Origin: Thermoanaerobacterales bacterium
GTDB taxonomy: Bacteria > Bacillota > Thermosediminibacteria > Thermosediminibacterales > Tepidanaerobacteraceae
Reading direction: 5' to 3'
NCBI GenBank assembly: GCA_012840135.1
Contig: DUMA01000022.1
Span: 1-64,000, forward strand
Length of the DNA: 64,000 nucleotides
The notes beneath the pieces were generated by a model. The model saw only the letters and a list, made by a program, of their open reading frames with translations, was not told where the DNA came from and searched no databases. Each line of letters opens with the position of its first letter. Within the stretch, counting starts at the first letter, position 1. Shown here piece after piece: positions 1 through 64,000 of this stretch. Both the position numbers and the translations under genes were made by a program.

Positions 1-59
1 CAAGAGGGCATTTAAGTAAACTTAAGTTTATAGATGATTTTCAATCAAATTCTTAAGCT

Positions 60-155
60 GGCTTTAGCCTGAACAGCGACTTTCAGTCGCAAATAATTCC
101 CTGCACTTCAGTGCAGGGTGGTTCAATATTCACAGGGCATAATATTTGCCCTGTG
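60..155. repeat. Row of four short stem-loops upstream of the pilus genes
   Basis: Four back-to-back inverted repeats are visible: GGC-ttta-GCC (60-69), GCGAC-tttca-GTCGC (76-90), CCCTGCAC-ttca-GTGCAGGG (99-118) and CACAGGGCA-taatatt-TGCCCTGTG (131-155). The middle two share a TTCA loop. No clear T-run follows the last one, so a simple terminator is not obvious. Together they fill most of the 194-nt region before the first gene. Confidence 0.7.
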
Positions 156-194
156 AACCCATTCTTTTATTCATGAAAGTGGCTGATATGCTAT

Positions 195-932
195 ATGCTT
201 TACTTAATTGTATTTATCCTCGGCCTCATAGTTGGCAGTTTTCTTAATGTATGCATATACAGGATACCCAGGGGACAGTCGATAGTTTTCCCGCCTTCCA
301 GCTGCCCTTCTTGCGGCAGGAGGTTAAAACCTCTGCATATGGTGCCGGTTTTAAGCTTTCTTTTACTGGGAGGCAAATGCGCGTATTGCAAAGAGAAGAT
401 TTCTGCGGTGTATCCCATAGTTGAATTGGGTACGGCCGCATTATATACATTTTTGCTATACAGGTTTAGCATAGGGATGTTATTTTTTAAATACAGTTTG
501 CTTTTTTCAATTTTAATTGTTGTTTGTTTTATTGATATGGAAAACCAGATTATCCCTGATGAGATAATCATAGTGGGTTTACTGGCAGGGATAATCTTTT
601 CAAGCGTAGATAAACAAAATCTTTTGAGGGATTATATCCCCGGAGCTATGATCGGGAGTGGCATCATATTGTTAATCGTCATTCTTTCAAGGGGAGGCAT
701 GGGGGGCGGAGATATAAAACTCATGGCGGTAATTGGCATATTTCTGGGATGGCGGAAAGCTCTTTTAACGTTGTTTATTTCCTTTATACTGGGGGGCATA
801 TTCGCATTTTTCTTGCTCATCACCCGTAAAAAGGGCATGAAGGATACGGTACCTTACGGGCCTTTCCTGGGGGCAGCTGTCATTGTAACGGTCTTTTACT
901 ATCCATATATTGTTCCCTATTATTTTAAGTAA
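195..932 (+). CDS. Prepilin peptidase (A24 family, PilD/ComC type)
   Basis: Polytopic membrane aspartic peptidase that would cleave, and in many members N-methylate, type IV prepilins at the inner face of the membrane. The 245-residue length is typical. The N-terminal domain has the CPSC...CAYC zinc-type cysteine pairs near residues 37-65. The catalytic aspartates are seen in FIDMENQIIPDE (about residue 115) and GGGDIKLM (about 175), the A24 signature. The gene heads a run of pilin genes whose products carry the matching GF(S/T)-E cleavage site, so its substrates are encoded next door. The ATG at 195 has only a weak AAAGTGG site upstream. Confidence 0.93.
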   Translation: MLYLIVFILGLIVGSFLNVCIYRIPRGQSIVFPPSSCPSCGRRLKPLHMVPVLSFLLLGGKCAYCKEKISAVYPIVELGTAALYTFLLYRFSIGMLFFKYSLLFSILIVVCFIDMENQIIPDEIIIVGLLAGIIFSSVDKQNLLRDYIPGAMIGSGIILLIVILSRGGMGGGDIKLMAVIGIFLGWRKALLTLFISFILGGIFAFFLLITRKKGMKDTVPYGPFLGAAVIVTVFYYPYIVPYYFK

Positions 933-947
933 GTAGGAGAATAGCTT

Positions 948-1394
948 GTGTATAAACATAGAAAAGGTTTTTCCACTGTAGAATTGCTGGCTGTCCTTGT
1001 AATTTTCTCAATAATAGCTGCCATTGCCACCCAGAATTTTAATTATATCCTATCAAGAGTTAAAATAAACACTACCATAATGGAGCTTGTCGCCAATATA
1101 AGACACGCTCAGCAGATAGCGCTGGGAGAAAGGATCAACTGTTATGTCGTTTTTGACAATAAAAATAAGTTTTACAGCATACGGGTCGACGCCAATCCGA
1201 CTCCGAAAATATTAAAGTGGGTTAATTTTGATAAAAGAATCGATATCACCACCAGTTTTGCAGAAAACCGTTTTCATTTTACTTCACTGGGGGCACCTTC
1301 CGCAGGAGGGACTATTTATATCAAAGACAGTAGTGGCAGGACATACAGGATAACCATACAGGTGGCCACCGGCAGGGTAAAAGTATATTACTAA
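948..1394 (+). CDS. Type IV pilin-like / GspH-type pseudopilin
   Basis: A 148-residue protein with a type III signal: short basic leader, KGF|STVELLAV cleavage site with Glu at +5, then a hydrophobic helix of about 20 residues. The rest is a small globular domain with predicted strands, as in GspH/FimT minor pseudopilins. The GTG start at 948 follows a good AGGAGA site 8 nt upstream. It lies 15 nt after the prepilin peptidase, in one operon. It probably acts as a minor subunit of a type IV pilus or competence pseudopilus; its exact role in the fibre cannot be told from sequence. Confidence 0.85.
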   Translation: MYKHRKGFSTVELLAVLVIFSIIAAIATQNFNYILSRVKINTTIMELVANIRHAQQIALGERINCYVVFDNKNKFYSIRVDANPTPKILKWVNFDKRIDITTSFAENRFHFTSLGAPSAGGTIYIKDSSGRTYRITIQVATGRVKVYY

Positions 1395-1428
1395 AAGTAT
1401 ATTACTAAATTACTAAGGTGTGGTTATT

Positions 1429-2217
1429 GTGAAAAGAGATAAAAACTATAGCGGCGGTTTTACTTTGATTGAAATAATGGTAGCCCTTGCCATACTGGGG
1501 ATTGTAATAGTACCAGTTATTGGGCTGTTTTCATCTTCTGTGGAAAATAATTACAAGACAAACCGTGATATTATAGCACTCACGTTGGCAAGGGACATAA
1601 TGGATAAGATAAAAGCAGGCGACACAAACATTGAAGAAGATATTAATTATTATAAAGAAAGATACGAAGTGGAGATAGCCGTAACAGCTCCTGAAAGTAC
1701 TGAAAACAATCGCCTGGGTGTAGTAAAGGTTTATGTTGCTCCCAAAAAGGGTATGAATGCCATAAGTCAGGGCTTGATGCTGGCTTCCTACTCCACCAAT
1801 GTATTCATTGAATCGATAGATACGTCACCGCCAGGGAATGGGAATGGAAATGGAAATGGTAATGGTAATGGTAATGGTGGCGGCAATAATAACGGAGGAG
1901 GAAACGGAGGCGGAGACATCGAAGAGCCGCCGGTCGGAGGAAATGAAGATGATTATTGGGAATGGTTTTACAGTTTGCTGAAATTTTTACGTGCAGTGGG
2001 GGTTATAATTTTAGCCCTGACCATAATTCCTTTAATACTATGGTTAAAGGTTCCGCAACTACATAACCGCCCTTTTATTGAGGCAATCATTGCGTCTTAT
2101 GATGTACTTGTATATATTCATAACACTTACGGATTGATAAACTGGGGGCATTTTAAAAATGAAATAAGAAGGCGATATGGTATTAATTTGACAATAAGTG
2201 ACCTATTTGGTTTTTAA
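1429..2217 (+). CDS. Pilin-like protein with Gly-Asn repeat and C-terminal membrane segment
   Basis: The N terminus has a pilin signal (GGF|TLIEIMVALAILG) and a PilV/GspI-like domain to about residue 125. Then follows a low-complexity linker, a run of GN dipeptides encoded by a GGNAAT-type hexamer repeat (about 1834-1875), changing to Gly-rich. After it comes a second hydrophobic segment (VIILALTIIPLILWL) and a basic 55-residue tail. A second membrane helix is unusual in a pilin, so the tail may be a fused separate domain or the protein may stay membrane-bound. I chose the GTG at 1429 because AAGGTG ends 8 nt before it; the ORF can open at 1420. Confidence 0.75.
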   Translation: MKRDKNYSGGFTLIEIMVALAILGIVIVPVIGLFSSSVENNYKTNRDIIALTLARDIMDKIKAGDTNIEEDINYYKERYEVEIAVTAPESTENNRLGVVKVYVAPKKGMNAISQGLMLASYSTNVFIESIDTSPPGNGNGNGNGNGNGNGGGNNNGGGNGGGDIEEPPVGGNEDDYWEWFYSLLKFLRAVGVIILALTIIPLILWLKVPQLHNRPFIEAIIASYDVLVYIHNTYGLINWGHFKNEIRRRYGINLTISDLFGF

Positions 2218-2232
2218 CAGGTGGTGGCTCGA

Positions 2233-2703
2233 ATGCCTTTTTTAGAAAAAAAGAAGGGGTTTTCCCTTGTGGAATTACTGGTGGCTTTGGGGCTTGCAAT
2301 GATAATTATGACCGCTGCAAGTCTAGTGTATTTTTCAGGTATCAAAGCCTGGGTGCGCGGTGAAAACCAGGTAGAAGTGCAGCAGAACCTCAGGATAGCC
2401 ATGAATACTCTAAGCAATGAGATACAAATGGCCGATATGATTGAGATATATAAAACGGAAAAAAAATTGGTCCTTTCTTACAATGATGGAAGCACGAGAT
2501 CATATTATTATGATCCTGAGTCAAAAGAAATCAGACTTGGAGAAAGTAACAGCACTGTAGCCATGTACATCAGCGACTTCGACATCAAATATTCGGATAA
2601 TCTGATTTCGATTTCTCTGACTACAGAAGAAAGACCAGGGATAAAGAGCAAAACCTATGAATTTGGAATTAATGCCAGGGGGAAGGAAATTAATGTTAAA
2701 TAA
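2233..2703 (+). CDS. Pilin-like protein (PilW/GspJ type)
   Basis: Signal KKGF|SLVELLVALGLAMIIM followed by a globular domain of about 120 residues, as in PilW/GspJ minor pilins. The ATG at 2233 sits 8 nt after AGGTGG and is preferred over the GTG at 2221. Its 3' end overlaps the next pilin gene by 11 nt, which suggests coupled translation. It is likely a minor subunit in the same fibre as its neighbours. Confidence 0.8.
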   Translation: MPFLEKKKGFSLVELLVALGLAMIIMTAASLVYFSGIKAWVRGENQVEVQQNLRIAMNTLSNEIQMADMIEIYKTEKKLVLSYNDGSTRSYYYDPESKEIRLGESNSTVAMYISDFDIKYSDNLISISLTTEERPGIKSKTYEFGINARGKEINVK

Positions 2704-3193
2704 TAATAAGGGGTCAGTATTGGTTATGGTAATGATGTTTACACTTATACTTACAGTCCTTGGTACTTCCGTTCTGGCTGTAACAATGAATGAGTATCGC
2801 ATGGAAAAGGCGTATAGGGATAGCGTGGCGGCCTATTTTCTGGCAGAGGCGGGCTTGGAAAAAGCTGTTTATGAGATAGCCGAAATGGAAAATATTGAAG
2901 GTCTCGAAGCAAAATCCTGGAATATGAATTCTAGCGAAAGAGAAAATCTATTAAAGCCAGGATCTAATGGTGATTATACGGTTACGGTAAAAAACGTACA
3001 GCTAGATGATATAATATATGTGGATCGCCAGCAAACAGTAGTATATAAAAGGATTTATAAAATTGTTTTACAATCCCAGGCATCTATAGATGGAATGACG
3101 AGAAAAATAGAGGCCGGTATAAGAGTGGAAGACTACGAAGCCGACGATATAGAAAATAAAGTAGAAGTCTTATACTGGCATCAATTAAGATAA
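2693..3193 (+). CDS. PilX-like pilus assembly protein
   Basis: About 166 residues. The leader MLNNNKGSVLVMVMMFTLILTVLG and the motif AAYFLAEAGLEKAVYEI match the N-terminal region of PilX/PulK-like minor pilins, where the AEAG-A/L pattern follows the hydrophobic helix. The ATG at 2693 is preceded by GGGGGAAGGA, so I reject the upstream ATG at 2657, which lies inside the previous gene. Last of the pilin group before the ComFB-like gene. Confidence 0.75.
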   Translation: MLNNNKGSVLVMVMMFTLILTVLGTSVLAVTMNEYRMEKAYRDSVAAYFLAEAGLEKAVYEIAEMENIEGLEAKSWNMNSSERENLLKPGSNGDYTVTVKNVQLDDIIYVDRQQTVVYKRIYKIVLQSQASIDGMTRKIEAGIRVEDYEADDIENKVEVLYWHQLR

Positions 3194-3213
3194 CAGGGAG
3201 AGAGGAGAACATT

Positions 3214-3486
3214 ATGAAATTAAAAAATTACATGGAAGATGTGGTGCTTTATTTCCTGCCGATAGTTTTAAAAGATATGGACGGCGTATGTAAATGTGAA
3301 GATTGTATGAATGATATAGCGGCTCTAGCTCTAAATAAATTAAAACCTCACTATATCAGCTCAGAAAAAGGAGAGATTTATTCCAGGCTGGAAGAAATGT
3401 ATACTCAATTTCGGGTGGACGTAATTGCTGCGATCATGGAATCCGCCCAGCAAGTATCGAAAAGTCCGAGACATAAGAACGTGTAG
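3214..3486 (+). CDS. ComFB-like late competence family protein
   Basis: A 90-residue soluble protein. The pattern MEDVV...CKCEDCMNDIAALALNKLKPHYISSEKGEIY matches the ComFB family, including its cysteines near residues 27-32 and the NDI-ALALN-L-P-Y block. The family occurs beside competence and type IV pilus genes in Firmicutes and cyanobacteria; some members bind cyclic dinucleotides, which I cannot judge here. It sits between the pilins and pilM with short gaps, so it is probably co-transcribed with them. Confidence 0.82.
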   Translation: MKLKNYMEDVVLYFLPIVLKDMDGVCKCEDCMNDIAALALNKLKPHYISSEKGEIYSRLEEMYTQFRVDVIAAIMESAQQVSKSPRHKNV

Positions 3487-3498
3487 GCTGGTGTAGAA

Positions 3499-4557
3499 AT
3501 GTTTGGAGTAGGAAATAAAATACTGGGTTTAGACATAGGCAGCAGCATCATAAAATGGATTGTATACAGTGAAGATAAAAACATGCCATTAGTATATAAT
3601 TGGGGTTTTGAGAAAACACCGTATGGAGCTGTCAAAAACGGCAGGATCTTTGAAAGACAAATTCTTCTGACTAAACTTAAGGAAATTATTGTAAACAATG
3701 GCATAAAAGTGAATAAAGCATCAATAACATTGTCATGTCCAGAGATGATCATCAGGACAGTGACTATTCCAAAACTTAAACAGAGGGAAATCCAAAATGT
3801 GGTAAGATTTGAAGCTGAGCAGTTTATTCCAGGCAACAGCGATGAGTATATTATTGATTACAAAATATATGGAGAAACAAAAGAGAATCAGAACGATTTA
3901 TTAAAAACCCTTATAGTAGCTTTGCCTTCAGGCATTGTGCAAAATTACATAGAGCTGTTAGAAGATCTTTCCATCAAACCTCTAGCAGTGGATTTTAACG
4001 GTAACAGTGCTTGCCGGTTTTTAAACCTTTTTTTAAAAAATATTCGTGATAAGGATTATGTACTGATAGATATGGGAGCTTCTAATACTATAATCACCAT
4101 AGCTGAAAGGGGTGTTCCGGTTCTAACCCGTCTTGTACAAATCGGAAGTGAAGAAATGGTTCGGACCGTTGCAAATTCCTTTAATCTTAATCTGGAGGAT
4201 GGAGAAAAATACATTAAGACTCACGGCAGGGTTTTTTTAGATAATGAACAGCCGGAAGATAAAATATTGTGGGAAATGATGACAAGTATCATGCCTACTG
4301 TGGAATTGCTTTTAAAAGATATTTTTCAGTCCCTGGAGTTTTATAAATCCATGACTAAAAAATCTATAGATACAACTTTAATGATAGGGGGAGGCAGTTA
4401 TTTAAAAAACATAGATAAGTATGTTGCACAGCAGTTGAGCATGAACATTTTACCGCTGAAAGGAATTTTCCCTTTAAAAATGAAAAAAGAAATGCAAGCA
4501 GACATTGTAAGTTTATTTTGCAACGTTTTAGGCCTTGCTTTTCGGGAGGGAGAATAA
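3499..4557 (+). CDS. pilM: Type IV pilus assembly protein PilM (actin-like ATPase)
   Basis: A 352-residue cytoplasmic protein of the FtsA/actin fold: phosphate-1 motif LGLDIGSSIIKWI near the N terminus, phosphate-2 region VLIDMGASNTIITI around 190-205 and the adenosine motif MIGGGSYLKNI near 300. PilM binds the cytoplasmic tail of PilN and links the inner-membrane alignment complex to the assembly motor. The following pilN and pilO genes confirm the assignment. The stop codon nearly abuts the pilN start. Confidence 0.9.
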   Translation: MFGVGNKILGLDIGSSIIKWIVYSEDKNMPLVYNWGFEKTPYGAVKNGRIFERQILLTKLKEIIVNNGIKVNKASITLSCPEMIIRTVTIPKLKQREIQNVVRFEAEQFIPGNSDEYIIDYKIYGETKENQNDLLKTLIVALPSGIVQNYIELLEDLSIKPLAVDFNGNSACRFLNLFLKNIRDKDYVLIDMGASNTIITIAERGVPVLTRLVQIGSEEMVRTVANSFNLNLEDGEKYIKTHGRVFLDNEQPEDKILWEMMTSIMPTVELLLKDIFQSLEFYKSMTKKSIDTTLMIGGGSYLKNIDKYVAQQLSMNILPLKGIFPLKMKKEMQADIVSLFCNVLGLAFREGE

Positions 4558-4558
4558 A

Positions 4559-5116
4559 TTGAAAAATGAAATAAATCTTCTACCCGAAAAGTATAAAAAT
4601 TTGAGGCAGAAAAACCGGTGGAAAAGACTAAAAATAGCAGGAATAATTATCTTGGCAATTTTTGCTGCTGCTTTGATTTATGTACCTCTTTTTTTAATAA
4701 ATAAGATGTCGGCCGAAAGTATAATGCTAAAAAATCAATTAGTAAGCATGAAGGATGTCTCAGATTACAGGATGACAAAGCAGGAACTAGCACAGGATCT
4801 GACCAGGTGGCAAAATATTATAAAAAACCTGCAATCAAAAGGGAATGAATGGTCAAAAATTATTTCTGAAATAGGTCAAAATGTGCCTGAAGGAATGGAA
4901 CTCACATCGATAAACTTTACAAATGACGGAAGCTTAAAAGTATCCGGCCAGGCTCAAAACTATAATCTTGTAGCTCAATTCCTGGTTAATTTGCAGAACA
5001 TGACCATAATAACAGAGGCTGAACCGATCAGCATAATCCAGCAGGAAAGCGGTTTGTACGGTTTTGAAATCAATTGCATTATTGCAAACGGAAGTGATAA
5101 GAATGAAGCTAAGTAG
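4559..5116 (+). CDS. pilN: Type IV pilus assembly protein PilN
   Basis: The short cytoplasmic tail contains the PilM-binding INLLPEKYK motif (INLLP is diagnostic). One transmembrane helix (IAGIIILAIFAAALIYVPLFLI) and a coiled coil plus periplasmic-type ferredoxin-like domain follow. I chose the TTG at 4559, 6 nt after GGAGGGA, over the in-frame ATG at 4535 inside pilM. About 185 residues, normal for PilN. It overlaps the start of the next gene by 14 nt. Confidence 0.85.
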   Translation: MKNEINLLPEKYKNLRQKNRWKRLKIAGIIILAIFAAALIYVPLFLINKMSAESIMLKNQLVSMKDVSDYRMTKQELAQDLTRWQNIIKNLQSKGNEWSKIISEIGQNVPEGMELTSINFTNDGSLKVSGQAQNYNLVAQFLVNLQNMTIITEAEPISIIQQESGLYGFEINCIIANGSDKNEAK

Positions 5117-5990
5117 GCGAGAGATTAACCTTTTGGCCATTGCACTGGTCGGATTAGCTTTTTTTATTTATTATAATTTTTTTCTCTCAAACTATATATA
5201 TAAATATCTTTTACTTAAAAAAGACATAAGCATAAGTCAAAAGCAACTTTTGAGTTTGCAAAAAGACAAAAACGACATCGATTCTTTAATCAAGGAAATA
5301 GAAAAAAGTAAAAAGCAAATTGCAGAGATGGAATTGTTGGTACCGCCCAGCAAGAAGATACCGGAGATCATCACACAGCTCGAAAGCCTTTCAAAAGACG
5401 CTGGAGTCAAATTGAAAGGTATTACTTTCGAAAATCCCCAGGATCAAAGCAAGGGAGAAAAGCAACAAGCGGGTACCAGCCAATCATCACCACAAGATAA
5501 GAATATCAATAACAACGATTATGTTGAGATACTCATGCAATTAAATTTGGAAGGACCTTACAGTAATATTATATCCTTCCTGAACTCTATGGAGAATTTT
5601 AAAAGGTTGTACAATGTTAGAAATATTACCCTGAATAAAAAGCAGGGAGATACTGGAGAAAATCTTGAGCTGCAGCTTGGAATAATTGCATATGCTATTA
5701 AATTTAACAATAAGCTCATGCAAGAACCTTCAACCTATGATTTTATGGGAAAAAATTATGGCCGGCAGAACCCGTTTAAGTCTCTGCAAACGGGGAATAA
5801 TTCATTGGCGATTACAAATCCATCCGTAGCGCCAGTGCCGACCCAAAATGCACCAAAACCAGATAGTGGTGTTTCCAATCAGAGCAAAGCACCTACAAAT
5901 CCTCAGAATAGCCAGGACGACAAGATGATTACGGATTTTATGGAAAGATTCCTTAAATTAATTTTGGAAGATGTACAAAAGAATCAATAA
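5103..5990 (+). CDS. pilO: PilO-like type IV pilus inner-membrane protein
   Basis: The ATG at 5103 gives MKLSRREINLLAIALVGLAFFIYY: a short cytoplasmic tail, one membrane helix, a coiled coil (about 40-85) and a globular region typical of PilO, the partner of PilN. After residue 215 there is a proline-, serine- and asparagine-rich low-complexity tail ending in a short helix, making the protein longer (295) than usual PilO (about 200). The last pilus gene of this group. The extension has no function I can assign. Confidence 0.8.
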   Translation: MKLSRREINLLAIALVGLAFFIYYNFFLSNYIYKYLLLKKDISISQKQLLSLQKDKNDIDSLIKEIEKSKKQIAEMELLVPPSKKIPEIITQLESLSKDAGVKLKGITFENPQDQSKGEKQQAGTSQSSPQDKNINNNDYVEILMQLNLEGPYSNIISFLNSMENFKRLYNVRNITLNKKQGDTGENLELQLGIIAYAIKFNNKLMQEPSTYDFMGKNYGRQNPFKSLQTGNNSLAITNPSVAPVPTQNAPKPDSGVSNQSKAPTNPQNSQDDKMITDFMERFLKLILEDVQKNQ

Positions 5991-6023
5991 AACAACTTTT
6001 TGTCATAATTAGGAGGACAGAGC

Positions 6024-6536
6024 GTGAAAAAAACGAACATAATATTGATAGGATTCATGGCAACAGGTAAGACTTCTGTTGGGAAAAAAATCGCTGACTT
6101 ATTAAAAATGGATTTTTTGGATACTGATTTACTCATAGAAAAATCTCTGGGCTTAACAGTGCCGGAGATTTTTGCAAGGTTTGGAGAAAAATATTTTAGA
6201 GAAAAAGAGAGTCAAATAGCTAAAGAAATGGCAAGCAAGAATAATGTAGTGGTAGCCACCGGCGGCGGAATTGTCCTAAATCCTGATAACATGAAATTTC
6301 TTTGTAGCAACGGAATAATAGCATGGCTTAAAGCTCCCGTAGAGCTGATTTATAAAAGGATTAGATTCGACAGTTACAGGCCCCTATCTTATAACAAAAG
6401 CATTGAGGAAATCGAGGAAATGTATAAAAAAAGGTATGATTTATATGAGAGATATGCTGATTTTTGCATAGATGTTTCGAAAAAATCTGTGGAGAGTATT
6501 GCTGGAGAAATAGTGACTTATTACAATAGGATCTGA
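6024..6536 (+). CDS. aroK: Shikimate kinase
   Basis: A 170-residue P-loop kinase that phosphorylates shikimate with ATP (shikimate pathway). Walker A is GFMATGKTSVGKKIA; the shikimate-binding D-T/D-L region is DTDLLIEKSLG; FGEKYFREKES and the GGGIV motif follow, and the LID arginine lies in RPLSYNKS. The GTG start follows AGGAGGACAG. Its neighbour aroQ belongs to the same pathway, although a candidate promoter region lies between them. Confidence 0.95.
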   Translation: MKKTNIILIGFMATGKTSVGKKIADLLKMDFLDTDLLIEKSLGLTVPEIFARFGEKYFREKESQIAKEMASKNNVVVATGGGIVLNPDNMKFLCSNGIIAWLKAPVELIYKRIRFDSYRPLSYNKSIEEIEEMYKKRYDLYERYADFCIDVSKKSVESIAGEIVTYYNRI

Positions 6537-6676
6537 GATTGTAATATCCGGGGCACCGTTCTTAAATGCAAAAAATGAAATTCAAATGCTGCTATATCAA
6601 AAAAACTTTTTTTGACCTGTTCAAAAAGTGGAAAATATGGTAATATAATTTGGGAGTTTTTTTGCGGAGGTCTGAT

Positions 6677-7123
6677 ATGAAGATAAAAATAATAAACGGG
6701 CCCAATTTAAACCTCCTGGGTATAAGGGATAAAAAAATATATGGCGAAACATCCCTTGACGAAATTAATGAAAACATCAGTAAAAAGGCTCTTGAAATGG
6801 GGGCCACGGTGGATTTTTTCCAGTCAAACAGTGAAGGCGCTATTATAGATGAAATTCAAAAATGCCTGGGCAACTACGACGGAATAATCATAAATCCCGG
6901 AGGATATACTCACTATAGTGTAGCCATAAGGGATGCGTTGGAAGCCGTAAGGATACCGACCGTAGAAGTTCATCTGAGCAATATATTTAGCAGGGAAGAT
7001 TTCAGGCGAACGACCATTACAGGACAAAGAGCTATGGGTATAATAGCGGGTCTGGGGGCGGAAGGATATATTCTTGCACTTATTGGTTTGAAGAATATCC
7101 TTTGTAAAAAGGAGGGGATTTAA
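6677..7123 (+). CDS. aroQ: 3-dehydroquinate dehydratase, type II
   Basis: A 148-residue protein (type II enzymes are about 145 and form dodecamers). It converts 3-dehydroquinate to 3-dehydroshikimate. Seen: INGPNLNLLGIR with the catalytic Arg and the flexible-loop Tyr (KKIYGETSLDE), the NSEGAIID region, INPGGYTHYSVAIRDA, and VEVHLSNIFSREDFRR with the catalytic His. The ATG at 6677 is 7 nt after GCGGAGG; the upstream TTG at 6650 is not needed. Confidence 0.96.
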   Translation: MKIKIINGPNLNLLGIRDKKIYGETSLDEINENISKKALEMGATVDFFQSNSEGAIIDEIQKCLGNYDGIIINPGGYTHYSVAIRDALEAVRIPTVEVHLSNIFSREDFRRTTITGQRAMGIIAGLGAEGYILALIGLKNILCKKEGI

Positions 7124-7138
7124 ATATACTCTAAAAGG

Positions 7139-8197
7139 TTGGAAACACTTAGAAGTAAGCTTGTTGAAAAAAATTTGGACTGTTTTTTGATAAGCAAGCC
7201 CGAGAACCAGTTTTATATCAGCGGCTTTTCCGGTGGTGAAGGAGTGGTCGCCGTTACCTGCAGAGGTGCCGCTATCATTACAGATTCCAGATATACAGAA
7301 CAGGCAAAAACCGAAGCACCGGGTTTTGCGATTTTAGAGCAAAAAGCAGGTGTTTCGCCTTTTGAAGTCTGTGCAAATAATTTTAAATCAGAGATAAAGA
7401 ATGTGGGGTTTGAAAGCCACTATATTACATATGATCAGTTTGAGGATATAAAAAAATACTTTGAAGGCATTGATGTTAAACCTGCAGGAAGCTTGGTAGA
7501 AGAGCTCAGGACGATCAAAGAACCACATGAAATTGAAATGATAAAAAAAGCTCAGGAAATCACCGACAAAACTTTTGTTCATATTCTCAAATATATAAAA
7601 CCCGGGGTTGCAGAAAAGGATCTGGCATGTGAAATGGAATATTTTATGAAGAAAAACGGTGCCGATGGGATTGCTTTTGATACCATATTGGCATCTGGCC
7701 CTAGGAGTTCTCTACCCCACGGGAGAGCTTCAGGGCGGAAGATTCAGTACGGTGACTTTATAACTATGGATTTTGGCGCCCGTTACTCCTGGTACTGTTC
7801 GGATATGACAAGAACCGTATTTTTAGGCAGGCCCGATGACACACAGGTCAAAATCTACAATATAGTGCTGGAAGCTCAGAAAAGAGCCCTGGAATATATA
7901 AAATCGGGACTTTTGGGGAAAGATGTAGATAGATTGGCAAGGGAAGTAATAGATAAAAGCGGTTACGGAAATAACTTTGGCCACGGTTTGGGTCACGGTG
8001 TCGGTATTGAGATACATGAATCTCCCAGGCTGTCGCCGAAAGGAGATATGGAACTTTTGCCGGGCATGGTAGTGACGGTTGAACCGGGCATATACATAGA
8101 AAATTACGGTGGTGTGAGAATAGAGGACATGGTGGTGGTTACACAAAACGGGTGTGATAATTTAACCAAATCCGACAAGCATTTAATTTTATTATAG
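7139..8197 (+). CDS. Xaa-Pro dipeptidase/aminopeptidase (M24B)
   Basis: A cytoplasmic metallopeptidase of the pita-bread fold. The creatinase-like N-terminal domain spans about 1-120. The catalytic domain has the five M24 metal ligands: [16 protein letters not shown] (two Asp), [12 protein letters not shown] (His), VTVEPGIYI (Glu) and [11 protein letters not shown] (Glu). Length 352 is typical of PepQ-like enzymes. It sits directly before efp, a common Firmicutes arrangement. The start is uncertain: the TTG at 7139 directly abuts its only nearby AAAAGG, whereas a perfect GGAGGGG lies 6 nt before an in-frame ATA at 7124 (see findings). Confidence 0.92.
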
Positions 8198-8228
8198 AAT
8201 AGTATATATTTTTGGGAGGTATTCATGC

Positions 8229-8786
8229 ATGATATCTACAAACGATTTAAGAACAGGCGTGACCGTTGAAATTGATGGAGATGTATTCATGGTAGTGGAT
8301 TTTCAGCATGTTAAACCCGGCAAAGGTGCTGCTTTTGTTAGAACTAAAATAAAAAATGTAAAAACCGGCCAGGTTTTTGAAAGGACCTTTAGAGCAGGTG
8401 AAAAACTAAATCGTGCAGTCATCGAAAGAAAAACCATGCAGTACCTGTATGAAAGCGGTGAAACCTATTATTTTATGGATACACAAACCTTTGAGCAAAT
8501 TCCTTTGAACAAAGATCAGCTGGGGGATTCTATAAAATATTTAAAAGAAAACATGGAAGTTATGGTTATGTTTTATGAAGGCGTTTCTATTGGAATTGAA
8601 CTCCCCACATTTGTGGAACTTCAGGTCATTGAAACAGAACCCGGTTTTAAGGGTGATACTGCCACTGGAGGTTCAAAACCCGCTACCCTGGAAACTGGGG
8701 CGGTAGTGCAGGTCCCCCTTTTTATAAATAAAGGCGATGTCATAAGAGTTGATACCAGAACAGGTGAATATCTGAGCAGGGTTTAA
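8229..8786 (+). CDS. efp: Elongation factor P
   Basis: A 185-residue three-domain OB-fold/KOW factor that binds ribosomes stalled at polyproline. Seen: [18 protein letters not shown], the modification-loop region [13 protein letters not shown] with the apical lysine, and the conserved C-terminal domain [16 protein letters not shown]...[13 protein letters not shown]. The ATG at 8229 is chosen over an overlapping out-of-frame ATG at 8225; GGGAGG lies upstream. It follows the M24 peptidase gene. Confidence 0.98.
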
Positions 8787-8806
8787 TTTGAAAGGAGGCA
8801 GTCAAA

Positions 8807-9238
8807 ATGAGTGATTTTAAGTCGAAAGTTTCCTATGTAAAAGGTCTTGCTGATGGTCTGGAATTACAGGATTCCAAAGAAAAGAAGTTGATGATGGAAA
8901 TTATAAGTGTGCTGACGGAGATGGGAGAAGCGCTGGATGAACTGGAAAATGCTGTTCAAGAGAATCAAGAATACCTGGAAAGTATCGACGAAGATTTAGG
9001 TGAATTGGAAGAGAATTACTACGGTTCCGATGACGATGATGATTATGATGAAGATGAAGATGATTTTGACGAGGATGAGCTGGATTTTGACGATGAAGAT
9101 TTTATCGAGGTTGAGTGTCCAAAATGTCATGAAACGGTTTATATCGATGAAGACCTTGTTGATGAAGATGGAAAAGCAGAATGCCCCAATTGTAAAGTTA
9201 TGATAGACGTAAAACAAATTGAAAATGACATGGAGTAA
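8807..9238 (+). CDS. CD1247-type N-terminal domain / zinc-ribbon protein
   Basis: A 143-residue acidic protein. Residues 1-60 resemble the CD1247 N-terminal domain (VKGLADGL...KLM-EII-VL-EM). Residues 62-100 are almost purely Asp/Glu, and the C terminus is a zinc ribbon with two CxxC pairs (VECPKCHE...AECPNCKV). Function unknown; it consistently sits between efp and spoIIIAA in Clostridia, as here. The gene ends at a strong terminator. Confidence 0.8.
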   Translation: MSDFKSKVSYVKGLADGLELQDSKEKKLMMEIISVLTEMGEALDELENAVQENQEYLESIDEDLGELEENYYGSDDDDDYDEDEDDFDEDELDFDDEDFIEVECPKCHETVYIDEDLVDEDGKAECPNCKVMIDVKQIENDME

Positions 9239-9250
9239 CCTGGAGCATAA

Positions 9251-9279
9251 GAGGGTTTTTAAAAACCCTCTTTTTTTTT
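9251..9279 (+). terminator. Rho-independent terminator after the CD1247-type gene
   Basis: The perfect stem GAGGGTTTTT / AAAAACCCTC (9251-9270) is followed directly by nine T residues. It separates the efp group from the spoIIIA operon. Confidence 0.93.
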
Positions 9280-9286
9280 GTACCAG

Positions 9287-9315
9287 TCATAATGAAGGTA
9301 AAAGTTAAATATAAA
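9287..9315 (+). promoter_or_regulatory. Possible sigma-E-type promoter for spoIIIA
   Basis: TCATAAT (9287-9293, one mismatch to the sigma-E -35 kmATATT) and AATATAAA (9308-9315, five of eight to CATACAHT) are separated by 14 nt. In Bacillus subtilis spoIIIA is sigma-E dependent. The match is weak and the implied start would be very close to the Shine-Dalgarno sequence. Confidence 0.3.
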
Positions 9316-9339
9316 TTTATAAAAAGGGAGGACAAGAAA

Positions 9340-10368
9340 ATGGAAAAAGTAACAAATAACAAGAAGATTGAAAAAGTATTAGAACTGGAGATATATCCAT
9401 TTCTGTATTTTCCTTTAAGGCAGGTGCTGCAAAAAGTACCGATGGATTCCTTGAATTTTCTTGAGGAAATAAGGATGAGGTTGCTAAAACCCCTAATGCT
9501 GGGCATCGGCAGTAAGGATTTTATAGTAGCTCAGGATGGAAGACTGACTAGCAGGTGTGAAGATGCTTATATTGTATCAAAAGAAGATATGGATAAAACC
9601 TTTCAACTGATATGTCAGGGGTCTGTATATGCGGTGGAGGATGAATTAAAAAATGGATTTATAACCCTTCCCGGTGGGCACAGGGTAGGCATAGCAGGAA
9701 AAGTTGTTCTGGAAAGCGCAACTGTTAAAACTATAAAATCCGTTTCGGCGTTTAATATAAGGATAGCCAGAGAAGTGATGGGTGCTGCGAATAAAGTGCT
9801 TCCCTACATTATAGACAAAAGATTTGGGATATACAATACACTTATATTATCGCCACCCAAAGCAGGCAAAACCACTTTGTTGAGAGATTTAATCAGACAA
9901 TTGAGTTCGGGTGTCGAAAGATTGAATATTAGGGGTTTCAAAGTTGGTCTTGTGGATGAGCGTTCTGAAATAGCATGCTGTCATAACGGCGTACCGCAAA
10001 ATGACGTGGGGCTTAGGACAGATGTTTTGGATGCATGTCCGAAGGCCCAGGGGATAATGATGCTATTAAGGTCAATGTCTCCAGAAATCATAGCTACCGA
10101 CGAAATCGGCAGAATAGAAGACGTAAAAGCCATCGAAGAAGCAGTTAACGCAGGGGTTTCGGTCATAACTACGGTTCATGGAACTGACCTGGAAGATATA
10201 AAGAAAAGACCCACTATACACAAATTGATAAATGGCGGTTTTTTTAAACGATATGTAATACTGGGCTTCAGTTCGGGAGTGGGGAGCTTGGAAATGGTAA
10301 TTGATGGAGAAAACTTTAGAACCATTTATGAAAATAGGATTGGAAGGGTGGTTTCAAATGCTGTTTAA
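9340..10368 (+). CDS. spoIIIAA: Stage III sporulation protein AA (ATPase)
   Basis: A 342-residue secretion-type ATPase of the mother-cell channel complex (SpoIIIA-SpoIIQ feeding tube), related to type II/IV secretion ATPases. Walker A is SPPKAGKTTLLRDL; the Walker B-like region is IIATDEIGR; GVSVITTVHG follows. The ATG at 9340 is 9 nt after GGGAGG. First gene of a complete eight-gene spoIIIA operon; it overlaps spoIIIAB by 11 nt. Confidence 0.97.
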   Translation: MEKVTNNKKIEKVLELEIYPFLYFPLRQVLQKVPMDSLNFLEEIRMRLLKPLMLGIGSKDFIVAQDGRLTSRCEDAYIVSKEDMDKTFQLICQGSVYAVEDELKNGFITLPGGHRVGIAGKVVLESATVKTIKSVSAFNIRIAREVMGAANKVLPYIIDKRFGIYNTLILSPPKAGKTTLLRDLIRQLSSGVERLNIRGFKVGLVDERSEIACCHNGVPQNDVGLRTDVLDACPKAQGIMMLLRSMSPEIIATDEIGRIEDVKAIEEAVNAGVSVITTVHGTDLEDIKKRPTIHKLINGGFFKRYVILGFSSGVGSLEMVIDGENFRTIYENRIGRVVSNAV

Positions 10369-10879
10369 ATTGTTGGGAGGTAGTCTGGTTATATTATCAT
10401 GCAGCATGATAGGTTTTCTCATAGCTGGACAATACCAGCTAAGACCGAAAATATTAAGAAATCTTCAGACAGCCATTTCAATGCTTGAAACAGAGATAAA
10501 CTACGGGCATTCCCCTCTGCCGGAAGCCCTTAAAAACATCGCGAAAAAGTGCGACAAAGTAATCTCAGAGCTTTTTTTAAATACCGTAAAATATATTTCA
10601 GAAAGGTCAGGACTTACAGCAGGCGAAGCATGGGAAAAAGCACTGGAAGATTTTTTTCCAAATTCAAATTTAAGCCGTGCCGATATGGAAATACTATCAG
10701 CCTTTGGCAAATATCTAGGAGCTACTGATATTCAAGACCAGATAAAAAATATAAAATTGACTCTGATCCATTTGAGGCAGCAGGAAGTTGCCGCTCTGGA
10801 GGAAAGACAGAAAAATGAAAAGTTATGGAGATATCTGGGGGTTTTATCGGGAATAATGGTATTCCTATTATTATACTAG
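10358..10879 (+). CDS. spoIIIAB: Stage III sporulation protein AB
   Basis: About 173 residues with a membrane helix at each end (LLGGSLVILSCSMIGFLIA and YLGVLSGIMVFLLLY) and a helical domain between, resembling GspF-type pilus and secretion platform proteins. Seen: ISMLETEINYG-SPLPEAL, the hallmark region of SpoIIIAB. The start overlaps the end of spoIIIAA. Part of the forespore engulfment channel. Confidence 0.95.
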   Translation: MLFKLLGGSLVILSCSMIGFLIAGQYQLRPKILRNLQTAISMLETEINYGHSPLPEALKNIAKKCDKVISELFLNTVKYISERSGLTAGEAWEKALEDFFPNSNLSRADMEILSAFGKYLGATDIQDQIKNIKLTLIHLRQQEVAALEERQKNEKLWRYLGVLSGIMVFLLLY

Positions 10880-10896
10880 CTAAAGGGGTGTTTAAA

Positions 10897-11094
10897 TTGG
10901 ATGTTGATATACTGTTTAAAATTGCTGGAATAGGGATAGTAATATCAATATTGAGTAAAGTTCTTGATGAAGCTGGAAGAAAAGAACAGGCACAAATGAC
11001 TACACTGGTTGGAGTAGTAATTGTACTGATGATGGTCATTCAACTAATAAGCCAGTTGTTCTCCAATGTAAAGACTATGTTTCAGTTGTATTAG
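10897..11094 (+). CDS. spoIIIAC: Stage III sporulation protein AC
   Basis: The TTG at 10897 (7 nt after AGGGGTG) gives a 65-residue two-helix membrane protein beginning MDVDILFKIAGIGIVISILSKVLD, the usual size for SpoIIIAC. The longer ORF from 10825 lies inside spoIIIAB and is rejected. Probable small integral subunit of the SpoIIIA channel. Confidence 0.95.
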   Translation: MDVDILFKIAGIGIVISILSKVLDEAGRKEQAQMTTLVGVVIVLMMVIQLISQLFSNVKTMFQLY

Positions 11095-11105
11095 GAGGAT
11101 TCTTC

Positions 11106-11492
11106 ATGGAAATTGTTCAGATAGTGGGTATGGGCATTGTGGCTACCATCCTTGTAGTCCTGCTCAAAGAGGACAAACCGGAGATTGCTCTTCAGATCAG
11201 TATAGTTATAGGGGCCATCATTTTTTTGCTTATGATCGAAAAGATCATATCAGTGGTGGATGTGTTGAAAAGCCTTTCTCAGAAGGCAAGTATAGACATG
11301 ATATATATGTCAACCGTGCTAAAAATCATAGGTATTGCTTATTTGGCAGAATTTGGAGCTCAAATATGCAGAGATGCGGGGGCCTCTTCTATAGCCTCCA
11401 AAATTGAATTTGCGGCAAAAATAATGATACTGGTATTGTCGCTCCCTATTTTGATGGCAGTTTTAGAGCTACTCATTAAACTCCTGCCCTGA
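11106..11492 (+). CDS. spoIIIAD: Stage III sporulation protein AD
   Basis: A 128-residue membrane protein with about four hydrophobic helices and the conserved block KIIGIAYLAEFGAQICRDAG. It is homologous in style to SpoIIIAC. Eleven nt separate it from spoIIIAC and GGAGG precedes the ATG. Integral component of the SpoIIIA complex in the mother-cell membrane. Confidence 0.95.
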   Translation: MEIVQIVGMGIVATILVVLLKEDKPEIALQISIVIGAIIFLLMIEKIISVVDVLKSLSQKASIDMIYMSTVLKIIGIAYLAEFGAQICRDAGASSIASKIEFAAKIMILVLSLPILMAVLELLIKLLP

Positions 11493-11506
11493 AAGGGGAT
11501 GGTATC

Positions 11507-12664
11507 TTGAAAAAAATCTTTTTTATAGTTTTAATATGTGTATTTGCATTGTTTTTCTTCACAAGACAGGTTTTAGCTCTGGATATTGTAGATGAACAAC
11601 TGCAGAATCTGGATTTAAATAATATTGATTCATTTTTAAAACAGATCAACTCAAAATATGGTGATTATATTCCCCAGTATGATCTGAACGATCTTATAAG
11701 TTCCATGAGAGGGCAGGGTGGTTACGATTTTGGGGGAGTTGTAAAAGGCATCATGAAATATGTTTTTAGAGAGGTTTTTGCAAATTATGCACTGCTTGGA
11801 CAGTTGATAGCACTTTCTGTGGTCTGTTCTGTTCTAAGAAATATAAATGCTGCTTTTGAAAGTGACAGTGTTGCAAAAGTTACATACAGCGTTGTTTATC
11901 TCATACTGATAGTTATAGCAATTCAAAGTTTTTCAGTGGCCATGATGGTGGGGAAAGAGGCTATAGAAAATATGGTGAATTTAATACAGGCTTTAATGCC
12001 TACCATATTTACATTGCTTGCATCCATAGGAGGCATAACGTCGGTGGCGGTGTTCAACCCTATTATTTTTGCAGGAGTTTCAGCCGCAAGTACCTGGATA
12101 AAAGACATACTCTTACCTGTAATGTTTTTTACGGCGGTCTTGGGATTGATCAACAATATTTCCGATAAGTTTCATGTTTCACTGCTGGCTTCGTTTTTAA
12201 AACAGGTCTGTGTTTTTTTGCTGGGGCTTTTTCTGTGCGTTTTCCTCGGAATACTGGTAGTCAAGGGAGCGGCATCGGCCACTATTGACGGTATCACTGT
12301 AAGGACAGCCAAATTTGCCTCAAAGAATTTTATTCCCATAGTTGGCGGTATATTTTCCGATACGGTGGATACTATTGTTGGTTGTTCCCTTATTTTGAAA
12401 AATAGTATAGGTTTTGTCGGCCTGCTGATGGTGTTGATGATCGCTATTTTTCCGGTCTTGAAAATACTATCCATTGTTTTTATATACAAGCTGGCAGGCG
12501 CCGTCATACAGCCTATAGGAGAGGAATCCATGGTTAAATGCTTGAACGATATGGCCAATTCGTTGATGATGATTTTTATATCGGTGGCTTCTGTAGCGAT
12601 GATGTTTTTTGTGGCCATAACGGTGGTACTGACAGTGGGAAATGTCACTGTTATGATGAGGTGA
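11507..12664 (+). CDS. spoIIIAE: Stage III sporulation protein AE
   Basis: A 385-residue polytopic protein with an N-terminal signal-like helix, a short extracytoplasmic segment (residues 25-85) and about eight membrane helices, matching SpoIIIAE. The TTG at 11507 follows AAAGGGGATGG. The largest membrane subunit of the channel complex, placed between AD and AF as in other spore-formers. Confidence 0.95.
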   Translation: MKKIFFIVLICVFALFFFTRQVLALDIVDEQLQNLDLNNIDSFLKQINSKYGDYIPQYDLNDLISSMRGQGGYDFGGVVKGIMKYVFREVFANYALLGQLIALSVVCSVLRNINAAFESDSVAKVTYSVVYLILIVIAIQSFSVAMMVGKEAIENMVNLIQALMPTIFTLLASIGGITSVAVFNPIIFAGVSAASTWIKDILLPVMFFTAVLGLINNISDKFHVSLLASFLKQVCVFLLGLFLCVFLGILVVKGAASATIDGITVRTAKFASKNFIPIVGGIFSDTVDTIVGCSLILKNSIGFVGLLMVLMIAIFPVLKILSIVFIYKLAGAVIQPIGEESMVKCLNDMANSLMMIFISVASVAMMFFVAITVVLTVGNVTVMMR

Positions 12665-12669
12665 TTGTT

Positions 12670-13293
12670 ATGTTGGATAGTCTAGGATCCTGGATAAAGC
12701 AGATAATTCTTGTGGTTATGTTTACTACTTTTGTGGATTTTTTGGTGCCGAACAACAAGTTTTTACGGTATGCGAGAGTCCTGCTGGGCTTAATAGTAAT
12801 GATAACAATCATAAATCCTTTACTGATATTAATAAACAAAAAAGATTACTTTGGCGAGTTTCAATGGCAGTACAATTTGCAATTGATCGATCAGCAAGAT
12901 GTGATGAAACAGGCAGAAGTCTTTAATGAAAAAAATAACGAGTTGATTATAAAACATTATAAAGAAAACCTTATATCATTGATCACCGATCATATAAATG
13001 AAACAGGTGTTTTTGAAGTCATAGACATCGATTTAAAAATAGCCGAACAAAACGAAAGAAGCAATTTTGGAAAGGTAGATGGGGTGCACATACTGCTTAA
13101 ACCCAAAACTTCACCGATAAAAGATAAAAAAGACATTCAGAAAGTTTCGGTGAAAATCGGTGAGTTTGATAGTGAAGAAAAGAAAAAAAATTTTATAGAT
13201 TACAATCAGGAATTATCGGAGTTAAAAGGATATATTCAAAAACAACTTAATGTTTCTGAGAAAAAAATAATATTACAATTGGAGGGAAATTAA
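12670..13293 (+). CDS. spoIIIAF: Stage III sporulation protein AF
   Basis: From the ATG at 12670 the product has two N-terminal membrane helices (LDSLGSWIKQIILVVMFTTFVDFL and VLLGLIVMITIINPLLILI) followed by a ring-building-motif-like domain (EVIDIDLKIAEQ). The 44 residues upstream in the ORF track overlap spoIIIAE and are rejected; GAGGTG lies 7 nt before the ATG. The stop codon overlaps the spoIIIAG start. Confidence 0.94.
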   Translation: MLDSLGSWIKQIILVVMFTTFVDFLVPNNKFLRYARVLLGLIVMITIINPLLILINKKDYFGEFQWQYNLQLIDQQDVMKQAEVFNEKNNELIIKHYKENLISLITDHINETGVFEVIDIDLKIAEQNERSNFGKVDGVHILLKPKTSPIKDKKDIQKVSVKIGEFDSEEKKKNFIDYNQELSELKGYIQKQLNVSEKKIILQLEGN

Positions 13294-13886
13294 TGGAAGG
13301 ACAACAAAACATCAATGCTATATTTAACTGGCTGAAGAATCCGAAAAATAAAGCATTTTCCTATCTGATAGTGATTTTTACCGTGGGGTTTTTATTCCTT
13401 TCTGTGGCTAAAATCGTATCTCCTCCGGGGCCTTCTCAAGATATTGCTTCTTCTGGCGATACGAGTGTAGCTCAAATTTCTACCACCGCAGAGCAAACTT
13501 ATGAGGAAAGGCTTGAAAAACAACTGGCTGAGGTTTTAAAAAAGGTACAAGGCGTTGGAGACGTTAGCGTGATGATTACTTTGGAAAATGATATGATGGT
13601 GGAACCGGCCTTTAATACCATCGACAATCAAAAGACTTCGGAAGAAAAAGATAGTGAAGGAGGGGTTAGAACAATAACGGAGGTACAATCAAACAGACAG
13701 GTCGTAATACTTCGAAAGGGAGGAGAAGATGAACCGCTTGTCGTTAAAAAATCTACACCGGTGATAAAAGGTGTGCTTATTGTAGCTGACGGTGCTTCTT
13801 CTTCCAGGACAATCGAGCAGATTTCCAGGGCTGCTGCCACAGTGCTGGATATTCCGATTTACAGGATCAAAGTGCTGGCAAAATAA
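13293..13886 (+). CDS. spoIIIAG: Stage III sporulation protein AG
   Basis: A 197-residue protein with one membrane helix (FSYLIVIFTVGFLFLSVAKIV) and an extracytoplasmic ring-building-motif domain (YEERLEKQLAEVLKKVQGVGDVSVMITLEN, then VIKGVLIVADGA). SpoIIIAG forms a large ring in the intermembrane space of the engulfed forespore. Confidence 0.96.
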   Translation: MEGQQNINAIFNWLKNPKNKAFSYLIVIFTVGFLFLSVAKIVSPPGPSQDIASSGDTSVAQISTTAEQTYEERLEKQLAEVLKKVQGVGDVSVMITLENDMMVEPAFNTIDNQKTSEEKDSEGGVRTITEVQSNRQVVILRKGGEDEPLVVKKSTPVIKGVLIVADGASSSRTIEQISRAAATVLDIPIYRIKVLAK

Positions 13887-13905
13887 ATTTTTGGAGGGGA
13901 GAACA

Positions 13906-14463
13906 ATGACTTTTTTATTAAGAAAGAGAACGCTTTTAATAATAATTTTCGCTTCTATTTTCATTATTTCGGTTTATATGATGTTTTTGGGTAATTTTTC
14001 GAGGGTAGTCTTTGAGAAAAAACCCACTGCGCCTGATACCCAAAAAGTACTATCAAAATCACAAACATTGGAGCAGACTGCTCCGGGGACGGTGCTGAAC
14101 GAGAAAGAAAATAATAATGATTTCTTTATAGATTATAAGCTCGAGAGGGACCGCCTGAGAAGTCAGGAAGCGGATTATTTAAGAGAACTTATCAATAATC
14201 CAAATGCCACAAAAGAGTCCAGAGACCAGGCCCAGAAAGACCTGATCACCCTTTCACAGAGAGTGGAAAAAGAAATGGTAGTGGAAAACCTCATAAAGGC
14301 TAAAGGTTTTGAAGATGCGGTTATATTCATATCTAACGATTTTGCAAATGTGGTGGTCAAATCGTCAGGCCTTCAACAAAAGCAGGTATCTCAAATCACG
14401 GATATAGTCACGAAAACAACGGGTATTCCTATCGAAAAAATTACAATAATAGAGAGAAAGTAA
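13906..14463 (+). CDS. spoIIIAH: Stage III sporulation protein AH
   Basis: From the ATG at 13906: one membrane helix (TLLIIIFASIFIISVYMMFLG), then an extracytoplasmic domain with a coiled coil and the YscJ-like ring fold. It binds SpoIIQ (or a functional counterpart) across the intermembrane space. GGAGGGGAG precedes the ATG. Last gene of the operon. Confidence 0.95.
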   Translation: MTFLLRKRTLLIIIFASIFIISVYMMFLGNFSRVVFEKKPTAPDTQKVLSKSQTLEQTAPGTVLNEKENNNDFFIDYKLERDRLRSQEADYLRELINNPNATKESRDQAQKDLITLSQRVEKEMVVENLIKAKGFEDAVIFISNDFANVVVKSSGLQQKQVSQITDIVTKTTGIPIEKITIIERK

Positions 14464-14513
14464 AATAAAATTATTATTGAAAAGTCTTCTTTTGAGCTTT
14501 TTGCAGGAATTAA

Positions 14514-14542
14514 TTGTAATGTGTGGCTTTTTTTGTTATAAT
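14514..14542 (+). promoter_or_regulatory. Sigma-A-type promoter before asp23
   Basis: TTGTAA (14514-14519), a 17-nt spacer, and a perfect TATAAT (14537-14542). The expected start site lies about 27 nt before the ATG of the Asp23 gene. Confidence 0.6.
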
Positions 14543-14575
14543 AATTACTGAGTGTATTGTTTGGAGGGGAAGATT

Positions 14576-14968
14576 ATGGAAAATCAAAAAATAGAAAATA
14601 CCAATGACAAAGGTTCAATAAAGATAGCCGATGAAGTAGTGGGCATTATAGCAGGTCTTGCCGCCACTGAGGTGGAAGGAGTGGCGGGCATGAGCGGAGG
14701 TATCGTTGGTGGCATTGCGGAGATTCTTGGCCGGAAAAATCTTTCAAAGGGTGTAAAGGTTGAGGTTGGGGAAAAAGAAGCTGCTGTCGACCTGTATATA
14801 ATAGTCAACTACGGAGTTCGCATACCCGAAGTGGCCTGGAAAGTCCAGGAGAATGTCAAGAAAGCCATAGAAAACATGACGGGTCTTTCCGTGGTTGAAG
14901 TCAATATTCATGTGCAGGGAGTAAACTTTGGCCAGCCGGCAAAAGAAGAAGAGAGCAGGGTGAAGTAA
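14576..14968 (+). CDS. Asp23/Gls24 family envelope stress protein
   Basis: About 130 residues with the Asp23 pattern: IKIADEVVGIIAGLAATEVEGVAGMSGG, KGVKVEVGEKEAAVDLYIIVNYG, IPEVAWKVQENVKKAIENMTGL and VEVNIHVQGVNF. Asp23 proteins are abundant and membrane-associated through AmaP, whose gene is next. The ATG at 14576 follows GGAGGGGAAG. Confidence 0.95.
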   Translation: MENQKIENTNDKGSIKIADEVVGIIAGLAATEVEGVAGMSGGIVGGIAEILGRKNLSKGVKVEVGEKEAAVDLYIIVNYGVRIPEVAWKVQENVKKAIENMTGLSVVEVNIHVQGVNFGQPAKEEESRVK

Positions 14969-14973
14969 TGATA

Positions 14974-14993
14974 CCCCCTGATATTTCAGGGGG
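14974..14993 (+). terminator. Stem-loop between asp23 and amaP
   Basis: CCCCCTG-atattt-CAGGGGG is a perfect 7-bp stem 5 nt after the Asp23 stop, but only a weak T-rich tail follows. It is more likely an attenuator or mRNA-stabilising hairpin than a full terminator, which would make asp23 more abundant than the downstream genes. Confidence 0.55.
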
Positions 14994-15020
14994 TTAATTT
15001 CCTTTGAAAGGAGTTTGAAA

Positions 15021-15557
15021 ATGAACATTTTTGACAGAGTTATTTTAACGATATACTCCATGTTTTTAGCGCTGGCTTCAGTAATAGTTATAATCTTTTC
15101 TGCTCGATTAATATCTTTGGAGGATTTTGGGACAAGGCTTTCCATGCTTTACGGTCGATGGGAAGTTGGAGCAGTTGGTTTCATATTCTTAATCACAAGC
15201 ATAAAATTTCTCCTGTCAGGTTTAAAAACTCAGCATTACCCTGAAGCAGTCATTAAAAATGGAGAATTTGGCAATATAAGCATTTCACTGAATGCCATTG
15301 AAAATCTTATTTTAAAAATAATCCGGGATATAGAAAATGTAAAGGACGTAAAGGTGCACATCAAAAAGAGAGAGGATGCAATTTCGATTTTGTTGAAACT
15401 TGTTGTCAATTATGATGTAATTATTCCTGAAATGACCTCCGAGCTTCAAAAGTCTGTAAAAAACTATATAGAAACTACAGCAGGAATTACGGTAAAAGAT
15501 GTGAATATAAAAATAGATAATGTTTTTAACCCTTATAAACAGAGAACTGTAAAATAG
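15021..15557 (+). CDS. amaP: AmaP-type alkaline shock membrane anchor
   Basis: About 178 residues: two N-terminal membrane helices (VILTIYSMFLALASVIVIIFSA and VGAVGFIFLITSIKFLLSG), then a soluble Asp23-like domain (SISLNAIENLILKIIRDIENVKDV...VNIKID). AmaP anchors Asp23 to the membrane. It sits between asp23 and DUF2273, the standard order. The ATG at 15021 follows AAAGGAG. Confidence 0.9.
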   Translation: MNIFDRVILTIYSMFLALASVIVIIFSARLISLEDFGTRLSMLYGRWEVGAVGFIFLITSIKFLLSGLKTQHYPEAVIKNGEFGNISISLNAIENLILKIIRDIENVKDVKVHIKKREDAISILLKLVVNYDVIIPEMTSELQKSVKNYIETTAGITVKDVNIKIDNVFNPYKQRTVK

Positions 15558-15568
15558 AGGTGATAAAA

Positions 15569-15787
15569 GTGGACTTTTTTCCTGATAATATTAAAGAACA
15601 TAAAGGAGAAATCATAGGAGCTATAGTGGGCCTAATTATAGGAATAATAATATTAATCTTCGGTTTTTTTAAGACTTTATTTGTTGTTTTAACTGGTATC
15701 ATAGGGTATGTTATTGGCAAATTCTTTGATAATAAAATGAGTTTAAGAGATTACCTGGATAAGATTTTACCTCCGGGAGTCAGGTAA
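15569..15787 (+). CDS. DUF2273 small membrane protein
   Basis: About 72 residues with two helices (IIGAIVGLIIGIIILIFGFF and LFVVLTGIIGYVIGKFFD) and a charged C terminus, as in DUF2273 proteins that accompany Asp23/AmaP. The GTG at 15569 has GAGGTG 6 nt upstream; the ORF can also open at the GTG at 15560, which overlaps that site. Confidence 0.85.
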   Translation: MDFFPDNIKEHKGEIIGAIVGLIIGIIILIFGFFKTLFVVLTGIIGYVIGKFFDNKMSLRDYLDKILPPGVR

Positions 15788-15800
15788 GGGAGTGCTTTTT

Positions 15801-16220
15801 TTGAGTAGGAGAAAGGCGAGAGAACTGGCATTTAAAATGTTGTTTGCCATTCATGAAGGCAAAAACACCATAGAAGAAGCGGCAGAAATTGTATTATCAA
15901 GCTCTATCAATGAACAGCAAAAAGATTTTATTTTTAAAGAGGTTAGGGGAACCCTCGAACATCTTGAAGTTATTGATAAAACCATTCAAAAGTATTTGTC
16001 TGCATGGGACCTGGAAAGACTTGCCGGCACCGATAGGAATATTCTCCGGCTGGCGATTTATGAGATGCTTTTTTGTGAAGATATTCCCGTCAGCGTATCT
16101 ATAAATGAAGCGGTGGATATGGCAAAAAAATATTGCGATGAGCAATCATACAAATATATCAATGGTTTACTCGGCGCTGTGGCAAAGGAAGAAATAAAAA
16201 GGGAGTCTTCCGGGGGGTAA
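15801..16220 (+). CDS. nusB: Transcription antitermination factor NusB
   Basis: An all-helical RNA-binding protein that with NusE/S10 assembles on boxA of rRNA operons. Seen: SRRKARELAFKMLFAIHEG at the start and RLAGTDRNILRLAIYEMLF...IPVSVSINEAVDMAKKYCDEQSYKYINGLL at the end, the two diagnostic blocks. The TTG at 15801 is preferred, 8 nt after AAGGGAG; the GTG at 15792 is in frame. It leads into xseA. Confidence 0.97.
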   Translation: MSRRKARELAFKMLFAIHEGKNTIEEAAEIVLSSSINEQQKDFIFKEVRGTLEHLEVIDKTIQKYLSAWDLERLAGTDRNILRLAIYEMLFCEDIPVSVSINEAVDMAKKYCDEQSYKYINGLLGAVAKEEIKRESSGG

Positions 16221-16225
16221 TTTTA

Positions 16226-17431
16226 TTGAAGCCGGTTTTTAGTGTGAGTGAAGTGACTCAGATAATCAAAAATCTGTTGGAAGGAAGTGCTTTTCTTCAG
16301 CAGGTATACATAAAAGGAGAAATCTCTAATTTTAAGCATCATATATCGGGTCACATGTATTTTACCCTGAAAGATGAAAAATCTCAAATTCGATGTATAA
16401 TGTTTCGAAGCAGCAATATTTTACTAAATTTTAATCCCGAAAACGGCATGAAAGTTACAGCCTTCGGCCATATAAGTGTTTTTGAAAAAACCGGGGAATA
16501 CCAGTTGTATGTTGAGGATCTGGAACCGGAAGGTGTAGGAGACTTACATATAGCTTTTGAAAGATTAAAGGCCAAGCTTGAAAAGGAAGGATTATTTAAT
16601 CCGGCGAGGAAAAGGCCAATACCTTTTCTTCCCCGCAGGATCGGTTTGGTCACTTCTATTACCGGGGCGGCTGTCAGGGATTTGCTAACCGTAATAAAAA
16701 GAAGATACCCAAATGCAAATATTGTTATAGCGCCAGTATTGGTCCAGGGCAAGGAAGCTGCCAGCCAAATATGTTCTGCCATAGGCGATCTCAATAATCT
16801 GGGCGAAGTTGAAGTGATAATAGTTGGCCGAGGTGGGGGTTCAATAGAAGAATTGTGGGCATTTAATGAAGAAACAGTTGCAAGAGCTATTTATAGCTCA
16901 AAAGTTCCGGTCATATCAGCTGTGGGCCATGAAACGGACATTACCATAGCCGACCTTGTAGCAGATAAAAGGGCACCTACACCTTCGGCTGCGGGAGAAA
17001 TGGTGGTGCCTGAAAAAAACGTACTTAAAAATGAAATAAGGCAGTTAAAAAACCGTTTGATTACTGCTGCGATGAGCAATATCAATCTCAAGCGACAGAG
17101 ATTGGAATATATCCGAAAGTCCGCAACCTTCATCAAAGCTAGAAACATGGTTTTGAATTACAGGTATGAACTGGACCGACATGTGCACAATCTTTTTAAA
17201 AACATGAAGATACAAATCGATGGTAAAAAACTAATTTTTAAAAGCCAGGTAAGCAAGCTTCAGGCATTGAGTCCACTGGCAGTGCTGCAGCGAGGTTATA
17301 GCATTTGTCAAAGCTTTCAAAGCCAAAAGATCATAAGAAAAGTTGAAGATGTTTGTATTGGAGAAATGGTTTTTGTGGTGCTTTCGGATGGTAAACTGCT
17401 GTGCAGGGTAAAGGACAGGGGAAAAAGGTGA
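16226..17431 (+). CDS. xseA: Exodeoxyribonuclease VII large subunit
   Basis: 401 residues, typical length. N-terminal OB fold (VYIKGEISNFKHHISGHMYFTLKDE) followed by the catalytic domain with GLVTSITGAAVRDLLTVIKRRYP, VIIVGRGGGSIEELWAFNEE and PVISAVGHETDITIADLVAD. With XseB it degrades single-stranded DNA. The TTG start lies after CGGGGGG. The xseB gene follows after 6 nt. Confidence 0.98.
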   Translation: MKPVFSVSEVTQIIKNLLEGSAFLQQVYIKGEISNFKHHISGHMYFTLKDEKSQIRCIMFRSSNILLNFNPENGMKVTAFGHISVFEKTGEYQLYVEDLEPEGVGDLHIAFERLKAKLEKEGLFNPARKRPIPFLPRRIGLVTSITGAAVRDLLTVIKRRYPNANIVIAPVLVQGKEAASQICSAIGDLNNLGEVEVIIVGRGGGSIEELWAFNEETVARAIYSSKVPVISAVGHETDITIADLVADKRAPTPSAAGEMVVPEKNVLKNEIRQLKNRLITAAMSNINLKRQRLEYIRKSATFIKARNMVLNYRYELDRHVHNLFKNMKIQIDGKKLIFKSQVSKLQALSPLAVLQRGYSICQSFQSQKIIRKVEDVCIGEMVFVVLSDGKLLCRVKDRGKR

Positions 17432-17437
17432 TCGAAG

Positions 17438-17683
17438 ATGAAGACTAATAAGTATAAATACGAAGAGGTATTGAGCAGATTGGAGGAAATCACCAACCAG
17501 CTTGAAAAAGGGAACCTGACGTTGGAAGAGGCTTTAACACTTTTTGAAGAAGGTATAAACTTGACAAAAGTATGTTCTAAAATACTTGATGAAGCCGAAG
17601 GAAAAATAGAAGTATTAGTAAAAGACCTGAATGGCAATATATCTTTAAAAGACTTTAATGGAGGTTCTGAAGAGATTGGATGA
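17438..17683 (+). CDS. xseB: Exodeoxyribonuclease VII small subunit
   Basis: An 81-residue helical protein with the family signature YEEVLSRLEEITNQLEKGNLTLEEALTLFEEG. It wraps the XseA C-terminal helix. It overlaps the ispA start, which implies translational coupling. Confidence 0.97.
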   Translation: MKTNKYKYEEVLSRLEEITNQLEKGNLTLEEALTLFEEGINLTKVCSKILDEAEGKIEVLVKDLNGNISLKDFNGGSEEIG

Positions 17684-18566
17684 ATTTGAAAAATTATTGA
17701 ATCAAAGAGCAAAAATAGTCGATGCTGCTCTGGATTTTTATTTGCCCAGGGAAAGTGATTATCCGGAGAAGATACATAGAGCAATGCGATACAGCGCTCT
17801 TGCCGGAGGGAAAAGGTTAAGACCCGTAATGGTTATGGAAAGCGCGAAACTGTTCGGTTTACCCTTTGAAAAAGTCCTTCCTACTGCTTGCGGCATAGAA
17901 ATGATACATACTTATTCGCTCATACACGATGATTTGCCCGTGATGGACAATGACGATTACCGGCGCGGAAAGCCCACCTGTCATAAAGTTTTTGGAGATG
18001 CGGTAGCGTTGCTGGCCGGAGATGCTCTTCTAACACATGCTTTTTCAGTCATTTCAAAAAACTCCAGAATTGATGGTATTTCTCCTTTAGCGGTGATTGA
18101 AGTAATAGAGAGGGTGGCCTGTGAAGCCGGCAGCAAGGGAATGGTGGGGGGTCAAACTGTAGATATAGAAACAACCGGTATGAGTATAGATAAAGAAACT
18201 CTATTATATATTGACAGGCATAAGACAGGATGCTTGATCTGTGCTTCACTCTGGGCCGGCGCAAGACTTGCCGAAGCTTCAAAGCAGGATTTAAATGTGA
18301 TAAACAAATATGGTGAAAAGATCGGCTTAATATTTCAAATAGTTGATGATATCCTGGATATCAAGGGTGATGAAAAATTACTAGGCAAACCTATAGGTAG
18401 TGATGCAAAAAATAAAAAAAATACTTTTCCTTCCCTTTTAGGTTTTCAAGAATCTCTTGAAATGCTGGAATGTCTCTGCAAGGAAGCAAAAGGGCTTATA
18501 TCCGAGTTCGATGGCAGCGATTTTTTTATGAATCTGGTAGATTATTTAAAGTCAAGGCGTTATTGA
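17658..18566 (+). CDS. ispA: Polyprenyl synthase (farnesyl diphosphate synthase type)
   Basis: A trans-prenyltransferase of about 300 residues that condenses IPP with allylic diphosphates. First Asp-rich motif HDDLPVMDNDDYRRGKP, second motif FQIVDDILDIKGDEKLLGK; also GGKRLRPVM and GGQTVDIE. Product length (C15 or C20) cannot be fixed from sequence. The ATG at 17658 has no clear ribosome site; an in-frame TTG at 17676 lies 11 nt after GGAGG and may be the real start. The xseA-xseB-ispA order is standard; the dxs gene that often follows is replaced here by the OLE RNA/oapA pair. Confidence 0.95.
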   Translation: MEVLKRLDEFEKLLNQRAKIVDAALDFYLPRESDYPEKIHRAMRYSALAGGKRLRPVMVMESAKLFGLPFEKVLPTACGIEMIHTYSLIHDDLPVMDNDDYRRGKPTCHKVFGDAVALLAGDALLTHAFSVISKNSRIDGISPLAVIEVIERVACEAGSKGMVGGQTVDIETTGMSIDKETLLYIDRHKTGCLICASLWAGARLAEASKQDLNVINKYGEKIGLIFQIVDDILDIKGDEKLLGKPIGSDAKNKKNTFPSLLGFQESLEMLECLCKEAKGLISEFDGSDFFMNLVDYLKSRRY

Positions 18567-18671
18567 ATCCTGTGGTGTTTCGTTGTATGAATCATTGACC
18601 AGTGTTGATGCACTATATTTCAGTAAGTGGGTTTAGCCTGCTTTTTTGGTTGATAGCCGCTTTTTATCAAT

Positions 18672-18700
18672 TTGAAGGGCTATATCTTTTGTGATATAAT
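18672..18700 (+). promoter_or_regulatory. Promoter of the OLE RNA
   Basis: TTGAAG (18672-18677), a 17-nt spacer and a perfect TATAAT (18695-18700). The predicted start near 18707 lies 9 nt before the left strand of the RNA's closing helix. Confidence 0.7.
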
Positions 18701-18706
18701 AATTTT

Positions 18707-19322
18707 CGAATCGAAAAACAGGTGGTACAGTATTCTAGTCAAAATCGCTTCTCTGAAGGCGGGGCTAAAAATCCGTCAAGGGCACATCGATGAAGTTCCT
18801 AGTGCTGGCTGCCGACGCCCAGTCGGGGGCTGGTGCTGGGAGTAAGGGAGCTGGGGCGATCTACAATGGCATGTAGGCGTTGACCCTACTCCCGTGGAGA
18901 CCCAAGTTCGTGACTGAAAGGGATATCCTGAAGTTATGGCTTGGGGTGTGAACCTGCATTCGATTACATGTTGGGTGCAGTGTAGCCTGCCTTGAGTGAA
19001 AAGGGTGGAAAAAGGCATTTTGGTCCAAAATTTGAATTGGCCAATTCAAATTTTGGAGAATACCCTTTGAAACCTTTTTTGCAAAAGAGGCTAGGAGAAG
19101 ATGGATTTTGGTGGGGAAAACCCCTAGACTGTTCCATATGGAAGTGGATTGAGGATTACAGTGTGGACTAAGTGGTAATCTAGCATTGCCTATGGTGACA
19201 TGGCAAAGGCGGGCTTAAAGGGGAACCGTCTTATCGGCGACGATAGGATGCCTTCCTGGGAAATCCAGCTGGACCTAAGCCACAAAATTTACTCAATTCA
19301 CTGCCACCTGTTTCGGTAAACT
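18707..19322 (+). ncRNA. ole: OLE RNA (ornate large extremophilic RNA)
   Basis: A gap of 771 nt between ispA and oapA has no credible + strand ORF and a GC content above its surroundings. It has its own promoter, and its ends can pair: AAACAGGTGG (18716-18725) with CCACCTGTTT (19304-19313), a perfect 10-bp closing helix. The resulting length of about 610 nt equals that known for OLE RNAs. The position is right: after ispA and directly before the gene for its membrane partner OapA. OLE RNAs form membrane-associated ribonucleoprotein particles linked to stress tolerance. The exact 3' end is uncertain. Confidence 0.9.
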
Positions 19323-19337
19323 TATGGAGGTTAAAAG

Positions 19338-19970
19338 TTGAGTTCCGACTCAAAAAAATATATTTCCGGGAAAACATCAAAAAAGAATAGAAATAATGAA
19401 AACAACGGAGGTACAAAGGCTAAGTGGGTATATCGGGTTTTTATTTTAGCGTTTGGACTGTCCGTTTTTTTTAGTTTTATTTCTGAAACAGTTATGGACA
19501 GGGTAAACATCATTGTTTCAGTTTTTTTATTGCTGATAATAATAGCCATAGGCATCCTATTTGATATTATAGGTATCGCCGTAACTTCTGCCAGCGAAAC
19601 TCCTTTCCACGCCATGGCTGCAGACAAAGTGCCGGGTGGAAGGGAAGCAGTAAAATTAATACGCAATGCCGATATAGTATCGAATTTTTGCAATGATGTG
19701 GTTGGAGATATTTGCGGGATAGTCAGCGGTGCAGCAGGTGCAGCTATGGTGATTAAAATTCTTGTTCTTGCAAAAAGTATAAATGAAACAGTTTTAAGTA
19801 TATTTATGGCAGGGGTTATTTCGACTTTAACCATAGGCGGTAAGGCTATAGGAAAAGGTATAGCGATAAAGAATTCAAAAAAAGTGGTTCATGGGGTGGC
19901 ATTGTTCCTGAATCTTTTGAAAAAGCGCATGGGGATCGATTTGTTCCCAAGTGGCAATGGTAAAAAGTAA
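19338..19970 (+). CDS. oapA: OLE-associated membrane protein OapA
   Basis: A 210-residue basic membrane protein with about four hydrophobic segments; charged, Lys/Asn-rich N-terminal 30 residues suit RNA contact. The block ILFDIIGIAVTSASETPFHAMAADKVPG, with its conserved Asp in the second helix, is characteristic of the OapA family. The TTG at 19338 is 7 nt after GGAGG (19326-19330), which lies only about 13 nt beyond the OLE closing helix, so RNA and protein genes are probably co-transcribed. OapA binds OLE RNA and localises it to the membrane. Confidence 0.92.
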   Translation: MSSDSKKYISGKTSKKNRNNENNGGTKAKWVYRVFILAFGLSVFFSFISETVMDRVNIIVSVFLLLIIIAIGILFDIIGIAVTSASETPFHAMAADKVPGGREAVKLIRNADIVSNFCNDVVGDICGIVSGAAGAAMVIKILVLAKSINETVLSIFMAGVISTLTIGGKAIGKGIAIKNSKKVVHGVALFLNLLKKRMGIDLFPSGNGKK

Positions 19971-19992
19971 TCGATACGATGGGATGATTTAA

Positions 19993-20796
19993 ATGAGCAA
20001 TATAAAGGAACGGCTGGATGTTTTGCTTGTGCAGAAAGGCTTTTTCCCGAGCAGAGAAAGAGCTAAAGCAGAAATTATGGCAGGCAATGTTTATGTGGAA
20101 GACAGGCTTCTTGATAAACCCGGAAGTTTGGTGAATATAGACAGCAGGATAGAGATAAAAGGAAAAGCCATTCCCTATGTCAGCCGCGGAGGATTGAAGT
20201 TGGAAAAAGCCTTATCTGTTTTTAACATACAATCCGAGGGTAAAGTTGCCATCGATGCAGGTGCATCTACTGGTGGCTTTACCGATTGTCTCCTGAAAAA
20301 TGGCGTCCGAAAAGTTTTTGCAGTCGATGTGGGTTATGGTCAGCTTGATTACGGTCTGAGAAATGATCCGAGAGTAGTTGTCTTAGAAAGAACTAATGTG
20401 CGCTATTTGAATATGGAAGATATAGGCGAAATGGTAGATATAATAACAGCTGATCTGTCATTTATATCACTCTCACTGGTTTTTAAACCTTTTAAAGAAT
20501 TGTTGAAAGATGATGGAGATCTGATAGTCCTAATTAAACCCCAATTCGAAGTGGAAAAACAGGAAGTCGGAAAAAATGGTGTAGTAAGAAGCATAAAATT
20601 GCATGAAAAAGCTATAAAAAGAGTCTTCGAAAGCGCCAATGAAAACAACTTTTTTGAATGGGGGCTTGATTTTTCTCCTATTACAGGTCCTAAAGGGAAC
20701 ATCGAATTTCTTGGATGGTTTAAGAAATGCCCGAAGCAGGAAGGGATCATAGATATAGAAAAAGTTGTTGAAAATGCTCATTTAAAATTGCTTTGA
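19993..20796 (+). CDS. TlyA family rRNA 2'-O-methyltransferase
   Basis: 267 residues: an N-terminal S4 RNA-binding domain (KERLDVLLVQKGFFPSRERAKAEIMAGNVYV) and an FtsJ/RrmJ-like SAM domain (AIDAGASTGGFTDCLLKNGVRKVFAVDVGYGQLDYGLR, then IKPQFEVEKQEVGKNGVV). It probably methylates riboses of 16S/23S rRNA. The tlyA-nadK-argR-recN-spoIVB-spo0A order is conserved in Firmicutes; one extra gene is inserted here. Confidence 0.95.
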   Translation: MSNIKERLDVLLVQKGFFPSRERAKAEIMAGNVYVEDRLLDKPGSLVNIDSRIEIKGKAIPYVSRGGLKLEKALSVFNIQSEGKVAIDAGASTGGFTDCLLKNGVRKVFAVDVGYGQLDYGLRNDPRVVVLERTNVRYLNMEDIGEMVDIITADLSFISLSLVFKPFKELLKDDGDLIVLIKPQFEVEKQEVGKNGVVRSIKLHEKAIKRVFESANENNFFEWGLDFSPITGPKGNIEFLGWFKKCPKQEGIIDIEKVVENAHLKLL

Positions 20797-20845
20797 AAGG
20801 AAAATTAATTTTTTTGTAGAATTATTGCTTAGGGAAGGAAACTAG

Positions 20846-21367
20846 ATGAATAACCTTTTTTATATTTTTCTCTGGATATTTCTTGGGGCTGCAGCGGCAG
20901 TTACATTTTTAAAATATTTCAGGCGATGGAAAATCAAAAAAAGAATTTTCAAAGCAAGGAAACTGGAGCGCAAAGCGGTGGAATTATTGAAAAAAAACGG
21001 TTTTGAAGTAGTAGAACTTCAAAAAGAAAGTCATTATACACTTTTCATTGACGGGAAACCTTACAAGGCTGCCGTAAAAGCCGATATGATAGTAAAAAAA
21101 CACAATAAAATCTACGTTGCGGAAGTAAAATCCGGTGACCGTTCGCCCTCTCCAAGATTCATAGATACCCGGCGGCAACTTCTGGAATATTATCTCGTGT
21201 ACAGACCCAAAGGATTGCTTCTTGTGGATATGGAAAAAGAAAAAATACGAAAAGTAGAGTATTCCATGTTAAATTCTGGATATCCTTCGTGGCTGGATTA
21301 TGTTGGATGGCCTGCAATAATTCTCTTTGTCGGGTTTATCATAGGTTTTTTAACCAGAGGTGTTTGA
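20846..21367 (+). CDS. Membrane-anchored PD-(D/E)XK nuclease-like protein
   Basis: A 173-residue protein with a membrane helix at each end (FYIFLWIFLGAAAAVTFLKYF and WPAIILFVGFIIGFLTRG) and a basic soluble domain between. The domain has the core pattern of the PD-(D/E)XK nuclease fold: a helix with Glu (ERKAVELLKKNGFEVV), KADMIV with the acidic residue, YVAEVKSG as the E-x-K strand and RRQLLEYY as the following helix. Family members cut or bind nucleic acids. I do not recognise a named family. It sits between tlyA and nadK in the OLE neighbourhood. Confidence 0.65.
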   Translation: MNNLFYIFLWIFLGAAAAVTFLKYFRRWKIKKRIFKARKLERKAVELLKKNGFEVVELQKESHYTLFIDGKPYKAAVKADMIVKKHNKIYVAEVKSGDRSPSPRFIDTRRQLLEYYLVYRPKGLLLVDMEKEKIRKVEYSMLNSGYPSWLDYVGWPAIILFVGFIIGFLTRGV

Positions 21368-21368
21368 C

Positions 21369-22232
21369 ATGAAGACGGTGGGTTTATTCCCAAACATGTT
21401 AAAAAAAAATTCTGTAAGAGTAACCAATGCAGTAATAAACTGGTTTCAAGAAAGAGACTGCAGGGTGCTGATACCGGATAATGTGGCGGAGTCTTTGGAT
21501 GCAACCGCTACCCGAATCGAAAGTGATAAAATTTTTGACAAAATAGATGTTGCAGTAACTCTCGGAGGGGATGGAACTCTCCTGAACATTGCAAGGCAGT
21601 TGGCTCCTTATGAAGTGCCCATACTGGGGATTAACATGGGTCATATGGGTTTTCTGACGGAGATAGAACTTCCCGACTTGTACAGAGATCTTGAATTATT
21701 TGATGAAAATAAGTACTTTATTGATACGCGCATGATGCTGGAAGCTCAGGTTATCCGTGAAAAACGTATTCTTGAAAAATTTATAACCCTGAATGATGCG
21801 GTGGTGACCAAAGGACCTTTTGCCAGATTAATAAGGCTGAAAGTTTTTTCTAACGGAGCATATATAGATACATATCCTTCAGATGGCTTAATTATATCTA
21901 CACCCACCGGTTCCACGGCTTATTCTCTATCAGCCGGTGGCCCCATAATTAATCCTGGTATAGAATTAATATTACTTACCCCAATATGCCCACATACTCT
22001 TAGAAGCAGGTCAATCGTGCTTTCGAAGGATGATATAATAAAAATACAGGTGATCGCAGAACATCCCGAGACTATGCTGACGGTAGATGGACAACAGGGT
22101 TACAGACTTTTGCCCGGGGATGAGGTGATTGTAAAAAAATCCGATTACCGTACCAGACTTATAAGAATTAAAAAAAGAAGTTTCTATGATGTTTTGAGAA
22201 AAAAGCTGACCGAGGTAAATTATAAAGAATAG
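21369..22232 (+). CDS. nadK: NAD kinase
   Basis: About 287 residues; phosphorylates NAD to NADP. Seen: GGDGT at residues 66-70 ([14 protein letters not shown]), [29 protein letters not shown] and PICPHTL. The ATG at 21369 is preferred over the GTG at 21360, which lies in the previous gene's stop region; AGAGGTG is upstream. Confidence 0.97.
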
Positions 22233-22243
22233 GAGGTAACCTC

Positions 22244-22690
22244 TTGAAAGCCAAACGGCACATGAAAATAAGGGAAATAATCAAAGAAAAACCAATAGAA
22301 ACTCAGGAGGAACTGGCAGAAGAACTTAGAAACCAGGGTTTTAATGTCACCCAGGCTACGGTATCCCGGGATATCAAGGAGTTAAGGCTTATTAAGGTTT
22401 TGAGGGATAATAAACATTACTGCTATGCAGAGCCTGAGAGGAGTGCTTTCATTTCAGATAAGCTGCTTAGGATGTTAAGGGAATCCATCATAAGCATTGC
22501 ATATTCGGAAAATCTGATAGTAATTAAAACCCTGTCAGGTACCGCTCCGGCTGCTGCCGAGGCCATTGATGGCCTGAACTGGAGTGAAATCATAGGAACA
22601 ATAGCGGGAGACAACACTATACTGGTCATAGCCAGTTCAAAATCGGTAGTTAAAGATGTGGTGGAAAAGTTTGAAAATATTATAAAATAA
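22244..22690 (+). CDS. argR: Arginine repressor ArgR
   Basis: 148 residues: winged-helix N-terminal domain ([41 protein letters not shown]) and C-terminal oligomerisation/arginine-binding domain ([12 protein letters not shown]...[14 protein letters not shown] with the GT-A-D residues). The TTG start is 7 nt after AGGAGG. It occupies its standard place before recN. Confidence 0.97.
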
Positions 22691-22702
22691 GGAGGCAGTT
22701 TG

Positions 22703-24427
22703 ATGCTCCTTAAACTCCATATAAAAGATTTTGCCTTAATAGATGATATTGAAATAACTTTCAGGGATGGTTTGAATATCCTTACAGGAGAGACTGGAGC
22801 TGGAAAATCTATTATTATTGACGCTATAAGTGTAATCATTGGAGAAAGGGCTTCCGTTGAATACATCAGGACAGGCAAGCAAAGCTCGATAATTGAGGCT
22901 GTTTTTGATTGTAAAAACATTGATGTTGTAAAAATACTTGAAGAATACGGTATAGAAAATGAAGACAACCTTCTATTTATTGACAGGGAAATAACCGTTC
23001 AGGGGAGAAGCTTTTGCCATATAAACGGTAAAATTGTGCCGGCTTCCGTTTTAAAAAGAATTGGTAGACATTTGATAGATATTCACGGCCAGCATCAACA
23101 TCAATCCCTTTTAGACAGTCAGAATCACTTACAATTACTGGATTTATTTGGTGCAGAAGATATTGTGGAGGCCAAAAAAAAAGTTCAGGAGTATTACAGA
23201 GAGTACCGGCATCTAATTAAAACAATACAAGACCTGGATAAAAATCGGACGGAATTTAACAGGCAAAAAGATAGACTGAAATATGAGGTTGATGAGATAG
23301 AAAAAGCCGCATTAAAGATTGATGAAGACGTATTGCTGGAAGAAGAAAAACAGATTCTGCAAAATGCAGAAAAAATTTATCAGGTTTTGGAAAAAAGTTA
23401 TAATATTATCTATCGTGGAGAGGATACTCCATCCATTATAGATAGTATAAATACGATAATCGGTGGATTTGAAGAAATAAAAGATTTTTACAGACCGGTC
23501 TGCCCTCATCTTGATTTTTTAAAAAATGTTCTATTTGAATTTGAAGACATATCTTATAATCTGAGGATGTTAAAAGATTCAATTGAATTTGATCCACAGA
23601 GGCTCGATGAAGTCCAGACCAGACTGGATCTTATTGATAGGCTCAGATCTAAATACAACATGAGTATAGCTGAGCTTCTGGATTACAAAAAACAGGCTGC
23701 AGCCAAACTGGATGAAGTGTACAACATTGACGAAGAAATTGACAATTTAAAAGCGAAATTGCAGAACATAACATTAAAACTTGCTGAAAAAGCCAATGAA
23801 CTTCATTTCTTGAGGGAAAAAGTTGCATTGAAGCTGGAAGGGGATATTTCAAAGGAATTAAAAGACCTGGGAATGAAAAACATAAAATTTTCCGTTAATT
23901 TTACCCGGCAGCATGATGAACATGGTATAGAAATAGACAATGCAAAAGTAAAAATCTCAGAAGAAGGTTTTGACCAGGTTGAGTTTATGATTTCCACAAA
24001 TCCCGGAGAACCTCTAAAACCACTGGCTAAAATAATTTCCGGTGGAGAAACATCGCGCATAATGCTGGCTATGAAAAACATAATGGCAAAAGTAGACAAC
24101 ATACCATGCCTTATTTTTGACGAAATTGATACTGGGATTGGAGGGAGGACGGCTCAAATAGTGGGAGAAAAGCTTGCAATGGTGGCCAGAAGCCATCAAG
24201 TTCTGTGCGTGACACATTCACCGCAAATAGCAAGTCTTGGTGATGCTCATTTTTTAATAAAAAAGCAAACCACAGACGGGATAACTTCTACAAAGGTTTC
24301 AGAATTGACAGGTGATGAAAGAATTAATGAATTGGCACGGATGCTTGGAGGGGCCAAAATAACCGATAATACTCTCGCCCATGCCGGAGAAATGCTGGAA
24401 TTGGCAAAAAAAATAAAAAAACCTTAA
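22703..24427 (+). CDS. recN: DNA repair protein RecN
   Basis: An SMC-like ATPase of about 574 residues acting in double-strand-break repair. Walker A GETGAGKSIIIDAI; long coiled coils between about 155 and 370; the signature ISGGETSRIMLAMK; Walker B CLIFDEIDTGIGG; the switch His in VLCVTHSPQIA. The ATG at 22703 follows AGGAGG with 7-nt spacing and is better placed than the TTG at 22700. A strong terminator follows. Confidence 0.98.
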   Translation: MLLKLHIKDFALIDDIEITFRDGLNILTGETGAGKSIIIDAISVIIGERASVEYIRTGKQSSIIEAVFDCKNIDVVKILEEYGIENEDNLLFIDREITVQGRSFCHINGKIVPASVLKRIGRHLIDIHGQHQHQSLLDSQNHLQLLDLFGAEDIVEAKKKVQEYYREYRHLIKTIQDLDKNRTEFNRQKDRLKYEVDEIEKAALKIDEDVLLEEEKQILQNAEKIYQVLEKSYNIIYRGEDTPSIIDSINTIIGGFEEIKDFYRPVCPHLDFLKNVLFEFEDISYNLRMLKDSIEFDPQRLDEVQTRLDLIDRLRSKYNMSIAELLDYKKQAAAKLDEVYNIDEEIDNLKAKLQNITLKLAEKANELHFLREKVALKLEGDISKELKDLGMKNIKFSVNFTRQHDEHGIEIDNAKVKISEEGFDQVEFMISTNPGEPLKPLAKIISGGETSRIMLAMKNIMAKVDNIPCLIFDEIDTGIGGRTAQIVGEKLAMVARSHQVLCVTHSPQIASLGDAHFLIKKQTTDGITSTKVSELTGDERINELARMLGGAKITDNTLAHAGEMLELAKKIKKP

Positions 24428-24434
24428 AAAGCCT

Positions 24435-24463
24435 AAAAAGAGCCCGAAAAGGGCTTTTTTTTT
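24435..24463 (+). terminator. Terminator after recN
   Basis: AGCCC-gaaaa-GGGCT with A-rich left flank and nine T residues (24435-24463). It isolates the spoIVB transcript. Confidence 0.93.
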
Positions 24464-24483
24464 GCAAAAATTTACTTTTTTTA

Positions 24484-24546
24484 TTACGGTATAAAAAGAT
24501 TTTTTAAGGGTTATCTTATTCTTCAGACCACTTTTTTATACCGTAA
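24484..24546. repeat. 14-bp inverted repeat around the spoIVB promoter and leader
   Basis: TTACGGTATAAAAA (24484-24497) is the exact inverse of TTTTTATACCGTAA (24533-24546), separated by 35 nt. The left arm contains the GTATA -35 element; the right arm runs into the AAGGAG Shine-Dalgarno sequence (24545-24550). Confidence 0.85.
24489..24518 (+). promoter_or_regulatory. Sigma-F/G-type promoter for spoIVB
   Basis: GTATA (24489-24493), 15 nt, GGTTATCTTA (24509-24518). This fits the forespore consensus GYWTA-N15-GGNNANANTR with one mismatch. In B. subtilis spoIVB is transcribed by sigma-F and sigma-G. Confidence 0.6.
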
Positions 24547-24558
24547 GGAGTGAAAATT

Positions 24559-25875
24559 TTGCAAAATAACAAAGCAAAAAAAATTATTGGTATTTTTTTG
24601 GCATTTTTCATATTAGTAACTGCTGTTGTCCTTGATTATTATAGTTTTTACGATTTTCCGAATGAAATCAGAATAATAGAAGGCAAACAGCAAGAAATAA
24701 AATTTAAAGTTCCATTGACCTTTCAGTTATTTTGCGATCAAAGTGATTTTTTAACTATAAACGGAAACCGAGTAAAAGATAAATTGAATTTAAATTTGAA
24801 GGATCCGGTTATTATCCAATCTTCAAAGCTCGGAACATACAACCTTGAATTCAGATTGCTAGGAATTATTCCCGTCAAAAAGATGACAGTCCATGTTTTA
24901 CCCGAAATCAGAGTTATTCCAGGCGGACATTCCATAGGGGTAAAGTTAAGGCCCAATGGAGTTATAGTGGTTGGATTCGCTTCGGTAGTAGATGAAAACG
25001 GTCAGAGGCATTATCCGGCCCAGGAAGCTGGTATAGAAATCGGGGATACAATTTATATGGTAAACCACCATAAAATATATCAGGCTGATGAATTATCAAG
25101 AATAGTAAATAATGATGAAGACAAGACCGTGGTGCTTTCCATAAAGAGAAACGATAGAATTATAGAAACCAGCTTAAAAGCAGTAAAAAATGATCTGGGA
25201 ATGTATCAAATTGGATTATGGGTGAGGGATATTACGGCAGGTGTTGGAACATTAACGTTTTATGATCCTGAAACCGGGTTTTACGGCGCTCTAGGGCATA
25301 TAATATCTGATGCAGATACAGGCAAAACCATCGAGATAGGTGAAGGTGAAATAATAAGAGCCAGAGTTACATCCATAGCACCGGGGCGAAAGAGCCAGCC
25401 TGGTGAAAAAAGAGGGATTTTTATCCATGAAGATAGGATAATAGGAAATATCCTGGCGAATACATCGTTTGGAATTTTTGGGAAGGCGTACTATCCTTTT
25501 CAAAATCCATACTACGGTTCTTTACCGATAGCCCCTGTAACACAGGTTCATGAAGGTAAAGCCAATATTTTGACTGTGATCAATGGCGAGAAAATAGAAA
25601 AATATGATATAGAAATCCAAAAAATCTTCAGACAAGCTTATCCAAATGGAAAAGGCATGATTATAAAAGTATGCGACCCAGAACTAATAGCCAGGACAGG
25701 CGGGATCATTCAGGGTATGAGCGGAAGTCCAATTATACAGGATGGATATCTGGTGGGAGCTGTAACACATGTCTTTGTAAATGATCCCACAAAAGGTTAC
25801 GGAGTTTTTGCAGAATGGATGATAGAGGAGGTTTCAAAATTACAATCGGGAGCACCTGTTATGAAAAAATATTAG
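24559..25875 (+). CDS. spoIVB: SpoIVB peptidase (S55)
   Basis: About 438 residues. One N-terminal membrane anchor (IIGIFLAFFILVTAVVLDYY), a PDZ domain (about 140-210, AGIEIGDTIYMVNHHKIY) and the SpoIVB serine peptidase domain with GALGHIISD (His region) and GMSGSPIIQDG (catalytic Ser). Secreted from the forespore, it triggers SpoIVFB-dependent pro-sigma-K cleavage. TTG at 24559, 8 nt after AAGGAG; the GTG at 24550 overlaps that site. It lies directly before spo0A, as in most spore-formers. Confidence 0.97.
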   Translation: MQNNKAKKIIGIFLAFFILVTAVVLDYYSFYDFPNEIRIIEGKQQEIKFKVPLTFQLFCDQSDFLTINGNRVKDKLNLNLKDPVIIQSSKLGTYNLEFRLLGIIPVKKMTVHVLPEIRVIPGGHSIGVKLRPNGVIVVGFASVVDENGQRHYPAQEAGIEIGDTIYMVNHHKIYQADELSRIVNNDEDKTVVLSIKRNDRIIETSLKAVKNDLGMYQIGLWVRDITAGVGTLTFYDPETGFYGALGHIISDADTGKTIEIGEGEIIRARVTSIAPGRKSQPGEKRGIFIHEDRIIGNILANTSFGIFGKAYYPFQNPYYGSLPIAPVTQVHEGKANILTVINGEKIEKYDIEIQKIFRQAYPNGKGMIIKVCDPELIARTGGIIQGMSGSPIIQDGYLVGAVTHVFVNDPTKGYGVFAEWMIEEVSKLQSGAPVMKKY

Positions 25876-25895
25876 AAACAAATTTTGGAATTCTA

Positions 25896-25922
25896 GGAGG
25901 AATATTCCATAATTTGTCGAAT
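25896..25922 (+). promoter_or_regulatory. Sigma-H-type promoter with overlapping 0A box, spo0A
   Basis: GGAGGAATA (25896-25904, consensus RnAGGAWWW), 11-nt spacer, GTCGAAT (25916-25922, consensus RNNGAAT). The -10 element is overlapped by TGTCGAA (25915-25921), an exact Spo0A-box core. This is consistent with sigma-H transcription and autoregulation of spo0A. A TATAAT at 25931-25936 could be a second promoter element but has no good -35. Confidence 0.65.
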
Positions 25923-25962
25923 ATAAAAAATATAATATTATTACAAAATAGGGGGGTTTTTT

Positions 25963-26748
25963 TTGAAGGATTTAAAAAAGATAAGACTATTAATCGCTGA
26001 TGACAACAGAGAGTTTTGCAACATGCTTCAGGAATTTTTTCAGGGCGAAAGTGACATGGAAGTGCTGGGCATTGCCCATGATGGTCTGGAAGCCCTGGAA
26101 AAAGTTGAAGAACTTTCTCCTGATGTCTTAATCCTGGATCTTATAATGCCAAATCTTGACGGTTTAGGAGTGATAGAAAAACTGACAGATAAGCTTAAGA
26201 AACCCAAAATCATTGTTCTTTCAGCGGTGGGGCAGGATAAAATTACACAAAAAGCCATAAACCTCGGGGCGGCTTATTATATTGTAAAACCGTTTGACTT
26301 GAATATACTTATTGAGCGCGTCCGGGAAATTACTGAAAACAGCAATTTTGCTATAAAAAAGCAAAAAAGTATAGCAGGGTCAAGTGAAAGAAAAGACAAT
26401 CTCGAAATGGAAATCACCAATATTATTCATGAAATTGGAGTTCCAGCCCATATAAAAGGCTATTTTTACCTCAGAGAAGCCATATATATGGTTATCAATA
26501 ATGTGGAGCTTCTATCTGCAGTAACGAAAGTTCTTTATCCCACGATCGCAAATAAATTCAATACCACACCCAGCAGAGTTGAAAGGGCTATAAGGCATGC
26601 TATAGAAGTTGCATGGAACAGGGGCTGTATCGAAACCATCAATAACCTGTTCGGTTATACAATACCGAAGGAAAAGGGTAAGCCAACAAATTCTGAATTT
26701 ATAGCCATGATTTCGGATAAGTTAAGGATGGAAAGAAAGGCTGGTTAA
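25963..26748 (+). CDS. spo0A: Sporulation transcription factor Spo0A
   Basis: 261 residues. Receiver domain with the acidic pocket (ADDN near residue 13), phosphoacceptor Asp59 ([13 protein letters not shown]) and KPFD. The C-terminal DNA-binding domain contains the near-invariant [18 protein letters not shown] recognition region. Master regulator of sporulation entry. The TTG start at 25963 follows GGGGGG. Followed by a terminator. Confidence 0.99.
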
Positions 26749-26776
26749 AAAAGCGCGTAACAACGCGCTTTTTGAA
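26747..26776 (+). terminator. Terminator after spo0A
   Basis: AAAAAGCGCG-taacaa-CGCGCTTTTT forms a perfect 10-bp stem starting at the spo0A stop, with the T-run as part of the right arm. Confidence 0.9.
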
Positions 26777-26829
26777 TTTTTAAGGGGTATATTGGAATAA
26801 TAAATTTAGAAATCGTACGAGGTGTCATT

Positions 26830-27951
26830 ATGGTATACTCTGGAACAGTTGTCGTAGATAAAAGGACTAAAAATTTGCTCAGAAGAATAAAACCAGGACA
26901 GATAGCAGTTATCCAGCATAAAGACCTGGATTTTCTGGCGGCTCAAGAACTGGTGAGACATAAAGTAAAAGCAGTTATTAATTTTGATAAATCTCTAAGC
27001 GGCAATTTTTATACAGAGGGGCCCGAAATATTAATGAAAGCTGGAATTCCGCTGATGGACGCCGAGGCTGATTTCGATGGCATCAAAGAGGGAGATTTTA
27101 TCGAAATAAAAAAAGATGGTTATATATATGTGAACAATATGTTTTTTTGTAAAGCATTTCCAGTGAACGAACAGTTAATCAAGATAAAAGAAAACGAATC
27201 AAAACAGAATTTCTGCAAAGAACTGGAAAAATTTGCTTTAAACACGGTGGATTTTATTCAAAAGGAAAAATACATCCTTTCGGAAAACTTCTGTTTTCCT
27301 GACCTTGATGTAAAACTTGAAGGAAAACATGTGCTGGTAGTGATAAGAGGGAAAGATTATAAAGAAGATCTTTATACTCTTTCATCTTATATTGATGAAA
27401 TGAAACCGGTTTTAATCGGTGTTGATGGTGGAGCCGATGTGCTTCTCGACTATGGTCTGAGGCCCGATATAATTATCGGCGATATGGACAGCATAAGTGA
27501 CCGGGGGTTAATGTGCGGCGCAGAAATAATTGTTCATGCATATACCGATGGAAGGGCACCTGGCCTTGAAAGAATCAAGAAAAAAGGATTAAAATACCAT
27601 ATTCTGTCTGTCCCGGGTACCAGCGAGGATGCCGCTCTTTTGCTGGCCTATGAAAAAAAAGCCAGCCTCATTGTTGCCGTAGGGACCCATACTAATCTTA
27701 TCGACTTCCTGGAAAAAGGCCGGAATGGAATGGCATCAACATTTCTTGTAAGACTGAAGGTGGGACACATACTCATCGACGCAAAAGGGGTTAATAAACT
27801 TTATAGAAGCAATATAAAGATGAAATATGTGGCGGCTGTTTTTTTTGCGGCTTTTTTCCCATTAATGGTAATTGGCACCACATCTCCAGCTTTCCAGCAT
27901 TTGATCAGATTAATGGTATTACAGGTAAAACTTATGTTCGGATTGTTATGA
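26830..27951 (+). CDS. steA: SteA-like protein (thiamin-pyrophosphokinase-like fold)
   Basis: 373 residues. The N-terminal region (VVDKRTKNLLRRIKPGQIAVI) and a central TPK-like domain (VLIGVDGGADVLLDYGLRPDIIIGDMDSISD) match SteA, a cytokinetic-ring protein named in actinobacteria; the C terminus has a membrane helix (VAAVFFAAFFPLMVIG). It pairs with the following steB-like gene, as in many Gram-positives. Thiamin pyrophosphokinase activity itself is unlikely given the extra domains. GAGGTG precedes the ATG. Confidence 0.88.
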   Translation: MVYSGTVVVDKRTKNLLRRIKPGQIAVIQHKDLDFLAAQELVRHKVKAVINFDKSLSGNFYTEGPEILMKAGIPLMDAEADFDGIKEGDFIEIKKDGYIYVNNMFFCKAFPVNEQLIKIKENESKQNFCKELEKFALNTVDFIQKEKYILSENFCFPDLDVKLEGKHVLVVIRGKDYKEDLYTLSSYIDEMKPVLIGVDGGADVLLDYGLRPDIIIGDMDSISDRGLMCGAEIIVHAYTDGRAPGLERIKKKGLKYHILSVPGTSEDAALLLAYEKKASLIVAVGTHTNLIDFLEKGRNGMASTFLVRLKVGHILIDAKGVNKLYRSNIKMKYVAAVFFAAFFPLMVIGTTSPAFQHLIRLMVLQVKLMFGLL

Positions 27952-27965
27952 TGAGGTGGTTTGAA

Positions 27966-28703
27966 TTGTACAGTTTAAAACATTTTACTATTTTATTGAT
28001 TGCGGTTTTCCTGGCGCTGGGCATAGGCATCGCTGTTGGATTTACTGCAAACAGCGATGAAGTCCTGGTAGAACAGCAAAAAAAGACTATAGACAGGCTG
28101 GAAAAGGATTTTAATCGGATAAAAGAAGAAAGCAGGTTAAAAGAACAGCAGCTTCAAGAGGTAAAGTTAAGACAAGCTGAAGAACAGAAATTTCTCGAAC
28201 AGTTATATGACCAATTGTTCAAAGAAAGACTGAAAGGTAAAAAGTTAGCGATTATTGAAACGTCAAAATCAAAAATAACGGAAAACATTACACACTATCT
28301 GGAAAGGACAGGTGCAAAAATCGTTTATACCGTTTCTCTAAAACAAAATTCTTTGAATGATGAACTTGACAGCATTGTTCAGGTACTGGCAGAAGAGAAC
28401 CAGGAGGGTTTTAATTCTATAAAAGAGACAGGCATATTGGAATTTAGCGGAATGTATGATGTGCCTGTAGATCTTTTTATTATTATAAGCAATGATAAGA
28501 ATTCAGATGCAGTTTCCATGGCAAACAAGTTTGCCGAATTCAAAAAAACGATAGCATTGGTTCAGAGTTCTGATGTAAAACACCTGGATTACAAATATAT
28601 TGATAATGTGATTTATATTGACGATGTTGATAGTATCCTGGGGAAGTACCGCTTGATTTCTTCTATACTGGATATATTGAACATGAACGATTTTTCCCAG
28701 TAG
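27966..28703 (+). CDS. SteB/MctB-like membrane protein
   Basis: About 245 residues: N-terminal membrane helix (MYSLKHFTILLIAVFLALGIGIAVG), coiled coil (about 30-80) and an extracytoplasmic domain, as in the copper-transporter/MctB and SteB family. I chose the TTG at 27966, 7 nt after GAGGTGG, which gives the family's usual short leader; the ORF can open at 27948. SteB partners SteA. Confidence 0.85.
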   Translation: MYSLKHFTILLIAVFLALGIGIAVGFTANSDEVLVEQQKKTIDRLEKDFNRIKEESRLKEQQLQEVKLRQAEEQKFLEQLYDQLFKERLKGKKLAIIETSKSKITENITHYLERTGAKIVYTVSLKQNSLNDELDSIVQVLAEENQEGFNSIKETGILEFSGMYDVPVDLFIIISNDKNSDAVSMANKFAEFKKTIALVQSSDVKHLDYKYIDNVIYIDDVDSILGKYRLISSILDILNMNDFSQ

Positions 28704-28719
28704 ATATGGTGAAAAAACT

Positions 28720-29535
28720 ATGAAAATATTTTACTACTTTTTTTTACCTGCTTTTTTTAGCTATGTTTTAATGAATAATTTTTTACGGTGGGATGGTGCA
28801 ATAGAGAAAGAAAATTATAAAAACCGCAGGATTAAGACAGCCGGCGGAATAGTGATCGTATTATCAGTTTTATTGATATCTTTAACAAGCCTCCTCTGGA
28901 GTTATCAGGATGAAACTCTGATCATCATCATATCGGTAGCATGTATGGGATTTGTAGGGTTTCTGGATGACATATTCGGAAACAGCAGAGCGAAGGGTTT
29001 TAAGGGGCATTTTAAATTGTTGCTAAAAGGGGATATTTCCACAGGGGTTTTGAAAGCTTTTACCGGACTTGCAACATCTGCTGCCATAGCTTTTACGAAT
29101 AAAAATACTAGTTTTTTTCAATTAGCAACAGATACGTTTTTGATAGCCTTTGCCATAAACTCTTTAAACATCCTCGATTTGAGACCCGGCAGAGCTTGCA
29201 AGTTTTTCCTGTTTTCCATGATAATGATCGCAATATACGATATTTTAAAAGGACATGAAAATCTTTACTATCATTTTATACCCATCATTACATCAACCAT
29301 TGTTTTCTTTTATTATGATCTGAAGGAATATGTGATGATGGGCGATACAGGTTCAAATGTTCTGGGAATATGCTTTGGCTTGAGCATGGTATGGATACTG
29401 CCCATGGAGTATAAGATGATTATAGCCGTTTTTCTTTTTTGTTTAAATTTAGCGGCTGAAAAGTCGTCTCTATCGAAAATAATACAAAGATTCAAGTTGT
29501 TGAGATTAATAGATAATATAGGCAGACGGCCGTAA
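28720..29535 (+). CDS. Glycosyltransferase family 4 (MraY/WecA-like) membrane protein
   Basis: A 271-residue polytopic protein with the phospho-sugar transferase motifs: KTAGGIVIV near residue 43, GFLDDIFGN (catalytic Asp pair) near 85, NSLNILDLRPGRA and VMMGDTGSNVLG. It transfers a sugar-1-phosphate to undecaprenyl phosphate or a similar lipid; the substrate is not predictable. It lacks the length of MraY (about 320). Third gene of the steA-steB group. Confidence 0.85.
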   Translation: MKIFYYFFLPAFFSYVLMNNFLRWDGAIEKENYKNRRIKTAGGIVIVLSVLLISLTSLLWSYQDETLIIIISVACMGFVGFLDDIFGNSRAKGFKGHFKLLLKGDISTGVLKAFTGLATSAAIAFTNKNTSFFQLATDTFLIAFAINSLNILDLRPGRACKFFLFSMIMIAIYDILKGHENLYYHFIPIITSTIVFFYYDLKEYVMMGDTGSNVLGICFGLSMVWILPMEYKMIIAVFLFCLNLAAEKSSLSKIIQRFKLLRLIDNIGRRP

Positions 29536-29553
29536 TCAGAAAGGGGAGATAAA

Positions 29554-30627
29554 ATGATTCGGTTGAGAGTAGGAAATGTAAAGGAAGTATTAAATAGAAA
29601 CGGTGATATTGAAGAACTGATGGTGGAAGTTGATGGCATGATACAAAAAGCTATTAATTATCCGGCTATGACAGGTCCGGCGAAAAAAAACGACAGGGTA
29701 GCTTTAAATACAACTGCCCTTACTTTAAATCTGGGGACTGGAGGATACCATTTTGTAATGTTTAATTATTCAAATACTATTATCAACGAGTACTCACTGG
29801 GCCATATAATGAAATTAAGATACACGCCCTTTCAAATAAAATGCATGAGCTCAGAGGAGCATGAAAGTCATCTCAGAGAAAAGATAGAGCGAATAGACTC
29901 CCTCGATAATATGCCTGTGGTGATAGCTCCTTTACATAGTATGATTCCGCCGGTTTGCGCTGCCATAAAACTCAATAAACCAGAGAGCAAGGTGGCGTAT
30001 GTAATGACCGACGGCGGAGCACTCCCCATATTCTTCAGCAGACTTGTATACATACTGAAGCAAAAAAAAATGATTGATATTACCGTTACGGAAGGTCACG
30101 CCTTCGGAGGAGACCTGGAAGCCGTAAATGTTTACTCGGCTTTACTGGCTGCCAAAGCATGGGGAGCCGATATAGCGGTGGTATCTATGGGGCCGGGGAT
30201 TACCGGGACTGGTACAAAATTCGGTAATACCGGTCTAGAGCAGGGCGAAATAATAAATGCGGTAAACATACTCAAAGGATTTGCCATAGCGGTTCCACGT
30301 ATAAGTTTTGCAGATAATAGAAGTCGGCACTTTGGTGTAAGCCACCATACTTTAACAGCCCTTTCACTTATTGCCATTACTCCGGCGACATTGGTGCTTC
30401 CCGAAGAAATGGATAAAGAAAAATTAAGCTTTATTTATCAACAGCTCCAGCAGTATGGAATAATTGAAAAACATATCATTGAAGTGAGAAAAGGTTTTTC
30501 AGCAATAAAGCACTTGAAAGACATGGGTATTCATGTGACTACCATGGGAAGAAGTTATGATGAGGACCCAGAGTTTTTCTTAACCGCCGGTGCTGCGGGC
30601 CTTTTTTCGATTGAAAAATTATTTTAG
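29554..30627 (+). CDS. DUF3866 family protein
   Basis: 357 residues, soluble. The blocks VALNTTALTLNLGTGGYHFVMFN, VAYVMTDGGALPIFFSRLVYILK, TVTEGHAFGGDLEAVNVYSAL and VSMGPGITGTGTKFGNTG are typical of DUF3866, found with steAB/nudF in Firmicutes. Function unknown. Its 3' end overlaps by a few bases the small opposite-strand gene at 30619-30747. Confidence 0.85.
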   Translation: MIRLRVGNVKEVLNRNGDIEELMVEVDGMIQKAINYPAMTGPAKKNDRVALNTTALTLNLGTGGYHFVMFNYSNTIINEYSLGHIMKLRYTPFQIKCMSSEEHESHLREKIERIDSLDNMPVVIAPLHSMIPPVCAAIKLNKPESKVAYVMTDGGALPIFFSRLVYILKQKKMIDITVTEGHAFGGDLEAVNVYSALLAAKAWGADIAVVSMGPGITGTGTKFGNTGLEQGEIINAVNILKGFAIAVPRISFADNRSRHFGVSHHTLTALSLIAITPATLVLPEEMDKEKLSFIYQQLQQYGIIEKHIIEVRKGFSAIKHLKDMGIHVTTMGRSYDEDPEFFLTAGAAGLFSIEKLF

Positions 30628-30747
30628 CTCCATGGCAAGCATTTCGGATACGGTCTTATACAATTTTGCTTTTTGTTTTAAAAATCGCAGTATATCTCTG
30701 GGTTTACCCATGAGATAAAAACCGTTTTTAAATATCATGTATTCCAT
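30619..30747 (-). CDS. Small 42-residue protein, opposite strand
   Basis: Not in the ORF track (too short). Reads MEYMIFKNGFYLMGKP, then a helix (RDILRFLKQKAKLYKTV), ending MLAMELK. A good AAGGGAGTGG site precedes the ATG by about 6 nt, and a TATAAT (30783-30778 on the minus strand) lies upstream. The pattern of an NGF-L-GKP turn followed by a FLKQ...YKTV helix resembles small Firmicutes proteins I have seen annotated only as hypothetical. It is the only credible minus-strand gene in the window and is convergent with the DUF3866 gene. Confidence 0.6.
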   Translation of the reverse strand: MEYMIFKNGFYLMGKPRDILRFLKQKAKLYKTVSEMLAMELK

Positions 30748-30824
30748 CTTTACCACTCCCTTAACTTGTCTTAAAATATTATATGTGCGATAAAAAAAAT
30801 TATGATTTATCAGGAGATGGTAAA

Positions 30825-31367
30825 GTGGATTTTTATGAAACTACTCTAAGTTCAAAGGTGATTTATTCGGGTAAAATCTTAAGCCTTCGCCTGGATGAAG
30901 TAAGGCTTCCTAACGGCAAAACTTCCACCAGAGAAATAGTCGACCATCCTGGAGCCGTGGCCATAGTGGCATTAAATGACAAAAATGAGGTTTTAATGGT
31001 AAAGCAGTACAGAAAGCCGGTGGAGGAGGTACTGCTGGAGATTCCTGCAGGAAAAGTAGAAAGGGGAGAAGTGCACGAAGCATGCGCTCAGAGGGAACTT
31101 ATGGAAGAGACGGGCTTTTTTGCACGAAATTTGCAGCACATAACGGATTTTTATACATCTCCAGGATTTTGCAGTGAAAGGATGCACCTGTATCTAGCAC
31201 GGGATCTAGTGAAAAAACAAGGACAGGCTGATGATGATGAATATATTCAACTGGAAGCAGTTCCTATGGAAGAAGCCGTAAAAAAAGTGTATGACGGTGA
31301 AATAAAGGATGCCAAAACTATCTCCGGCTTGCTACTGGTTTACAGTACATTAAAAGGAGCCCTATAA
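30825..31367 (+). CDS. nudF: ADP-ribose pyrophosphatase (Nudix)
   Basis: About 180 residues. The Nudix box is intact: GKVERGEVHEACAQRELMEETGF fits G-x5-E-x7-REUxEE-x-G. The block FYTSPGFCSERMHLYLA is typical of the NudF group, which hydrolyses ADP-ribose. The track's ATG at 30783 has no ribosome site; the GTG at 30825 follows AGGAG with 8-nt spacing and gives the family's usual N terminus (MDFYETTLSSKVIYSGKI), so I prefer it. The next ORF starts within the stop codon. Confidence 0.93.
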   Translation: MDFYETTLSSKVIYSGKILSLRLDEVRLPNGKTSTREIVDHPGAVAIVALNDKNEVLMVKQYRKPVEEVLLEIPAGKVERGEVHEACAQRELMEETGFFARNLQHITDFYTSPGFCSERMHLYLARDLVKKQGQADDDEYIQLEAVPMEEAVKKVYDGEIKDAKTISGLLLVYSTLKGAL

Positions 31368-32542
31368 TGGAATACTTTGCGGACCTGCATGTCCACATAG
31401 GAACTGCAAAAAATAGACCCGTCAAAATTACAGCTTCCCGTCAACTGACAATTAAGAATATATTTAATGCCTGCCTTACCATGAAAGGAATAGACATAAT
31501 AGGTATTGTTGATTGCGCTTCTCCTCCCGTGATCGATGAAATAAAAGAGCTTATTAAAAAGGGAGAATTGAAAGAGCTCAAAGGCGGAGGATTATCCTAC
31601 AGAGAAAAAATTACGGTGATACTGGGAGCGGAAATCGAGACTTCCGAAGATGCAGGGGCTGCTCATGTTGTGGCTTTTTTCCCGTATTTCCAGCAAATGT
31701 GCGAATTCTCAATGGCCATGGCTTCGCATATAACCAACATCTATTTAAGCTCTCAGAGAGCACACCTAAATGCCTACCAACTGTTGGATATAGTAAACGG
31801 TCTTGGGGGAAAGCTTATACCAGCCCATATATTTACGCCCTTTAAGAGTTTTTACGGCAATTGTTACGATAGATTGTATCATGCTTTTAAAGAAAAATAC
31901 GACCAAATATCAGCGGTGGAGTTGGGATTAAGCTCGGATACGGATTTTGCCGATACCATCGGGGAGTTATCGAGCAAAACTTTCCTCAGTAATTCCGATG
32001 CTCATTCTATTGAAAAGATAGCCAGGGAATATAACAGACTAAGCTTGAAGGCGCCAGATTTTGAAAACCTGTTCGATGCTTTAATTGCAAATGGCAACAA
32101 TGATAATTATGTTGTGGCAAATTACGGCATTGATCCGCGCCTGGGGAAATATCACAGGACCCGGTGCCTCAAATGCGGTTACATTGCCGAGGAAAAGCCT
32201 CCTGTTTTGGAGTGCCCTTGCTGTCACAGTAAAGATATAGTTCCTGGGGTTCTCGATAGGATAACAATTATTTCTGATTATAAACACCCAGTACACCCGG
32301 CAGGAAGGCCGCCCTATATATACCAGATTCCCCTAGAATTTATTCCAGGCTTAGGTAAAAAGAGTTTAAAAAAACTCATCGATGTTTTTGGCAGTGAAAT
32401 GAATGTGTTACAATTTGCAGAAGAGCAAGAACTGGCCAATGTTGTGGGTGAAACTATAGCCAGAAAAATTATTTTAAGCCGACAGGGATTGCTACATCTT
32501 AAAGCAGGTGGCGGCGGGCATTATGGCAAAATAATTATGTGA
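31367..32542 (+). CDS. Endonuclease Q-like PHP-domain protein
   Basis: 391 residues. The PHP domain begins FADLHVHIG with the metal-binding His pair; GAEIETSEDAGAAHVV and SNSDAHSIEKIAREYNRL add further ligands. A four-cysteine zinc finger (CLKCGY...LECPCCHS) near residues 267-287 and a helix-hairpin-helix (IPGLGKKSLKKLIDVFG) follow. This layout is that of EndoQ, which in archaea cuts DNA 5' of deaminated bases. The ATG overlaps the nudF stop, so the two sanitation genes are coupled. Confidence 0.85.
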   Translation: MEYFADLHVHIGTAKNRPVKITASRQLTIKNIFNACLTMKGIDIIGIVDCASPPVIDEIKELIKKGELKELKGGGLSYREKITVILGAEIETSEDAGAAHVVAFFPYFQQMCEFSMAMASHITNIYLSSQRAHLNAYQLLDIVNGLGGKLIPAHIFTPFKSFYGNCYDRLYHAFKEKYDQISAVELGLSSDTDFADTIGELSSKTFLSNSDAHSIEKIAREYNRLSLKAPDFENLFDALIANGNNDNYVVANYGIDPRLGKYHRTRCLKCGYIAEEKPPVLECPCCHSKDIVPGVLDRITIISDYKHPVHPAGRPPYIYQIPLEFIPGLGKKSLKKLIDVFGSEMNVLQFAEEQELANVVGETIARKIILSRQGLLHLKAGGGGHYGKIIM

Positions 32543-32548
32543 TCAAAA

Positions 32549-32577
32549 TCATATTCTCCCCCCATACGGCATAATAT
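32549..32577 (+). promoter_or_regulatory. Sigma-E-type promoter for spoIIM
   Basis: TCATATT (32549-32555, exact kmATATT) and CATAATAT (32570-32577, six of eight to CATACAHT) with a 14-nt spacer. In B. subtilis spoIIM is sigma-E dependent. The predicted start (about 32584) supports the downstream TTG start codon. Confidence 0.65.
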
Positions 32578-32607
32578 TTTTATGAAATGGACGTGGGAGG
32601 GATATCT

Positions 32608-33234
32608 TTGAACTATTTCCCCCGGATTATATTCGATTATTTTAAAAAAAATATGGGCCTTTACGTTTTTGTTTTTTTGATTTTTGTCGGAGGAACCATT
32701 TGTGGAAGTATTGCTGTCAATATGATGTCCGATAACCAGCTGAAAGCCACACTGGATTTTATAAACGGTTTTTTTGCTAATATTAAGAACATAGAAATGG
32801 ACTTTTCGACCGTTTTTTATGAATCCATTTCAAATAATTTAAAAACAGCTCTTATTCTATGTATCCTGGGATTAACAATCATCGGTTTGCCCCTCATTCC
32901 TGCTATGATTTTTTTTCGGGGATTCGTTCTGGGGTTTACGGTGGGCTTTTTTATAGGAAACCTGGGGATAAAAGGTATCCTGTTTTCAATTCTATCCATT
33001 CTACCGCAAAATATTATCATAATACCTTCCATTATATCCATCGGTGTGGCCGGAATGACTCTTTCTTTAACGGTCATGAAAAACCGATTCAGGCATTATA
33101 CTGAGGATTATCCACAGCTTTTGATGGGATATTTTTTATTAAACTTTACTTTTTGCGTGATGTTGATACTGGCAGGCCTGATAGAAGGTTATATTTCGCC
33201 CGTTTTCATAAAATTGCTGACGAATTATATTTGA
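32608..33234 (+). CDS. spoIIM: Stage II sporulation protein M
   Basis: About 208 residues with five membrane helices, e.g. LYVFVFLIFVGGTICGSIAVNM and PLIPAMIFFRGFVLGFTVGFFIGNLG (the conserved FRGF-LGF-VGF block). With SpoIID and SpoIIP it drives septal peptidoglycan dissolution and engulfment. I prefer the TTG at 32608, 8 nt after GGGAGGG, over the ATG at 32587, which would be almost at the predicted transcript start. Confidence 0.93.
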   Translation: MNYFPRIIFDYFKKNMGLYVFVFLIFVGGTICGSIAVNMMSDNQLKATLDFINGFFANIKNIEMDFSTVFYESISNNLKTALILCILGLTIIGLPLIPAMIFFRGFVLGFTVGFFIGNLGIKGILFSILSILPQNIIIIPSIISIGVAGMTLSLTVMKNRFRHYTEDYPQLLMGYFLLNFTFCVMLILAGLIEGYISPVFIKLLTNYI

Positions 33235-33237
33235 TCT

Positions 33238-33269
33238 AAAATCTCCAAATAGCTTTGGAGATTTTTTTA
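33238..33269 (+). terminator. Terminator after spoIIM
   Basis: AATCTCCAAA-tagc-TTTGGAGATT is a perfect 10-bp stem followed by a T-run. Confidence 0.93.
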
Positions 33270-33330
33270 TTTAAGAAGGAATTAGACAGTTTTTATGGAA
33301 TATTTTATAAAGATTATGAGGGGGAATCTT

Positions 33331-34218
33331 ATGGATGAGCTTTTAAAAAACTATTTAGAGTTTTTAACAGTAGAAAGAGGGTTGTCAAAAAACACCGTAA
33401 ACTCATACAAGAGAGATTTGAAAAGCTACATAAGTTTTTTAAAGATGCAAAAAATAAATGACATAAATAGTACCACAAGGACCATTATTGTATCATACCT
33501 GCTGACGATGCAGAAAAAAGGAAAAGCAAGCAGCAGCATATCGAGAGCTTGTGCCGCTATAAAGTCTTTCTATCACTTTTTGATGATGGAGCGCCTTATC
33601 GAAAAAGATCCCACAATCAATCTCGATACTCCCAAACTGGAACATCGTCTTCCTAGGGTTTTGACATTAAGTGAAGTGGAATTGTTGTTAAATCAACCCG
33701 ATACATCGGTGATATGGGGATTCAGGGATAAAACCATGCTGGAGCTTCTTTACGCTACCGGCATAAGAGTATCTGAATTGATTATGATAAAAGTCGAGGA
33801 TATTAATATTGAAATGGGATTTTTACGCTGTTTCGGAAAGGGTTCGAAGGAAAGAATTGTGCCCGTAGGATCGGTGGCTTTAAAATATCTCGACAAATAT
33901 ATAAATTTAATAAGGCCAAAGTTCTTGAGAGGACAGGACAATGGCATATTGTTCCTGAACCACCAGGGAAAAGGGCTAACCAGACAGGGATTCTGGAAAA
34001 TAATTAGAAAGTACGCGCAAAAAGCCGGTATTGAAAAACAGATAACGCCTCATACCCTGCGCCATTCCTTTGCTACACATCTTCTGGAAAATGGTGCCGA
34101 TTTAAGGTCAGTTCAGGAAATGCTTGGACATGCCGATATATCCACTACTCAGATTTATACTCACATCACAAGGAGCAAAATAAAGGAAGTATATGATAGA
34201 ACCCATCCCAGAGCTTAA
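33331..34218 (+). CDS. xerD: Tyrosine recombinase XerD
   Basis: About 295 residues. The N-terminal SAM-like domain ([27 protein letters not shown]) and C-terminal catalytic domain carry the full set: Arg in [12 protein letters not shown], Lys in [36 protein letters not shown] with the nucleophilic Tyr. It resolves chromosome dimers at dif. Synteny with spoIIM, deoB and punA supports XerD rather than XerC. ATG 33331 follows GAGGGGG. Confidence 0.95.
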
Positions 34219-34232
34219 AGGAGGTTGAAAAT

Positions 34233-35438
34233 TTGATTAAAAGGATTGTGCTGATAGTCCTGGATAGCGTGGGTGTTGGGGAGCTACCCGATGCCCGGGA
34301 TTTTGGAGATGAAGGAAGCAACACTCTGGCAAATACTGCAAAAGCTGTCGGTGGACTTTATTTGCCAAATCTTAAGAAATTGGGTTTGGGTAACATTATT
34401 CCCATTGACGGGGTTGCGCCAGAAAAAGAGCCGACAGGTTGTTATGGAAAATCCGCAGAGATTTCGAGAGGCAAGGATACTACTACAGGCCACTGGGAAA
34501 TGATGGGTATAATTTCGAAAGATCCTTTTCCCACATATCCCAATGGATTTCCTTCCCAAGTAATAGATGCCTTTGAAAAGGCTATAGGCAGGAGAGTGCT
34601 TGGGAATACGGTAGCCTCAGGAACTGAAATAATAAAAAAATACGGACTAGAACATATGAAAACCGGAATGCCTATTGTGTATACTTCTGCTGACAGTGTA
34701 TTTCAAATTGCTGCCCATGAAGATGTAATTCCTGTAGAAGAATTGTACCGCATTTGCCAAATAGCCCGGAACCTCCTAACGGGCAAGCATGCGGTGGGAC
34801 GAGTTATTGCAAGACCTTTTATAGGAACGTCTCCGGAAAACTTTAAAAGGACCGATAGGAGAAAGGATTTTTCCCTTTCGCCCCCGCACAAGACGGTGCT
34901 GGACATGGCTAAAGAAAAGGGCCTGGAAGTATTGGGTATCGGAAAGATTAAAGATATTTTCAATGCTCAGGGCCTCACCGATTCGATTCATACAGCCAAT
35001 AATGAGGAAGGCATGAGAGAAATAGTCTATCACGCCAGAAGAAATTTTGAAGGCATATTGTTTGCAAACCTGGGAGATTTCGATACTCTTTACGGTCACC
35101 GCAACAATGCCATTGGGTACAAAAACGCACTGGAAGCTTTTGACAGAAGTGTTCCCGAAATAATTGAAAGTATTAATCCTGACGATTTGTTGATTATCAC
35201 GGCAGATCACGGTTGCGATCCTACTACGGAGAGCACTGATCACTCAAGGGAATATACACCTATTCTTGCATACAGCAAAGACAATAGTTTTACCGGAGGA
35301 AAAAATCTCGGAATAAGAAAAACCTTTGCGGATATCGGCGCTACTATATCGGAACTGCTTCGACTTGGAAGATTGCCGGTTGGTGAAAGTTTTGCAGGAG
35401 AAATCTTTATGCGGGGGGATAATTCAAATGAGAAATAA
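34233..35438 (+). CDS. deoB: Phosphopentomutase
   Basis: 401 residues, alkaline-phosphatase superfamily. It interconverts (deoxy)ribose 1- and 5-phosphates. Seen: [16 protein letters not shown] with the first metal Asp, [15 protein letters not shown] with the phosphorylated Thr, [16 protein letters not shown], and [22 protein letters not shown]. The TTG start follows AAAGGAGG. First of three nucleoside-salvage genes with overlapping ends. Confidence 0.97.
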
Positions 35439-36240
35439 GGTTGAAGAAGCGGCAAAAGCAATTGAAAACCGTTTGATGGCGATGCGACCTGCAGTAGGTC
35501 TAATTCTGGGCTCCGGCCTTGGAGGTATTGTGGAATCCATAAAAAATCCTGTCGTAATAGGCTTTGACAGTATACCCCATTTTCCCGTATCTACTGTAAA
35601 AGGTCATGCAGGGAGAATGATCTTCGGTAAGATGGAAGAAGTACCGGTTGCGGCTATGCAGGGTCGAATTCATTATTACGAAGGGTATGATTTGAAGCAA
35701 GTAGTATTTCCGGTATATGTATTGAAAAGGCTGGGTATAAAAAAACTCATAGTAACCAATGCTGCTGGAGGAATAAACAATGAATTTGAACCCGGCGACC
35801 TTATGTTGATAAACGATCACATAAACCTCCTGGGTGACAATCCTTTAATAGGTCAAGAAGAAATGGGCCCCAGGTTCATCGACATGAGCCGGGCATATAG
35901 TCCCGAGTTGATAGAAATTGCAAAAAGAAAAGGCAATATGTTGGGGATAAAACTTCGTGAGGGAGTATATGCGTGCATGACCGGTCCAAGTTATGAGACC
36001 CCTGCGGAAATAAGGATGCTCAAGGCGATCGGAGCGGATGCGGTAGGCATGTCTACCGTCCCGGAAGTTATAGCTGCAAGGCAGTGCGAGATAAAGGTGC
36101 TGGCCGTATCATGCATAACAAATATGGCAGCAGGGATAAGTCCTCATGTACTGAGCCATGAAGAGGTATTAGAAGGGGCCAGAAAGTCTGAAAAAAATCT
36201 GGAAAGACTTTTAAAGGAAGTCGTAAAGGAGATGATATAG
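35428..36240 (+). CDS. punA: Purine-nucleoside phosphorylase
   Basis: About 270 residues, trimeric PNP type. Seen: [14 protein letters not shown] (phosphate site), [34 protein letters not shown] and [11 protein letters not shown]. It cleaves purine nucleosides to base plus ribose 1-phosphate, the DeoB substrate. The ATG at 35428 overlaps the deoB end; the earlier start in the track lies inside deoB. Confidence 0.96.
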
Positions 36241-37565
36241 TGAGGGCATATGATATTATATTAAAAAAGAGGGATGGAAAGGAACTTGATGTTGAAGAGA
36301 TAAATTTCATGATATCAGGCCTTGTAAAAGGGGATATACCCGATTATCAGATCTCTGCATTTTTGATGGCTATTTTTTTTAAAGGTATGACACCTGAAGA
36401 AATGTCAGCCCTGACTATGGCAATGGTACATTCGGGAGAGACGGTGGATCTTTCTGAAATTCCCGGAATAAAGGTGGACAAGCACAGCAGCGGCGGCGTA
36501 GGGGACAAAACTTCACTCATATTGGGGCCTATGGTAGCTGCGGCCGGGGTAACCGTAGCCAAAATGTCCGGCAGGGGCTTGGGACATACCGGCGGGACTC
36601 TTGATAAACTCGAATCAATTCCCGGCTTTAAGACAGATTTAACCCGACGGGAATTTATAGAACAGGTAAAAAATATTCAAATAGCTATTGTTGGTCAGAC
36701 AGGGAATCTGGTACCTGCCGATAAAAAACTTTATGCTTTAAGGGATGTTACAGCTACCGTTAACAGTGTTCCTCTTATTGCCAGCAGCATAATGAGCAAG
36801 AAGATCGCCGGGGGAGCTGATGCCATCGTTCTTGATGTCAAGACCGGCAGCGGAGCATTTATGAAAAATCTTGAAGATTCTGTTGAACTTGCACGTGTTA
36901 TGGTGGATATAGGTAGTATAGTAGGAAAAAAGACAATTGCCATTATATCCAACATGGACCAGCCGTTGGGACGGTGCGTGGGAAATGCACTGGAGGTAAG
37001 GGAAGTAATAGAATCGTTGAAAGGCGAGGGCCCCGATGACCTCATGGAATTATGCTTAACACTGGGCTCGCATATGATGATTCTTGCAAATAAAGCAGAA
37101 ACATTAGATGAAGCCAGGAGGAAACTAATACAAGTGTTAAAAACCGGAGAAGCTCTGAGCAAATTCAAACAGATGATTGAGCTTCAGGGTGGAAATCCCG
37201 AAGTCATATCGAATTTGAAACTTTTGCCTGAAGCACCATTCATAAGCAATTTTAATTCATATAAAAAAGGATACATACATTTTATTGATGCTCAAAAAAT
37301 AGGTATATGTGCTATGAAACTCGGAGCCGGCAGATTAAAAGTAGGAGATAAAATAGACCATTCGGTGGGGTTAGAACTATTAAAGAAAGTTGGAGATCCG
37401 GTCGATATAAACGAACCTTTAGTTAGAATTCATGCAAGGTGTCCCGAAGATGCAAAACAAACAGAAATAGATCTAGCTGAGGCTTTTGTCGTAAAAGAGG
37501 AGCCCGCTGACAGGCCCGTTTTATTGTACGGTGCTGTAACCGAGAAAGGCTACAAAGCTTTCTAG
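36240..37565 (+). CDS. pdp: Pyrimidine-nucleoside phosphorylase
   Basis: 441 residues. The family signature [17 protein letters not shown] is present, with [13 protein letters not shown] (phosphate site) and [11 protein letters not shown]. It cleaves thymidine/uridine phosphorolytically. The GTG start overlaps the punA stop (TAGTG), so deoB-punA-pdp is a coupled salvage operon. Confidence 0.96.
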
Positions 37566-37571
37566 CGGATT

Positions 37572-37601
37572 GAATAACATTCCTCCTGCTTGGAAAATCT
37601 A
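37572..37601 (+). promoter_or_regulatory. Sigma-F/G-type promoter for dacF
   Basis: GAATA (37572-37576), 15 nt, GGAAAATCTA (37592-37601); one mismatch to GGNNANANTR. dacF of B. subtilis is forespore-specific. The predicted start is near 37608, just before the right arm of the inverted repeat. Confidence 0.5.
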
Positions 37602-37621
37602 TATTATGAAGGGAGGAATGT
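37577..37621. repeat. Inverted repeat over the dacF promoter and ribosome site
   Basis: ACATTCCTCC (37577-37586) and GGAGGAATGT (37612-37621) are exact inverse copies separated by 25 nt. The right arm contains the Shine-Dalgarno GGAGG of the following gene; the left arm begins directly after the -35 element. Confidence 0.9.
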
Positions 37622-37626
37622 GCTAA

Positions 37627-38796
37627 ATGTTTTTAAAGGATAAAAAAAATTATATCATATGTTTTTTAATAATTAATCTGCTTATTTTAACTGTAAATTG
37701 TAAAGCCTTCGCTCAAACTCAGCTCGATATAAAATCGCCTTCAGCTATCCTTATAGATGCTGGTACAGGAACCGTACTCTTCGAAAAGAATTCCCATCAA
37801 AGGATGGAACCCGCCAGTATTACGAAGATTATGACATTACTGCTGACATTTGAAGCTCTTGATGCTGGCAAGGTTAAGCTGACAGACAAAATAAAAGTCA
37901 GCGAGAGAGCATGGAAAACGGGCGGAAGTCAGGTTTTTTTGGGCCCGGGCGAAGAACAGACACTGGAAACATTATTAAAATGCATAACCGTGGCTTCTGC
38001 CAATGATGCTTCGGTAGCTGTGGCCGAATACATTGGAGGAAGCGTGGACGGTTTTGTAAAAATGATGAACGAAAAGGCTAAAGCCCTTGGCCTGAAGGAT
38101 ACCAATTTCATGAATCCCCATGGACTGTCCGAACCGAATCATTATACCAGCGCCTATGATATAGCGATGATGTCCAGGGAACTGGTAAAGCATCCAAAAT
38201 TTTTTACATGGTCTACGGTCTGGATGGATTATTTAGAACATACGGATAAAAAGCGCGATGCAACTATGCTGGCCAATACCAACAAGTTACTGGGCAAATA
38301 TGAGGGTCTTGATGGGCTTAAAACGGGTTTTCACCAGAAAGCCGGCTACTGTTTTGCAGGCACTGCCCGAAGGGGAGATTTCAGGCTTATCTCAGTGGTG
38401 CTGAATGCTGAAAACTCAAACCAGCGCTTTGAGGATTCGGTTAAATTATTGGATTATGGATTTGGACATTTTAATTCTATTATCATAGTAAAAAAGGGTT
38501 CGATTCAAAAGAATATACCTGTGGAAAAAGGTCTTGTAAAAGAGGTAAGTATTATTGCAGATGGCGATTTGAGCATTTTGACCGAAAAAGGTAAAGAGAA
38601 TGGAATAAATACAAGGATGGTTTTACCAGAGAAGTTGTATGCTCCTCTCAAGAAAGGGCAGGTGGTTGGAAAATTAATAGCCGAACAAAACGGTAATAAA
38701 ATAGGTGAGGTAAATCTTGTGGTTTCCCAGGATGTCAAAAAGGCTGGTATGCTGGAACTGGTAAAAAGGGTTCTGGAGAGATGGCTTGGTTTTTAA
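37627..38796 (+). CDS. dacF: D-alanyl-D-alanine carboxypeptidase (DacF type)
   Basis: 389 residues, penicillin-binding protein of the S11 family. Signal peptide in the first 29 residues; catalytic SxxK at Ser64-Lys67 (PASITKIM), SAN in the VASANDAS block, KTG in GLKTGFH. The C-terminal beta domain (PBP5_C) and an amphipathic tail end follow. It trims D-Ala from peptidoglycan stem peptides. Position between punA/pdp and spoIIAA matches dacF of Bacillus. Confidence 0.94.
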   Translation: MFLKDKKNYIICFLIINLLILTVNCKAFAQTQLDIKSPSAILIDAGTGTVLFEKNSHQRMEPASITKIMTLLLTFEALDAGKVKLTDKIKVSERAWKTGGSQVFLGPGEEQTLETLLKCITVASANDASVAVAEYIGGSVDGFVKMMNEKAKALGLKDTNFMNPHGLSEPNHYTSAYDIAMMSRELVKHPKFFTWSTVWMDYLEHTDKKRDATMLANTNKLLGKYEGLDGLKTGFHQKAGYCFAGTARRGDFRLISVVLNAENSNQRFEDSVKLLDYGFGHFNSIIIVKKGSIQKNIPVEKGLVKEVSIIADGDLSILTEKGKENGINTRMVLPEKLYAPLKKGQVVGKLIAEQNGNKIGEVNLVVSQDVKKAGMLELVKRVLERWLGF

Positions 38797-38819
38797 TTCA
38801 AAACCGCCTCTCATTTTAA

Positions 38820-38860
38820 AGCACAGAGTCGTCTTTGGCGGTACGCTGTGCTGATTTTTT
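38820..38860 (+). terminator. Terminator after dacF
   Basis: AGCACAG (38820-38826) pairs with CTGTGCT (38846-38852); GATTTTTTT follows. The loop of 19 nt is long but the T-run is good. Confidence 0.7.
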
Positions 38861-38867
38861 TCTTTTA

Positions 38868-38894
38868 GCAGGAATTTCCTTTTAACTGTAGAAT
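38868..38894 (+). promoter_or_regulatory. Sigma-H-type promoter for spoIIAA
   Basis: GCAGGAATT (38868-38876) and GTAGAAT (38888-38894) with an 11-nt spacer, matching RnAGGAWWW-N11-RNNGAAT. The spacer equals that of the spo0A promoter in this window. The spoIIA operon of B. subtilis is sigma-H dependent. Confidence 0.7.
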
Positions 38895-38927
38895 AATATT
38901 AGGTATGATGAGGGGGGTGAAACTCAG

Positions 38928-39263
38928 GTGGCCTCGACAATCAAAATAGCGGGAGATCTGATGATTGTAAACTTGAACGGTGAACTTGATCATCATACAT
39001 CCCATATTGTAAAAACCCAGATAGAAAACATTTTTCAAAATAGCTCGATAAAAAAGATATTATTTAATTTTAAAAATGTTACTTTTATGGATAGCTCCGG
39101 AGTTGGTATGATAATAGGTCGCTACAAAGCCCTACAAAAGGCAGGTGGACGGGTGGGAGTTTCAAACTTGAATAATCATACAAGAAGAATATTCGAAATG
39201 TCCGGTCTTTTTAGTATAATACCGTGTTTCGATAATGAAAAAGACGCCATTGAAAAATTGTAG
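38928..39263 (+). CDS. spoIIAA: Anti-sigma-F factor antagonist
   Basis: 111 residues, STAS domain. The phosphorylated serine is in [15 protein letters not shown]. When dephosphorylated it frees sigma-F from SpoIIAB. GTG start after GAGGGGGGTG. First gene of the spoIIAA-AB-sigF operon. Confidence 0.98.
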
Positions 39264-39274
39264 GGGGTGATTCT

Positions 39275-39715
39275 GTGGAATTATTAAATGAAATGCAACT
39301 TGATTTTTTGAGCAAATCTGAGAATGAAGCATTTTCAAGGGTGGTTGTGGCAGCCTTTGCTTCTCAATTGGATCCTACTCTCGATGAACTGGCAGATATA
39401 AAAACTGCCGTATCGGAGGCTGTAACAAACTCCATAATTCACGGTTACGAGGACAAGCCCGGCATAATCAGGATCAAGTCTAAGCTTTACGAACATAGGA
39501 TCGAAATTGTTGTCCAGGACTGGGGGAAAGGGATAGAAGATATAGAAAAAGCGAGGCAACCTCTATGGACCTCAAAACCAGAACAAGACAGATCGGGAAT
39601 GGGTTTTACCATTATGGAAAGCTTCATGGATGAGCTGGAAGTAGAATCATCGCCCGGATCAGGGACTCTGGTAAAGATGGCTAAGAATTTTAAGAATGGC
39701 AAATATTTGAGGTAA
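39275..39715 (+). CDS. spoIIAB: Anti-sigma-F factor, serine kinase
   Basis: 146 residues, GHKL ATPase fold. N box [22 protein letters not shown]1 box [15 protein letters not shown]2 region [15 protein letters not shown]. It binds sigma-F and phosphorylates SpoIIAA. GTG start after AGGGGGTG; its stop overlaps the sigF region. Confidence 0.98.
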
Positions 39716-39720
39716 TGCCT

Positions 39721-40443
39721 ATGAATCCAAATGATACTATAGAATTGTTAAAAAAAGCCAAACAGGGGGACAGCAAAGCCAAGGATGATTTGGTTTCACT
39801 TAATCTTGGGCTTGTATGGAGTATAGTAAAGAGGTTTAACAATAGAGGTTATGAACCGGAGGATTTGTTTCAAATTGGCAGTATAGGCCTTTTAAAAGCA
39901 ATAGAAAAATTTGATTTTTCCTATAACGTAAAGTTTTCTACATATGCCGTTCCTATGATAATGGGAGAGATCCGGAGATTTTTGAGAGATGACAGACCTG
40001 TTAAAGTGGCAAGGTCTCTGAAAGAACTATCAATCAAGGCTCAGAACGCCAAAGAAACTCTGACTAAAGCTCTTGATAGGGAACCGACCATCAATGAACT
40101 GGCCGAAGAAATCAATACTTCGCCCGAGGAATTGGTAATGGCCTTAGAGTCTTCACAGGCACCAGTTTCATTAAATGATGTGGCTTTTCAGGATGATGGT
40201 TCTCCTATATATTATATCGACCAGATCGATACCGATGAAATCCATCAAAATCAATGGCTGGATAGGATTGCATTAAAAGAAGCTTTGTCTAAATTGAGCA
40301 GGCAGGAAAGGCAGATTATTGTTTTAAGGTATTTCAAAGATAAAACTCAGATGGAAGTTGCCAGGTTGTTAAAAATAACTCAGGTACAGGTTTCCAGAAT
40401 GGAAAAAAAGATTCTAAATAAAATTAAGGAATTAATTTCTTAA
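39721..40443 (+). CDS. sigF: RNA polymerase sigma factor SigF
   Basis: About 240 residues. Region 2 (NLGLVWSIVKRFNNRGYEPEDLFQIGSIGLLKAIEKFDFSYNVKFSTYAVPMIMGEIRRFLRDDR) and region 4 (SRQERQIIVLRYFKDKTQMEVARLLKITQVQVSRMEKKIL) are complete. First forespore sigma factor. The ATG at 39721 has GAGGT 6 nt upstream and is preferred to the ATG at 39715, which overlaps the spoIIAB stop. Confidence 0.98.
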   Translation: MNPNDTIELLKKAKQGDSKAKDDLVSLNLGLVWSIVKRFNNRGYEPEDLFQIGSIGLLKAIEKFDFSYNVKFSTYAVPMIMGEIRRFLRDDRPVKVARSLKELSIKAQNAKETLTKALDREPTINELAEEINTSPEELVMALESSQAPVSLNDVAFQDDGSPIYYIDQIDTDEIHQNQWLDRIALKEALSKLSRQERQIIVLRYFKDKTQMEVARLLKITQVQVSRMEKKILNKIKELIS

Positions 40444-40465
40444 AGCCAGAGAAAGGCTTTTTTTT
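40441..40465 (+). terminator. Terminator after sigF
   Basis: AAAGCC (40442-40447) pairs with GGCTTT (40455-40460), followed by T residues to 40465. Its T-run abuts the -35 of the next promoter. Confidence 0.8.
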
Positions 40466-40495
40466 GTATAAAAAATTCCATATTACGCAATAATA
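40466..40495 (+). promoter_or_regulatory. Sigma-F/G-type promoter for the dodecin/spoVA set
   Basis: GTATA (40466-40470), exactly 15 nt, CGCAATAATA (40486-40495), nine of ten to GGNNANANTR. The predicted start lies about 14 nt before the first ATG. Fits forespore expression, as for spoVA in other spore-formers. Confidence 0.6.
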
Positions 40496-40515
40496 AACAT
40501 GAGGTGAATTATTAA

Positions 40516-40713
40516 ATGAGATTGATTCAAAAGCGAATAACTATAATGATACTTGTTATATTATTTATGGTTTCGGGATTTATAATCGCAAAAAATATTT
40601 ATTATAACAAAGTGCCAAAAAGCGCCAAACTTGTATTGCATTTAGAGAATAACGATCATATAACGGGAAAAAATAAAATTGTAGATTCAGATAGAGGAGG
40701 GTGTATTACATGA
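40516..40713 (+). CDS. Small single-pass membrane protein in the spoVA set
   Basis: 65 residues: basic N terminus, one membrane helix (ITIMILVILFMVSGFIIAKNIYY), then a polar 35-residue tail that would lie outside the cytoplasm. GAGGTG precedes the ATG. It overlaps the dodecin ATG by 4 nt (ATGA), so the two are translationally coupled. I recognise no family; the promoter upstream suggests forespore expression. Confidence 0.65.
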   Translation: MRLIQKRITIMILVILFMVSGFIIAKNIYYNKVPKSAKLVLHLENNDHITGKNKIVDSDRGGCIT

Positions 40714-40922
40714 CTGTAAAAGTAGTAGAAGTAGTGGGTGAATCAAAAAATAGCTGGCAGGAAGCTGTAGAAAATGCGGTGAAAGACGCCAGCAAGACAA
40801 TAAGAAATATTTCCGGGGTGGAAGTTTTAAATAATACTGCCAACGTTCAGAATGGAAAAATTGTCGAATATAAAGCCGATGTAGCAATTGCCTTTAAAGT
40901 AGATGGTTCAACTGAAGCTTAG
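40710..40922 (+). CDS. Dodecin family protein
   Basis: 70 residues matching dodecin: VKVVEVVGESKNSWQEAVENAVKDASKTIRNISGVEV and the C-terminal strand YKADVAIAFKVD. Dodecins form dodecamers that store flavins (or CoA) in bacteria. The ATG at 40710 is 6 nt after GAGGAGGG; the GTG at 40701 overlaps it. Followed by a terminator-like hairpin and then spoVAC. Confidence 0.92.
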   Translation: MTVKVVEVVGESKNSWQEAVENAVKDASKTIRNISGVEVLNNTANVQNGKIVEYKADVAIAFKVDGSTEA

Positions 40923-40952
40923 AAAAACGGGCACGCAAGTGCTCGTTTTTAA
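40923..40952 (+). terminator. Terminator-like hairpin after dodecin
   Basis: AAAAACGGGCAC-gcaa-GTGCTCGTTTTT pairs over 12 positions with one G-T wobble, ending in a T-run. spoVAC starts 24 nt later, so the hairpin may act as a partial attenuator if the forespore promoter upstream drives spoVA. Confidence 0.75.
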
Positions 40953-40975
40953 AACAAAAAAAGGGAAGATTTTAA

Positions 40976-41425
40976 ATGCAAAAACTAACAAAAGAACAAC
41001 AGGATTATCAAAACTTTGTCAAACAAAAAAGACCAAAACCGCCTCTTTTAAAAAACATCCTTATGGCTTTTATAGTAGGCGGATTAATTTGTGTTGTTGG
41101 ACAGGTAATAATGAATTTTTATATTTCTAGAGGCATGAGTCCCAAAGAAGCGGGAGCTCCCACCTCCGCCACTATGGTATTTTTAGGAGCTTTTCTTACC
41201 GGCCTTGGAGTATACGATAAAATAGGTAAAAGAGCAGGTGCTGGTTCTATCGTGCCAATTACGGGTTTTGCCAATTCTATCGTATCACCTGCCATGGAAT
41301 TCAAAAGAGAAGGTTATGTGTTTGGAGTTGCGGCTAAAATGTTTGTGGTGGCAGGGCCTGTCATAGTATATGGTATGTGCTCTGCTGTAGTTATAGGATT
41401 AATCTATTATATTTTAAAACTATAG
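40976..41425 (+). CDS. spoVAC: Stage V sporulation protein AC
   Basis: 149 residues, about four membrane helices. Seen: AFIVGGLICVVGQVIMNFYI near residue 30 and VPITGFANSIVSPAMEFKREGYVFGVAAKMFVVAGPVI. SpoVA proteins form the dipicolinic acid channel of the spore inner membrane; SpoVAC acts as a mechanosensitive subunit in Bacillus. Confidence 0.96.
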   Translation: MQKLTKEQQDYQNFVKQKRPKPPLLKNILMAFIVGGLICVVGQVIMNFYISRGMSPKEAGAPTSATMVFLGAFLTGLGVYDKIGKRAGAGSIVPITGFANSIVSPAMEFKREGYVFGVAAKMFVVAGPVIVYGMCSAVVIGLIYYILKL

Positions 41426-41436
41426 GAGGAACCATC

Positions 41437-42447
41437 TTGGCAGGTAAAAAAATGGGTTTACAAACAATCAGATTTCAAAATCCTCCATCAATCATTGCAA
41501 CTTCTTCTATCGTTGGACCTAAAGAAGGTCAGGGCCCATTAAAAGATTATTTCGACCTTATTTTAAATGATAATATGTACAAAGAAAAAAGCTGGGAAAA
41601 GGCTGAAAGAAAAATATTAAAAGAAGCCGTAGAAATGGCTATTAAGAACAGCAATCTCCCTTATTCCAAAATAGAATATTTTATTGCTGGGGATCTTTTA
41701 AATCAAATTATATCTGCAGGATTTGCCGCCAGAGAATTAGGCTTTCCGTTTTTTGGAATATACGGGGCTTGCTCTACTGCAGCTGAAGGACTGGGCCTCG
41801 GGGCAATAATTATAGATGGAGGATTTGCAGACAACCTGGTGGTGGCCACTTCAAGTCATTACTGTACAGCCGAAAGACAGTACAGATTTCCGCTGGAACT
41901 GGGAAATCAAAGCCCCCCCACAGCACAATGGACCGTCACCGGTGCAGGAGCCGCTGTAATATCGTCCAGACCGCAAAATCCCAGAATAACATATGTCACT
42001 ACCGGTAAAGTCATAGATATGGGCGAAACAAACCCCAACGATATGGGTACTGCCATGGCGCCGGCTGCCGTGGATACCATAGTGCGCCACTTCAATGATA
42101 CAAACAGGACGCCCGATGATTACGACCTTATTGTCACCGGAGATTTAGCCAGCATTGGAAAGGATATTGCGGAAGAGCTTATAAAACAAAAAGGTTTCGA
42201 TGTATCAAATAAGTACACCGACTGTGGGTTAATGATTTTCGACCCACAGCAGGATGTCCATGCTGGCGGTAGCGGATGTGCTTGCGCAGCAGTAGTGACA
42301 TTCGGGTATCTTTATAAAGAAATGATGAAAGGTAAATACAACAGAATTTTACTGGTAGCAACTGGCGCACTTTTAAGCACCACGAGCACCCAACAGGGTG
42401 AAACCATTCCTTGTATTGCTCATGCGGTTGCTATAGAAAACCTTTAG
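41437..42447 (+). CDS. spoVAD: Stage V sporulation protein AD
   Basis: 336 residues, thiolase-like fold. Seen: FQNPPSIIATSSIVGPKEGQGPL, GIYGACSTAAEGLGLGAIIIDGGFADN, TVTGAGAAVISS and HAGGSGCACAAVVTFGYL. SpoVAD binds dipicolinic acid. The TTG start at 41437 is 6 nt after AGGAGGA; the earlier ATG lies inside spoVAC. Confidence 0.97.
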   Translation: MAGKKMGLQTIRFQNPPSIIATSSIVGPKEGQGPLKDYFDLILNDNMYKEKSWEKAERKILKEAVEMAIKNSNLPYSKIEYFIAGDLLNQIISAGFAARELGFPFFGIYGACSTAAEGLGLGAIIIDGGFADNLVVATSSHYCTAERQYRFPLELGNQSPPTAQWTVTGAGAAVISSRPQNPRITYVTTGKVIDMGETNPNDMGTAMAPAAVDTIVRHFNDTNRTPDDYDLIVTGDLASIGKDIAEELIKQKGFDVSNKYTDCGLMIFDPQQDVHAGGSGCACAAVVTFGYLYKEMMKGKYNRILLVATGALLSTTSTQQGETIPCIAHAVAIENL

Positions 42448-42469
42448 GTTTTAGAGGAGACTATGTGAA

Positions 42470-42823
42470 ATGGATTATATTATGGCATTTGTAATAGGCG
42501 GATTAATTTGTGTAATAGGCCAGATTCTTATGGATACGACCAAATTGACTCCTGCCCATGTTCTGGTTTTGTTTGTTACTCTGGGAGCTGTATTAAGTGG
42601 ATTGGGACTTTATCAACCTCTTGTTGAAATAGGAAAGGCAGGAGCTACTATACCGCTGACCGGTTTTGGTCATACTTTGGTGACCGGTGTAATAGAAGAA
42701 GTAAATAAGAGGGGTTTGCTGGGAATCTTTACAGGTGGTCTAACATCGGCTGCTGCCGGGATAACAGCTGCGGTGGTATTCGGATATTTAATGGCGGTTC
42801 TGTTCAATCCTAAATCCAAGTAA
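42470..42823 (+). CDS. spoVAE: Stage V sporulation protein AE
   Basis: 117 residues, membrane protein: AFVIGGLICVIGQILMD (shared with SpoVAC), VPLTGFGH-type block IPLTGFGHTLVTGV and a C-terminal helix. Equivalent to SpoVAEb. Completes the AC-AD-AE core sufficient for DPA uptake in clostridia. Confidence 0.96.
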   Translation: MDYIMAFVIGGLICVIGQILMDTTKLTPAHVLVLFVTLGAVLSGLGLYQPLVEIGKAGATIPLTGFGHTLVTGVIEEVNKRGLLGIFTGGLTSAAAGITAAVVFGYLMAVLFNPKSK

Positions 42824-42903
42824 AAAGGTTCAAAGTAATTTAACAGAAGCGGATGTTATTTAGAAATATTTCTGCTTTTCTATGCATTATAAAGGAGAAA
42901 AAG

Positions 42904-43284
42904 ATGTTTTTAGACATAACAGGAATAATCTTTACAGTTTTAATTGTAAGTCCCCGCTACTGGTTTTTAGTTCTTAGCATATCTTTAATAGAACTGATTT
43001 TTTCTATTTTTATTACCATTGTGTTTCACTTTGGAGTTACCGAAGTAATTGCTGGAGGCATTTTTTCATCAATCGTTTGGACACCTGGAAAAAAGGAATT
43101 TTTGCAATTGGTAGGTCCCCTTTTTTTGTTAATCACCGGTTTGGGTTCATTGAATCGCAATGAAATACTTTGGTTCGATCTAATCAACCCTCTGGCTAGC
43201 TATAAAAAACCATGGCCGGTTATGATGATAAAAACAGCTATTTTCAGGTTGATTGTTTTCTTCTTTTTCTTTACAGGCAATTAG
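42904..43284 (+). CDS. Unrecognised hydrophobic membrane protein
   Basis: About 126 residues from the ATG at 42904 (AAAGGAG 6 nt upstream), with three to four membrane helices and a strongly aromatic C terminus (LIVFFFFFTGN). It lies between spoVAE and the activase genes. I recognise no family. It could belong to either group; spacing (80 nt after spoVAE, 38 nt before the next) does not decide. Confidence 0.6.
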   Translation: MFLDITGIIFTVLIVSPRYWFLVLSISLIELIFSIFITIVFHFGVTEVIAGGIFSSIVWTPGKKEFLQLVGPLFLLITGLGSLNRNEILWFDLINPLASYKKPWPVMMIKTAIFRLIVFFFFFTGN

Positions 43285-43322
43285 AATGATGGATAGGATT
43301 ACTGAGAGGTGTATTTGACATC

Positions 43323-44303
43323 ATGAAAATTGGGATTCCCAGAGCGCTGTTTTTTTATCATTATTATCCATTGTGGGAGAGTTTTTTTAAGGATTTAGGG
43401 CAGGAGGTTGTTTTATCAAATCCCACAAACAAACAAATACTAAAAAATGGTATAGAAGTAGCTGTGGATGATGCATGCCTCCCTGTGAAGCTTTTTCACG
43501 GCCATGTGAGAGATATCGCCGGCAGAGCGGATGTCATATTCATTCCAAGGATAATAAGCATTGAACCGAAAAAGTATATTTGTCCTAAATTTCTTGGTTT
43601 ACCAGATATGATAAAACACAATCTGCCTGATTTACCACCTGTCATGGACATGACACTCAATTTGTACAATACAAAATTAAATATATTGGAACATTTTTTT
43701 GAAATAGGTAAGTACCTAAATAAAACACGTTTGGAAGTGATGAAAGCCTATTATGTTTCACATAAAAAGTTTTCATCATATAAAAAACACTTGAGAAAAT
43801 ACAGTGTTACACCTTATGAAATCTTAACTCAAAAAAATATCAAAACAATAAAACCCGATTTTACAGTTTTACTGCTGGGACATCCATACAATCTTTATGA
43901 TGACTTTATCAGTATGAATCTGATTAAAAAACTGCAGAAAAGAAATGTGAAAATAATAACATATGAAATGTTGAATGAAAAAAAAATAGTCCGGGGAACA
44001 AAAAAACTCACCAAAGATATGTTCTGGACGTTGGGTAATAATATTCTTGGATGTGCCTATTATCTTTTAGAAAATAGAAAAATCGATGGCATCATTCATG
44101 TGGCATCTTTTGGATGCGGTCCCGATTCTCTGGTCGGTGAACTTTTAGAGCATAAAGTTATTAGAGATTATAAAATACCTTTTTTGTACCTGACACTAGA
44201 TGAGCACTCCGGAGAAGCTGGATTTAATACCAGACTTGAAGCGTTTATAGATATTCTTGAAGGGAGAAAATTCAGTGAAAATAACATTTCCTCACATGGG
44301 TAA
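43323..44303 (+). CDS. CoA-dehydratase activase-associated protein (DUF2229-like), first copy
   Basis: 326 residues. Opens KIGIPRALFFYHYYPLWESFFKDLG with SNPTNKQILKNGIEVAVDDACLPVKLFHGHV, and ends CGPDSLVGELLEH...YLTLDEHSGEAGFNTRLEAF, the pattern of the DUF2229/acyl-CoA dehydratase activase-related family. Relatives are domains of large fused activase proteins and resemble 2-hydroxyglutaryl-CoA dehydratase subunits. Conserved Cys residues may hold an iron-sulfur cluster. Overlaps the next gene by 29 nt. Confidence 0.8.
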   Translation: MKIGIPRALFFYHYYPLWESFFKDLGQEVVLSNPTNKQILKNGIEVAVDDACLPVKLFHGHVRDIAGRADVIFIPRIISIEPKKYICPKFLGLPDMIKHNLPDLPPVMDMTLNLYNTKLNILEHFFEIGKYLNKTRLEVMKAYYVSHKKFSSYKKHLRKYSVTPYEILTQKNIKTIKPDFTVLLLGHPYNLYDDFISMNLIKKLQKRNVKIITYEMLNEKKIVRGTKKLTKDMFWTLGNNILGCAYYLLENRKIDGIIHVASFGCGPDSLVGELLEHKVIRDYKIPFLYLTLDEHSGEAGFNTRLEAFIDILEGRKFSENNISSHG

Positions 44304-45390
44304 TATCTATATCCCCTTAAAAAGTTTTTTTGAAAGCCTGGAAGTAGAAGTAGTGGTACCGCCCCCTTGCAGTAAAAAAACCATTGAGCTGGGTTTAAAA
44401 TACTCACCTGAATTTGCATGTCTTCCGTTGAAAATAAATGTGGGGAATTTTATCGAAGCTCTGGAAAATGGTGCAGATACCATAATAATGGCGGGCGGGG
44501 TTGGACCTTGCAGGTTTGGGTATTATGCAGAAGTTCAAAGGGAAATACTGAAAGATCTTGGTTATGAGTTTAATATGGTGGTACTGGAACCCCCAAGAGG
44601 TCACTTTTTAGAATTGTTTCACAAACTTTTAACGATAACCAACAAAAGGAAACATACTTACATGGATATAATAAAAGCAGGAAAACTTGCCTGGGAAAAG
44701 GCAATGTTGTTGGATGAACTCGATGTATTGGCTTGCAAGGCAAGACCACGAGAAGCATTGACAGGGCAAACAGATAAATGTTACAGAATAGCCATTGAAA
44801 TGATAGACCGGACAAAAGAAATAAGTGGGATAAAACAATTAAGGCAAGAAATAAAAATTATGTTTGATGATATAAAAACCAGAGTTGAATCAAATCCACC
44901 AAGAATTGGTATAATAGGAGAGATTTACACTGTTCTTGAACCATACGCGAACCTCAACATAGAAAAACAACTCGGTGAAATGGGGGCAGAGGTTTATAGA
45001 AGTATATATATTACGGATTGGCTTCGCCATAATCTGCTTCCATCTTCCTTAAAACCCAGGGAGTACAAGATGCTTCTTGAAATGTCAAAACCGTATATTA
45101 ATTGTTTTATCGGGGGTCATGGCCAGGAAACGGTAGCCCAAGTGGCCAGACTGGCCAGAGAGGGATTTAATGGAGTTATTCAACTTCTGCCTTTTACTTG
45201 CATGCCTGAAATAGTGGCTAAGAGTGTGCTCCCCAGTGCAAGTAAAAAATATTCTATTCCAGTCATGACACTGGTGCTGGATGAACATGCGGCGGAAGCG
45301 GGCTTCAGAACCCGTCTGGAGGCTTTTGTGGACATGATTAATCATAAATCGGAGGTAGAAAGTTTAGATGAGGTGTTCACTCGGAATTGA
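44275..45390 (+). CDS. CoA-dehydratase activase-associated protein, second copy
   Basis: About 371 residues and a paralogue of its neighbour: starts KITFPHMGNIYIPLKSFFESLEVEVVVPPPCSKKTIELG with YSPEFACLPLKINVGNF, has GGVGPCRFGYYAEVQ and IGIIGEIYTVLEPYAN, and ends LDEHAAEAGFRTRLEAFVDM, like the first copy. The GTG start after AAGGGAG overlaps the first copy. It would bind a [4Fe-4S] cluster or partner with the ASKHA activase downstream. Substrate unknown. Confidence 0.8.
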   Translation: MKITFPHMGNIYIPLKSFFESLEVEVVVPPPCSKKTIELGLKYSPEFACLPLKINVGNFIEALENGADTIIMAGGVGPCRFGYYAEVQREILKDLGYEFNMVVLEPPRGHFLELFHKLLTITNKRKHTYMDIIKAGKLAWEKAMLLDELDVLACKARPREALTGQTDKCYRIAIEMIDRTKEISGIKQLRQEIKIMFDDIKTRVESNPPRIGIIGEIYTVLEPYANLNIEKQLGEMGAEVYRSIYITDWLRHNLLPSSLKPREYKMLLEMSKPYINCFIGGHGQETVAQVARLAREGFNGVIQLLPFTCMPEIVAKSVLPSASKKYSIPVMTLVLDEHAAEAGFRTRLEAFVDMINHKSEVESLDEVFTRN

Positions 45391-46336
45391 CGTGGGTTCG
45401 GTAAGTACAAACCTTGTTTTATTGGATGAAAAAAATAATGTTATCAGAACGCTATATTTAAGCACAGCAGGAAGGCCGATAGAAGTGCTCATGGAAGGTC
45501 TTAAAATGCTGCAGGATGAGTTTAACGATTCTCTTGAAATTATTGCTGTAGGTACAACTGGAAGCGGAAGACAATTGGCGTCGGTGCTGGTAGGGGCCGA
45601 TATAATAAAAAATGAAATTACAGCCCATGCGGTAGCCGCACTGGAGGAGTATCCCGAAACTCAAACCATACTTGAAATAGGAGGCCAGGATTCAAAGATT
45701 ATAATTTTAAAAAATAAAATAGTGGTGGATTTCGCCATGAATACTGTATGTGCTGCCGGGACTGGTTCGTTTCTTGATAGGCAAGCCCAGAGGCTGGGCA
45801 TACCTATTGAGGAATTCGGTAAAATGGCGCTTAAATCTAGTATACCTACAAGAATTGCAGGTCGGTGTGCGGTGTTTGCAGAATCAGACATGATACACAA
45901 ACAACAGATGGGACATAAAGTTGAGGATATAATCTGGGGACTTTGCCAGGCGCTGGTAAGAAACTATTTGGCCAATGTGGCCAAAGGGAAGGAAATCAGG
46001 CCGTTAGTCCTTTTTCAAGGCGGTGTGGCAGCTAATTCAGGTATAAAAAAGGCGTTTGAAGAAGAACTCGGTCTGAATGTAATAGTGCCCAAACATTATA
46101 ATGTCATGGGAGCCATCGGAGCAGCAATACTGGCTAAAAAACACATAATGCAATCGGGAAGAAAAAGAACTAATTTCCTCGGATTTAACACCACTTTAAG
46201 AAATTATGAAGTAAAGGCTTTTGAGTGTAAAGGATGTCCCAATTCTTGCGAGATAATTCAAATATACGGTAATGAAAGACTGATGGCTCGCTGGGGAGAC
46301 AAATGCGGCAAATGGTCTTCTTCGCTGGCGGTTTAA
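45368..46336 (+). CDS. BadF/HgdC-type ASKHA activase
   Basis: 322 residues. Acetate-kinase/Hsp70 fold with CSLGIDVGSVSTNLVLLDE (phosphate-1), AVGTTGSGRQLA, EIGGQDSKIIIL (phosphate-2) and CAAGTGSFLDRQAQRLGI, the region that includes a cluster-binding Cys in HgdC; FQGGVAANSGIKKAF is the adenosine motif. The C-terminal extension has CKGCPNSC plus DKCGKW. HgdC-type proteins deliver one electron with ATP hydrolysis to 2-hydroxyacyl-CoA dehydratases. No dehydratase gene is adjacent. Confidence 0.85.
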   Translation: MRCSLGIDVGSVSTNLVLLDEKNNVIRTLYLSTAGRPIEVLMEGLKMLQDEFNDSLEIIAVGTTGSGRQLASVLVGADIIKNEITAHAVAALEEYPETQTILEIGGQDSKIIILKNKIVVDFAMNTVCAAGTGSFLDRQAQRLGIPIEEFGKMALKSSIPTRIAGRCAVFAESDMIHKQQMGHKVEDIIWGLCQALVRNYLANVAKGKEIRPLVLFQGGVAANSGIKKAFEEELGLNVIVPKHYNVMGAIGAAILAKKHIMQSGRKRTNFLGFNTTLRNYEVKAFECKGCPNSCEIIQIYGNERLMARWGDKCGKWSSSLAV

Positions 46337-46363
46337 ATTAATAAAAATTTAATAAAAATATAC

Positions 46364-46393
46364 TTGACAACCCAGACTACGGTATGTTATATT
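46364..46393 (+). promoter_or_regulatory. Sigma-A promoter of the lysA leader
   Basis: Perfect TTGACA (46364-46369), 18-nt spacer, TATATT (46388-46393). The start site would be near 46400, just before the riboswitch. Confidence 0.8.
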
Positions 46394-46411
46394 TTAAAAA
46401 ATTAAATAAGG

Positions 46412-46611
46412 AACCTCATCTCGACAAGAGTTGAGGTAGAGGCGCGGTGAATCAAGAGTATCCTTGCGGAGGCTGGAAACCGATAATGTAAGGAAAAAGG
46501 GATCACCGCCGAAGTACGGTTTTTATCCGGAGAACCGTGCTGGGACCATAGCCGAACAGGTATGGTACTGTCACCAAAAAAATCCCGATTTTTTTGGTGG
46601 AGCGCTACTTC
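46412..46611 (+). promoter_or_regulatory. Lysine riboswitch (L box) aptamer
   Basis: The conserved L-box core is present: GAGGTAGAGGCGC near 46433, AATCAAGAGTA, GGCTGGAAACCGAT, AAGGAAAAAGGGATCACCGCCGAAG, an arm with a CCAT...ATGG stem, ACTGTCACC and the closing GAGCGCTACTTC at 46600-46611 that pairs with the start as P1. It precedes lysA, the last enzyme of lysine synthesis. Lysine binding would favour the terminators at 46653-46720. An extra hairpin (ACCTCA...TGAGGT, 46413-46437) overlaps the P1 5' strand. Confidence 0.95.
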
Positions 46612-46652
46612 AGTTTAGGGAAAGAGAGGAGGTATTTGCCTTTAGACCATTG

Positions 46653-46688
46653 GACAACCGGCAAATATCTTTGGTTGTCTTTTTTTTA
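46653..46688 (+). terminator. Riboswitch terminator 1
   Basis: GACAACC (46653-46659) pairs with GGTTGTC (46673-46679), followed by a run of T to 46687. Its loop contains GGCAAATATCT, complementary (one G-T wobble) to AGGTATTTGCC at 46630-46640, a candidate antiterminator strand. Confidence 0.88.
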
Positions 46689-46689
46689 T

Positions 46690-46720
46690 ACAACCGGCAA
46701 ATATCTACGGTTGTTTTTTT
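46690..46720 (+). terminator. Riboswitch terminator 2 (near-duplicate)
   Basis: ACAACCG (46690-46696) pairs with CGGTTGT (46708-46714) plus T-run. The 25-nt unit at 46690-46714 equals 46654-46678 at 23 of 25 positions, so this terminator is a tandem copy of the first, including the GGCAAATATCT loop. Confidence 0.85.
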
Positions 46721-46849
46721 ATTTTAAAATGCGCAGAAAAACAAATATAAATACACAATTTTTAAAATCCATGCATCATTAATACAGGATTTCCCTTAGT
46801 ACAGTTCAAAAAAGCTGCAGCTCTTTAAATTTTTGAAAGGAGAATATTA

Positions 46850-48175
46850 ATGCTATTTGGTACTGCTAGAATTAATAAATTGAATCATTTAGAGATTGGT
46901 GGCTGTGACACCGTAGACCTGGTAAAAGAATTCGGGACTCCGCTTTATTTAATGGATGAAGAATATATCAGGAATAACTGCCGTTTATATAAAAATACTC
47001 TGGCGAAGCTTCATGAAAACAGTGAAGTTATTTATGCCGGGAAAGCCTTTTTAACAATGGGCATGTGTAAAATTATTGAAGAAGAAGATTTGGGGCTGGA
47101 TGTGGTATCCGGCGGCGAGCTATATACAGCCATAAGTGCGGATTTTCCGGCCCAAAGGATTTACTTTCACGGAAATAACAAATCCTATGAAGAACTTAAG
47201 ATGGCTGTAGAATACGGTGTAGGGAGAATCATCGTAGATAACTTCTACGAATTGGAAATGCTCAAAGACCTTGCTAAAAAGCGGCGTGGCAAGATAAAAA
47301 TTTTGCTAAGGATTACGCCAGGTATAGAAGCTCATACACATGATTACATTAAAACTGGTCAACTTGATTCAAAGTTTGGATTCGGCCTTGAGAACAGCCA
47401 TGCTGTAATGGCGGTGGAGCATGCGCTAAGTTCACCGGGCATAAAACTTATGGGATTTCACTGTCACATTGGGTCCCAAATATTTGAAAAGGAGCCTTTT
47501 AATATGGCGGCGGAGGTCATGCTTAAATTTGCCCGGGACGTCCATAAAAGGTTCGGCATCGAAATGAATGAAATAGATTTTGGAGGGGGATTTGGCATAA
47601 AGTATGTCGATAGCGACAGACCCCTTTCTGTTGAAACCTATCTGGAAACATTGGTAGATTCAGTAAAATTGTGGTCCGCAAGACTAGATATAAAAACTCC
47701 TAAAATTTTAATAGAGCCTGGAAGAGCTATAGTGGGTGCTGCCGGAACAACACTTTACACCATAGGCTCGATTAAAAATATTCCTAACGTGAGAAAGTAT
47801 GTAAGCGTAGACGGAGGTATGAGTGATAATATCAGGCCTGCATTATACGGGGCCAAATACAGCGCCATGGTGGCAAACAAGGCAGGAAATCCGCCTGAAG
47901 AAAAGGTTTCCATAGCAGGGAAGTGCTGCGAGTCCGGAGATATGCTAATATGGGATATAGACCTTCCAAGAGTTGTTCCGGGCGATATTCTGGCCATTTT
48001 TTGCACAGGAGCGTATCATTATACCATGTCCAGCAATTATAATATGATTCCAAGACCTGCAGTGGTATTTGTAAAAGACGGTAGCGCCCGTTTGATGATT
48101 CAAAGAGAAACTTATGAAGACCTGCTGAGAAATGAAATTTTTATGACCAATAAAAAATCTGTTTTCTTTGCTTAG
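46850..48175 (+). CDS. lysA: Diaminopimelate decarboxylase
   Basis: 441 residues, fold-type III PLP enzyme converting meso-diaminopimelate to L-lysine. PLP lysine at Lys65 (VIYAGKAFLTMGM), Gly-rich phosphate loop IDFGGGFGIKY, FHCHIGSQIF, EPGRAIVGAAGTT and CCESGDML for substrate/PLP contact. ATG after AAAGGAG. Controlled by the lysine riboswitch upstream, ended by its own terminator. Confidence 0.97.
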   Translation: MLFGTARINKLNHLEIGGCDTVDLVKEFGTPLYLMDEEYIRNNCRLYKNTLAKLHENSEVIYAGKAFLTMGMCKIIEEEDLGLDVVSGGELYTAISADFPAQRIYFHGNNKSYEELKMAVEYGVGRIIVDNFYELEMLKDLAKKRRGKIKILLRITPGIEAHTHDYIKTGQLDSKFGFGLENSHAVMAVEHALSSPGIKLMGFHCHIGSQIFEKEPFNMAAEVMLKFARDVHKRFGIEMNEIDFGGGFGIKYVDSDRPLSVETYLETLVDSVKLWSARLDIKTPKILIEPGRAIVGAAGTTLYTIGSIKNIPNVRKYVSVDGGMSDNIRPALYGAKYSAMVANKAGNPPEEKVSIAGKCCESGDMLIWDIDLPRVVPGDILAIFCTGAYHYTMSSNYNMIPRPAVVFVKDGSARLMIQRETYEDLLRNEIFMTNKKSVFFA

Positions 48176-48182
48176 GATTTTT

Positions 48183-48207
48183 AAAGTGCGCAAAAGCGCA
48201 CTTTTTT
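48183..48207 (+). terminator. Terminator after lysA
   Basis: AAGTGCGC-aaaa-GCGCACTT with TTTT following; perfect 8-bp stem. Confidence 0.92.
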
Positions 48208-48270
48208 CATTTAAATATAAATGATATAATAATAACGATATATTAAAAGGTAAAGAAAGGAAGTAGATTC

Positions 48271-48894
48271 ATGGCCAATTTTTTCGGACCCGAGATGCTG
48301 TTAAGGATACCTGCTTTATTAATAGCCATTACCTTCCACGAATATGCTCATGCCAGAGTATCATACGCATTAGGGGACCCCACGCCACGATGGACCGGAA
48401 GGCTATCTTTGAACCCCATTGCTCATCTTGATCCGGTAGGATTGCTGATGCTATGGATTTTTCGGTTCGGATGGGCCAAACCTGTCCAGATAAATCCTTC
48501 ATATTACAGAGACCCCAAAAGCGGCATATTGCTGGTATCGGTAGCCGGTCCTCTTTCTAACTTGTTTCTGGCGTTTATTACCTTGGTTTTAATTAAACTG
48601 AATTTATTCTACGGCGGGATTTTATCAACATTTATTCATATACTTTTTGTCTATAATCTTGTGCTGGCAGTTTTTAATCTAATACCAATTCCTCCACTTG
48701 ACGGATCTAAAATTTTGATGAGTTTGCTGCCGGGAAGACAGGATCATCTATTCTCTCAAATGGAATCATACGGGCCACTGATTCTTATACTATTGGTTTA
48801 TTTCGGACTTTTAAATGTTGTTCTGGATCCTCTTATTACTTTTGTCCAGATAGGACTTGATGCATTGTCTGATCTAATTTTACTCAGGTTTTAG
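48271..48894 (+). CDS. Site-2-protease-like M50 zinc metallopeptidase
   Basis: 207 residues with five or so membrane helices. Zinc motif HEYAH (His23-Glu24, His27) in the first helix and third ligand in NLIPIPPLDGSKIL. This is the compact YwhC/rhomboid-neighbour type without PDZ domain. Substrate unknown. It precedes scpA as in many Clostridia. Confidence 0.92.
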   Translation: MANFFGPEMLLRIPALLIAITFHEYAHARVSYALGDPTPRWTGRLSLNPIAHLDPVGLLMLWIFRFGWAKPVQINPSYYRDPKSGILLVSVAGPLSNLFLAFITLVLIKLNLFYGGILSTFIHILFVYNLVLAVFNLIPIPPLDGSKILMSLLPGRQDHLFSQMESYGPLILILLVYFGLLNVVLDPLITFVQIGLDALSDLILLRF

Positions 48895-48915
48895 GTGCAG
48901 TTAAGGGTGAATTTT

Positions 48916-49656
48916 ATGGCGCTCAATGTAAAACTCGAAGCCTTCGAAGGGCCCTTTGACCTTCTTTTTCATCTTATAGAAAAAAATCAGATAGATATTT
49001 ACGATATACCCATTGCCCAATTGACGGATCAGTATTTGGAATATCTAAAAGACATTGAAGAAGACAAAATAGATCTCGCCAGCGAATTTTTGGTAATGGC
49101 TGCCACTCTTTTGAGCATTAAATCCAGAATGTTACTACCAGTCCCAAAAGATGATCAGGTTCAACTGGAACTGGCAGTGGGGGATGATGAAATCGATCCA
49201 AGGGCAGAACTTGTAAATAAATTGGTCGAGTATAAAAAGTATAAAGAGATGGCAGAAGTTTTAAAAAAACGCGAAGAAGAACAACGAAAATTATTAAAGA
49301 GAACTCCTGAAGACCTGTCATATATGTGGAATGAAGAATTTACAATACCCAATATTGATCTTGAAAATATGAAGTCTATTTTTAGAAATTTAATTATGAA
49401 AAAAAAGCAGGAGGAAAAAGTACGTACGATTTCAAAGGATACATATCCCCTGGTAAAAAGAATAAAAGAGGTATATAAAATCATTGCCGAAAGATCCAGT
49501 GTGTTTTTCAGCAAATTATTAAACAAAAAATGTTCTAAACTTGAACTAATTGTAACATTTCTGGCCATTCTTGAATTGATTAAGATGAACAAAATAATAG
49601 CTGTTCAGAAACGCCTTTTTGATGAGATTCTGGTGACGCGCAGGGAGGTTCGGTAA
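48916..49656 (+). CDS. scpA: Segregation and condensation protein A
   Basis: Kleisin subunit of the SMC condensin. N-terminal block LEAFEGPFDLLFHLIEKNQIDIYDIPIAQLTDQYLEYL is diagnostic; the middle is charged; the C-terminal winged helix (LVTFLAILELIKMNKI-type) binds the SMC head. About 246 residues from the ATG at 48916 (AAGGG 8 nt upstream). It overlaps scpB by 1 nt. Confidence 0.97.
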   Translation: MALNVKLEAFEGPFDLLFHLIEKNQIDIYDIPIAQLTDQYLEYLKDIEEDKIDLASEFLVMAATLLSIKSRMLLPVPKDDQVQLELAVGDDEIDPRAELVNKLVEYKKYKEMAEVLKKREEEQRKLLKRTPEDLSYMWNEEFTIPNIDLENMKSIFRNLIMKKKQEEKVRTISKDTYPLVKRIKEVYKIIAERSSVFFSKLLNKKCSKLELIVTFLAILELIKMNKIIAVQKRLFDEILVTRREVR

Positions 49657-50162
49657 TGGAAATAGAAAAGTTAATGGCAATAGTTGAAGGCATCTTATTT
49701 GTATCGGGCGACCCTGTCAATATCGATGATTTATCTAAAACTTTGGAAATTCCGGAGGACGAGCTATTGTATTGTGTTCAAAAGCTGCAGGAAGAATTAT
49801 CTTCTCCCTCAAGAGGTATTATGATTTCACAAGTGGGAAGATGTTTGAGGCTTACGACAAAGCCGGATGTTTTTTCTTATGTGGAAAAAATGTTCAAACC
49901 TAAAATAAACTCACAGCTTTCAAGAGCTGCTCTGGAAACCCTGGCCATAATCCTTTTCAAACAACCTGTTACAAAAACTGAAATAGAAGCAATTAGAGGG
50001 GTGAATGTGGAGAAAGCCCTAAATAGCCTTCAAGAAAAAAAACTGATCCATGAGATTGGCCGCATGGATGCACCAGGGCGACCAATCCTCTACGGTACTA
50101 CCGATTACTGCATGGAATACTTTGGTATATCATCATTAGAAGATATTAATAATATATCATGA
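49656..50162 (+). CDS. scpB: Segregation and condensation protein B
   Basis: 168 residues, two winged-helix domains: KLMAIVEGILFVSGDPVNIDDLSKTLEI and LSRAALETLAIILFKQPVTKTEIEAIRGVNVEKALNSLQEKKLI, then GRPILYGTTDYCMEYFGI. Partner of ScpA in the SMC complex; the start overlaps the scpA stop. Confidence 0.97.
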   Translation: MEIEKLMAIVEGILFVSGDPVNIDDLSKTLEIPEDELLYCVQKLQEELSSPSRGIMISQVGRCLRLTTKPDVFSYVEKMFKPKINSQLSRAALETLAIILFKQPVTKTEIEAIRGVNVEKALNSLQEKKLIHEIGRMDAPGRPILYGTTDYCMEYFGISSLEDINNIS

Positions 50163-50214
50163 ATTTTTTGTATCATTTTCCATAAACTAAGAAAAAAAGT
50201 TAAAGGGGATTGCC

Positions 50215-50904
50215 TTGATTTACATAATACTTGCCTTGACTTTTCTTCTTTTAGTTTTATCTCAAATAAAGTTTAATTTATTTTTTCATAAAAAGGGGCC
50301 TGAGGAAAAAATAGAAATATCTATGGTCTTTTTAAGAGTGATTAAAGTAGAAATCAAAGTTCCCGAAATGAGCTTTGACATTAAGAATTTGATCCCCTTT
50401 ATGACCTTCAGGGTTAGTTTATCAAATCGCAGAATAAAAAAAGTTAGTAAAACCAAAAAGTATGTTATTTCTCCTCTGAGAAATCGCATAGACATACTTT
50501 TGTACTTTTTAAAAAGGTTTTTCATGCAAATTAAAAAATACAAAATTGCCATCAAGGTATTTTTAAAAACCATAAAAATTGACAAGTTAAGTATTAGCAT
50601 CAAATTTGGGTCTATGGACCCCGCCGCTGCTGGTATTATAGCAGGTGGAATATGGGGTTTTATATATTTTATTCTGAGTGCTGCATCATATTATTTCGAT
50701 TTTGAAGGAACATCGAGCGAAATAACGGTGTCCCCATCATTTTTAACCACAGAATCCGCTCAAATATTCGTCAAAGGAATAATTCAAGTAAGGGTTGGTC
50801 ATATTATTATTGCAGGCCTATTTTTTCTGGTAATATGGCTTCTTACACGAAAAAGTTATATTAACGCAAGGAGAGCGAAAGAATATGGATGGGCATCCAA
50901 TTGA
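50215..50904 (+). CDS. DUF2953 family membrane protein
   Basis: 229 residues: N-terminal membrane helix, a basic middle (many Lys), a Gly/Ala block (KFGSMDPAAAGIIAGGIWGFIYFI) and a C-terminal membrane helix. This matches DUF2953 proteins found directly before ytfJ/gerW in spore-formers. TTG start after AAAGGGG. It overlaps the next gene by 20 nt. Function unknown, probably sporulation-related by context. Confidence 0.8.
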   Translation: MIYIILALTFLLLVLSQIKFNLFFHKKGPEEKIEISMVFLRVIKVEIKVPEMSFDIKNLIPFMTFRVSLSNRRIKKVSKTKKYVISPLRNRIDILLYFLKRFFMQIKKYKIAIKVFLKTIKIDKLSISIKFGSMDPAAAGIIAGGIWGFIYFILSAASYYFDFEGTSSEITVSPSFLTTESAQIFVKGIIQVRVGHIIIAGLFFLVIWLLTRKSYINARRAKEYGWASN

Positions 50905-51301
50905 AAGTTTAATAAAAACTTCCATGGAAAGTATTAAAGAAATGGTAGATGTAAATACAATAGTCGGTGATGCAGTGGAAACACCGGATGGCAGTGTCAT
51001 AATACCCGTATCCAGAGTGACCTTTGGTTTTGCAGCAGGTGGAGGGGAATTTGATTCGAAAGGCTCCCGAGAAACTGATAAAGGTGGGCAGCAAAAGCTT
51101 CCTTTCGGAGGCGGCAGTGGTGCCGGTGTATCGGTTCAACCCGTCGCTTTTATGGTAGTAGGTCAAGGCCAGATAAGGCTTTTGCCAGTGACACAAAGTG
51201 CTATGATTGAGAGAATTATCGATGTAGCCCCCCAGATTCTGGACCAGTTAAGAAGTGTTTTAAAGAAAAATAACGAGCCATTTACGGTTCAGGCAAGATA
51301 G
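50885..51301 (+). CDS. ytfJ: GerW family sporulation protein (YtfJ)
   Basis: 138 residues. ESLIKTSMESIKEMVDVNTIVGDAVETPDGSVIIPVSRVTFGFAAGGGEF is the family signature; a Gly-rich loop (FGGGSGAGVSVQPVAFMVVG) and a C-terminal helix follow. In Bacillus it is a forespore protein needed for normal germination. Its start overlaps the DUF2953 gene. Confidence 0.95.
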   Translation: MDGHPIESLIKTSMESIKEMVDVNTIVGDAVETPDGSVIIPVSRVTFGFAAGGGEFDSKGSRETDKGGQQKLPFGGGSGAGVSVQPVAFMVVGQGQIRLLPVTQSAMIERIIDVAPQILDQLRSVLKKNNEPFTVQAR

Positions 51302-51382
51302 CCTGACCTTTTTTTATTGAAAAAAATGTTTTTTAAGTTTAAGATATATTTTATCAGGAATAAAACGGGAGAGGTGTGTTTA

Positions 51383-51781
51383 ATGGAACTGGAAAAAGCT
51401 ATGGAGTTAATATGGGATAATCGTAAATATACAACGACCGATCCCAAAGAGGCCATAAGTCATTTAAATGAGGAAGTAGCGGAATCTTTAAAGGCTCTAT
51501 TGCGAAATGAACAGGATAAAGCAAAAAGGGAACTGGAAGATGCTTTATCATGTCTTTTTATTGCCCTGAAGGTACTTGATATAAACCCCGACGAAGCTGT
51601 AATGCGCCAGGTTACTCAAATGAAACAAAGACATGAGAAATTAATGATATTTAAGAAAGATAAGGTTGAGATATATGTAAATGGGGTATTAAAAGGGGGC
51701 TGGTCCATCTGGAGCGATGAGGATGTAAAAGAAGCAGAAAAAATAGCTAAAGAATTCGGCTGCAATATTTGTTATGAATAA
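51383..51781 (+). CDS. MazG-like NTP pyrophosphohydrolase-type protein
   Basis: About 132 residues. The first 85 form a MazG-like helical domain with metal-binding pattern HLNEEVAESLKALL...AKRELEDALSCLFIALKV (EExxE and ExxD). The last 45 (KDKVEIYVNGVLKGGWSIWSDEDVKEAEKIAKEFGC) are an extension I do not recognise. Likely hydrolyses non-canonical nucleotides. ATG at 51383 after GAGAGGTG. Confidence 0.75.
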   Translation: MELEKAMELIWDNRKYTTTDPKEAISHLNEEVAESLKALLRNEQDKAKRELEDALSCLFIALKVLDINPDEAVMRQVTQMKQRHEKLMIFKKDKVEIYVNGVLKGGWSIWSDEDVKEAEKIAKEFGCNICYE

Positions 51782-51791
51782 ATAATATTGG

Positions 51792-51861
51792 TAATCCCTC
51801 CAGCTATTATTCGAATGAATTTATATTATTAACCAAAAAATAACCTTAGCTGGAGGGATTA
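51792..51861. repeat. Perfect 14-bp inverted repeat over the dacB leader
   Basis: TAATCCCTCCAGCT (51792-51805) and AGCTGGAGGGATTA (51848-51861) are exact inverse copies, 42 nt apart. The right arm contains GGAGGG, the ribosome site for the ATG at 51867. A TAATATT (51783-51789), an exact sigma-E -35, lies 2 nt before the left arm, but no good -10 follows. Confidence 0.92.
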
Positions 51862-51866
51862 AATAT

Positions 51867-53006
51867 ATGTTAAGGAAAACTTTAATATTATTATTTATTT
51901 TTATTATAGCGTGTTCAAGTTCTGTCAAGGCGGATACGCTTTATGTCAATGCCCGGGCATATATATTAATGGAACCAATTACCTGCCGAATTTTAATCGA
52001 GAAAAATTCTGAAGTAAAAATGCCTATGGCAAGTACCACTAAAATAATGACTGCAATAATTGCGCTGGAAAAGGGTAATCTGGAGTCGAAGGTTAAAGTG
52101 AGTGCAAAAGCTGCTTCTATAGGAGGTTCATCCTTTTACCTAAAAGCAGGAGAAACCATGTCTCTGGAAAACATGCTGTACGGTCTTCTTCTGCCATCCG
52201 GAAATGATGCCGCTGTGGCAATAGCAGAACACATTAGCGGCAATGAAAAAAATTTTGTAGATTTGATGAATTTAAAAGCATTGGAAATAGGGGCACTGAA
52301 CACACATTTCATGAATCCTCACGGTCTTGATGAGCCCGGGCATTACACTACAGCTCGTGATTTGGCAATGATTGCCCGGTATGCATGGAGTATCCCAAAA
52401 TTCAGGGAAATAGTTCAAACCAGGGAAAAAGTCATAAATGATGGCATTCATGAAAGACATATCTATAATACAAACAGGCTTTTGGGGAGTAAAATCGGAG
52501 TCAATGGTATCAAGACAGGCTATACAGGTGGAGCCGGAAAATGCCTTGTGGCTTCGGCAGCAATGAACAGATTTCAATTGATATCTGTGGTCCTGGGAAG
52601 CGGGGACCATTTCGGAAATTCATACAATCTACTAGATTATGGATTTTCTCATTACAAATATAAACAGGTAGTCGTAAAAGACAGACCTTACACGAATGTG
52701 CTGGTAGAAAACGGGATCCTCGACAGAGCACTGCTGGTAGCAGGTGGAGATATTTTTCTTCCTGTCGGAGAAAATGAAACTGTGGACTTGAAGATGATTG
52801 TCCCGGACAGTATAAAGGCACCGGTAATGAAAAATCAGCCGATAGGTGAAATCTTAGTTTTTATTAACGGAAAGCAGGTATGTAAAACTATATTGGTATC
52901 CACTCAAGATATACGCGAAAAAACGTATTTTGATATGTTATATAGAATCCTAAGAGAATGGTTGAATTTGAATATAGATACAGGATATTTAAAAAATGGT
53001 ATTTGA
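51867..53006 (+). CDS. dacB: D-alanyl-D-alanine carboxypeptidase (DacB type)
   Basis: 379 residues, S11 family and a paralogue of the gene at 37627. N-terminal signal (ILLFIFIIACSSS, possibly a lipobox), SxxK at Ser56-Lys59 (MASTTKIM), SGN in LPSGNDAAVAIAEH, KTG in GIKTGYTGG, then a PBP5_C-like domain and an amphipathic C-terminal helix. Probably acts in spore cortex synthesis, by analogy to dacB and its neighbours gerW/DUF2953. Confidence 0.9.
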   Translation: MLRKTLILLFIFIIACSSSVKADTLYVNARAYILMEPITCRILIEKNSEVKMPMASTTKIMTAIIALEKGNLESKVKVSAKAASIGGSSFYLKAGETMSLENMLYGLLLPSGNDAAVAIAEHISGNEKNFVDLMNLKALEIGALNTHFMNPHGLDEPGHYTTARDLAMIARYAWSIPKFREIVQTREKVINDGIHERHIYNTNRLLGSKIGVNGIKTGYTGGAGKCLVASAAMNRFQLISVVLGSGDHFGNSYNLLDYGFSHYKYKQVVVKDRPYTNVLVENGILDRALLVAGGDIFLPVGENETVDLKMIVPDSIKAPVMKNQPIGEILVFINGKQVCKTILVSTQDIREKTYFDMLYRILREWLNLNIDTGYLKNGI

Positions 53007-53082
53007 GGGAAAAAAACAAAAAAATTTTTGTTCATTAGAAGGATTTTCAATAAAAATGTAGAATACTTATTATATAGAATAG

Positions 53083-53097
53083 CTCATCATTGATGAG
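53083..53097. promoter_or_regulatory. Palindrome CTCATC-att-GATGAG, candidate operator
   Basis: Perfect 6-bp dyad with a 3-nt centre, 11 nt before the ATG of the first cluster gene and overlapping its GAGGAGG site. The same arms occur at 59449-59463 before the mutase genes. Confidence 0.5.
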
Positions 53098-53107
53098 GAG
53101 GTATATA

Positions 53108-53530
53108 ATGCCGGATCCATACAAAACGGGAATGTTTAAGACAAATCCTTATGCCAAAAAGAAACCTTTAAAAGGTAATCTGGTAGTGGTTCTGGATGGA
53201 AAATATGAAGAACGCGGATTGAAGCTTATTGTTCAGCCTTCCCGGTGTCTTTTAAAAAATGAAGTCCATGAAATGATAATAACCGACGAAATAAAAAGCC
53301 CTGGGGATGTAGTAAACAGAATTGCCTATCTTGGCTTTTTTGTTGTGAAGGAAAGCACCGTCATTGTCATCGGGGACGAGGTAAAAGTTGCCGGGAAAGT
53401 AGTTGGAAAGATAGCAGGTTTTGATGAAACTCATATGCCTAATCATTACAATATAGTGATATACAGCGATGAGCGCATATCAGGAAATGAAAGAAACCTG
53501 GAACTGGATGATGAGGTAGAAATCGGATAA
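53108..53530 (+). CDS. Conserved-looking protein of unknown function (first gene of the catabolic cluster)
   Basis: About 140 residues, soluble, rich in beta-strand pattern: KGNLVVVLDGKYEERGLKLIVQPSRCLL, ESTVIVIGDEVKVAGKVVGKIAGFDETHMPNHYNIVIYSD. No signal peptide or membrane helix. I do not recognise the family. The ATG at 53108 follows GAGGAGG; the CTCATC-N3-GATGAG palindrome overlaps that site. It stands 68 nt before the RidA gene and in the same direction, so it is probably part of the cluster. Confidence 0.7.
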   Translation: MPDPYKTGMFKTNPYAKKKPLKGNLVVVLDGKYEERGLKLIVQPSRCLLKNEVHEMIITDEIKSPGDVVNRIAYLGFFVVKESTVIVIGDEVKVAGKVVGKIAGFDETHMPNHYNIVIYSDERISGNERNLELDDEVEIG

Positions 53531-53597
53531 AAAGAATAAAAAAGTTTATTATGAAAAAAATAGATTTAGAAATACCCTTTGAAGGGAGGTGTATATA

Positions 53598-54056
53598 ATG
53601 TCATTCGAAAAAAAGCTTCAGGAGTTAGGCATCACATTGCCTGAGCCACCAAAACCCGTTGCAGCATATGTTCCCGGAGTAAAGGTGGACAAGTATATCT
53701 ATACTGCAGGCCAGATTCCCTTCGTAAATGGTGAATTGAAGTATAAAGGGAAAGCTGGTAAAGATGTTACGGTTGAAGACGCTTATGAAGCAGCCAGAAT
53801 TTGTGCATTAAACTGTCTGAGCATCGTTAAATCTCTGGCCGGAAGTCTTGACAACGTTGAAAAAATTGTCAAAGTTGTAGGATTTGTAAACAGTGCCGAT
53901 GGTTTCAATCAACAACCAAAAGTCATTAATGGTGCTTCAGAACTATTAGGTCAGATTTTTGGCGATGCGGGTGCCCATGCACGTTCTGCAGTAGGTGTAA
54001 GCGAGCTGCCTATGGATGCTACGTGCGAGGTTGAGCTAATAGTAAAACTAAAATAG
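53598..54056 (+). CDS. RidA/YjgF family enamine/imine deaminase
   Basis: About 152 residues. Blocks: KYIYTAGQIPFVNGELKYKGKAG, DAYEAARICALNCLSIVKSLAG and ARSAVGVSELPMDATCEVELIV with the conserved substrate-binding Arg and Glu. RidA proteins hydrolyse reactive enamine/imine products of PLP enzymes, and a PLP enzyme gene follows 19 nt later. This long RidA variant (usual length about 128) has an N-terminal extension KLQELGITLPEPPKP, common in the YjgF-like LACTB2/TdcF side group. Confidence 0.93.
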   Translation: MSFEKKLQELGITLPEPPKPVAAYVPGVKVDKYIYTAGQIPFVNGELKYKGKAGKDVTVEDAYEAARICALNCLSIVKSLAGSLDNVEKIVKVVGFVNSADGFNQQPKVINGASELLGQIFGDAGAHARSAVGVSELPMDATCEVELIVKLK

Positions 54057-54075
54057 TAGGGAGGAGTTTTGTAAA

Positions 54076-55542
54076 ATGGCCAAGTTCACAAAGAAATTTG
54101 AAATGTACAGGTTTTTACAGGCCAACATACCTAATATTTATGCTGAAGCCAGGAAGGCTGCCGATGAAATAGGAATTCCGGCTGAGCTTAGAGGAAAGTT
54201 TGGTTTAACCGGAGCTATATCCGGATGTCCTTCTCCTCTTACAAAAAAAGTAAGAGAAGCACTGGACAAGGGAAGCACTGAGGTTATTCCTCTGGCAAAA
54301 CTGGTAGATGAGATTCGGACAATTGTAAAAGATGTTTACGGCGATGAATATGATGTAGCTCCTGTAAACACCTGTGAAGCAGGATTATGGGTGACTTTTG
54401 ACGCTCTGTTTACACCGCCCATGCAGGGCAGAGGTGACAGCTATCAAGCCCGCTATATTATACCTTATGAAAAACATCTGCATCATCATGGAGGGTACGG
54501 CAGACCCTTCCCGGGACGGTTCAAAGACATACTTGCCGACAGAGGTTCAACACCTGGAGAATTAGGTTTCTACGGCAAGAGACAGAATAATACCAGTGTT
54601 TATATTGTTCCTCTTGTGGGAGCGGATTACTCGGTCCATGGAATCAAATACCATCCTGTAATTCAATTGACTAAAGTTGATCCCGAAGCTTCTTCTAAAA
54701 AAATAAAGACTGTAGCCGAGAGACATGCATCCATGTTGACCGGTATCACTTCACTTGGATATGATACACCGGGCTATGGCTATGGTGTAAAGGATACTGA
54801 CGGAACACCGGTGTTACAGAAGAGACTGGCTGAAATTGCCCATGATTTTGATATACCCTATGTGATTGATAATGCCTGGGGCGTTCCTTTTATAGGTCAT
54901 GACATCAGAAAGAGCGGCGCTGATGTAATTATTTACAGTCTGGATAAAGCCAGCGAGTCGACAACTGCCGGTTTGATTATAGGTAAAGAAGAATTCATGG
55001 TACCCATAAGAAGAGCTCTGGGTATGCATGGTGACAGGTACGGAACTACAGCTTCATATGGAAAAGCAGCTTATGTTACCAACGATCCAGGTAAAGAAGC
55101 TCTCCTTGGTGTAATTGCAGCCCTTAAGGAATTGAGGGACAATCCCGAGGAATTGACAAAACCCGTTGATGACATGTATACCATCGTAAAAGAAGAGTTT
55201 GACCAGATCCATCCAAAGATTAAGAAAGGTTTAATCATCACAAAATCCTATAATTCCAGAGCCATTGAGGTTAATTATGAAAACACATGGAACGGCAATG
55301 AACTGGGTCTGCCAATATTCTCCATTGAAGATATGTATGCTGGAACCAACCTCTTCCAGAATGGCATGAATCCGATGGGTGTAATTCCTACTGTTGCTTA
55401 TGACGGAAACATAATGATATCACCTGGCCTTGGAACAACCGATGAAAATGGTCAAATAATAGAAAAGAATTTCAGATATGCTGTTAAAGCTCTGGTCAAA
55501 TTAATGGAAATTGTTGCCAAGTACAGTGGTTTCATAGATTAA
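54076..55542 (+). CDS. Uncharacterised fold-type I PLP-dependent enzyme
   Basis: 488 residues. VIDNAWGVPF (Asp265, expected to contact the PLP ring nitrogen) and YSLDKASESTTAGLIIG (Lys291, expected Schiff-base Lys) give the aspartate-aminotransferase-fold pattern. NTCEAGLWVTFDAL near residue 100 would be the phosphate-side helix. A His-rich loop HLHHHGG lies near 135. It looks like neither OrtB (fold type II) nor a standard decarboxylase. Lyase, racemase and aminotransferase activities are all possible. GGGAGG precedes the ATG. RidA next door suggests an enamine or imine product. Confidence 0.75.
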   Translation: MAKFTKKFEMYRFLQANIPNIYAEARKAADEIGIPAELRGKFGLTGAISGCPSPLTKKVREALDKGSTEVIPLAKLVDEIRTIVKDVYGDEYDVAPVNTCEAGLWVTFDALFTPPMQGRGDSYQARYIIPYEKHLHHHGGYGRPFPGRFKDILADRGSTPGELGFYGKRQNNTSVYIVPLVGADYSVHGIKYHPVIQLTKVDPEASSKKIKTVAERHASMLTGITSLGYDTPGYGYGVKDTDGTPVLQKRLAEIAHDFDIPYVIDNAWGVPFIGHDIRKSGADVIIYSLDKASESTTAGLIIGKEEFMVPIRRALGMHGDRYGTTASYGKAAYVTNDPGKEALLGVIAALKELRDNPEELTKPVDDMYTIVKEEFDQIHPKIKKGLIITKSYNSRAIEVNYENTWNGNELGLPIFSIEDMYAGTNLFQNGMNPMGVIPTVAYDGNIMISPGLGTTDENGQIIEKNFRYAVKALVKLMEIVAKYSGFID

Positions 55543-55552
55543 ACAGCTTAAC

Positions 55553-55580
55553 GCCAAAGGGTTTTCCCTTTGGCATTTTC
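55553..55580 (+). terminator. Stem-loop after the PLP enzyme gene
   Basis: GCCAAAGGG-tttt-CCCTTTGGC is a perfect 9-bp stem with only ATTTTCC behind it. Probably a weak terminator or attenuator, as the next gene starts 23 nt on. Confidence 0.65.
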
Positions 55581-55602
55581 CAAAAAAAGGAGGACAGAAA
55601 AG

Positions 55603-56886
55603 ATGCCCAAGGTAGTTGTAATTGGTGGTGGATGGTCGGGTTGCGCTGCGGCACTTTCTGCAAAGAAAGCTGGCGCCGATGTAGTTTTGCTTGAAAGAGC
55701 GGATATGCTGCTGGGAACCGGCCTGGTAGGCGGTATCATGAGAAATAATGGAAGATTTACCGCTACTGAAGAAATGATTGCTATGGGTGGCGGAGAATTA
55801 TTCCAGGTAACGGATAATGTTGCACGCCATAAAAACATCGAATTTCCGGGCCATAAGCATGCAACATTATACGATGTGGCAAGGGTTGAACCGGCTGTAA
55901 AAAAGGTTTTACTGGATGCAGGTATAGAAATTCATACCGAAAGCAGAGTAAAAGATGTTGAAGCCGAGGGTAAAAAGATTAAAGCGGTTATTACCGATAA
56001 CGATGAAAGATTTGAAGGCGACGTCTTTGTAGAATGTACAGGGACAGCAGGTCCTCAGGGCAATTGCACTAAATACGGAAACGGATGTGCCATGTGCATC
56101 ATAAGATGCCCAAGTTACGGTCCGAGAATAAGTGTTGCCGGTAAAATGGGAGTAAAAGAAATGATGGCAAAGAAGGCCGATGGCACTTACGGAGCCATGA
56201 GTGGATCCTGCAAGCTTCACAAGGATTCTCTTTCCAAGGATATAGTTGATAAATTAAATTCTACCGGTGTGGCTGTAATTCCCGTCCCTGAAGAGGTAAG
56301 GGAGGGAGCCGATATTTTAAATAAAAAAGCATGCCAACAATATGCCTTGAAGGAATTTATCGAAAATGTGGTACTTTTGGATACAGGCCATGCTAAATTG
56401 ATGACGCCATTTTTCCCTCTAGAAAACCTAAGGAGAATTCCAGGGTTTGAAAATGCCAGATATGAAGATCCATATGCCGGAAATCGAGGTAATTCTATGA
56501 GGTATCTGGCCATTTCTCCAAGAGACAATTTCTTAAAGACCGAAGGTGTAGATAATCTCTTCTGCGGCGGTGAAAAAGCCGGCCCGCTAGTAGGCCATAC
56601 CGAAGCAATATGTACCGGGACATTGGCAGGCGCCAATGCTGTCAGATTTGCAGCCGGCAAAGAACTGGTACAAATACCAACCGAACTTGCCGTAGGAGAT
56701 GCTATCGCTTATGTAAAAGAACAGATGAAGACAGAGGAAGGCATTTCAAAGAAATACACCTTTTCAGGTTCGGTATACTTTGAGAGAATGAAACAACTTG
56801 GTCTTTACACAACGGATGTAGATGCCATAAAACAACGGGTAGAAAAAGCTGGTATGACAAACTTCTTTAACCAGAAAATAGTATAA
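55603..56886 (+). CDS. FAD-dependent oxidoreductase with Cys motif
   Basis: About 427 residues. Rossmann motif VVVIGGGWSGCAAALSAKKAGADVVLLE at the N terminus; C-terminal FAD block NLFCGGEKAGPLVGHTEAICTGTLAGANA resembles the TrmFO/MnmG/thiazole-synthase side of the family. Unusual: C155-x6-C162-x2-C165-x3-C169 (GNCTKYGNGCAMCIIRCP), which could hold an iron-sulfur cluster. ATG at 55603 after AAGGAGGACA. Likely oxidises an intermediate of the local pathway or links it to ferredoxin; substrate unknown. Confidence 0.78.
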   Translation: MPKVVVIGGGWSGCAAALSAKKAGADVVLLERADMLLGTGLVGGIMRNNGRFTATEEMIAMGGGELFQVTDNVARHKNIEFPGHKHATLYDVARVEPAVKKVLLDAGIEIHTESRVKDVEAEGKKIKAVITDNDERFEGDVFVECTGTAGPQGNCTKYGNGCAMCIIRCPSYGPRISVAGKMGVKEMMAKKADGTYGAMSGSCKLHKDSLSKDIVDKLNSTGVAVIPVPEEVREGADILNKKACQQYALKEFIENVVLLDTGHAKLMTPFFPLENLRRIPGFENARYEDPYAGNRGNSMRYLAISPRDNFLKTEGVDNLFCGGEKAGPLVGHTEAICTGTLAGANAVRFAAGKELVQIPTELAVGDAIAYVKEQMKTEEGISKKYTFSGSVYFERMKQLGLYTTDVDAIKQRVEKAGMTNFFNQKIV

Positions 56887-56910
56887 AACTTATAGCGAAA
56901 GAACAAAATA

Positions 56911-56946
56911 AAAATAAGGGGTCATTATATGGCCCCTTATTTTTAT
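56911..56946 (+). terminator. Terminator between oxidoreductase and transporter
   Basis: AAAATAAGGGGTC and GGCCCCTTATTTT pair over about 11 bp around ATTATAT, with trailing T residues. Confidence 0.75.
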
Positions 56947-56975
56947 TAATATTTATTTTTGGGGGGAATAAAACA

Positions 56976-58361
56976 ATGGTTCATCTTACTACTATACACT
57001 GGGTATATTTTGGAATGGTCATCGTAATTATTACGACTATGGCTATGAGAAGAGATACAGTCCTACCATGCACAATTGGAATATTGCTCGTAGGTTTTGT
57101 ATCAACAGGAAATGTATGGAAATCAGTGCAGGTGCTTTTTAATGCTTTGATTGCCGCCGGCACCGAGTTCCTCGGTTTGATAACTGTAATAGGCCTGGTT
57201 GTAGCCATGTCAAAAGCCATGGGCGATGTGGGCAGCGATTATCTAATAATGAGGCCTGCGGCCAGGATCATGGTCAACGCAGATATTGCGTTCTGGGTGC
57301 TCGGTTTTGTAATGCTGATTGTGACTCTTTTTATCTGGCCATCTCCGGCTGTAGCTTTGATTGGCGCAATTATGCTCCCTATTGCAGTCAGGGCAGGACT
57401 TTCGGTGATGGGAGCTGCCGTAGCTATGAACATATTCGGTCATGGCGTTGGATTATCAGGTGATTATGTAATTCAAGGAGCTCCTGCCATTACTGCAAAA
57501 GCCGCTGGATTTGCAACTGCTACACCTGTAATGAGCGCAAGTTTTCCATTATGGCTTACAATGGGTATAGTGACAACCGTGTTATCTTATATATTTGTAA
57601 AAAAAGATATAAATCGAAATAAGAGTGAAAATGATGTCCAAAGACTTGCATATGAAAAAGCCGATGAGAAGCGAAAAAATATTAAATTTTCATCTGTATC
57701 ATATTTAGGAGCCGCTTTATTTATAATTCTATTTTTGTTTGACATCTTTTTGCTCATAAAATTTAAATTAAGAGGCGGGGATGCGACAGCCCTTATAGGT
57801 GGAACAGCCCTCGTTATAACTTCAATTATTTCTTTGCTGGGATTTGGGGCGGATTCCCTGGAAAAAATTACCGATTATGTCCGGGAAGGTTTCTTGTTCG
57901 GAATGAAAGTTTTTGCACCGGTAATAGTGATAGGAGGATTTTTCTTCCTCGGGTCCGAATCCACTGCAAAAGCAATATTAGGCCCACAAGCAACAGGCCT
58001 TTTATCGGATCTTGGTATTGCGTTATCCCAGGCTGTTCCTTTAAGTAAAGTTCCTGTAGCTTTTATCCAGATGATAATAGGTGGTATTACAGGATTAGAC
58101 GGTTCGGGGTTTTCAGGTCTTCCGCTGGTAGGATCCCTGGCTCAGACCTTCAGCACCGCTATTAATGTAGATAAAGCTACACTTGGAGCTCTGGGGCAAA
58201 TTGCAGCTGTATGGGTCGGAGGCGGCACCATTATCCCGTGGGGCATTATCCCGGTGGCTGCTATAGCCGGGGTTGATCCCAATGATCTCGCAAGAAAAAA
58301 TTTTATCCCCGTCATAGTTGGATTGATCGTAACTACTATTGTGGCAATCTTTATCCTTTAA
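56976..58361 (+). CDS. Polytopic transporter, ion-transporter-superfamily-like
   Basis: 461 residues, about eleven or twelve membrane helices and a central cytoplasmic loop (KKDINRNKSENDVQRLAYEKADEKRKNIK, about 205-235). Two Gly-rich re-entrant-like stretches (MNIFGHGVGLSGDYVIQGAPAIT and IIGGITGLDGSGFSGLPLVGSLA) in the two halves recall GntP/CitMHS-type secondary carriers. I cannot name a family or substrate. GGGGGG precedes the ATG. By position it probably imports the cluster's substrate. Confidence 0.7.
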   Translation: MVHLTTIHWVYFGMVIVIITTMAMRRDTVLPCTIGILLVGFVSTGNVWKSVQVLFNALIAAGTEFLGLITVIGLVVAMSKAMGDVGSDYLIMRPAARIMVNADIAFWVLGFVMLIVTLFIWPSPAVALIGAIMLPIAVRAGLSVMGAAVAMNIFGHGVGLSGDYVIQGAPAITAKAAGFATATPVMSASFPLWLTMGIVTTVLSYIFVKKDINRNKSENDVQRLAYEKADEKRKNIKFSSVSYLGAALFIILFLFDIFLLIKFKLRGGDATALIGGTALVITSIISLLGFGADSLEKITDYVREGFLFGMKVFAPVIVIGGFFFLGSESTAKAILGPQATGLLSDLGIALSQAVPLSKVPVAFIQMIIGGITGLDGSGFSGLPLVGSLAQTFSTAINVDKATLGALGQIAAVWVGGGTIIPWGIIPVAAIAGVDPNDLARKNFIPVIVGLIVTTIVAIFIL

Positions 58362-58385
58362 AAAAGAATAAATATAATTAAAAGG

Positions 58386-58463
58386 AAATAGTCACGCAAC
58401 TTTTCCGCAAAGAATATTTTTAGATGTTCTCTTTACATGAAAAGTTTGCTGTGACTATTTTTT
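58386..58463 (+). terminator. Long-stem terminator after the transporter
   Basis: AAATAGTCACGCAACTTTTC (58386-58405) pairs with GAAAAGTTTGCTGTGACTATTT (58439-58460) over about 20 bp with two single-base bulges, followed by TTTTTT. Confidence 0.85.
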
Positions 58464-58500
58464 GTTGTTGAAATAAAGAGCTTATAAATCAGTGATAGGC

Positions 58501-58514
58501 TTACTGGACAGTAA
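58501..58514. promoter_or_regulatory. Perfect palindrome TTACTG-GA-CAGTAA upstream of the regulator
   Basis: A 14-bp dyad 105 nt before the regulator ATG, enclosed by a wider inverted repeat AAGAGCTT (58476-58483) / AAGCTCTT (58526-58533). A TATAAT lies at 58569-58574. It could be an autoregulatory site; the arms differ from the CTCATC palindrome. Confidence 0.35.
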
Positions 58515-58618
58515 AAATTAAAATGAAGCTCTTGTAAAAAAAATATTTTTTTTATATTAAAAGTAATGTATAATAAAATATATAGTTCAGTAAAAATATA
58601 GGCAATCGGGGGGAGAAA

Positions 58619-59371
58619 ATGTTACTGGAAAAGCAGCATTTATTCTACATGATTTTAAAAACAATTGCAAACTCACATGTACCTGTAGGATCTGGCTATA
58701 TACGCGATAGTTTAAAGATGCAGGGACTTGATATAAGCGAAGCAACGGCAGGCCGTATTCTCAGGGAACTTGATATTAAGGGCTATACAGAAAAAGTCGG
58801 ATTTAAGGGAAGATATTTGACGGCTTCAGGTTATAAAAAAATGAAGGAGCTGGAACAGGAACATCGAATAAACCATTATGGAAATGAACTGGTGAATGCT
58901 ATAAAAGTTACAGGAAAACAGGAATTGCTGGATATTTTAACGGCCCGAAAAGCAATAGAGAGCCAGCTGGCAAAACTTGCAGCACAGTTTATTACCCCGG
59001 AAGAGATCCATAAAATGGAAGAAATTATTCAGAATCAACAGGAACATGTAGATAAGGGTATATCGATAGCAGACGATGATATAAAATTTCACAAAGCCAT
59101 AGCTCAGGCAGCAAAAAACAGAGTACTGGATGCTGCCATGGATTTGATAAGACAGCACGGACAAATTTCTCCAATTCTGGAATATATAAGAAAAGAGGTA
59201 AAAAGCACTGTACTTCTTGACCATAAAAACATTTTTCAGGCCATTGTATCAAAAGATACAGAAATGGCAGAAAAAGCCATGATACGTCATATAGAAAATC
59301 TGGCAAATGATGTTAAAAAATACTGGGAAATAGTATACAATAATGAAGAAAACTTTAATGGGGACAATTGA
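58619..59371 (+). CDS. Transcriptional regulator, winged helix plus FCD domain
   Basis: 250 residues. Residues 1-80 form a winged helix (VPVGSGYIRDSLKMQGLDISEATAGRILRELDIKGYTEKVGFKGRYLT) that looks more like the NrpR/RNase-R-type HTH than the GntR HTH. Residues 95-235 are an FCD ligand domain: LTARKAIESQLAKLAA, DDDIKFHKAIAQAAKN and LDHKNIFQAIVSKDTEMAEKAMIRHIENL with the expected metal-binding Asp and His residues. FCD regulators sense carboxylates or amino-acid-related ligands. It stands alone between two terminators or gaps in the cluster and probably controls it. Confidence 0.85.
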   Translation: MLLEKQHLFYMILKTIANSHVPVGSGYIRDSLKMQGLDISEATAGRILRELDIKGYTEKVGFKGRYLTASGYKKMKELEQEHRINHYGNELVNAIKVTGKQELLDILTARKAIESQLAKLAAQFITPEEIHKMEEIIQNQQEHVDKGISIADDDIKFHKAIAQAAKNRVLDAAMDLIRQHGQISPILEYIRKEVKSTVLLDHKNIFQAIVSKDTEMAEKAMIRHIENLANDVKKYWEIVYNNEENFNGDN

Positions 59372-59448
59372 ATATTTGCTTTTATTTTGTTAAAATAAGA
59401 ATCGAAGGTTTCGGCTTGGTTAAGCTAATTTTATTTTACCTATTTCTC

Positions 59449-59463
59449 CTCATCTATGATGAG
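59449..59463. promoter_or_regulatory. Palindrome CTCATC-tat-GATGAG, second candidate operator copy
   Basis: Same dyad arms as at 53083-53097, here 17 nt before the ATG of the small mutase-domain gene and 2 nt before its AAAGGAGG site. Confidence 0.5.
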
Positions 59464-59479
59464 CAAAGGAGGCAGTAAA

Positions 59480-59707
59480 ATGTCCGCTGTAATGGAGAAG
59501 GTAATGGATGCTGTGGACCTGGAGACTTTTCTTGTATGTAAAGATGAAGAAGAGGGAAAAAAACTCTCTCTTCAATTAATGGAGGATTTAGGTTTTAAGG
59601 ATGTCAGTATAGTGTTTATCCAGCATCAGGGTCCCGGTGCTAGAGTAAGGTTGAGAGGTTATGTCTATAAACCCGGTGACCGCTATGGATGGTTAAAAAA
59701 AGAGTAA
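59480..59707 (+). CDS. Small protein resembling the dimerisation domain of OraE/KamE aminomutases
   Basis: 75 residues from the ATG at 59480 (AAAGGAGG upstream). The stretch DEEEGKKLSLQLMEDLG, then KDVSIVFIQHQGPGARVRLRGYVY, parallels the small alpha/beta dimerisation domain that precedes the B12 domain in OraE and KamE (there ...FAAIEFAKKMNLEEVEV...GTRIELKGRV, from memory). Here it is a separate polypeptide, 16 nt before the mutase gene. It may be a structural subunit. The alignment is by eye, so the homology is inferred. Confidence 0.6.
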   Translation: MSAVMEKVMDAVDLETFLVCKDEEEGKKLSLQLMEDLGFKDVSIVFIQHQGPGARVRLRGYVYKPGDRYGWLKKE

Positions 59708-59723
59708 AATGGAGGGGAAATAT

Positions 59724-61541
59724 ATGCCTGTTCAAAAAAAGAAGGTGCTGCTGGCTCCTCTTGATCCGGTGCATGATATCGGTTTGAAAATGATAAAAAG
59801 AGGCCTGGAACAGGCAGGGCATGAAACATTGCTTTTGCCACCGGATTATTCTCATGAGGAGATAATCAAGGCCATTATAGACAACAAAGCTGACGTGGTT
59901 TTGGTCAGCAGGACTCTTGGATATGGCGTAGCGGAGATTTTAGGGAAGTTTATCGACCTGGCTGAAGCTGCAGGCATAAGGGATAAGGTAAAAATTGGTA
60001 TCGGAGGCATGGCCATACGACCGGAGCTTGCTGCAGAACTCGGATTTGATGCTGGGTTTGGTCCTGGCACTACAGTGCAAGAAGCTCTTGCTTTTGTGGA
60101 AGGCCGTGAATATATTCCCGATGAAGTAAAGGGCAAAAAAATAAAAAAAGATATCACTGAAGGATATGACTATACCTTTAAGAACAAGTCCATAGAAAAA
60201 CTCCTTGACAGTATAGTTGACGGAATACTGGATTATGTAAGCGATAAAACCACTGCCGCCGTACAAAGGGCTGAACTGAGAAAAAAAATACTGGAATCGC
60301 AGAATGAATCCGAAAAGCAAAGTTTACGGATGGAGTACAGCAAACTGTGCGATGAAACCGTCAGAGCTTTTTATGATTCCGGCAAATACAGAGAAAAAAC
60401 GAGACCTCTATCCGAGGCGGAATTGACATCTCTGAATAATTACGTGCTGGAAGTTAATTCCAGAATGAATCCTTTGAAGCTGCAACACACAGAAGAAAAT
60501 CCTGTAGTATTTATTCAATACGGTACGGGATGCCCCTTCATGGATATAGCCCATATAAAATCATGTGAAGCATGGGGAGCCGATGGCGTTGTCCATTTTG
60601 ACCCATCCTGGGGGGCCAGGACGGAAGGATTTTTTGAAGGTTATATAACACACGAAGAAGATGGTTCGGTCATAACATATGAAAACCTGAAAGGAATTAA
60701 AGATTCTTTAAGCCCCTCTACACTATGGCAGGTCAGAGCCCACAGGGGTCTTAACACTCCGGAAACGGTATTGCTGGCAGGCAAGATAGGAGCAGATCTT
60801 ACAAAGATAAATATCGCCTACGGTTCTCTTGGAGGTGGCACTGATCCCGAAAGACTAACCGTGGATGCGGTCAGAGCTATCAAATATGCTGCTGAATACA
60901 ATATGCCTTTTGATGTAGTGACAAATGAAGAACTATGCGGTGTACCGGCATTTAAGGCTTTCGCAGGCATGCTAATAGTTTCAAAACTCGGGTTAAGACT
61001 TGGTGGCAGACCGATTTTGCAGCCTCTATTTTGCTATTCACCTGAAGTAATGGTAAGTGGTCAGATGGAAGACAATTATGTGGATTTCAACGCGGCAAAG
61101 ATTATGTGCCTCAGAAACATCGTAAATGCTCCCATATGGTGCGGTGCACCTATAGGTTTTTTGACGCAAACCGAAGACAGGGTGCAATCTTCCTTAATGA
61201 CAGCTCTGCATGCGTCACTCGCTTCTTCTCTTGGAGTTGATGCTATCTCTATAGCTTCGGCTGATGAAGCCTTTTCGGGAGGGCCAATTTCGGTTCCTGC
61301 AAGAATAGACACATTGAGGGCAACTCAATCGGCTTTTAGGTTTTTTGGCAAATCCGATATAGTTCCGACAAAATTTGCGGAAACTTGGGCCAGAGAAATC
61401 GAAAGTGGCATAGAAACAGTACTTGAATCTGTTGCAAAAAACGGCAACTTTGTGGATGCCCTGTATAAAGGCTTGCTGGGCAGCAGAGAAGAAGGAGCAT
61501 ATCCGGGAAGGGCCGGAAGTGGTACGGTAATAAAAAAATAA
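59724..61541 (+). CDS. Cobalamin-dependent mutase, OraE/KamD-like barrel with N-terminal B12 domain
   Basis: 605 residues from the ATG at 59724 (GGAGGGG 6 nt upstream). Residues 6-128 form a B12-binding domain: LDPVHDIGLK (His17 as the cobalt ligand), ADVVLVSRTLG and IGIGGMAIRPELAAELGFDAGFGPGT, very close to the OraE B12 domain. Residues 250-560 resemble the OraE barrel (EAWGADGVVHFDPSWGARTEGFFEG; SVPARIDTLRATQSAF), as does the end (NFVDALYKGLL...GSGTVIKK). In OraE the B12 domain is C-terminal. The PLP-binding Lys, 11 residues after the cobalt His in OraE and KamE, is not at that position here. Confidence 0.8.
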   Translation: MPVQKKKVLLAPLDPVHDIGLKMIKRGLEQAGHETLLLPPDYSHEEIIKAIIDNKADVVLVSRTLGYGVAEILGKFIDLAEAAGIRDKVKIGIGGMAIRPELAAELGFDAGFGPGTTVQEALAFVEGREYIPDEVKGKKIKKDITEGYDYTFKNKSIEKLLDSIVDGILDYVSDKTTAAVQRAELRKKILESQNESEKQSLRMEYSKLCDETVRAFYDSGKYREKTRPLSEAELTSLNNYVLEVNSRMNPLKLQHTEENPVVFIQYGTGCPFMDIAHIKSCEAWGADGVVHFDPSWGARTEGFFEGYITHEEDGSVITYENLKGIKDSLSPSTLWQVRAHRGLNTPETVLLAGKIGADLTKINIAYGSLGGGTDPERLTVDAVRAIKYAAEYNMPFDVVTNEELCGVPAFKAFAGMLIVSKLGLRLGGRPILQPLFCYSPEVMVSGQMEDNYVDFNAAKIMCLRNIVNAPIWCGAPIGFLTQTEDRVQSSLMTALHASLASSLGVDAISIASADEAFSGGPISVPARIDTLRATQSAFRFFGKSDIVPTKFAETWAREIESGIETVLESVAKNGNFVDALYKGLLGSREEGAYPGRAGSGTVIKK

Positions 61542-61557
61542 CTTTTGGAGGACCAAC

Positions 61558-62631
61558 ATGGCTTTTATAATAGGGGCAGCAGGAACTGCAAAAAATACCG
61601 GTAAAACCACAACTACTTCAGCCATTTTAGATGAGTTATATAGGGAAAACATTTTAATAGGTTTAACCAGCATAGGCTATGACGGTGAGGAAGTTGACAA
61701 TATTACCGGTTTGCCCAAACCGCGTCTTTTTTTAAAAAAAGGGTCAATTGTTGCAACAGCAGAAAAATGTCTTGCTGCCGGTAGTGCTGAATATAAGATA
61801 ATGGAATCAACGGATATTGTAACACCTCTGGGCAAGATAATGATTGTTAAAATTACTGAAGATGGGTTAGTAGTTATAGCAGGTCCCAATAAGAGCAGCG
61901 AACTGAGATGCATTTTAAATATGATGACTCAAAACTGGAAATGCGAGTTTATTATGGTAGACGGGGCTTTAAACCGAATAGCTCCCATGGTGGAAACCGA
62001 TGGTATAATTCTTGCAACAGGTGCTGCGAGAAATACCGATATCGATGAACTGGTTAGTGAAACCTGGGCTTACTGTGAATTATTCAACTTACCGGAAGTA
62101 AGCGCAGAAGAAAAAAATATAATTCATGAACAAACCAAAATTTGCCTGATTAAGCATGATGATATTATAAAAACCCTTGATTATGGCTCATTAATAGATA
62201 AAAAAAGCGTTGACAGTATTAAAGAACATATAAAAAAAATAACCACTATATATATCCCGGCGCTGCTTTCGGAAAACATGTTAAGAGAATTAAATCAAAC
62301 AATAGGCAGTCTGTGGGATGGTAAAATACTCATAGTAAGAGATCCCATAAAAATTGCAGCTGGCGGTAACCCCCAGAATGTAATATGTGAAATAAGTACT
62401 TTATTAAATTCAGGCGGCAAAATTAAGGTGTTTAAAAAGATGCCAATTTTAGCCATTAGCGTCAATCCTTTTTATCCACTTTATAGATATGAGAATAATA
62501 ACTACGAAGCAGGTTTTGTAGATGCAGATGAACTTTTTTCAAAGATGAAAAAAGCAGTCCCAGTACCGGTAGTGGATGTAAAAAGGCAAGGGGTAAATGT
62601 GTTGATATCATTGATAAAGACGCATTTTTAG
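61558..62631 (+). CDS. P-loop protein, candidate mutase reactivase or chaperone
   Basis: 357 residues. N-terminal Walker A GAAGTAKNTGKTTTTSAIL and a following IGLTSIGYDGEEVD block; GPNKSSELRCIL and FIMVDGALNRIAPMVETDGIILATGAA suggest a Walker B/switch arrangement like MobB or dethiobiotin-synthetase-type NTPases. Cobalamin aminomutases need ATP-dependent reactivases (for lysine 5,6-aminomutase, KamB/KamC; for others, EutA or DdrAB). A P-loop gene 16 nt after the mutase fits such a role. The link to KamB is only a suggestion from memory. Confidence 0.6.
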   Translation: MAFIIGAAGTAKNTGKTTTTSAILDELYRENILIGLTSIGYDGEEVDNITGLPKPRLFLKKGSIVATAEKCLAAGSAEYKIMESTDIVTPLGKIMIVKITEDGLVVIAGPNKSSELRCILNMMTQNWKCEFIMVDGALNRIAPMVETDGIILATGAARNTDIDELVSETWAYCELFNLPEVSAEEKNIIHEQTKICLIKHDDIIKTLDYGSLIDKKSVDSIKEHIKKITTIYIPALLSENMLRELNQTIGSLWDGKILIVRDPIKIAAGGNPQNVICEISTLLNSGGKIKVFKKMPILAISVNPFYPLYRYENNNYEAGFVDADELFSKMKKAVPVPVVDVKRQGVNVLISLIKTHF

Positions 62632-62647
62632 TAAAGAGGTGTCCTTT

Positions 62648-63328
62648 ATGGAAACGTTGGCTATAGTCGGAACAGGGAGGATGGGTTCTCTGCTGGCCAG
62701 AAAACTGTCAGGAAAATATAAACTAATACTTATTGATAAAGATATACGGCAGTGCGGACAGCTGGCCCGTGAGTTAGGAGTGGAAGGTATCATAGAATAC
62801 TCTATTCTTGCCAAAACTGATTTTATTATCTTAGCCTTACCCGCTTCAATTATCCCAGAGGCAATAAATGAAATAAAACCTTTTTTAAAACAGGAACATG
62901 TTTTAATAAATGTTTCCACAGACACCGGTTTAGAGGAATTTAATACTGTAAAGAACTTCTGCAAGCCTGTTTCAGCAAAAATTATCGGCCATGCACTTCA
63001 GATAGGGTTTGGGGAGCTCCCGCTAATAATAATAGATGGAGAAGATGAAAGAGCCCGCAATAAGACTGCTGAGATCTTCAGCAATATAGGGGCGGTCAAA
63101 TTCGGCTCTGAAAAAATTGTTGCGGATATTAATCATATTGCAAGTGAAGAAGGTATTAAGGCGGCATATAACATTCAAAATAAACTAAAGCAGATCGGTA
63201 TACCGGAAGAATATATCAGTTTTGCCATAAGGAACGTAGCGTGCGGTACCATGAACGCGTATTCTATAGGAGATGCAGGGCCTTTTGCACGGGAAATAAT
63301 AAAGAAGTTAAATCAAAAAAATGACTGA
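62648..63328 (+). CDS. Small NAD(P)-binding dehydrogenase-like protein
   Basis: 226 residues. N-terminal Rossmann motif LAIVGTGRMGSLLARKLSGKYKLILIDKD (GxGxxG with acidic D after strand 2, favouring NAD), LALPASIIPEAINEI, IGHALQIGFGELPLIIIDG and a helical C terminus. It resembles the prephenate-dehydrogenase / pyrroline-5-carboxylate-reductase side of the 6-phosphogluconate-dehydrogenase-like superfamily but is short. It is shorter than 2,4-diaminopentanoate dehydrogenase of the ornithine pathway as I recall it. Probably acts on the mutase product. Followed by a terminator. Confidence 0.7.
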   Translation: METLAIVGTGRMGSLLARKLSGKYKLILIDKDIRQCGQLARELGVEGIIEYSILAKTDFIILALPASIIPEAINEIKPFLKQEHVLINVSTDTGLEEFNTVKNFCKPVSAKIIGHALQIGFGELPLIIIDGEDERARNKTAEIFSNIGAVKFGSEKIVADINHIASEEGIKAAYNIQNKLKQIGIPEEYISFAIRNVACGTMNAYSIGDAGPFAREIIKKLNQKND

Positions 63329-63351
63329 TTCCGCTCTGGAATCAGTTTTTT
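63324..63351 (+). terminator. Terminator closing the mutase operon
   Basis: ACTGATTCC (63324-63332) pairs exactly with GGAATCAGT (63338-63346), followed by TTTTTT. Confidence 0.93.
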
Positions 63352-63432
63352 ATTCACCTATTTTTTCACCTATTTTACCTCTTTTGAATAGATTATTAAT
63401 GAACTTTATCTTTTTCAAAAGGGGTGAATGAA

Positions 63433-64000
63433 ATGGCTTTAAATTATTATTGTATAGATGCTGGTTCTCAGTACTGTCCGTGCCATCTGGCAAAGACTGA
63501 AAATTGTCTTATTTGCTCGATGATGCAGGGGAAAGAAATTTGCGACTGCAGATGGCAGGGAATTTGCGTATATCAAGAGTATATGTGGGCAGATGGTAAA
63601 ATAGAAGAAAGAAAAACAATACCGGCTTCTGTTGTCGAAAAGAATTTTTTAACAGACAAACTTGTTATCATTAAGATCTTTATCCCATTGGATTCTCTTG
63701 TCAGAGAATTAAATCAACCTGGAACTTTTGTCTTTTTAAGGTCCGAAGGTTCTCCAGAATACTATGATGTCCCGTTATGCGTTATGGATATAGATGAGTC
63801 AAATAAAATTTTGAGTTTTGCAGTAAATATAGTTGGTCCCAAGACAAAAGCCATAATCATGTCGGATAGCATGGTTTTAATGCGTGGTCCATACTGGAAT
63901 GGTCTTTTAGGTTTAAAACATATTAAGTCGAGCTACAGCAAACACTGGCTTATAATAGGAAGGGGAATAGGTCAGGCCTCCATAATCTCTGTGGTAAAGA
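63433..64000 (+). CDS. FAD/NAD-binding oxidoreductase-like protein with Cys-rich N terminus (partial)
   Basis: Open to the window edge, 189 codons visible. The ATG at 63433 follows AGGGGTG. The first 45 residues are cysteine-rich (QYCPCHLAKTENCLICS...ICDCRWQGIC), a likely iron-sulfur or zinc site. Then a flavodoxin-reductase-like beta barrel (PGTFVFLRS) and the start of a nucleotide-binding domain (WLIIGRGIGQASI). It resembles the sulfide/dihydroorotate-dehydrogenase-like FAD/NAD-binding proteins of spore-formers. It is separated from the mutase operon by a terminator. Confidence 0.65.
   Translation, partial: MALNYYCIDAGSQYCPCHLAKTENCLICSMMQGKEICDCRWQGICVYQEYMWADGKIEERKTIPASVVEKNFLTDKLVIIKIFIPLDSLVRELNQPGTFVFLRSEGSPEYYDVPLCVMDIDESNKILSFAVNIVGPKTKAIIMSDSMVLMRGPYWNGLLGLKHIKSSYSKHWLIIGRGIGQASIISVVK

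Follow-up and report, generated by a model that had tools for sequence, protein, structure and literature searches.

A predicted relative of lysine 5,6-aminomutase without the PLP lysine of the B12 domain is a candidate PLP-free mutase

Introduction

The locus studied here raises the question of whether a protein related to the B12- and PLP-dependent aminomutases can do without the lysine by which the B12 domain holds PLP. To our knowledge, such a joint use of B12 and PLP occurs in two enzymes, lysine 5,6-aminomutase (KamD/KamE) and ornithine 4,5-aminomutase (OraE/OraS). The domain-motion model for both enzymes centres on the Lys-PLP bond that the B12 domain contributes (PMC4256349). His133 of KamE and His618 of OraE are the cobalt ligands, and Lys144 and Lys629 form the imine with PLP (PMC3958899). 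The first-pass annotation of this DNA had quoted these residue numbers, and they agree with that paper. A widely conserved relative that has neither the Lys-PLP bond nor the PLP cup would put to the test how necessary PLP and a parked B12 domain are. It may also reveal the ancestral state that gave rise to the combination of B12 and PLP.

The window is a stretch of 64,000 nucleotides of contig DUMA01000022.1 from a Thermoanaerobacterales bacterium (GCA_012840135.1). All features described below lie on its forward (+) strand.

Results

The large subunit (59724..61541) has 605 aa, and Pfam, hhalign, Foldseek and an AlphaFold model place an N-terminal B12 domain before a KamD-like TIM barrel. The start codon ATG 59724 has a Shine-Dalgarno sequence (GGAGGGG) just upstream, and this Shine-Dalgarno is itself preceded by another in-frame ATG (59709). 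The B12-binding Rossmann domain (residues 6-127, 59739..60104) passes the gathering score of Pfam PF02310 (E 7e-18, 65 bits, cut-off 32.1). Its nearest relatives by hhalign are KamE (E 2e-23) and OraE (E 7e-15). The cobalt-ligand His is invariant in the homologue alignment and corresponds to His17 (codon 59772-59774), or to residue 22 if counted from ATG 59709. It is directly followed by HDIGLKMIKRGLEQAG; the residues next after His17 in the large subunit are DIGLKMIKRGLEQAG. His17 and the short loop without a PLP lysine (HDIGLKMIKRGLE) occupy 59772..59810.

The first-pass annotation had seen lysines at +5 and +8 after His17 and none at +11, and had suspected that the PLP lysine was missing. 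The sequence reads as it stated, and the alignment with OraE and KamE that it had proposed was run and bears out the suspicion for the whole family. Homologues were gathered by whole-genome searches and from named genomes, which gave 98 distinct sequences. The residue at +11 from the cobalt His is Leu in 96 of these, Met in 1 and Val in 1. Lys was found there in 0/98 homologues, compared with 16/16 of the KamE and 3/3 of the OraE sequences. The absence of Lys +11 is a family-wide invariant and not chance. The insert is absent as well: the aligned loop after the cobalt His lacks 4 residues relative to OraE, as had been estimated earlier, and approximately 9 relative to KamE. Its length is the same as in the domains of methylmalonyl-CoA mutase (MCM) and corrinoid protein, in a comparison whose outgroups were MCM and one corrinoid protein only. 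This resemblance to MCM had also been noticed earlier.

The lysine at +5 (K22) is kept in 98/98 distinct homologues and is found in MCM domains too (HDRGAK), while +8, K25 here, varies among the 98 homologues (K 40, R 35, A 12, others). The B12 loop length and Lys +5 are the likenesses to the C-terminal domain of MCM, which is attached to another barrel. The cobalt motif at 59763-59783 reads D-P-V-H-D-x-G, with Asp at -3 and Pro at -2, in 38/38 aligned homologues. In all 38, the Asp is one position further upstream than in the canonical DxHxxG, which is intact in MCM. A change in cobalamin binding is conceivable from this altered motif.

Between the B12 domain and the barrel is a helical region (residues 155-250, 60186..60473), which is defined by hhalign and by helices in the model and shares the KTT..v.RA.lR motif with KamD. 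The AlphaFold model of the large subunit (pLDDT 86.2, pTM 0.79) has eight main strands. They form a predicted barrel at residues 255-550 (60486..61373), with strands at 261-266, 288-291, 334-337, 359-361, 396-399, 430-433, 471-474 and 507-510. Except for the B12 domain, Pfam detected nothing above cut-off in the large subunit, and PF09043 gave no match. The NCBIfam models Lys_5_6_beta (55.4 vs 280 bits) and ornith_mutase_E (44.5 vs 800) were both below cut-off. Another genome gave a weak PF09043 match, a 607-aa ORF, which proved to be a chemotaxis receptor-like protein and was rejected as a false positive.

More sensitive comparison placed the barrel nearest to KamD. The family profile matched KamD with an hhalign E of 1.3e-6 (probability 90.7), colinear over 403 columns that cover the barrel and its N-terminal helices, compared with E 0.005 for OraE and 0.05 for glutamate mutase. 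In the Foldseek ranking of PDB structures, lysine 5,6-aminomutase came first (1xrs with E 1e-16, 8t0v, 9q1a), followed by OraE and then glutamate mutase. KamD and OraE match each other with E 8e-31 and are far closer mutually than either is to the new family. By profile and predicted fold, the new family is a distant relative of the KamD barrel, outside both KamD and OraE. The first-pass annotation had left two options: either the enzyme binds PLP in another way, or it is a PLP-independent mutase built on an aminomutase barrel. These results support such a barrel.

The PLP contacts of this barrel were then compared. In KamD, R184, G187, Q188, S189 and R268 contact the phosphate, S238 the pyridine nitrogen, Y236 and Y263 the ring, and N299 the phenolic oxygen (PMC3958899). 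All nine are invariant in a joint alignment of KamD and OraE, save G187 (G or A). In the new family 8/9 are gone, and the stacking Tyr366 (60819..60821), which equals KamD Tyr263 and OraE Tyr187, is the only one kept. The invariant Asp293 (60600..60602) takes the place of KamD Arg184, and the G187-Q188-S189 loop after it is deleted. At the end of strand 3, R338-A339-H340-R341 (60735..60746) has A339 for KamD Tyr236 and R341 for Ser238. The position of KamD R268 is G371 (Gly or Ala in the family), and N299 has no aligned partner in an alignment that is weak beyond strand 4. When the segment of strands 1-4 was realigned alone, the same alignment was obtained (E 7e-5); the later strands are not reliably aligned. 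Where KamD has a phosphate-binding Arg the family has Asp, and the glycine loop is lost; these two changes argue most strongly against PLP being bound as in the known enzymes. Besides the lysine, the PLP cup also appears to be absent.

The residues that are invariant near the strand ends are D293, R299, R338, H340, R341, K361, Y366, E402/E403 and E515. Lys361 (60804..60806) is the final residue of strand 4, at the position of KamD Leu258 and OraE His182. No other invariant lysine of the barrel lies at the end of a strand in the AlphaFold model, in which K411 and K459 are within helices. Lys361 is thus the one residue that comes into serious consideration as a relocated PLP anchor. In a motif-level alignment only, Glu515 (61266..61268) in the DEAFSGGP motif probably corresponds to Glu338, the OraE residue facing the adenosyl ribose (PMC4413051).

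The small subunit (59480..59707) has 75 aa, or 83 aa if started from 59456, and was assigned by hhalign and Pfam as a putative split-off dimerisation domain. Its profile, built from 90 homologues, matched the N-terminal domain of KamE (hhalign E 4e-7), and the match to Pfam OAM_dimer was below cut-off (E 0.022). The domain order here is dimer / B12-barrel, compared with barrel / dimer-B12 in KamDE and barrel-dimer-B12 in OraE. The three kinds of domain that make up KamDE and OraE (barrel, dimer domain and B12 domain) are thus all represented here, in a rearranged order.

In the tree of B12 domains, the new family formed a clade (99/97) apart from KamE and OraE, with MCM outside. The outgroups were MCM and one corrinoid protein; branches were long and the corrinoid protein fell near KamE, so the deep part of this tree is uncertain.

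The two subunits belong to a conserved gene set. Upstream are DUF6917 (53090..53530, PF21891 E 1.6e-49), a conserved neighbour; a RidA-family enamine/imine deaminase (53589..54056, PF14588 and PF01042); a fold-type I PLP enzyme encoded as a separate gene (54076..55542); an FAD-dependent oxidoreductase (55570..56886, PF01134/PF12831); a membrane transporter without a Pfam match that is also a conserved neighbour (56976..58361); and an HTH_12/FCD transcriptional regulator recognised by a domain match (58619..59371). A KamB-type P-loop reactivase (61558..62631, NF052386 254.9 bits, cut-off 210) follows the large subunit. The PLP enzyme (approximately 488 aa) has no Pfam family above cut-off, carries invariant D265-N-A-W-G and D290-K291 motifs and is linked to the mutase in most loci. 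It is SelA/SepCysS-like by fold and weakly DgaE-like by sequence. Full-length homologues of the large subunit were present in 39/399 sampled genomes of the phylum. The conserved set was found in Tepidanaerobacter relatives, Sporomusa, Desulfosporosinus, Heliobacterium and others, mostly Bacillota, and was partly present in Treponema and Candidatus Adiutrix. Cultured carriers include Sporomusa malonica, S. acidovorans and a Tepidanaerobacter. The RidA, PLP lyase-like and FAD genes were in the operon at most loci.

In the genome of the window, PF09043 gave no match to KamD or OraE, and a search with the large subunit recovered no other KamE/OraE-like B12 domain. Because KamD and OraE were not found in this genome, the neighbour's curated annotation as a lysine 5,6-aminomutase reactivase is probably too specific. 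No match to Rfam was obtained in positions 50000-64000.

Discussion

Compared with KamD/KamE, the new protein has the closest B12 domain, an alignable barrel, a dimer domain and a KamB-type reactivase. In contrast to KamD/KamE, it has no PLP lysine and only one of the nine PLP contacts, its barrel is below PF09043 detection, and the B12 domain is fused before the barrel with the dimer domain encoded apart. With D-ornithine 4,5-aminomutase OraE/OraS (PDB 3kow-3kp1), it shares the B12 domain, the barrel fold and the probable ribose-facing Glu, whereas OraE carries Lys629 on a chain that joins all three domains. Judged from its sequence, the large subunit fails the defining features of a B12/PLP aminomutase and should not be filed as one.

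At a probability of roughly 60%, we believe that the large subunit belongs to the barrel lineage of lysine 5,6- and ornithine 4,5-aminomutase and acts as an AdoCbl-dependent mutase without using PLP. AdoCbl would sit on the B12 domain with His17 as the cobalt ligand, as its motif suggests. The open end of the barrel would bind the substrate directly, and D293, R299, R338, H340, R341 and K361 at the ends of strands 2-4 may hold it there. Glu515 would aid Co-C cleavage as Glu338 does in OraE, if the motif is read correctly. The 5'-deoxyadenosyl radical would then abstract a substrate hydrogen and a 1,2-shift would follow. In such a mechanism, unlike that of OraE, no Lys-PLP bond would be needed to park the B12 domain at the edge of the barrel. 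By homology, the 75-aa protein would serve as the dimerisation domain, and the KamB-type protein would exchange the damaged cofactor. In the known aminomutases the radical is stabilised by PLP, and a PLP-free amino shift would call for another mechanism. Of the two options left by the first-pass annotation, the PLP-independent one is favoured by the loss of 8/9 contacts, and differently bound PLP is kept alive by K361.

A PLP-free carbon-skeleton mutase resembling glutamate mutase (GlmS/GlmE), a PLP-free class I AdoCbl mutase, would be a special form of the PLP-free mutase and overlaps with it; we consider this narrower assignment unlikely. GlmE holds its substrate with Arg149 and Glu171, and R338 and K361 would be in their places. 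By eye, QVR338...TK361 (23 apart) can be set against QVR149...TDYE171 of GlmE (22 apart), DEA..GGP resembles HEALGVP of GlmE, and glutamate mutase is among the Foldseek matches. However, hhalign to GlmE was not significant for the whole (E 0.05) or for parts (E 0.07-0.17), and counterparts of GlmE Arg66 and Arg100 were not seen. TIGR01503 (GlmE) had no match in the genome. Membership in the glutamate mutase family was therefore rejected, as neither TIGR01503 nor hhalign gives it profile support.

Slightly less likely again is a B12/PLP aminomutase that still uses PLP, with the Schiff-base lysine moved into the barrel as K361 at the end of strand 4. The phosphate would be held by R341/R377 together with the Gly-rich loop of strand 4, and Tyr366 would stack on the ring. 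The kept stacking Tyr and an invariant lysine five residues before it make a rebuilt PLP site possible. Other invariant arginines and the Gly-rich loop (YGSLGGGTDPER) could bind a phosphate. K361 stands alone as an invariant lysine at a strand end, Tyr366 equals KamD Tyr263, and the position of K361 is that of OraE His182, which touches the substrate (PMC3958899). However, this OraE residue touches the ornithine carboxylate and not the C4' carbon of PLP. The counterparts of R184, G187-S189, R268, S238 and Y236 are all lost, and the MCM-like loop length suggests an ancestral PLP-free state. An ordinary lysine or ornithine aminomutase with its PLP lysine elsewhere in the B12 domain (K22 or K25) is highly improbable, because the invariant K22 has its equivalent in PLP-free methylmalonyl-CoA mutases, K25 is not conserved, the PLP site of the barrel is gone, and no recognisable lysine or ornithine fermentation genes recur in the conserved operon; Lys +5 and +8 were accordingly rejected as replacement anchors.

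The outgroups have neither the insert nor the lysine. A single gain in the KamE/OraE line would therefore explain the data, with no loss in the new family. Since KamD and OraE are close to each other and the B12 domains lie on separate branches, the PLP machinery need never have existed in the new family. Tentatively, and with somewhat less than even confidence, we propose a third branch of the aminomutase barrel, which would carry out a B12 radical shift of an amino or other group on an amino acid without PLP and would descend from a state that preceded the recruitment of PLP in the KamDE/OraSE line. In the less likely form of this proposal, the enzyme would be B12/PLP-dependent, with its PLP anchored on the barrel.

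The operon points to an apparently undescribed catabolic pathway, and nothing on this enzyme family, DUF6917 or such a gene cluster was found in the open-access literature. Judged from the gene content, the operon would serve the catabolism of an amino acid or amine, with the SelA-like PLP enzyme, RidA and the FAD oxidoreductase acting on the product of the PLP-free mutase. The SelA/SepCysS-like fold and the weak likeness to DgaE suggest a beta-elimination that would give an enamine for RidA. At two Paenibacillus loci, DUF6917 and the small and large subunits stand beside alternative downstream enzymes, an ornithine-cyclodeaminase/SbnB-family dehydrogenase and a methionine-gamma-lyase-like (Cys/Met PLP) enzyme. 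Amino-acid chemistry in both operon types points to an amino-acid substrate. Around the core cluster, the genes of the neighbourhoods compared have mostly housekeeping functions and give no clue to the substrate.

Beyond the operon (63424-63999 and on) lies a Cys-rich FAD/NAD-binding electron-transfer protein that is PRK05802-like. A second copy of the FAD oxidoreductase, 59% identical, also lies beyond the operon (L113:1-1710). Three genomes carry two separate copies of the mutase, at L076 and L077 (G062), L081 and L111 (G103), and L086 and L087 (G319).
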